Assembly: GCA_026707185.1 (NCBI GenBank)
Contig: JAPOXI010000007.1
Coordinates: 1-19,754 of the forward strand
Direction of reading: 5' to 3'
DNA: 19,754 nucleotides
Source of the DNA: Chloroflexota bacterium
GTDB lineage: Bacteria > Chloroflexota > UBA11872
Part shown: positions 1 through 19,754 of the stretch, one piece after another
Numbering within the stretch: the first letter of the stretch is position 1
Layout of the letters: every line of letters begins with the position of its first letter
Notes under the pieces: generated by a model
What the model was told of the DNA's origin: nothing
Database searches by the model: none
What the model saw: the letters and a program-made list of their open reading frames with translations, nothing else
Position numbers and translations under genes: made by a program

Positions 1-1052
1 CCTATAGCTACATGTGGCCGCGGGACGGGGCGCTGGTGGCGGAGGCGCTGATTGGGGCCAACCAACGGGAACTGGCGGGGCGCTTTTTCCAGTTTTGCCG
101 CCGCGCGCTGCAGCCCGGGGGATTCATGCTGCACAAGTACCACCCGGACGGGTCGCCAGGCAGCAGCTGGCACCCCTGGGCCGACGCCAACCGGCAGCGC
201 GTGCTACCGATCCAGGAGGACGAAACGGCGCTGGTGCTGTGGGCGCTGCGTCTCTATAACCAGCGATTCATGGACACCGAGTTCATCCGCAGCGTCTACG
301 CCCCACTGATCAAGGCGTCAGCGGACTTCATGGTCCGCTATCGACATGAGCCGAGCGGACTGCCGGCGGCCTCGTGGGACCTGTGGGAAGAGCGGCTGGG
401 CATTCATACGTTCACGGTTGCCTCGGTGTGGGCTGGATTGGAAGCGGCGGCGGAGTTTGCGGAGGGATTCGGCGAGCTTGACACGGCCTCGCGCTATCGA
501 ACGGCGGCGTCCGAGATTCGGGCCGCGACTCTGGAGCACCTGTACAACGAGGAGCACCGGCGGTTCCTTCGCCGGGTCGAAGTGAACGAGGACGGATCGC
601 TGACGCCGGACCTGAACGTGGACGCCAGTGTGCACGGCGTCTGGCGGTTCGGGATGTTTGACGCGGACGACTCGCGGGTGCGGTCCACGATGGAAAGCGT
701 GCGGGACGAGCTGACGGTGAAGAGCTCGGTGGGCGGTGTGGCGCGTTACCAGAACGACTATTACCACCAGGTCAGCGGCGACATACGGAACGTGCCGGGC
801 AATCCCTGGTTCATCTGCACGCTGTGGCTGGCACAGTGGTATGTGGCGCTGGCGGAATCGGAGGCCGATTTGAAGCCGGCTCGCGAGATCCTAGCCTGGG
901 TGGCGGATCGTGCCCTGCCGAGCGGCACGCTGGCGGAGCAGGTGCATCCCTATTCGGGCGCGCCGCTGAGCGTGAGCCCGCTGACCTGGAGTCATGCGGA
1001 GTTCGCGACCACGGTGCAGAAGTACGCGGAGAAGGCCGCGCAGATCGCCTAG
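1..1052 (+). CDS. GH15 glucoamylase-like glycoside hydrolase, 3' part (5' end outside the window)
   Basis: This is the C-terminal part of an (alpha/alpha)6-barrel family 15 glycoside hydrolase, probably acting on alpha-glucosides such as starch, glycogen or trehalose. The frame is open to the left edge: bases 3–11 read Y-S-Y just before MWPRDGA, so the methionine at 12 is internal and the N-terminal domain lies off the window. Numbering from that Met, the WDLWEERLGIHTFT block (about 122–135) holds the family's catalytic acid, Glu126 or Glu127. LAEQVHPYSGAP followed by PLTWSHAEF (about 307–331) holds the expected catalytic base, Glu309. Both catalytic regions are therefore present. The stop is TAG at 1050–1052. 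The next gene starts 63 nt downstream with no clear terminator between. Substrate specificity cannot be judged without the missing N-terminal domain. Confidence 0.9.
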   Translation, partial: YSYMWPRDGALVAEALIGANQRELAGRFFQFCRRALQPGGFMLHKYHPDGSPGSSWHPWADANRQRVLPIQEDETALVLWALRLYNQRFMDTEFIRSVYAPLIKASADFMVRYRHEPSGLPAASWDLWEERLGIHTFTVASVWAGLEAAAEFAEGFGELDTASRYRTAASEIRAATLEHLYNEEHRRFLRRVEVNEDGSLTPDLNVDASVHGVWRFGMFDADDSRVRSTMESVRDELTVKSSVGGVARYQNDYYHQVSGDIRNVPGNPWFICTLWLAQWYVALAESEADLKPAREILAWVADRALPSGTLAEQVHPYSGAPLSVSPLTWSHAEFATTVQKYAEKAAQIA

Positions 1053-1115
1053 CTTCGGCCCAGCCGACGCAGGGTTGCTAAGGTCGGACCGCACGCGCTC
1101 GACCGGGTCCCCACG

Positions 1116-1493
1116 ATGTCCAGAGCGATCACGATCACGGTTGGCGATATTGAATTGGACGGGGAGTTCAACGACTCGCCGACGGCCGATGTCATCTGGG
1201 ATGCGCTGCCGATTGCGCGGACGGTGAACACGTGGGGGCACGAGTTTTATTTCGACATTGGCGTGCATGCCGACCAGGGGCCGGACGCATCGGACGTGGT
1301 GGAGATCGGGGACCTGGCGTACTGGCCGCCCGGGATGGCGTTCTGCGTGTTCTTTGGTCGGACGCCGGCCAGCCAGGGCAACGAAGTTCGCGCGGCCAGC
1401 CCGGTGAACGTGGTGGGGCGCATCGAGGATCCACCGATCGACGCCCTGCGTCGAGTCCGAACGGGAACGTCAATTCGGATTGAAGCCGCCTAG
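1116..1493 (+). CDS. Cyclophilin-like fold protein, TM1367 type
   Basis: A 125-aa protein of the small cyclophilin-like beta-barrel family typified by Thermotoga TM1367. Family hallmarks appear in order: VNTWGHEFYF (about 39–48), VVEIGDLAYWPPGMAFCVFF (about 63–82), GRTPASQGNEVRAASPVNVV (about 83–102) and a C-terminal strand. The length matches the family, so the gene looks complete. No member I know of has an established function, and peptidyl-prolyl isomerase activity should not be assumed. The ATG at 1116 fits the family N-terminus (ITITVGDIELDGEFNDSP) but has no obvious Shine-Dalgarno sequence. It follows the GH15 gene on the same strand and may be read through from it. Confidence 0.9.
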   Translation: MSRAITITVGDIELDGEFNDSPTADVIWDALPIARTVNTWGHEFYFDIGVHADQGPDASDVVEIGDLAYWPPGMAFCVFFGRTPASQGNEVRAASPVNVVGRIEDPPIDALRRVRTGTSIRIEAA

Positions 1494-1529
1494 CGAATGA
1501 ATGCGGTATGGCCGCCGTACGACCTCGGC

Positions 1530-1558
1530 TTGACCGTTCGCTTATTGTCCGGTACCGT
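1530..1558 (+). promoter_or_regulatory. Putative lexA promoter with embedded LexA operator
   Basis: A -35-like TTGACC (1530–1535) and a -10-like TACCGT (1553–1558) are 17 bp apart. The 15-mer GTTCGCTTATTGTCC (1536–1550) starts right after the -35 and ends two G residues before the -10. The dinB promoter has the same layout with a related 15-mer; over the 29 bp from -35 to -10 the two sites match at 20 positions. The shape GTTC-N7-GTCC recalls the alphaproteobacterial LexA box GTTC-N7-GTTC. Autoregulation by LexA is inferred. The -10 is weak, so its exact position is uncertain. Confidence 0.55.
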
Positions 1559-1645
1559 GCAACTGTAGGATGAGAGTTCGGGCCCGGCGCGCGGCAGGGG
1601 CCGCGCAGACCGGTGGCGCCGAGTTGCGCGTAAGGATGGCTTGCA

Positions 1646-2245
1646 GTGGGCGACCCGCTGACACAACGACAGCATCGTGTGTTGCAGACCATTGAGCGGT
1701 TCCTGCAAGACGAGGGCTATACGCCCAGCGTGCGCGAGATCGGCGCCGTCCTGGGGCTGGCACCCGCGACGGTGCAACAGCACCTGGAAGTGCTGGAGCG
1801 CAAGGGGTACATCCGGCGTTCGGGCCAGTCGCACGGGATTGAGATCCTGAGCGGTGGCGTGCCCGCCGGGGTGGTGAACGTCCCGATCGTGGGCGAGATA
1901 GCCGCGGGCGCGCCAATTGACGCCTACGAAGAGCGGCTGGATACGATCGCCGTAACGGCGGACTTGTCCCCGGACGGCACCGCCTACGCGCTGCGCGTGC
2001 GCGGCGACAGCATGATCGAGGATCACATCTGTGACGGCGACATCGTGCTGGTGGAGCAGGTCGAGACGGTTCGCGACGGTGAGATTGGCGTGGCGATGCT
2101 GGACGACGGATCGGTCACCCTGAAGCGGATCTTTCGGGAGGCCGACCGCGTCCGCCTGCAACCGGCCAACGCCGACATGGCGCCTATCTATGCCGACGAT
2201 GTCCGGGTTCGCGGGCGCGTGACCTCAATCATGCGGCGGCTCTGA
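1646..2245 (+). CDS. lexA: LexA repressor (SOS regulator, self-cleaving)
   Basis: A 199-aa LexA that represses DNA-damage genes and is inactivated by RecA-stimulated self-cleavage. An N-terminal winged helix-turn-helix covers about 5–58, with SVREIGAVLGL and the recognition-helix region PATVQQHLEVLERKGYI. The S24 peptidase domain carries the Ala87–Gly88 scissile bond (EIAAGAPI), the nucleophile Ser122 in RGDSM and the general base Lys160 in VTLKRIF, so all catalytic elements are intact. GTG at 1646 is the start because AAGGA (1632–1636) lies 9 nt upstream; the ATG at 1636 is in another frame. The recognition helix differs from the Bacillus/E. coli type, which fits the unusual operator proposed here. 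A TPR gene follows after 13 nt and is probably cotranscribed. Confidence 0.97.
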   Translation: MGDPLTQRQHRVLQTIERFLQDEGYTPSVREIGAVLGLAPATVQQHLEVLERKGYIRRSGQSHGIEILSGGVPAGVVNVPIVGEIAAGAPIDAYEERLDTIAVTADLSPDGTAYALRVRGDSMIEDHICDGDIVLVEQVETVRDGEIGVAMLDDGSVTLKRIFREADRVRLQPANADMAPIYADDVRVRGRVTSIMRRL

Positions 2246-2258
2246 CGCGACACCGGCT

Positions 2259-2966
2259 GTGGCGGAGATGCAGGATCGCCGCGACGACATTGCGGACCTG
2301 GTTGCCGCCGGCGCCGTAGATGCCGCGGCGCAATGCGCATTGCTCGCCGTGGACGCCGCCGCGCCGGACCCTGCCGCCCGACTCTCGGCGCTGCACCTGG
2401 CCAGCCTGGGGGTGCGCTACACCGCCGAGGGGAATAGCTCGGCCGCGCGCGAGGCCTTTGACCTGGCGCTAGATACGGCAACCGGCGAATCGGGCAACGA
2501 CGATCTGCGGCCGCGGCTCTATCGCAACGTGGCGGCCGCATTGGACGCCGCCGGCCACCACGCGTCGGCCGCACGGTGCCTGGAAACCGCCGTGGAACAT
2601 GGCGCTGACGGCCCGGCCGTATGGCAGGCGTTGGGCCGCACCCGGCTGAAAGCCGGCGACGCGGCGGGCGCGCTGAACGCGCTGGGCCACGCCCAGCGCC
2701 TCAAGCCCAGCGCCGCGCTGACCGCGGACCGCGTGCTGGCCGAGTTAACGGTGGATTCGTCGGCGGCTGCCGCGCATCGCGCGTTGGCCCGACTGGAAGC
2801 GAGCCGGCCGGACCGCGCTTCGGTTCGCTGGGACTTTGCCCTGGCCCGGGCCCATCAATTGGCGGGCAATGGAACGACGGCCTCAGCCGCCTTTCGGCGA
2901 GTGCTGGAACACGCGGACGGCGAACTCGGGGCGCAGGAACTGGCGTTGGCCCGGAGCGGCATCTAG
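2259..2966 (+). CDS. TPR-repeat protein downstream of lexA
   Basis: A 235-aa, alanine-rich, all-helical protein with tetratricopeptide-like repeats, a scaffold fold for protein–protein contacts. Units resembling the TPR consensus are visible around LHLASLGVRYTAEGNSSAAR, RLYRNVAAALDAAGHHASAA, VWQALGRTRLKAGDAAGALN and the RWDFALARAHQLAGNGTTAS repeat near the C-terminus. There is no signal peptide, membrane helix or enzymatic domain, so it should be cytoplasmic. The start is GTG 2259 or ATG 2268; neither has a well-spaced ribosome site. It begins 13 nt after lexA, so the two are probably one transcript, which would place it under SOS control. Its partner is unknown. Confidence 0.8.
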   Translation: MAEMQDRRDDIADLVAAGAVDAAAQCALLAVDAAAPDPAARLSALHLASLGVRYTAEGNSSAAREAFDLALDTATGESGNDDLRPRLYRNVAAALDAAGHHASAARCLETAVEHGADGPAVWQALGRTRLKAGDAAGALNALGHAQRLKPSAALTADRVLAELTVDSSAAAAHRALARLEASRPDRASVRWDFALARAHQLAGNGTTASAAFRRVLEHADGELGAQELALARSGI

Positions 2967-3068
2967 CGGATCGTTCCAGTCCGGCGGGTTGAAAGCTCCT
3001 GTCTGCCGACGCGCGGCGCCCGGAGTGTTGAACGCTTAGAGGGTTGCTCTCCGGACATTGCGATGCGC

Positions 3069-3106
3069 GTTCGTCTTTTGTCCGTACGTCTTTTGTACGG
3101 TATACT
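3069..3106 (+). promoter_or_regulatory. dinB promoter with tandem candidate LexA operators
   Basis: A strong sigma70-type promoter: TTGTCC (3078–3083), 17 bp, TATACT (3101–3106). Over it lie two head-to-tail 15-mers, GTTCGTCTTTTGTCC (3069–3083, covering the -35) and GTACGTCTTTTGTAC (3084–3098, filling the spacer), identical at 13 of 15 positions. The second copy sits exactly where the related 15-mer sits in the lexA promoter. With a start point 6–7 nt after the -10, transcription would begin at or next to the ATG at 3113, giving a leaderless mRNA. LexA binding would block both promoter elements. The operator role is inferred from the shared motif and gene functions. Confidence 0.65.
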
Positions 3107-3112
3107 CCTCGT

Positions 3113-4366
3113 ATGAAGCCAGTAGCCGGTGCGACTCCAACTCGCAGCCGTCTTCCCGATGCGTGGTTGGGTCAGCGCGTGATCATGCATGCGGACATGG
3201 ACGCCTTCTACGCGTCCGTTGAGCAGCGGGAACAGCCGGAGCTTCGGGGACAGCCGGTCATCGTGGGCGGCCCCAGGGATGCGCGGGGGGTTGTGGCGGC
3301 CGCGTCGTATGAAGCTCGCGCCTATGGGATCCGGTCGGCCATGCCGCTGCGCCAGGCTGCCCGACTCTGCCCGCAGGCCGTGTTCGTCCCGGGGCGGATG
3401 CGGCTGTACTCGGACGTCTCCAGTGAGGTGATGCGAATCTTTCGCTCATACTCGCCTCTAGTCGAGCCGCTCTCGCTCGACGAGGCGTTCCTGGACATGA
3501 CGGGCTGCGAGCGACGCCTTGGAGCGCCGCTTGAAATGGCCGACCACGTGCGGGCCGACGTCCGGGCGGCTGTTGATCTACCAATCTCGGTCGGCGTAGC
3601 GACCAACAAGTCCGTCGCGAAGATTGCCTCGACACTGGCCAAACCCGACGGTCGTCGGATTGTGTGCCCCGGCACGGAACAGGAGTTTCTCAACCCGTTG
3701 CCGGTTCGGATGATCTGGGGCATCGGTCCGAAGAGTGACGCCCGCCTGGCCGTGCGCGGGATCCGCACGATCGCCGACCTGGCACGACACGATCCGGAGC
3801 GCATGCGCGAGTTGCGTAAGCCGGCGGCCCGTGCGCGCGGCATTGATGCACGGGACGTGGAGAGCAAACGGACGGCCAAGTCCGTGGGCAATGAGGTGAC
3901 TTTCGGCCGGGACACCGGCGATCAGACCCTGGTTCTGCGGTACCTGCGGCAGCTGGCGGATCACGTGGCGCGTCGTCTGCGAGCCAAGCGTCTTGTCGGC
4001 CGCACGGTCGCGCTGAAGTTGCGATATGCGGACTTTCGCACCATCACGCGGCAAATGACATTGAAGAAGCCGACGGATCAGACCCGGGACGTTTTTGGCG
4101 CTGCACGGGACCTGTTTGTCCGCGTCGCGTCGGACAGGGGCTTCTACCGACTGGTCGGCGTTCACGTAACCGGCATTGCGTCGGCAGCCATGCGCCAGCT
4201 CGAACTTCGTTCAAGGATTGAGCGGGAGCGGCGCCCGCTGGAAATTGCGATGGACCAGGTTCGGGCGCGCTTTGGCGACGCCGCGATAACCCACGCCGCG
4301 TTGCTGGACTCGGCCGCCCGCATGAACAGCGAGCGCTACGCATGGCGTGACGATGTTCTGGGTTGA
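3113..4366 (+). CDS. dinB: DNA polymerase IV (Y-family translesion polymerase)
   Basis: A 417-aa error-prone polymerase that bypasses template lesions. Palm motifs are intact: MHADMDAFYASVE with metal ligand Asp28, SLDEAFLDMTG with Asp123 and Glu124, and VGVATNKSVAKIASTLAKP. The steric-gate region and the GIGPKSDARL helix-hairpin-helix are present, followed by the little finger (about 255–360). ATG 3113 is preferred over the in-frame ATG at 3044 because the longer start would put a strong promoter inside the coding sequence. Two oddities are visible. The segment ERMRELRKPAARARGIDARD looks several residues shorter than the usual thumb sequence. The C-terminal QLELRS sits where a QLxLF-type beta-clamp peptide normally is, with Arg in place of the hydrophobic residue. 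Presumed to be SOS-induced. Confidence 0.96.
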   Translation: MKPVAGATPTRSRLPDAWLGQRVIMHADMDAFYASVEQREQPELRGQPVIVGGPRDARGVVAAASYEARAYGIRSAMPLRQAARLCPQAVFVPGRMRLYSDVSSEVMRIFRSYSPLVEPLSLDEAFLDMTGCERRLGAPLEMADHVRADVRAAVDLPISVGVATNKSVAKIASTLAKPDGRRIVCPGTEQEFLNPLPVRMIWGIGPKSDARLAVRGIRTIADLARHDPERMRELRKPAARARGIDARDVESKRTAKSVGNEVTFGRDTGDQTLVLRYLRQLADHVARRLRAKRLVGRTVALKLRYADFRTITRQMTLKKPTDQTRDVFGAARDLFVRVASDRGFYRLVGVHVTGIASAAMRQLELRSRIERERRPLEIAMDQVRARFGDAAITHAALLDSAARMNSERYAWRDDVLG

Positions 4367-4429
4367 TCCGTTTCGCTGTCGGGATAGCGAACATTCGCTC
4401 GTCGACCGCGGCCGACCGAGGAGTGCCTG

Positions 4430-4987
4430 ATGTCGCGACTACCCGACGACTTCCGCGAATTGTTGCGCGTCGAAGCTGCCAGCGATCAGATCACGGCCGA
4501 GGCCCGCGACGGCGGAGCATCCGGCAGCCGGATGGCAGTGGCCAAGCTCAGCCGGCTCTACCGTTACGCCCTCAGGCACGCGGCCGCCGGCCGGGACCAG
4601 GTGCTTCGTGAAGTAGCCCGCCAGACGCTGCGTCACGGGCCGGCGCACGTGTTGGGCCGCAGGACGCGCGAGGCCCGGCTGTTCGTCAGCTGGGGCCACC
4701 AGGTGCACCGCGAAGTGTTCGCGGCTCGCGCCGGCTTGCGCTTTCAGCCAGGACGGGCGCCGTATGAACTCGTGGCCACCTGGAAGTTCACGTTTCCGGT
4801 CGTCGATCTCGTCCTGTCCGACCTGCATCGGCGGATGCGCGATTACACGCTGGTGGTTGAGGACGGGCCGCGCCGCTACGTGCATGACGGCTGCGGGATC
4901 CGAATGGAATCGAGCACGCCCAGGAGCTACTTCGGAACAACACGACATCTCAACCGACGCGTACCGCCGCTGTTCGCATCGGCGTAG
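4430..4987 (+). CDS. Hypothetical protein downstream of dinB
   Basis: I do not recognise this 185-aa protein. The ATG at 4430 is well supported by GAGGAG (4418–4423) 6 nt upstream. The protein is basic (Arg-rich), with no membrane segment or signal peptide. The N-terminal 90 residues look helical (FRELLRVEAASDQITAEA, VAKLSRLYRYALRHAAAG). The C-terminal half has alternating hydrophobic stretches suggesting strands (ELVATWKFTFPVVDLVLSDL, DYTLVVEDGPRRYVHDG). SWGHQVHREVF has two His residues, but no metal site or known motif can be claimed. It lies 63 nt after dinB on the same strand, so it may share SOS control or have its own promoter. The clean start and ribosome site argue for a real gene. 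Confidence 0.7.
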   Translation: MSRLPDDFRELLRVEAASDQITAEARDGGASGSRMAVAKLSRLYRYALRHAAAGRDQVLREVARQTLRHGPAHVLGRRTREARLFVSWGHQVHREVFAARAGLRFQPGRAPYELVATWKFTFPVVDLVLSDLHRRMRDYTLVVEDGPRRYVHDGCGIRMESSTPRSYFGTTRHLNRRVPPLFASA

Positions 4988-5043
4988 GCGCTGGGAATCG
5001 GGTCGCCAGCGCTTCGAGAGTTGAGGGTGCTGACGGCTTGCGG

Positions 5044-5052
5044 TGCTACCAT
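5044..5052 (+). promoter_or_regulatory. Possible extended -10 promoter of the SbcD/SbcC-like operon
   Basis: TGCTACCAT reads as an extended -10 (TGn followed by TACCAT at 5047–5052), with a loose TTGAGG 20 bp upstream (5021–5026). It lies in the 130-nt gap after the previous gene and would start transcription near 5059. That supports a downstream start (5118) for the next gene rather than the GTG at 5043. The match is weak and rests on position alone. Confidence 0.3.
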
Positions 5053-5117
5053 CGACGGCATCAGGCCGTGCGAACTGTGCAGCCTGTAACACGGGAGGCA
5101 AGGATGAGCTTGTCTCC

Positions 5118-6215
5118 GTGCGCATTGTTCGGCCTCCGGAAGGACGCGCCCGTCTCGCAGTAGCGGCCGGGTTTCGGCTCGGCGCGCGGCCGGCGGCGCT
5201 TGCGCCGTCTCAGCAAGACCGCTTCTGTTCTCTCGCGCAACGCGCCTTCGCCGGTGTTCTGCATCAAGCGGCGAGCGCCGGGTGCCAGGCCGTCGTCTGC
5301 GGTGGGGGGTTGTTCGCCGACACGGTGCCGTCGCTGGAACACGTACGCGCCGCCATGGCGCCGCTGGGGTCAGCGCGACGCGCGGGCATGACGATCATCG
5401 CTACCGGCGATTCGGCAGACCAGGACACGGACGGAACCAGCTTCCTCGCCGACGTTGGGCTGATTGACACGGTGCTGGACGCGCCAGGTCCCGACACGAC
5501 GCTGATCTCCGCCGCGAATCTGCAGATTGCCCTCGTGACCGGCGATTCGCGCGGAGATCTGGACGGGGCGGATCTGGTCGTCGCGCTGGACACTCCGGGG
5601 CACGATGCCGGTGAACCCGCGGCGATGGCCGCCAATGCCGACGTGGTGATCGACACACGCGCATGCCAGGCCGCGTTCGATCGCCTGGGAGATGTTCCGG
5701 TGATTCAAACAGGCTGGGCGGGGCCGTCGTTCGAGCGCGACACACAGCCGGGGTTCGTGGTGCTGGACGTCGATCCGCGTGACGGCGTGGTTCCAAGCTT
5801 CGTCGAGACTGCCGCGATTCGGCCCGCTCAACTGATGATCGACTCACCGCAGACTGGCAGCGAGATTGATCGCCTGATCGCCCCGGAGTTGGGCGCCGTC
5901 GGAATCCTGGACGTGAAGATTCAAGGTCCGGTGCCACGCTCGGTCTGGCATGACGCCGATCCCGAGGGGCTGATCGATCGCGCCGCCGCGGCGGGCACGC
6001 TGCTGCGACTCGACATTGACGGGATGGTCATCGTCGAAACGGCGAGCGAAACCGGACTTCCAGAGCGTCCATCCTTCCTGGTCAATGCACGGCGGGTCAG
6101 CGAGCGACTGCTGACAGCCGCCGATGATGACATCGAACGAGACGTTGTGGCTGCCGCCCGCTCGCGCATCGTCGAGATTGCCCGACGCCGTGAGCCGACA
6201 AAGGTTGTCACGTGA
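5118..6215 (+). CDS. SbcD/YhaO-like metallophosphoesterase homologue with degenerate active site
   Basis: A 365-aa protein that aligns along its length with SbcD/Mre11-type nucleases, but the metal ligands appear lost. Where the family has a D-x-H-x-G strand, it reads AAGFRLGARP (Asp to Gly18, His to Arg20). The GDLFD position reads GGGLFAD (Asp to Gly64), GNHD reads GDSA (97–100), the LLHG His is Thr141, and the GHxH motif is replaced by T180-R-A-C183. Flanking family features persist: VPVIQTGWAGPSF then PGFVVLDVD, and a C-terminal VKIQGPVPRSVW segment like the SbcD capping region. GTG 5118 is my start, chosen to begin just before the first core strand; GTG 5043 is an alternative. The stop overlaps the next GTG by 4 nt, so the two products are probably made together. 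Catalysis by the usual mechanism looks impossible. The alignment was made by eye. Confidence 0.7.
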   Translation: MRIVRPPEGRARLAVAAGFRLGARPAALAPSQQDRFCSLAQRAFAGVLHQAASAGCQAVVCGGGLFADTVPSLEHVRAAMAPLGSARRAGMTIIATGDSADQDTDGTSFLADVGLIDTVLDAPGPDTTLISAANLQIALVTGDSRGDLDGADLVVALDTPGHDAGEPAAMAANADVVIDTRACQAAFDRLGDVPVIQTGWAGPSFERDTQPGFVVLDVDPRDGVVPSFVETAAIRPAQLMIDSPQTGSEIDRLIAPELGAVGILDVKIQGPVPRSVWHDADPEGLIDRAAAAGTLLRLDIDGMVIVETASETGLPERPSFLVNARRVSERLLTAADDDIERDVVAAARSRIVEIARRREPTKVVT

Positions 6216-9199
6216 TCTTCCTGGAACGATTGGTCGCCCACCACGTCGGCGAGCTCGAGAGTGTCGACATCGCCTTCGCCGCGCGCGGACGTCACCTGAT
6301 CGAGGCATCCCCGGCCGAGGCGACAGCCCTGAGCGCCGCGCTGCGATGCGCGCTGTTTGGCGACGTGGCACCTGGTTTCGGCCGACGGGAGGGCGCGCTG
6401 GTTGGTGCATCCATCGTCGCCGGCGGCGCCACCTACGCCATCGAGCGGCGAATCGCGAAGGACGGCCGCCTGACGACAGCCCTGGCACGCGGCGGGCCGT
6501 CAGGGCTCGTCCCGGTCACGGGCGTGGATCGGATTGAGCGCGAGCTCGATCGCCTCCTGGGCGCAGACAGCGAGGCGCTGGCCGCGCTGATTTGGCCGCC
6601 GCGCGATCTGCAGCCGCTCGCCGGTCGTTTGCGCGAGATCGTGCGCGCCTGGCTCGGCTCGCGCCGCATGAACGTGCTGGCCGCCAGCGTGGAGGTCAGT
6701 CAGGATTTAGAGGAAGCCGAACGGCTGGCGTCGCTCCACGTCGCGCTGGCCACGGCCGCCGAGTCTCACGCCGCCGCGACCGCCGAGGTTCAGCGACTGG
6801 AGTACGTGCGCAAGCGAGACCGCACGGCACGCGCGGTGCGTCACCTGGAGGAAGCCGACCACCTTCTTTCCGAGGCTGAGGCCGAGCGACTCCAGATGGC
6901 GACCCTGGGCAAGCAATTCGAGCAGCAGCTTGAGCAGGCCGAACGCGCCCTGGCCCTTGCGCACGTGCTGGACCATCGCGATGCGGCGATCGAACGTGTT
7001 CGAATCGCTCGCGCCGGGCGAGCAGCGAGCGAGAAGCAAATCGCGGGTCTGGGCGACCTGCGCTCGGAGATGACGACTTACGAGCAGCGTCTGGCCACGC
7101 TGGAACGCGGTCTATCCGCCTATCGGCGCGCCGACGAGGCGGCCGCCGCTGCCGACAGCGCCCGACGCGCCAGCGCCATCGTCGGCGAGGAGACGGCCGC
7201 ACTGGAACGCGCGCGGCAGGAACTGTCCGCGAGCCGCCGCAAGGCCGAACGGCTCGCGTCCGAGGCCCAGCGTGCGCAGACCCTCAGGGACCGCGCGGCT
7301 GACGACTCGCACCTTCCCACCGCGCACCGTCTCTGGCGCGAGTGGATGGACGTTGCGCCGGCGGCCGAGAACGATGTTGCGACGAGCAAGAGCGAAGCGG
7401 CGGTGCTGCACGATCAACTGGAAACGCTGGAATCGGCGGTGCGGGCACACGCCCGAGACGCCCAGCTGCGGGCGGGCTGGCGCCGGCTCGCGGCCGGCGG
7501 CGCCGTGGCGGGATTGTCGGCAAGCGTGCTGGGCCTCCTGGCTGTCGCACCACTGACACCCGTGGGACTGACGGTTGGACTGACGGGCACTTTGGCCGGA
7601 ATCTGGCTCACGCTGGCGGATCGTGGCCGCAGTTCAGATCAAGGTCGTCTCGAACGGGAGCTTGATTTCGTGGCCCGCGAACTCGAGCAGGCGGAACGGC
7701 GCCTGGGGTCGGCCGAGGAGGCGCAGCACGCCCGAACTCGGGTCGAACGCCAGCTGCACGCACTCGAACTTGAGGTTCCAGCGTCCGCCGAACGTGCGGC
7801 GATCTTGCGCGACAGCGCCTCTGTGCGCTTGCGTCGGATGGCCGATGGCGACCAGCGGCGCGACCCCGCGGACGTGCGCCGTACCGCGGATACCGCGGCC
7901 GAGGCCGCCGATGACGCCGCCCGGGAGGTTCGACGCCTGGAAGCGCGCGTCGCCACGCTGAAGCGCGGCGATCCGGAGCAGCAACTGATCACCGCGGCCA
8001 CCGAGCGGCGCACGCAACTGGAGAAGGCAGCCGGCGCCCGCCGGGCAGCCGAGCGTCTGGCCACCGAGCTGCAGATTGGAACCTCGCCGGATGCCATCGA
8101 CAGGGCGCGTCGCGACACTCTCCGAGGGCTGCAGCAGCTGCGACAACGGCTGAGCGGCGGCCCAGACCTGGAGCTGCAGCGCCAGGTGGCGATACGCGAC
8201 GAATCTCGGGCGAACAACGAGCTGGCGGCGTTAGACGCCCAGATCGCCCGGCTATGCCACGACGAATGTGGGGGCGCCGAGCATCGACCGCGGGCCGTGC
8301 AGCTGGCGCGATTGGCCGCTGTTACCGCACAGCTCGGCAGCGAACGGGCGCACGCGGCGGCTCGGGCGGCCGGTGCGCGCGGCCGCACGGTCCAGACGGC
8401 GTCACGTCGGCACACCACCGATCTGGCGGCCGCACTGCGAGCCCTGGGGGTGGAGGCCAGCGCCGACCCGACCGCGGCCGAGGCTCGGGCCGCCATTCCA
8501 GACCTGGACGCGGAGCCGATTGCGGCGGAAGAGATTCGCCGCGCGTTGCGCCAGGCGCGGGACGCCGTGCGCCGTACCGAAGCGCGCGTCCAGACGCTGG
8601 AGCTACGGGCCGGAATCGAGCAGACCGACATCAACCGCGAGGAAGCCCAGGCTCGGCTTGACCAAGCCGTTCGAACGCGGCGCATTCGCGAGATCGGGCG
8701 CACCATCGTGAACGGCGCGCTGGACGCCTCAATTGAGAGTTTGCCCGCCGCAATCGAGCGCGAATTGCGGATCATCCTGCCCGCAGCCAGCGCCGGGCAC
8801 TTTTGGGACGCCCGCATCTGCGAGGGCCTGAGCCTCGAGGTCTGGGACGCGGCGGCGGGTTCCTGGCAGACTTCCCGCGGTCTGAACGATCCGAGCCGCG
8901 AGCAAGTCGAACGTGCCCTGGCCCTGGCCCTGGCAACCGCCGGCCCGCCGCTGGACGCAACGGACCTGCCGGCTTTTCTCTGGCTTGAGCAGTCGGCGTC
9001 GGACCGCGACGGGTCGACCTTGCAGGCCCTGGCATTGGCAGCCGGCCTGGGCGTCGCCGCTCAGCGCTACCCCCAGGTGATTGCAACCGGGCGAGGTCTC
9101 ACAGCCAGCCTTGGACAGTTCGACCGCGTCACCCAACTCATCAGCGGGCATGCGGCCGATAACGTCCAGGCCGTCAGCAGCATTCGTGAGGCCGGATAG
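6212..9199 (+). CDS. SbcC/YhaN-like coiled-coil protein with degenerate ATPase motifs and a membrane hairpin
   Basis: A 995-aa protein with the Rad50/SbcC layout: globular N-terminus, long heptad-rich Ala/Arg/Glu coiled coils (about 150–425 and 475–850) and globular C-terminus. The Walker A position (31–39, between RHLI and LSAALRCALFG) reads EASPAEATA, with no Gly-Lys-Ser/Thr. ELDRLLGADSEALAALIW then PPRDLQPL (129–136) matches the family's PQGxL Q-loop region. The signature region reads LNDPSREQVERALALALA (from 891) instead of LSGGTREQ. Walker B reads PAFLWLEQS (920–928) without the Asp-Asp/Glu pair. QVIATGRG (955–962) lacks the H-loop His. Residues about 428–469 form two hydrophobic helices with a Pro turn, so the coil apex is probably membrane-embedded instead of carrying a zinc hook. 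GTG 6212 overlaps the preceding stop (GTGA). It is an intact 995-codon frame, so it is a pseudoenzyme rather than a decayed pseudogene. Confidence 0.78.
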   Translation: MIFLERLVAHHVGELESVDIAFAARGRHLIEASPAEATALSAALRCALFGDVAPGFGRREGALVGASIVAGGATYAIERRIAKDGRLTTALARGGPSGLVPVTGVDRIERELDRLLGADSEALAALIWPPRDLQPLAGRLREIVRAWLGSRRMNVLAASVEVSQDLEEAERLASLHVALATAAESHAAATAEVQRLEYVRKRDRTARAVRHLEEADHLLSEAEAERLQMATLGKQFEQQLEQAERALALAHVLDHRDAAIERVRIARAGRAASEKQIAGLGDLRSEMTTYEQRLATLERGLSAYRRADEAAAAADSARRASAIVGEETAALERARQELSASRRKAERLASEAQRAQTLRDRAADDSHLPTAHRLWREWMDVAPAAENDVATSKSEAAVLHDQLETLESAVRAHARDAQLRAGWRRLAAGGAVAGLSASVLGLLAVAPLTPVGLTVGLTGTLAGIWLTLADRGRSSDQGRLERELDFVARELEQAERRLGSAEEAQHARTRVERQLHALELEVPASAERAAILRDSASVRLRRMADGDQRRDPADVRRTADTAAEAADDAAREVRRLEARVATLKRGDPEQQLITAATERRTQLEKAAGARRAAERLATELQIGTSPDAIDRARRDTLRGLQQLRQRLSGGPDLELQRQVAIRDESRANNELAALDAQIARLCHDECGGAEHRPRAVQLARLAAVTAQLGSERAHAAARAAGARGRTVQTASRRHTTDLAAALRALGVEASADPTAAEARAAIPDLDAEPIAAEEIRRALRQARDAVRRTEARVQTLELRAGIEQTDINREEAQARLDQAVRTRRIREIGRTIVNGALDASIESLPAAIERELRIILPAASAGHFWDARICEGLSLEVWDAAAGSWQTSRGLNDPSREQVERALALALATAGPPLDATDLPAFLWLEQSASDRDGSTLQALALAAGLGVAAQRYPQVIATGRGLTASLGQFDRVTQLISGHAADNVQAVSSIREAG

Positions 9200-9957
9200 T
9201 GCTTGCGACCGAGCCCCGACGCCACTCGGTGCGCCGACGCCCTGCCACTGGAGGCAAGCGCCCCCATCGCCGTGCGCATACCCGAAGCATCAGATCCGCC
9301 GAATCCGCCAGGACCGTCACGGCCAAGGATCGCGAAACGGCTGCCGCTGCGGCTCACGAATCAGGCGGCAGACGCGCGGTCCGAATACGAAGGGGCGCGG
9401 CCGTCAGGGAGCTACGAACAGCGGCGGGCACTTCAGACGGCGCGCGGCCGGAAGCGGCTCGCCCCGAATCGGACTCTGCCCCCGAACGTGTCGACGACCC
9501 TGGCGGCCGGTTGCAGCTGACGCTGGAGCTCGGTGACCCTGAGCCACGTGGCTACGAGGCGTCCGGCAAGCCTCCAAGAGAGCGAATCGACTTCGCTCGC
9601 TGGCTCTGGCGGGCCATGAGCATGGGAGCCGCGACCTGCCCCGTCCTGCTGGGATTCCAGCTTGTCTTCACAGATCCGGCACATGGGCTCAACGTGATGG
9701 CGGTCGTAATCACCATGTCCTTTGGCGCCCTGTTCGCCACCTGGACCATTGAATACTGGCTGCGGCATGGGAATGCCACGCGTGCAGTTCGCGCCCAGAT
9801 CTGGACACTCACGCGGCACGCAGTGCTGGCGTCGGTCGGCGTGGCCGCCATGGCCGTAAGCGCCCTGAACGGGACGGCGAGTTACGGCCTGCTGATCCTG
9901 GTGGCACTTACGTTGATCGTTGCCGACATCGTGTTGCGCAGGCTTCGCATCCGCTAG
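9199..9957 (+). CDS. Four-helix membrane protein with basic disordered N-terminus
   Basis: A 252-aa protein of unrecognised family. Residues 1–135 are low-complexity and Arg/Ala/Pro-rich, probably disordered and cytoplasmic. The remainder has four hydrophobic segments: about 141–158 (weakest), 165–185, 207–225 and 229–247, ending in RRLRIR, which favours a cytoplasmic C-terminus. GTG 9199 overlaps the TAG of the SbcC-like gene by one base (TAGTG), so it is translationally coupled to a protein that itself has a membrane hairpin; the two may associate in the membrane. The start is uncertain: a second frame is open over 9203–9520, and in-frame TTG 9511 would give a shorter protein holding all four helices. 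No enzymatic motif is visible. Confidence 0.65.
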   Translation: MLATEPRRHSVRRRPATGGKRPHRRAHTRSIRSAESARTVTAKDRETAAAAAHESGGRRAVRIRRGAAVRELRTAAGTSDGARPEAARPESDSAPERVDDPGGRLQLTLELGDPEPRGYEASGKPPRERIDFARWLWRAMSMGAATCPVLLGFQLVFTDPAHGLNVMAVVITMSFGALFATWTIEYWLRHGNATRAVRAQIWTLTRHAVLASVGVAAMAVSALNGTASYGLLILVALTLIVADIVLRRLRIR

Positions 9958-10733
9958 TGCATCACGACGCATCGGACGATCCCTATGCGCAAATCGCCGA
10001 GCTGTACGAAGCCGAACACCGCAACTGGACGGACGACCTCGGCCTGTACCTGGCGCTGGCGGCACGCGCCGGCGGTCCCGTGCTCGAACTCGGCTGCGGA
10101 TCGGGCCGCGTGACCATTGCCCTGGCCAAAGCCGGGCACGAAGTTCACGGTATCGACTCGTCGGCGGCCATGCTGGCGATCGCCCGCGACAAGCTGGCGC
10201 AGCGGAATCTGCCCGTGACCTTCACGCTCGGCGATATGCGGCGATTCGAGCGTCAGCGCGACGTTGGGTTGGTGATTTGCGCGCTGGACACGCTGCTGCA
10301 CCTGCCGTCTGCCGACGACGTCCGCGACACGCTCGCCGCCGCGCATGCGGTTCTGCGGGCCGGTGGTCTGCTGGCAATCGACGTCGTCCATCCTTCACCA
10401 GACTTGCTGGCGATGCGCGACGGGGTCGTTAGGCGTCAGTCGACCTTCGCCGGGCCGGGAGGCACCCACGTCACGCACTTTGTGTCCTGGGATGTCGACC
10501 CCGATGCCCAAACGATTGATACCACGCACTTCTACGATTGGATGACTGGTGCGGGCTTCGTACGGCGGCGTACAACGTCCTTCCGGCTGCGCTACATCAG
10601 ACGCGGCGAGGCGGAAGACGGCCTGCGAGCCGCGGGTTTCGGCGACGTGGAGCTGTACGGGAACGCCCAGCTCGACCCGTTCGAGCCCGACAGCGATCGC
10701 ATGATTTTCGTCGCGGCCAGACCCGGTGCGTAA
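9957..10733 (+). CDS. Class I SAM-dependent methyltransferase
   Basis: A 258-aa Rossmann-fold methyltransferase. SAM-binding motif I is VLELGCGSGRV (42–52), followed by the acidic end of strand 2 (HEVHGIDSSAAML), motif II-like TFTLGDMRRF, and the post-motif GLVICALDTLLHL and LRAGGLLAIDVVHPSP. The C-terminal half has the mixed sheet typical of small-molecule methyltransferases of the Methyltransf_25/11 type. The substrate cannot be told from sequence. GTG 9957 overlaps the preceding stop by one base (TAGTG), making it the fourth gene of the coupled unit. Its TAA is only 3 nt from the stop of the convergent GNAT gene, with no room for a standard terminator. Confidence 0.88.
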   Translation: MHHDASDDPYAQIAELYEAEHRNWTDDLGLYLALAARAGGPVLELGCGSGRVTIALAKAGHEVHGIDSSAAMLAIARDKLAQRNLPVTFTLGDMRRFERQRDVGLVICALDTLLHLPSADDVRDTLAAAHAVLRAGGLLAIDVVHPSPDLLAMRDGVVRRQSTFAGPGGTHVTHFVSWDVDPDAQTIDTTHFYDWMTGAGFVRRRTTSFRLRYIRRGEAEDGLRAAGFGDVELYGNAQLDPFEPDSDRMIFVAARPGA

Positions 10734-10736
10734 GCG

Positions 10737-11669
10737 CTAGAACGACCAGCGCCCAATTGGCCCGTGGCGGCCGCGCCAGGCAACGTAGGCGTCGAGATCA
10801 CTGACCAAGCGAAGTGTTGAAGCGATTGGCGCCATACCAAGACTCAGCAGCCGGCGGAGCACAACGCCGTTCGCCAGCGCCAGGTCAACGTCTAGCGACG
10901 ACAGACCTCGCAGCGCGGCCGAGCGCGCGGCCGCGCCCACGAAGACCTCGACATCGTGACTTTGCGGGTCGCCGGCTACGACAAGCCGCAGGTCCAGCGA
11001 CCCATTCGCGGCGGGTAGCAATGGATCCGGATCGCACAGCAGTGTGACGTCGGGACCGATGAGGAGGTAGCTGGCCGGCGAATAGGGTTGCGTCTGAACC
11101 CTGGCGGCAACCGACGCGTCACGGACTCTATCGTGGTCGGTCAGGTTGGAGCATGCGATTTCGCGCCAACCCCTGAGGTCAGCCGCTCCACCGAAGTTCC
11201 CGGCCACGCCACGCAAGCGCACGGTGAGATCGGCTGGCCGGAATCCTCGGCGCGCATACATCCCGGCGGCATGAGCCGACGTCGGCGCCACCTCCATGCC
11301 CGTGAGCGACCGACCGCTCGCCGCCAGGAAGTCCAGCGCGTGGTCCGTCAACGCCGCACCTACCCCCGCGCCTCGAAAGCCGGGCGCGACGCCCAGACCC
11401 GCGATCCAGGCCGCGTCAGGCTCAACGACCGCAAACACGGCGCCAACGGGACCGTAGCCCGCAACCTCGGCCACCCAGGAACCCGCGGAACACTGCCGCC
11501 ACTGGCGAACACGGCTTGCAGTCAGCGGCAAATCCACGCTGCCAACCGTCGGGATGGCCCCGCCGTCGGGCTTCCCGTAGGAAGCGCGCAGCAACCGGGC
11601 CGCCGCCTCGGCATCATCGTCACGCATGCGCCGCACGGTCGCCTGAACCCCTCCATTGGTGCCAGTCAC
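10737..11669 (-). CDS. GNAT-family N-acetyltransferase, two-domain
   Basis: A protein of about 310 aa from GTG 11669. The N-terminal half is a standard GNAT fold: VQATVRRMRDDDAEAAARLL (strand 1/helix 1), then WIAGLGVAPGFRGAGVGAAL with the RxxGxG acetyl-CoA loop, helix 3 and GMYARRGFRPADL. The C-terminal half (about 190–310) resembles a second, degenerate GNAT domain without the acetyl-CoA loop, ending in DLDAYVAWRGRHGPIGRWSF. The acceptor is unknown. GTG 11732 and GTG 11681 are in-frame alternatives, but starting at 11732 would leave 2 nt to the divergent aminotransferase gene and no promoter space. It converges on the methyltransferase with a 3-nt gap. Confidence 0.85.
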   Translation of the reverse strand: MTGTNGGVQATVRRMRDDDAEAAARLLRASYGKPDGGAIPTVGSVDLPLTASRVRQWRQCSAGSWVAEVAGYGPVGAVFAVVEPDAAWIAGLGVAPGFRGAGVGAALTDHALDFLAASGRSLTGMEVAPTSAHAAGMYARRGFRPADLTVRLRGVAGNFGGAADLRGWREIACSNLTDHDRVRDASVAARVQTQPYSPASYLLIGPDVTLLCDPDPLLPAANGSLDLRLVVAGDPQSHDVEVFVGAAARSAALRGLSSLDVDLALANGVVLRRLLSLGMAPIASTLRLVSDLDAYVAWRGRHGPIGRWSF

Positions 11670-11734
11670 GATAGAATCCACACGGCGGCTCTCAGGCAGC
11701 CGCAGTCTGTCCCCCAAAACGAATTGCCGCACCC

Positions 11735-12922
11735 ATGACCACCCTGTCTCATCCTGATCTGGCCAGCGCCATGAGCCGTCTGGGCACCGAAACCGCTTTC
11801 TCCGTACTGGCGAGAGCCAAGGCCCTGGAGCGTGAAGGCCGCGACATCATCCATCTTGAGATTGGTGAACCTGATTTCGACACACCGGCCAACATCATCG
11901 AAGCGGCCAAGCGGGCCTTGGACGATGGATTCACACACTATGTGCCGTCGGCCGGAATCCCCGAGGCGCGCGAGGCGATCGCCGCCGACGTGGCCGAGTC
12001 ACGCGGGATCGCGGTCGAACCGGAGCAGGTGGTCATCACGCCGGGCGCCAAGCCGATCATGTACTTCGGAATCACGGCACTTTGCGGTCCAGGCGACGAA
12101 GTGATCTATCCGGACCCGGGATTCCCGATTTACGAGTCGGTGATTCGGTTTGTGGGCGCCACGCCGGTGCCAGTGGCGCTGCGGCCGGAGAATCAGTTCC
12201 GGCTGGACCTGGACGAGCTGGAGGACAAGCTCTCGGATCGAACGAAGCTGCTGATTCTCAACTCGCCGCAGAATCCCACCGGGGGCGTGCTGCCGCCTGA
12301 GGACATTCGTGCGATCGCGGACCTGGTGGCGGAGCGGCCGGTGCATGTGCTGAGCGACGAAATCTATGGGCGCATCATGTATGGCGAGGTCGAGCAGGCC
12401 TCGATCGCGGCGTGTCCGGGGATGGCCGACAAGACGATGATCCTGGACGGATTCTCAAAGACGTACGCCATGACGGGCTGGCGGCTCGGGTACGGCGTGA
12501 TGAATGCCCAGCTGGCGGAGGCGGTGGCCCAGCTGCAGACCAACTGCACCAGCTGTACGGCCGCGTTCATCCAGATGGCCGGAGTCGAAGCCCTGACAGG
12601 GCCACAGGACGCCGTGGATGGCTTTGTGGCCGAGTTTCAGCGGCGGCGCGATGTGATCGTGGACGGCCTGAACAGCCTGGAGGGCGTGGACTGCCAGCGA
12701 CCGGCCGGGGCCTTTTACGTGTTTCCGCAACTCAGCGGCTTCCGCGTCAGCACCAACGAGATCGCCGACCGCCTGTTGAACGACGCGGGCGTGGCGGTGC
12801 TGGCCGGGACGGCCTTCGGCACGGTGGGTGCTGACTCGCTGCGCCTGTCCTTCGCCAACTCGGTCGAGAATCTGGAGCGCGCCGTGGAGCGCATGCGTCC
12901 AGTCCTGGCTGCCTGCCGCTAA
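11735..12922 (+). CDS. PLP-dependent aminotransferase, class I/II
   Basis: A 395-aa fold-type I aminotransferase of the aspartate/aromatic aminotransferase group that transfers amino groups using pyridoxal phosphate. Landmarks: HLEIGEPDFDTP (substrate-binding N-terminal segment), YVPSAGIPEAREAIA, ITPGAKPIMY, NSPQNPTGG with the cofactor-contacting Asn, LSDEIYG with the Asp that binds the pyridine nitrogen, Schiff-base Lys242 in GFSKTYAMTGWRLGY, and the C-terminal Arg in DSLRLSFAN that binds the substrate carboxylate. Length is normal. Donor specificity (Asp, Ala or aromatic) cannot be assigned. ATG 11735 has no evident ribosome site. The B6 cofactor genes pdxS/pdxT lie about 4 kb away, which is thematically consistent but not proof of a link. 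Confidence 0.94.
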   Translation: MTTLSHPDLASAMSRLGTETAFSVLARAKALEREGRDIIHLEIGEPDFDTPANIIEAAKRALDDGFTHYVPSAGIPEAREAIAADVAESRGIAVEPEQVVITPGAKPIMYFGITALCGPGDEVIYPDPGFPIYESVIRFVGATPVPVALRPENQFRLDLDELEDKLSDRTKLLILNSPQNPTGGVLPPEDIRAIADLVAERPVHVLSDEIYGRIMYGEVEQASIAACPGMADKTMILDGFSKTYAMTGWRLGYGVMNAQLAEAVAQLQTNCTSCTAAFIQMAGVEALTGPQDAVDGFVAEFQRRRDVIVDGLNSLEGVDCQRPAGAFYVFPQLSGFRVSTNEIADRLLNDAGVAVLAGTAFGTVGADSLRLSFANSVENLERAVERMRPVLAACR

Positions 12923-12938
12923 GCCCGCTCGACGCCGC

Positions 12939-13268
12939 CTAGATCTGTTCGACGCGGTCCAGGTCGAACATGAACATCGTGGCGCCGCCCACCTGAACTT
13001 CCACCGGGAACGGCAGGGGCGCGTCTCCCGAGTCCTGGATGGTCTGTCCGGGGCTGACGATCTGCATGCGGGTGGTGGCGTTGCGCCGCACGATCCCGAG
13101 CAGGTCGCCGATTTGATCGTCGTCCACGCCGATAATGAATGTCGTGTTCCCTTCGCGCAGGAACCCGCCGGCCGTCGGCACGCGCGTGAACCGAAAACCG
13201 CCGGAAACGAGCGAGTCGGCCAGACCGTCGGCGTCAGGCTCCTGCACGATCCCAAAGAAGAGCTTCAG
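12939..13268 (-). CDS. darA: Cyclic di-AMP receptor-like protein (DarA/PstA/YaaQ), CTG start proposed
   Basis: A PII-like protein of the family that binds cyclic di-AMP as a trimer. Family blocks: ADSLVSGGFRFTRVPTAGGF, LREGNTTFIIGVDDD, then PFPVEVQVGGATMFMFDLDR near the C-terminus. The first ATG/GTG/TTG in frame (GTG 13247) would remove the first beta strand. Reading on upstream gives LKLFFGIVQEPDADGLADSL, which matches the family N-terminus MKMIIAIVQDQD and gives 109 aa, the normal length. The codon at that Met position is CTG (13268–13266), and no canonical start exists upstream in frame back into tmk. It is the last gene of the six-gene operon, 43 nt after tmk; the same tmk–yaaQ order occurs in Bacillus. 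Confidence 0.9.
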   Translation of the reverse strand: MKLFFGIVQEPDADGLADSLVSGGFRFTRVPTAGGFLREGNTTFIIGVDDDQIGDLLGIVRRNATTRMQIVSPGQTIQDSGDAPLPFPVEVQVGGATMFMFDLDRVEQI

Positions 13269-13311
13269 GGGGAATCCAATCGGGCCGGGCTGCCGGCGAG
13301 GCGCGGGCAGC

Positions 13312-14025
13312 TTACGCGATGCTGAGCGGGAGAATACGCTGCACGGGCGCCGTAACGTGCCGGAGTTCGCGGGCGTCGACCTCAGGCTGAACGCGACACA
13401 GGATTTCAGCCGCTATGTCCTGGGGCGGCTGCAGTCCGTCGACCACCAGCCAGCGGTCCGGATCGTCGGCGGCCTGATCCAGGTAGGAATCTCGAACGCG
13501 TCGATGAAAGGGCAAGCCGTGCCAGTTGATTCCGCCGGCCTTTTCCCAGTCCGTGTTGCGGTGACTGAGGCTGCGCTTCAGCCCCGCCTCCACCTCAACA
13601 TCGAGGAGGACCGTCACGTCGGGCATGACACCCTGAACAGCAAATGAGGTCAGGTGTTCGAGATCTCGTCGCCGCAGGCGGAAGCCGCCGCCCTGGTAGG
13701 CGCGAGTCGAGGCGGCGAAGCGGTCGCAGATCACCACGCCGCCCTGTTCGAGGTGTGGACGGATCCGCTCCGTGACGTGTTGCGATCGAGCGGCCGACAT
13801 CAGCAGCGCCTGAACGCGCGGATCCACAGCCTGCATGTCTTGCTCTTGCAGCAACACTCGACGCAGGCGTTCGCCAAGCGGCGTGCCGCCGGGTTCTCTG
13901 GTCAGGTCCACGTCGAGCCCCTGGTGACGAAGGGCATCCCCGAGCAACTGGGCCTGGGTGGTTTTGCCGCTGCCCTCGGGGCCCTCGAAGACGATGAACA
14001 GTCCAGCCGGACGTTCGTCAATCAT
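13312..14025 (-). CDS. tmk: Thymidylate kinase
   Basis: A 237-aa dTMP kinase that phosphorylates dTMP to dTDP for DNA synthesis. FIVFEGPEGSGKTTQAQLL holds the P-loop (15–23), TREPGGTPLGERLR binds the nucleotide, VVICDRFAASTRAYQGGG carries the DR motif, and VLLDVEVEAGLKRS starts the LID region. The LID segment RNTDWEKAGGINWHG is slightly unusual, and the C-terminus carries an extra tail of about 20 residues (ELRHVTAPVQRILPLSIA). ATG 14025 overlaps the TGA of the upstream ATPase gene (ATGA), so the two are translationally coupled. It is cotranscribed with darA. Confidence 0.96.
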   Translation of the reverse strand: MIDERPAGLFIVFEGPEGSGKTTQAQLLGDALRHQGLDVDLTREPGGTPLGERLRRVLLQEQDMQAVDPRVQALLMSAARSQHVTERIRPHLEQGGVVICDRFAASTRAYQGGGFRLRRRDLEHLTSFAVQGVMPDVTVLLDVEVEAGLKRSLSHRNTDWEKAGGINWHGLPFHRRVRDSYLDQAADDPDRWLVVDGLQPPQDIAAEILCRVQPEVDARELRHVTAPVQRILPLSIA

Positions 14026-15515
14026 GCGAGCCTCGGCCTCGAACTTACCGGCGTACGCAGATGCTGACGCGGCGCGCCGTTGCCGCGCGCGGCGGCCTGG
14101 GCCTTCAACGGTTGACGCGGTTCAGGTTCCTCCGGACGCTCCATGTCCAGGAGCGTCGCCAGGCAGGCTTCCATCTGCGTCACCGTGTTGTTGCGTAACA
14201 CGTAGACCGGCAAGCCGCGGGCCTCGGCGTCTCGCAGTATGCGGGCACGCTTGCGATGAAAACTGCGCAAGGTGACGACCACGTCGGCCTGGGCCAGGTG
14301 ACGAACCAGCCGGATCATGTCGGTCGCGCTGCTGGCGATCGCGTGCTCCATGCGGCTTCGACTCACACCGAACGGGAACAGGTTCAGGCGGCCGTCGTCG
14401 ACCCGAACCTCGCCGGCGTCCGAAGGCTCAGGCAGGGCCCCCTCCACACTCACGCGCGCCTCGGCATTGGTGTCGCGCAATACCCGGCCGTCCGGCAGCC
14501 GCATCCGTGACTCGGCGCGCACGGCGCCACCGCGCAGGATGGCGTCGACCGATCCGGCAACGTTGTGGTGAATCACGAAGGCGTCCCGCGAGTGCAATTC
14601 GATCAACGAATCAAAGGTGGGTGGTGACCGACGCTCCAGCACGGTCTTCTGGGTACGGCGGCGGCGGGCTTCGTCATCGCTCAGGGTGACGGACTCGACG
14701 CCACCGACCAGATCGCTCAGTAACGGGTTGAGCAGCACGTTGTCGAGCGTCTGGCCGTGGGCGGTGGCGATGAGGCGCACGCCGCGCTCGGCGATGGTGC
14801 GAGCGGCCTCCGCTTCCAGGTCGGTGCCGATTTCGTCCACCACGATGACCTCGGGCATGTGATTCTCGACTGCCTCAATCATGACCCGGTGTTGGCGGTC
14901 CGGAGCAGCCACCTGCATGCGCCGCGCGCGGCCAATGCCAGGGTGCGGCACGTCACCGTCTCCGCCGATTTCGTTCGAGGTATCGACGATCACCACGCGG
15001 GCGCCGTGATCGTTGGCCAGGACACGGGCCATCTCGCGCAGCATGGTGGTCTTGCCGACGCCGGGTGGTCCCAGCAAGAGCAAACTACGGTCGCCGGCCA
15101 CAATGTCGCGCACGATGGCCGTGGTGCCGTGCAGGGCTCGCCCGCGCCGCACCGTCAACCCGACGACCCGGCCCGACCGGTTCCGAATCGCGGAGAAGCG
15201 ATGCAGCGTCCCCGGCACACCGGCGCGGTTATCCGAGGTGAATTCGCCCACGGCTTCCACGACCGCGGCGATGTGGCCCAATTCCACCTTCCAGGGCAGC
15301 AGGCGCTCCGAACCGTCGCTGAGCCGGATTTCGGGAACCCGCCCGAGGTCAAGCACGATCTCAACGACCTCGGTCCATCCAGTCACGGTGCGTAAGTCGT
15401 CCTGCAGTCTGGCCGGCAGCGCGGCTACCAGGTCGCGGAGTTCGTCGTCGTCGCCCGACTGAATATGCGGCGCGTCAACGGCCTTGGGCGGCTGTAGAAG
15501 GTCGTGAGTCGCCAC
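14022..15515 (-). CDS. Ycf45/SpoIIIAA-like AAA ATPase
   Basis: A 497-aa ATPase of the group usually annotated as R3H-domain or Ycf45 nucleic-acid-binding protein, related to sporulation protein SpoIIIAA. The ATPase core shows Walker A GPPGVGKTT (149–157), VIVDTSNEIGGDGD, PEVIVVDEIGTDLEAEA as Walker B, and LIATAHGQTLDN. The C-terminal family block NLFPFGVSRSRMEHAI then VVTLRSFHRKRARILRDAEA and YVLRNNTVTQMEACL is present. The protein then ends in a Pro/Arg/Gln tail of about 45 residues, with no R3H domain visible. The role is unknown; an RNA- or DNA-linked ATPase is likely from the family. The start is GTG 15515, 6 nt after the preceding stop; the end overlaps tmk by 4 nt. Confidence 0.9.
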   Translation of the reverse strand: MATHDLLQPPKAVDAPHIQSGDDDELRDLVAALPARLQDDLRTVTGWTEVVEIVLDLGRVPEIRLSDGSERLLPWKVELGHIAAVVEAVGEFTSDNRAGVPGTLHRFSAIRNRSGRVVGLTVRRGRALHGTTAIVRDIVAGDRSLLLLGPPGVGKTTMLREMARVLANDHGARVVIVDTSNEIGGDGDVPHPGIGRARRMQVAAPDRQHRVMIEAVENHMPEVIVVDEIGTDLEAEAARTIAERGVRLIATAHGQTLDNVLLNPLLSDLVGGVESVTLSDDEARRRRTQKTVLERRSPPTFDSLIELHSRDAFVIHHNVAGSVDAILRGGAVRAESRMRLPDGRVLRDTNAEARVSVEGALPEPSDAGEVRVDDGRLNLFPFGVSRSRMEHAIASSATDMIRLVRHLAQADVVVTLRSFHRKRARILRDAEARGLPVYVLRNNTVTQMEACLATLLDMERPEEPEPRQPLKAQAAARGNGAPRQHLRTPVSSRPRLA

Positions 15516-15521
15516 GCCGGT

Positions 15522-16505
15522 CTAACTCGTCGCCCGGTCCAGGGCCTGTGCTGGAACTTCAGCCGCGATTCGTACCGACATGTGCTTGACCAGCACTTCA
15601 CGTTCGTCGGTTTTGGCAAAGCCCTCATCTTCCGCGGCACGGCGCAGCGTGTCTTCGTGCGCATGCACGACGACGCGAACAGGCAAACGTCCCGAGTCCA
15701 TCAGCGACCAAACCGCAAAACTGAGCAGCGGGCGCGTTAAGGCGGCGCGGCGAGGATGGACCATCAGGGCTGCTGTGTGGCGGCCTCGCGTACCGGGATG
15801 AACCCGCAACCAGCCGTCCAGACCTCGTTCGCCGTCGACCACGAACTCCTGAGGTGCGCGTCCTCCGCCGAAGAGCGGCAGACGACGGCGTGGGACCGAC
15901 GGGCGCTCGCCCCCGGGTGACTCCGCCAGTTGCAACGCCGCGGGCGTGATGGTGCGATACAGCTGGGAGATGTCCCAGGCGTCCGCCTGCTCAACCGGCC
16001 GCAACCCGGCAATCGGCCCGGGGTTCGCCGTGGGTGCCGGTCGACGCGTGTAGACGTCCTCGCTGACAGCGTCAACGAATCCCAGGCGTCCGAACACTTC
16101 TCGAAACCGGCTGATTCGGGGCAGGCGGACAAAGACGCTGACGTAGCCTCGAGCCCCGGCGTCGGCCGTGAGTCGCTCCAGCAGCGCGGTGCAGGCCGCC
16201 AGTTCATCCGAATCCGGCGCGACATCGTCAGCCGACAGGGCGATGGTGAGCACCGAGACGTTAGCCCGGCGCCGATCAGGTACGAACTCGGCCAGGGCAA
16301 AGCCAACCAGAGATTCATTCGCCCACGCCGCATATCCCTGCACGTCCGGAACCAGTCCCGGCACCGTGGCCGCCAGGGCCATGAAGGCCGGCGGCGTAGG
16401 CCCGGCCACCGGCGCCACGTGTTCACGTGGCCCCGTCGCGAGAATGAAACTGCGCGCCAGCGCCGGCGCGTGCCAGGGGCGTAGCCGCGTGACGCCCGGT
16501 GTCAC
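15522..16505 (-). CDS. GNAT-like protein, acetyl-CoA loop not evident
   Basis: A 327-aa protein with two GNAT-like halves. In the first, WANESLVGFALAEFVPDRRR, NVSVLTIALSADD, an LLERLTADAGARGYVSVFV helix/strand and FREVFGRLGFVDAVSEDVYT match the fold order. The usual R/QxxGxG/A acetyl-CoA loop is not visible in either half. The second half (about 165–327) has GLRPVEQADAWDISQLYRTI and VVVHAHEDTLRRAAEDEGF. It could be a non-catalytic GNAT relative or an enzyme with an atypical loop. GTG 16505 overlaps the pdxT stop (GTGA), so it is translated together with pdxT, and ycf45-like follows 6 nt downstream. I know of no established function for it. Confidence 0.75.
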   Translation of the reverse strand: MTPGVTRLRPWHAPALARSFILATGPREHVAPVAGPTPPAFMALAATVPGLVPDVQGYAAWANESLVGFALAEFVPDRRRANVSVLTIALSADDVAPDSDELAACTALLERLTADAGARGYVSVFVRLPRISRFREVFGRLGFVDAVSEDVYTRRPAPTANPGPIAGLRPVEQADAWDISQLYRTITPAALQLAESPGGERPSVPRRRLPLFGGGRAPQEFVVDGERGLDGWLRVHPGTRGRHTAALMVHPRRAALTRPLLSFAVWSLMDSGRLPVRVVVHAHEDTLRRAAEDEGFAKTDEREVLVKHMSVRIAAEVPAQALDRATS

Positions 16506-17080
16506 GCCTGCCTGGCCATCTCGACAAAGCCGGCGTGCAGCCGCGTATCCCCGGTGAGCTCTGGATGGAAGGATGTTCCGAACAGACGGCCATGCCGTAC
16601 TGCCACAATCGTTCCATCGTTCAGCCGGCTCAATACCTGAACACCGGGTCCCACCGTGCGCACAATCGGCGCGCGGATAAATACCGCAGGGAAAGGACCT
16701 CCCGAGATGCCTTCGATCTCGAGATCTGTTTCAAAGCTGTCGGTCTGACGCCCGAAGGCGTTGCGCTCAACGGTTATGTCAAGTAGATTCAGCAGCGGCT
16801 GCTTGCGGCCGACATCGCGCGCCATGAGAATCAGTCCGGCGCAGGTACCCCAGATCGGCATTCCGGTCTCGGCCAAGTCGCAGATCGGCTTTCGAAGGCC
16901 GTAGCGCTCCATCAGTTTGCCAATGGTGGTGCTCTCGCCGCCGGGAATAATCAAACCCGCGAGGCCATCCATGTCGGACGGCTGCCGTACTTCAACGGCC
17001 TGAGCATCAAGCCTGCCGAGCATGGCCCCATGTTCGGCGAAATCACCCTGGAGCGCGAGGACGCCAATGCGAACGCTCAC
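16502..17080 (-). CDS. pdxT: Pyridoxal 5'-phosphate synthase glutaminase subunit PdxT
   Basis: A 192-aa class I glutamine amidotransferase that releases ammonia from glutamine and passes it to PdxS in the 12+12-subunit PLP synthase. The N-terminus IGVLALQGDFAEH is diagnostic. The glutamine site PGGESTTIGKL (46–56), nucleophile Cys80 in GTCAG, and His172/Glu174 in FHPE complete the triad. GTG 17080 follows pdxS by 15 nt and has GAGG 5 nt upstream. The stop overlaps the GNAT-like gene by 4 nt. All key residues are present, so it should be active. Confidence 0.97.
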   Translation of the reverse strand: MSVRIGVLALQGDFAEHGAMLGRLDAQAVEVRQPSDMDGLAGLIIPGGESTTIGKLMERYGLRKPICDLAETGMPIWGTCAGLILMARDVGRKQPLLNLLDITVERNAFGRQTDSFETDLEIEGISGGPFPAVFIRAPIVRTVGPGVQVLSRLNDGTIVAVRHGRLFGTSFHPELTGDTRLHAGFVEMARQA

Positions 17081-17095
17081 GCGTGCCTCGTGCTG

Positions 17096-17995
<900 letters not shown>

Positions 17996-18066
17996 GGCTA
18001 CCCCGGACAGAGACCTCCAGATTAGAGACTCTTAGCCCACATTCTAGCGTGAGCCTACCGCCGGTC

Positions 18067-19440
18067 CTATGCCGGCTGGGCCGCCTGAACCAGGTCAGCC
18101 AGGGGCGTGTCGCGTGGAGCGCGCAGCGCGCCACGGAGGGTGGCGTCGGCAAGGTCTGGATCGACCGGATCAGCGGCGGCTCGGAACTTCGCTACGAGTT
18201 CCGCATCGCTCAGCGGTCGTCTCGGATCGCCGCGCGGAACTTCCACGCGGACCGTGCGAGCCTCGCCGCTCGCAAACTCGGCCTTGAGATCGCAGCCCCA
18301 GCGCTGCGGGTAGGCAGCGTCCAGAACCGGATCGCTGCTGACATCGATGCGGTCGGCCACACGCAGCACCACCGGATCCCAGAGATGCGGCTCGCCGAAA
18401 CTGTCCAGCGTTGGGCGGCCGTGGACCAGCGCCTGCGCGGCTCCGTAGTAGACGCTGAATTGCGCGTCCACCCGGTTGGCTGGACGCCGCTTGGGCTTGG
18501 GCGGATCCGCAACGATCGCGCCCCCGCCGGGAAGCACGCTCACGATGACACGCCGCAGCTCGTCGAGCCGGAAGCCGTCTGTGGCGCGAAGCTCACGGCA
18601 CGCGTCGATCACCGGGTGGATATAGCGGCAGCACGGGTAGGGCTTGATCGCGACGTCGAGCAGCGCCGGGTGGTCGGGATCGAGCGTTTGAAGGAGCTCG
18701 GGGCGCGGGTCGTTGCTGAAGGCCTCCAGCAGGCCGTAGTCCCCGGTGAGGGCGTCGATGGGGCCGATGACACCAGCCGCGGCCAGGTCGGCGGCCACGA
18801 AACCGGCATGCGCGGCCCAGCCCGCGTTCAGTCGCTTGCCGTCGCTTCCATTCTGGATGTAGGCCATCGAGCCGGCCGCCAGCCCCCCGGCGAGGCCCAG
18901 CGCCTGATGAATGCCGTCAGCGTTCAACCCGCCCGCGTGCGCGGTGGCCACCGCCGCGCCCAGCGCACCGGCAATCCCGGTGGGGTGAAAGCCGCGTGGA
19001 TACGTCGCCGGCGCGTAGAGGGCGTCGCCGACCCGCATGGTGACCTCGTAGCCGGCAACTCCAGCCGCCAGCAGATCAGCGAGCGTTCCCCCGCTGCGCT
19101 CCACGGCCGCCATGGCGGCGGGCCAGACCACCACACCCGGGTGCAATGAGGACTCGTTGGTTACGTCGTCCAGTTCCAGCGCGTGGGCGGCCATCCCGTT
19201 GGCCAGCGCCGCCGCCGGCGCAGGCGCCCGTTCGCGCAAGTGCACCGAGGCTTCACCGTCATCGGGCTGAATGGCGTAATCCGCAACGCGCCTGGAAACG
19301 GAGAGTGCGCTGCCGCCAATCAACACGCCGAAGTAATCGAGCAGCAAATCGCGAGCACGCGCCTCGACATCCGGCTGCAATCCGTCCGGAGAGACCGCGG
19401 CCGCAAACTCGGCGAGGTTGCGTGAGGGGTTGCTCGTCAT
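18067..19440 (-). CDS. MmgE/PrpD family protein (2-methylcitrate dehydratase-like)
   Basis: A 457-aa protein of the MmgE/PrpD superfamily, whose characterised members dehydrate 2-methylcitrate or isomerise related acids such as cis-aconitate. Landmarks are ARDLLLDYFGVLIGGS, NGMAAHALELDDVTNESSLH with the conserved DD and His, HPGVVVWPAAMAAVE, RGFHPTGIAGALGAAVATAH, DGKRLNAGWAAHAGFVAAD, KPYPCCRYIHPVIDA and RWGCDLKAEFASGE. ATG 19440 is preferred over the upstream ATG 19473 because GGAG lies about 9 nt before it and the N-terminus MTSNPSRNLAEFA fits the family. The actual substrate is uncertain: this superfamily is large and few members are characterised, so the 2-methylcitrate role should not be assumed. 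It precedes pdxS by 71 nt. Confidence 0.92.
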   Translation of the reverse strand: MTSNPSRNLAEFAAAVSPDGLQPDVEARARDLLLDYFGVLIGGSALSVSRRVADYAIQPDDGEASVHLRERAPAPAAALANGMAAHALELDDVTNESSLHPGVVVWPAAMAAVERSGGTLADLLAAGVAGYEVTMRVGDALYAPATYPRGFHPTGIAGALGAAVATAHAGGLNADGIHQALGLAGGLAAGSMAYIQNGSDGKRLNAGWAAHAGFVAADLAAAGVIGPIDALTGDYGLLEAFSNDPRPELLQTLDPDHPALLDVAIKPYPCCRYIHPVIDACRELRATDGFRLDELRRVIVSVLPGGGAIVADPPKPKRRPANRVDAQFSVYYGAAQALVHGRPTLDSFGEPHLWDPVVLRVADRIDVSSDPVLDAAYPQRWGCDLKAEFASGEARTVRVEVPRGDPRRPLSDAELVAKFRAAADPVDPDLADATLRGALRAPRDTPLADLVQAAQPA

Positions 19441-19522
19441 GGCTGTGAACTCCGCGGCGCACGGCCCCGCCATGATGCCAAGACGTCGGCAAGCCGTGTC
19501 AGCCGGCTCCGGTACCGCGGGC

Positions 19523-19754
19523 CTACCGGCAGCGCGGCGCCGCGCGTTCCCACAGGAGACGCCCTGACCGCGACGTCCCGTGGATGACCATCGGCGGGGT
19601 GGTCAAGACGAGCTCGTCGCCCTCCTGGCGAACGTACCTGACCTGCTCGGTCCCGACTCGATTCGGGTAGGAGGCCGTCTCGATCTTGTGAATGACCCGG
19701 TCTCCCAGGAACTCGTACCCGCCGCAGTAGGAGAGGAACGTACGTGCCGCCTCC
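19523..19754 (-). CDS. Lipocalin-like domain protein, 3' end only
   Basis: A minus-strand frame is open from the right edge to TAG 19525–19523 and gives 76 residues. The reading includes FLSYCGGYEFLGDRVIHK, then SYPNRVGTEQVRYVRQEGDE and LVLTTPPM. This matches the small lipocalin-like domain (Lipocalin_5 type) with a YxGxY strand, a conserved central His and a GD-x-L-x-L strand near the end. The start lies off the window. The 82 nt between it and the MmgE/PrpD start hold no clear terminator. The ligand and role are unknown. The domain call rests on pattern recognition from a fragment. Confidence 0.7.
   Translation of the reverse strand, partial: EAARTFLSYCGGYEFLGDRVIHKIETASYPNRVGTEQVRYVRQEGDELVLTTPPMVIHGTSRSGRLLWERAAPRCR

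Follow-up and report, generated by a model that had tools for sequence, protein, structure and literature searches.

Gene organisation at the locus

The window analysed here, a stretch of 19,754 nucleotides from a member of the Chloroflexota, contains four consecutive genes on the plus strand, here called A to D, which lie downstream of lexA (1646-2245), a gene encoding a TPR protein (2259-2966), dinB (about 3116-4366) and orfX (4430-4987, 185 aa), all on the same strand. The product of orfX, the gene that follows dinB, gave sub-threshold matches to TIGR03915 (putative DNA repair) and to DUF4130. Gene A (5118..6215) encodes a pseudo-Mre11/SbcD of 365 aa and gene B (6212..9199) a pseudo-Rad50/SbcC of 995 aa with coiled coils and a mid-protein hydrophobic hairpin. 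Gene C (9199..9957) encodes, as judged from hydropathy, pI and a conserved core, a small multi-pass membrane protein of 252 aa with a pI of 11.5 and a basic, variable N-terminal tail, and gene D (9957..10733) a class I SAM-dependent methyltransferase of 258 aa, recognised by Pfam Methyltransf_25, in which motif I (LELGCGSGR) is intact. A GNAT-family gene (gnat, 10737-11732, minus strand) is convergent to D and is followed by a class I aminotransferase gene (aspC, 11735-12922, plus strand).

The four ORFs overlap by 4, 1 and 1 nt, with the same coordinates as in the preliminary description of this DNA. B starts at 6212 and A ends at 6215 (GTGA), and the B/C and C/D junctions, at 9199 and 9957 respectively, both read TAGTG. 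All 20 loci with a degenerate B, the window included, have either GTGA or ATGA where A and B overlap. A search of the window with the PADLOC family set found no convincing defence match: mad2 (E 4.4e-21) aligned only to a methyltransferase stretch of 118 residues in D, and LmuC (E 0.032) fell on a coiled coil of B, so that assignment to a known defence system was rejected.

Ahead of A and 3' of orfX there is a putative extended -10 promoter on the plus strand (5042..5052, with TGcTACCAT at 5044-5052), which is proposed from conservation, TG-n-TACCAT being present in 9 of 9 aligned loci. A generic sigma-70 scan of positions 4300-11000 returned zero matches. An upstream GTG at 5043 is the other possible start of A; as it falls inside the conserved promoter-like element, 5118 is considered the better start.

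Between this element and A, on the plus strand (5094..5163), we found a Shine-Dalgarno-like GGAGG (5094-5098) and, at good ribosome-binding spacing, an out-of-frame mini-ORF of 19 codons (ATG at 5104, stop at 5161-5163) that overlaps the start of A. A mini-ORF start (ATG or GTG) lies 14-15 nt before A in 18/18 loci of the degenerate clade (L005 and L011 aside). Its length is 19 codons in 11 loci, 43 codons in L012 and two codons (Met-Ala) in six, and in genomes G006-G011 the mini-ORF is reduced to Met-Ala-stop just ahead of A. The DNA around it is nearly invariant among nine aligned loci, with GGAGG or GGGGG. These features suggest that A-D may have a promoter of their own, perhaps with a leader mini-ORF, and it is possible that the latter encodes a leader peptide or serves translational coupling.

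The A protein

Homology of A to Mre11/SbcD was detected at the sequence level, and the predicted structure shows a calcineurin-like fold together with the Mre11 capping domain. Neither A nor B reached the threshold of any Pfam family, and the single-sequence match of A to the NCBIfam Mre11 model was weak (17.1 bits against a cut-off of 550).

The alignment of A comprised 20 sequences of the degenerate clade (the window and 13 + 6 loci, L011 being partial), three relatives whose B retains a P-loop and seven references with intact motifs. The dinuclear metal site of these enzymes is formed by the motifs D-x-H, GD, GNHD, H and GHxH. All eight ligands are present in 7/7 references; in the degenerate clade six of the eight positions are kept by no sequence (five of them 0/19 and the last His 0/20), and at the other two, 4/19 have a His at the motif I position and 1/20 retains the first GHxH His.

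Residues 319-357 (6072..6188, plus strand) form two helices in the structure model, where Mre11 has its Rad50-binding helix-loop-helix, and we infer that this C-terminal pair is a Rad50-binding domain. Among 18 A homologues the mean entropy is 1.17 in this helix pair, 1.39 in the core and 1.44 in the cap. A kept contact with B is weakly suggested by this, but the helix pair is not the most conserved part of A: the core contains a number of 20-residue blocks with equal or lower entropy, such as residues 61-80 around the old GD motif (0.97). The window protein is acidic (pI 4.6), which does not favour direct contact of A with DNA.

The B protein

In the predicted structure of B an ABC-type head is split by long coiled coils. 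Foldseek ranked Smc5/6 and MukB first, and the VIA comparison gave Rad50 as the top score. The motifs on which the ATPase depends have been lost: at the P-loop site residues 31-41 (6302..6334, plus strand) read EASPAEATALS, and motif alignment shows that the signature (LNDPS) and Walker B (LEQ), within residues 890-928 (8879..8995, plus strand), have degenerated. In the 20 degenerate loci the P-loop Lys, the S-x-G and the catalytic Glu were each found in 0/20 and the Walker B Asp in 6/20; the Lys, signature, Asp and Glu are all present in 7/7 reference proteins. The window B gave no match to the YhaN-like Pfam profiles AAA_27 and AAA_23. In one P-loop relative (L071), B passed AAA_23 (46.5, cut-off 27) and missed AAA_27 (20.9, cut-off 22). 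The earlier suggestion of an inactive SbcCD-like pair is thus upheld, since the folds are kept while the ligands of A and the ATPase motifs of B are gone.

The CxxC of the zinc hook is absent from the window B, whose only Cys residues are at 46, 682, 686 and 870. Hydropathy predicts a membrane hairpin at residues 425-468 (7484..7615, plus strand), with one hydrophobic segment in the window protein (439-457) and two in the relatives L010, L055 and L057. The structure model is weak here (pLDDT below 50 over most of 427-465), and for this reason no structural claim is made on the hairpin. In the P-loop relatives G020 and G023, B has no hydrophobic hairpin by hydropathy, which indicates that membrane anchoring is not universal.

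Three genomes with a degenerate B were checked and each has an ordinary SbcCD elsewhere. One could thus imagine that A-B enters mixed dimers with the genuine SbcCD or YhaON-like complexes of its own cell by way of the kept Mre11 and Rad50 interfaces, and so regulates them or acts on them as a dominant negative, and the retention of both folds alongside loss of the catalytic residues would fit such a role. We consider this improbable. A is only 17-18% identical to two SbcD proteins, which makes mixed dimers unlikely, and C and D would be left unexplained.

The C and D proteins

The conserved core of C begins at about residue 107. C had been described as a four-helix membrane protein, which is likely, although only three hydrophobic segments pass the threshold in the window copy; four do so in L057. 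The C of the P-loop clade is related to that of the degenerate clade (hhalign 1.5e-19). In L012 (13001-14680) the N-terminal tail of C is long, rich in Ala and Pro, and contains a number of repeats that resemble one another.

D matched Methyltransf_25 with 73.9 bits (cut-off 27), and its residues E44, G46, G48, G50 and D67 are invariant among ten aligned sequences. Its score against the daptide-type RiPP methyltransferase model NF041820 was 98.1 bits, below the cut-off of 175.

The C-D pair is not confined to this cluster. A strict C profile matched in 24 of 400 genomes of the phylum, 23 of them being G001-G023, and a wider profile in 117/400 at E up to 0.01, many of these matches being weak and those outside the class mostly not beside D; the D family occurs in at least 223/400 genomes at E 1e-30. 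By comparing the positions of C and D genome by genome, which yields lower bounds, C was found immediately upstream of D, with no gene between, in at least 14 further genomes within the class (G025, G026, G027, G029, G031 and G033-G041) and in at least four outside it (G055, G114, G198 and G212). In 16 of these 18 genomes no A-B lies beside C-D (11 by tblastn and five by contig positions; G055 and G198 aside). As C-D is distributed more widely than its tie to A-B, the pair is, by inference, older than that tie.

Among the C-D pairs without A-B, Pfam places one directly after a selB gene (L104, 8740-10641) and another before a lipoyl synthase gene (L149, 7897-8823). Judging by sequence, L147, L148 and L151 have similar-looking neighbours, as do L150, L152 and L154. 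In L142 and L144 the membrane gene that precedes D appeared by eye to belong to another family and was left out of the C-D counts.

Distribution and conservation of the gene order

Scanning of contigs from Chloroflexota metagenome-assembled genomes (MAGs) gave 14 loci, of which L014 was dropped as a chimera, matching L013 on one side. Within L014, positions 1-1869 carry B and C sequence like that of L013, joined to other DNA at both ends. The order A-B-C was present in 13/13 remaining loci and D in 12, the contig of L002 ending within D. Counting the window, 20 loci have A-B-C-D in this order, with one contig ending in D and with identities as low as about 30%, and wherever an examined locus shows both A and B, the two are neighbours. 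An order kept wherever the contig reaches, at such low identity, is more than chance. A full-length degenerate B was found in 19 of the 41 genomes searched from the class to which G005 belongs; five scanned loci come from G001-G005 and others overlap, so that locus and genome counts are not additive.

Genomes G006-G011, in which A and B have about 27-33% identity, represent a sister group. They share the order lexA-dinB-orfX-A-B-C-D-gnat-aspC-tmk (L056 begins at dinB), and no match to the TPR gene was obtained in their loci. Several of the source MAGs presumably come from sponges, going by the isolate names. The class of these genomes is plausibly the one that PMC10608941 treats as UBA2235/UBA11872, and UBA11872 is reported there from the coral-and-sponge category only.

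The link to lexA-dinB, from which a connection with DNA damage had been considered possible, did not hold. In L012 (genome G004) the cluster, together with the GNAT gene, sits away from lexA-dinB, the P-loop relatives have other upstream genes, and there is the promoter-like element before A. The relocation in L012 and the other neighbours of the P-loop relatives also led us to reject SOS/LexA control. Taking GAACNNNNGTTC to be the SOS box, although this host may use another, we found no exact site anywhere in the window, the region before lexA included, and one-mismatch sites at chance level (eight against 6.75 expected). The GNAT gene stays beside the cluster even in L012 and has no match in L013.

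Two outcomes that had been named as refuting the proposal did not occur: adjacency of A and B is no rarity, and that of C and D is not peculiar to this genome. A four-part complex is supported only in part: the order is conserved, but an obligate unit is weakened by the occurrence of C-D and of A-B apart from each other. It could be that A-B and C-D are two unrelated units at one syntenic locus, the overlaps reflecting compact packing and no cooperation, as C-D lacks a neighbouring A-B in at least 16 genomes and G024 has A-B before aspC, with neither C nor D reaching the thresholds used. This possibility deserves to be kept in mind, but we regard it as rather unlikely. Every C-D seen ahead of aspC follows A-B (in the window and in L001, L003, L005-L011, L013, L055-L060, L070 and L071; in G023 the cluster lies on two contigs), G004 keeps all four genes together even though the cluster has moved, and the junctions are mostly tight, though 66 nt separate C from D in L012.

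Selection on the cluster

Pairwise Nei-Gojobori estimates over four pairs (three for gnat) gave dN/dS of 0.18-0.30 for A, 0.18-0.26 for B, 0.14-0.47 for C and 0.17-0.27 for D, against 0.01-0.06 for lexA, 0.03-0.07 for aspC, 0.05-0.20 for tmk, 0.11-0.39 for orfX and 0.30-0.37 for gnat. A-D are under purifying selection, weaker than that on lexA and aspC, and we call the constraint moderate because the values lie several-fold above those of these two genes, though similar to gnat. The faster evolution is what would be expected if A-B were decaying remnants, under relaxed selection after loss of function and not yet deleted. We give this very little credence, as the B frame runs uninterrupted for 985-998 codons in examined loci that are about 30-92% identical, dN/dS stays at about 0.2-0.3 and many residues are invariant.

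Relatives with intermediate states

In the P-loop relatives G020 (L070) and G021 (L071), A-B-C-D also lies before aspC, preceded by a hisC-like aminotransferase gene and an H+-pyrophosphatase gene and not by lexA-dinB. G023 has the two halves of the cluster at two contig ends, and G022 shows B-C-D. The P-loops in the B proteins of these relatives read GAQDNGKSS, GPNEAGKSS and GANEAGKTS (the N-terminus of G022 was not covered), with the Lys in 3/3 testable proteins, S-x-G in 2/4, the Asp in 4/4 and the catalytic Glu in 1/4 (Asp in the other three). The state of S-x-G and of the Glu makes ATP hydrolysis doubtful. Their A proteins have lost D-x-H, GNHD and most of GHxH, and keep the Asp of GD in 1/3 and the His of the fourth motif in 3/3.

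In G024, where A-B sits between a hisC-like gene and aspC, A has 1/8 ligands and B a P-loop-like AAAGMGKTS. A protein search with the A profile of the P-loop clade yielded 16 homologues, and among these P0086-P0088 keep 6/8 ligands, only the N and H of GNHD being lost. No viral relatives of P0088 were confirmed. The relatives with a P-loop in B and the A homologues with six of eight ligands suggest a stepwise decay in which GNHD was lost first, the other ligands next and the P-loop last; they would then lie on the line leading to the degenerate clade.

The tree of B separates the degenerate clade from the P-loop and reference proteins with a support of 1.000, and that of D groups the D proteins of both clades apart from seven outside D proteins (0.993). 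In the A tree the degenerate A is not placed beside that of the P-loop clade, with support of about 0.8 for other placements, probably because of long branches. Common descent at the locus is therefore argued from synteny, C, D and B. Alternatively, A may have decayed in parallel in the degenerate and P-loop clades, a course that the failure of the A tree to group the two would fit.

Proposed function

The reading that we somewhat favour is that A-B is an Mre11-Rad50-type scaffold, without catalytic activity and tethered to the membrane, and that it is expressed together with a membrane-protein/methyltransferase module. A and B would descend from an active Mre11-Rad50/SbcCD-type nuclease-ATPase, closest in build to the YhaON-like kind, and would now act as a nucleotide-independent, catalytically dead scaffold. 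A dimer of A may rest on the B heads via its C-terminal helix pair, and the coiled coils of B would extend to the membrane, where the hairpin would anchor them. The B heads could then keep a ligand, for which DNA is our first guess, near the membrane with no cutting or cycling. C-D would be an older membrane-protein/methyltransferase pair which joined the compact overlapping run, presumably sharing one transcript with A-B, and which may act at the membrane, perhaps with the scaffold as its target or intermediary.

Comparison with known systems

The cluster shares with Mre11-Rad50/SbcCD both subunit folds, the nuclease-then-ATPase gene order and the long coiled coils. It differs in having lost the metal ligands, P-loop, signature and catalytic Glu, in having a hydrophobic mid-protein hairpin instead of CxxC, and in the two extra overlapping genes. 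As the defining catalytic residues of both Mre11 and Rad50 are missing, A-B should not be filed as SbcCD. L064, L067, L069 and L073 we take to be YhaO-YhaN-like pairs (SbcCD-like with a hydrophobic hairpin). These likewise combine a phosphoesterase with a Rad50-like protein, which in L064, L067 and L073 has two mid-protein hydrophobic segments, but GNHD and the P-loop are intact in those pairs and the ORF lists show no C-D after L064 and L067.

VPS29 is the metallophosphoesterase-fold scaffold of retromer and so resembles A in the use of a phosphoesterase fold as a scaffold; however, it is eukaryotic and has no Rad50 partner, and the profile E of only about 0.9 does not make A a member of that family. 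Wadjet, Lamassu, MukBEF and Smc5/6 have the same SMC-type head and coiled coils (Foldseek, VIA), but B scores highest with Rad50 in VIA and no shared partner genes were seen.

Structural roles of Mre11-Rad50 beyond cutting and ATP cycling are usually studied via mutants. The MRX complex is reported to have structural besides catalytic functions (PMC6567933). Among the titles listed in our literature search, which covered few subscription journals, none was on a doubly dead Mre11-Rad50 pair or on this cluster.

Significance

We see an even chance that in every clade member examined both enzymes of the Mre11-Rad50 pair are dead and are kept as a nucleotide-independent membrane scaffold, that the relatives show the stages of loss (GNHD, then other ligands, the P-loop last), and that the methyltransferase of the same run may be the sole catalytic part. 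If this is true, it would be the first Mre11-Rad50-family machine with both enzymes dead in every clade member examined, and one joined to a membrane-protein/methyltransferase pair. The relatives with intermediate stages suggest, plausibly, in which order a machine of two enzymes decays. Evolution seems here to have built and kept an Mre11-Rad50 pair that lacks both activities, in which the structural role would be directly testable.
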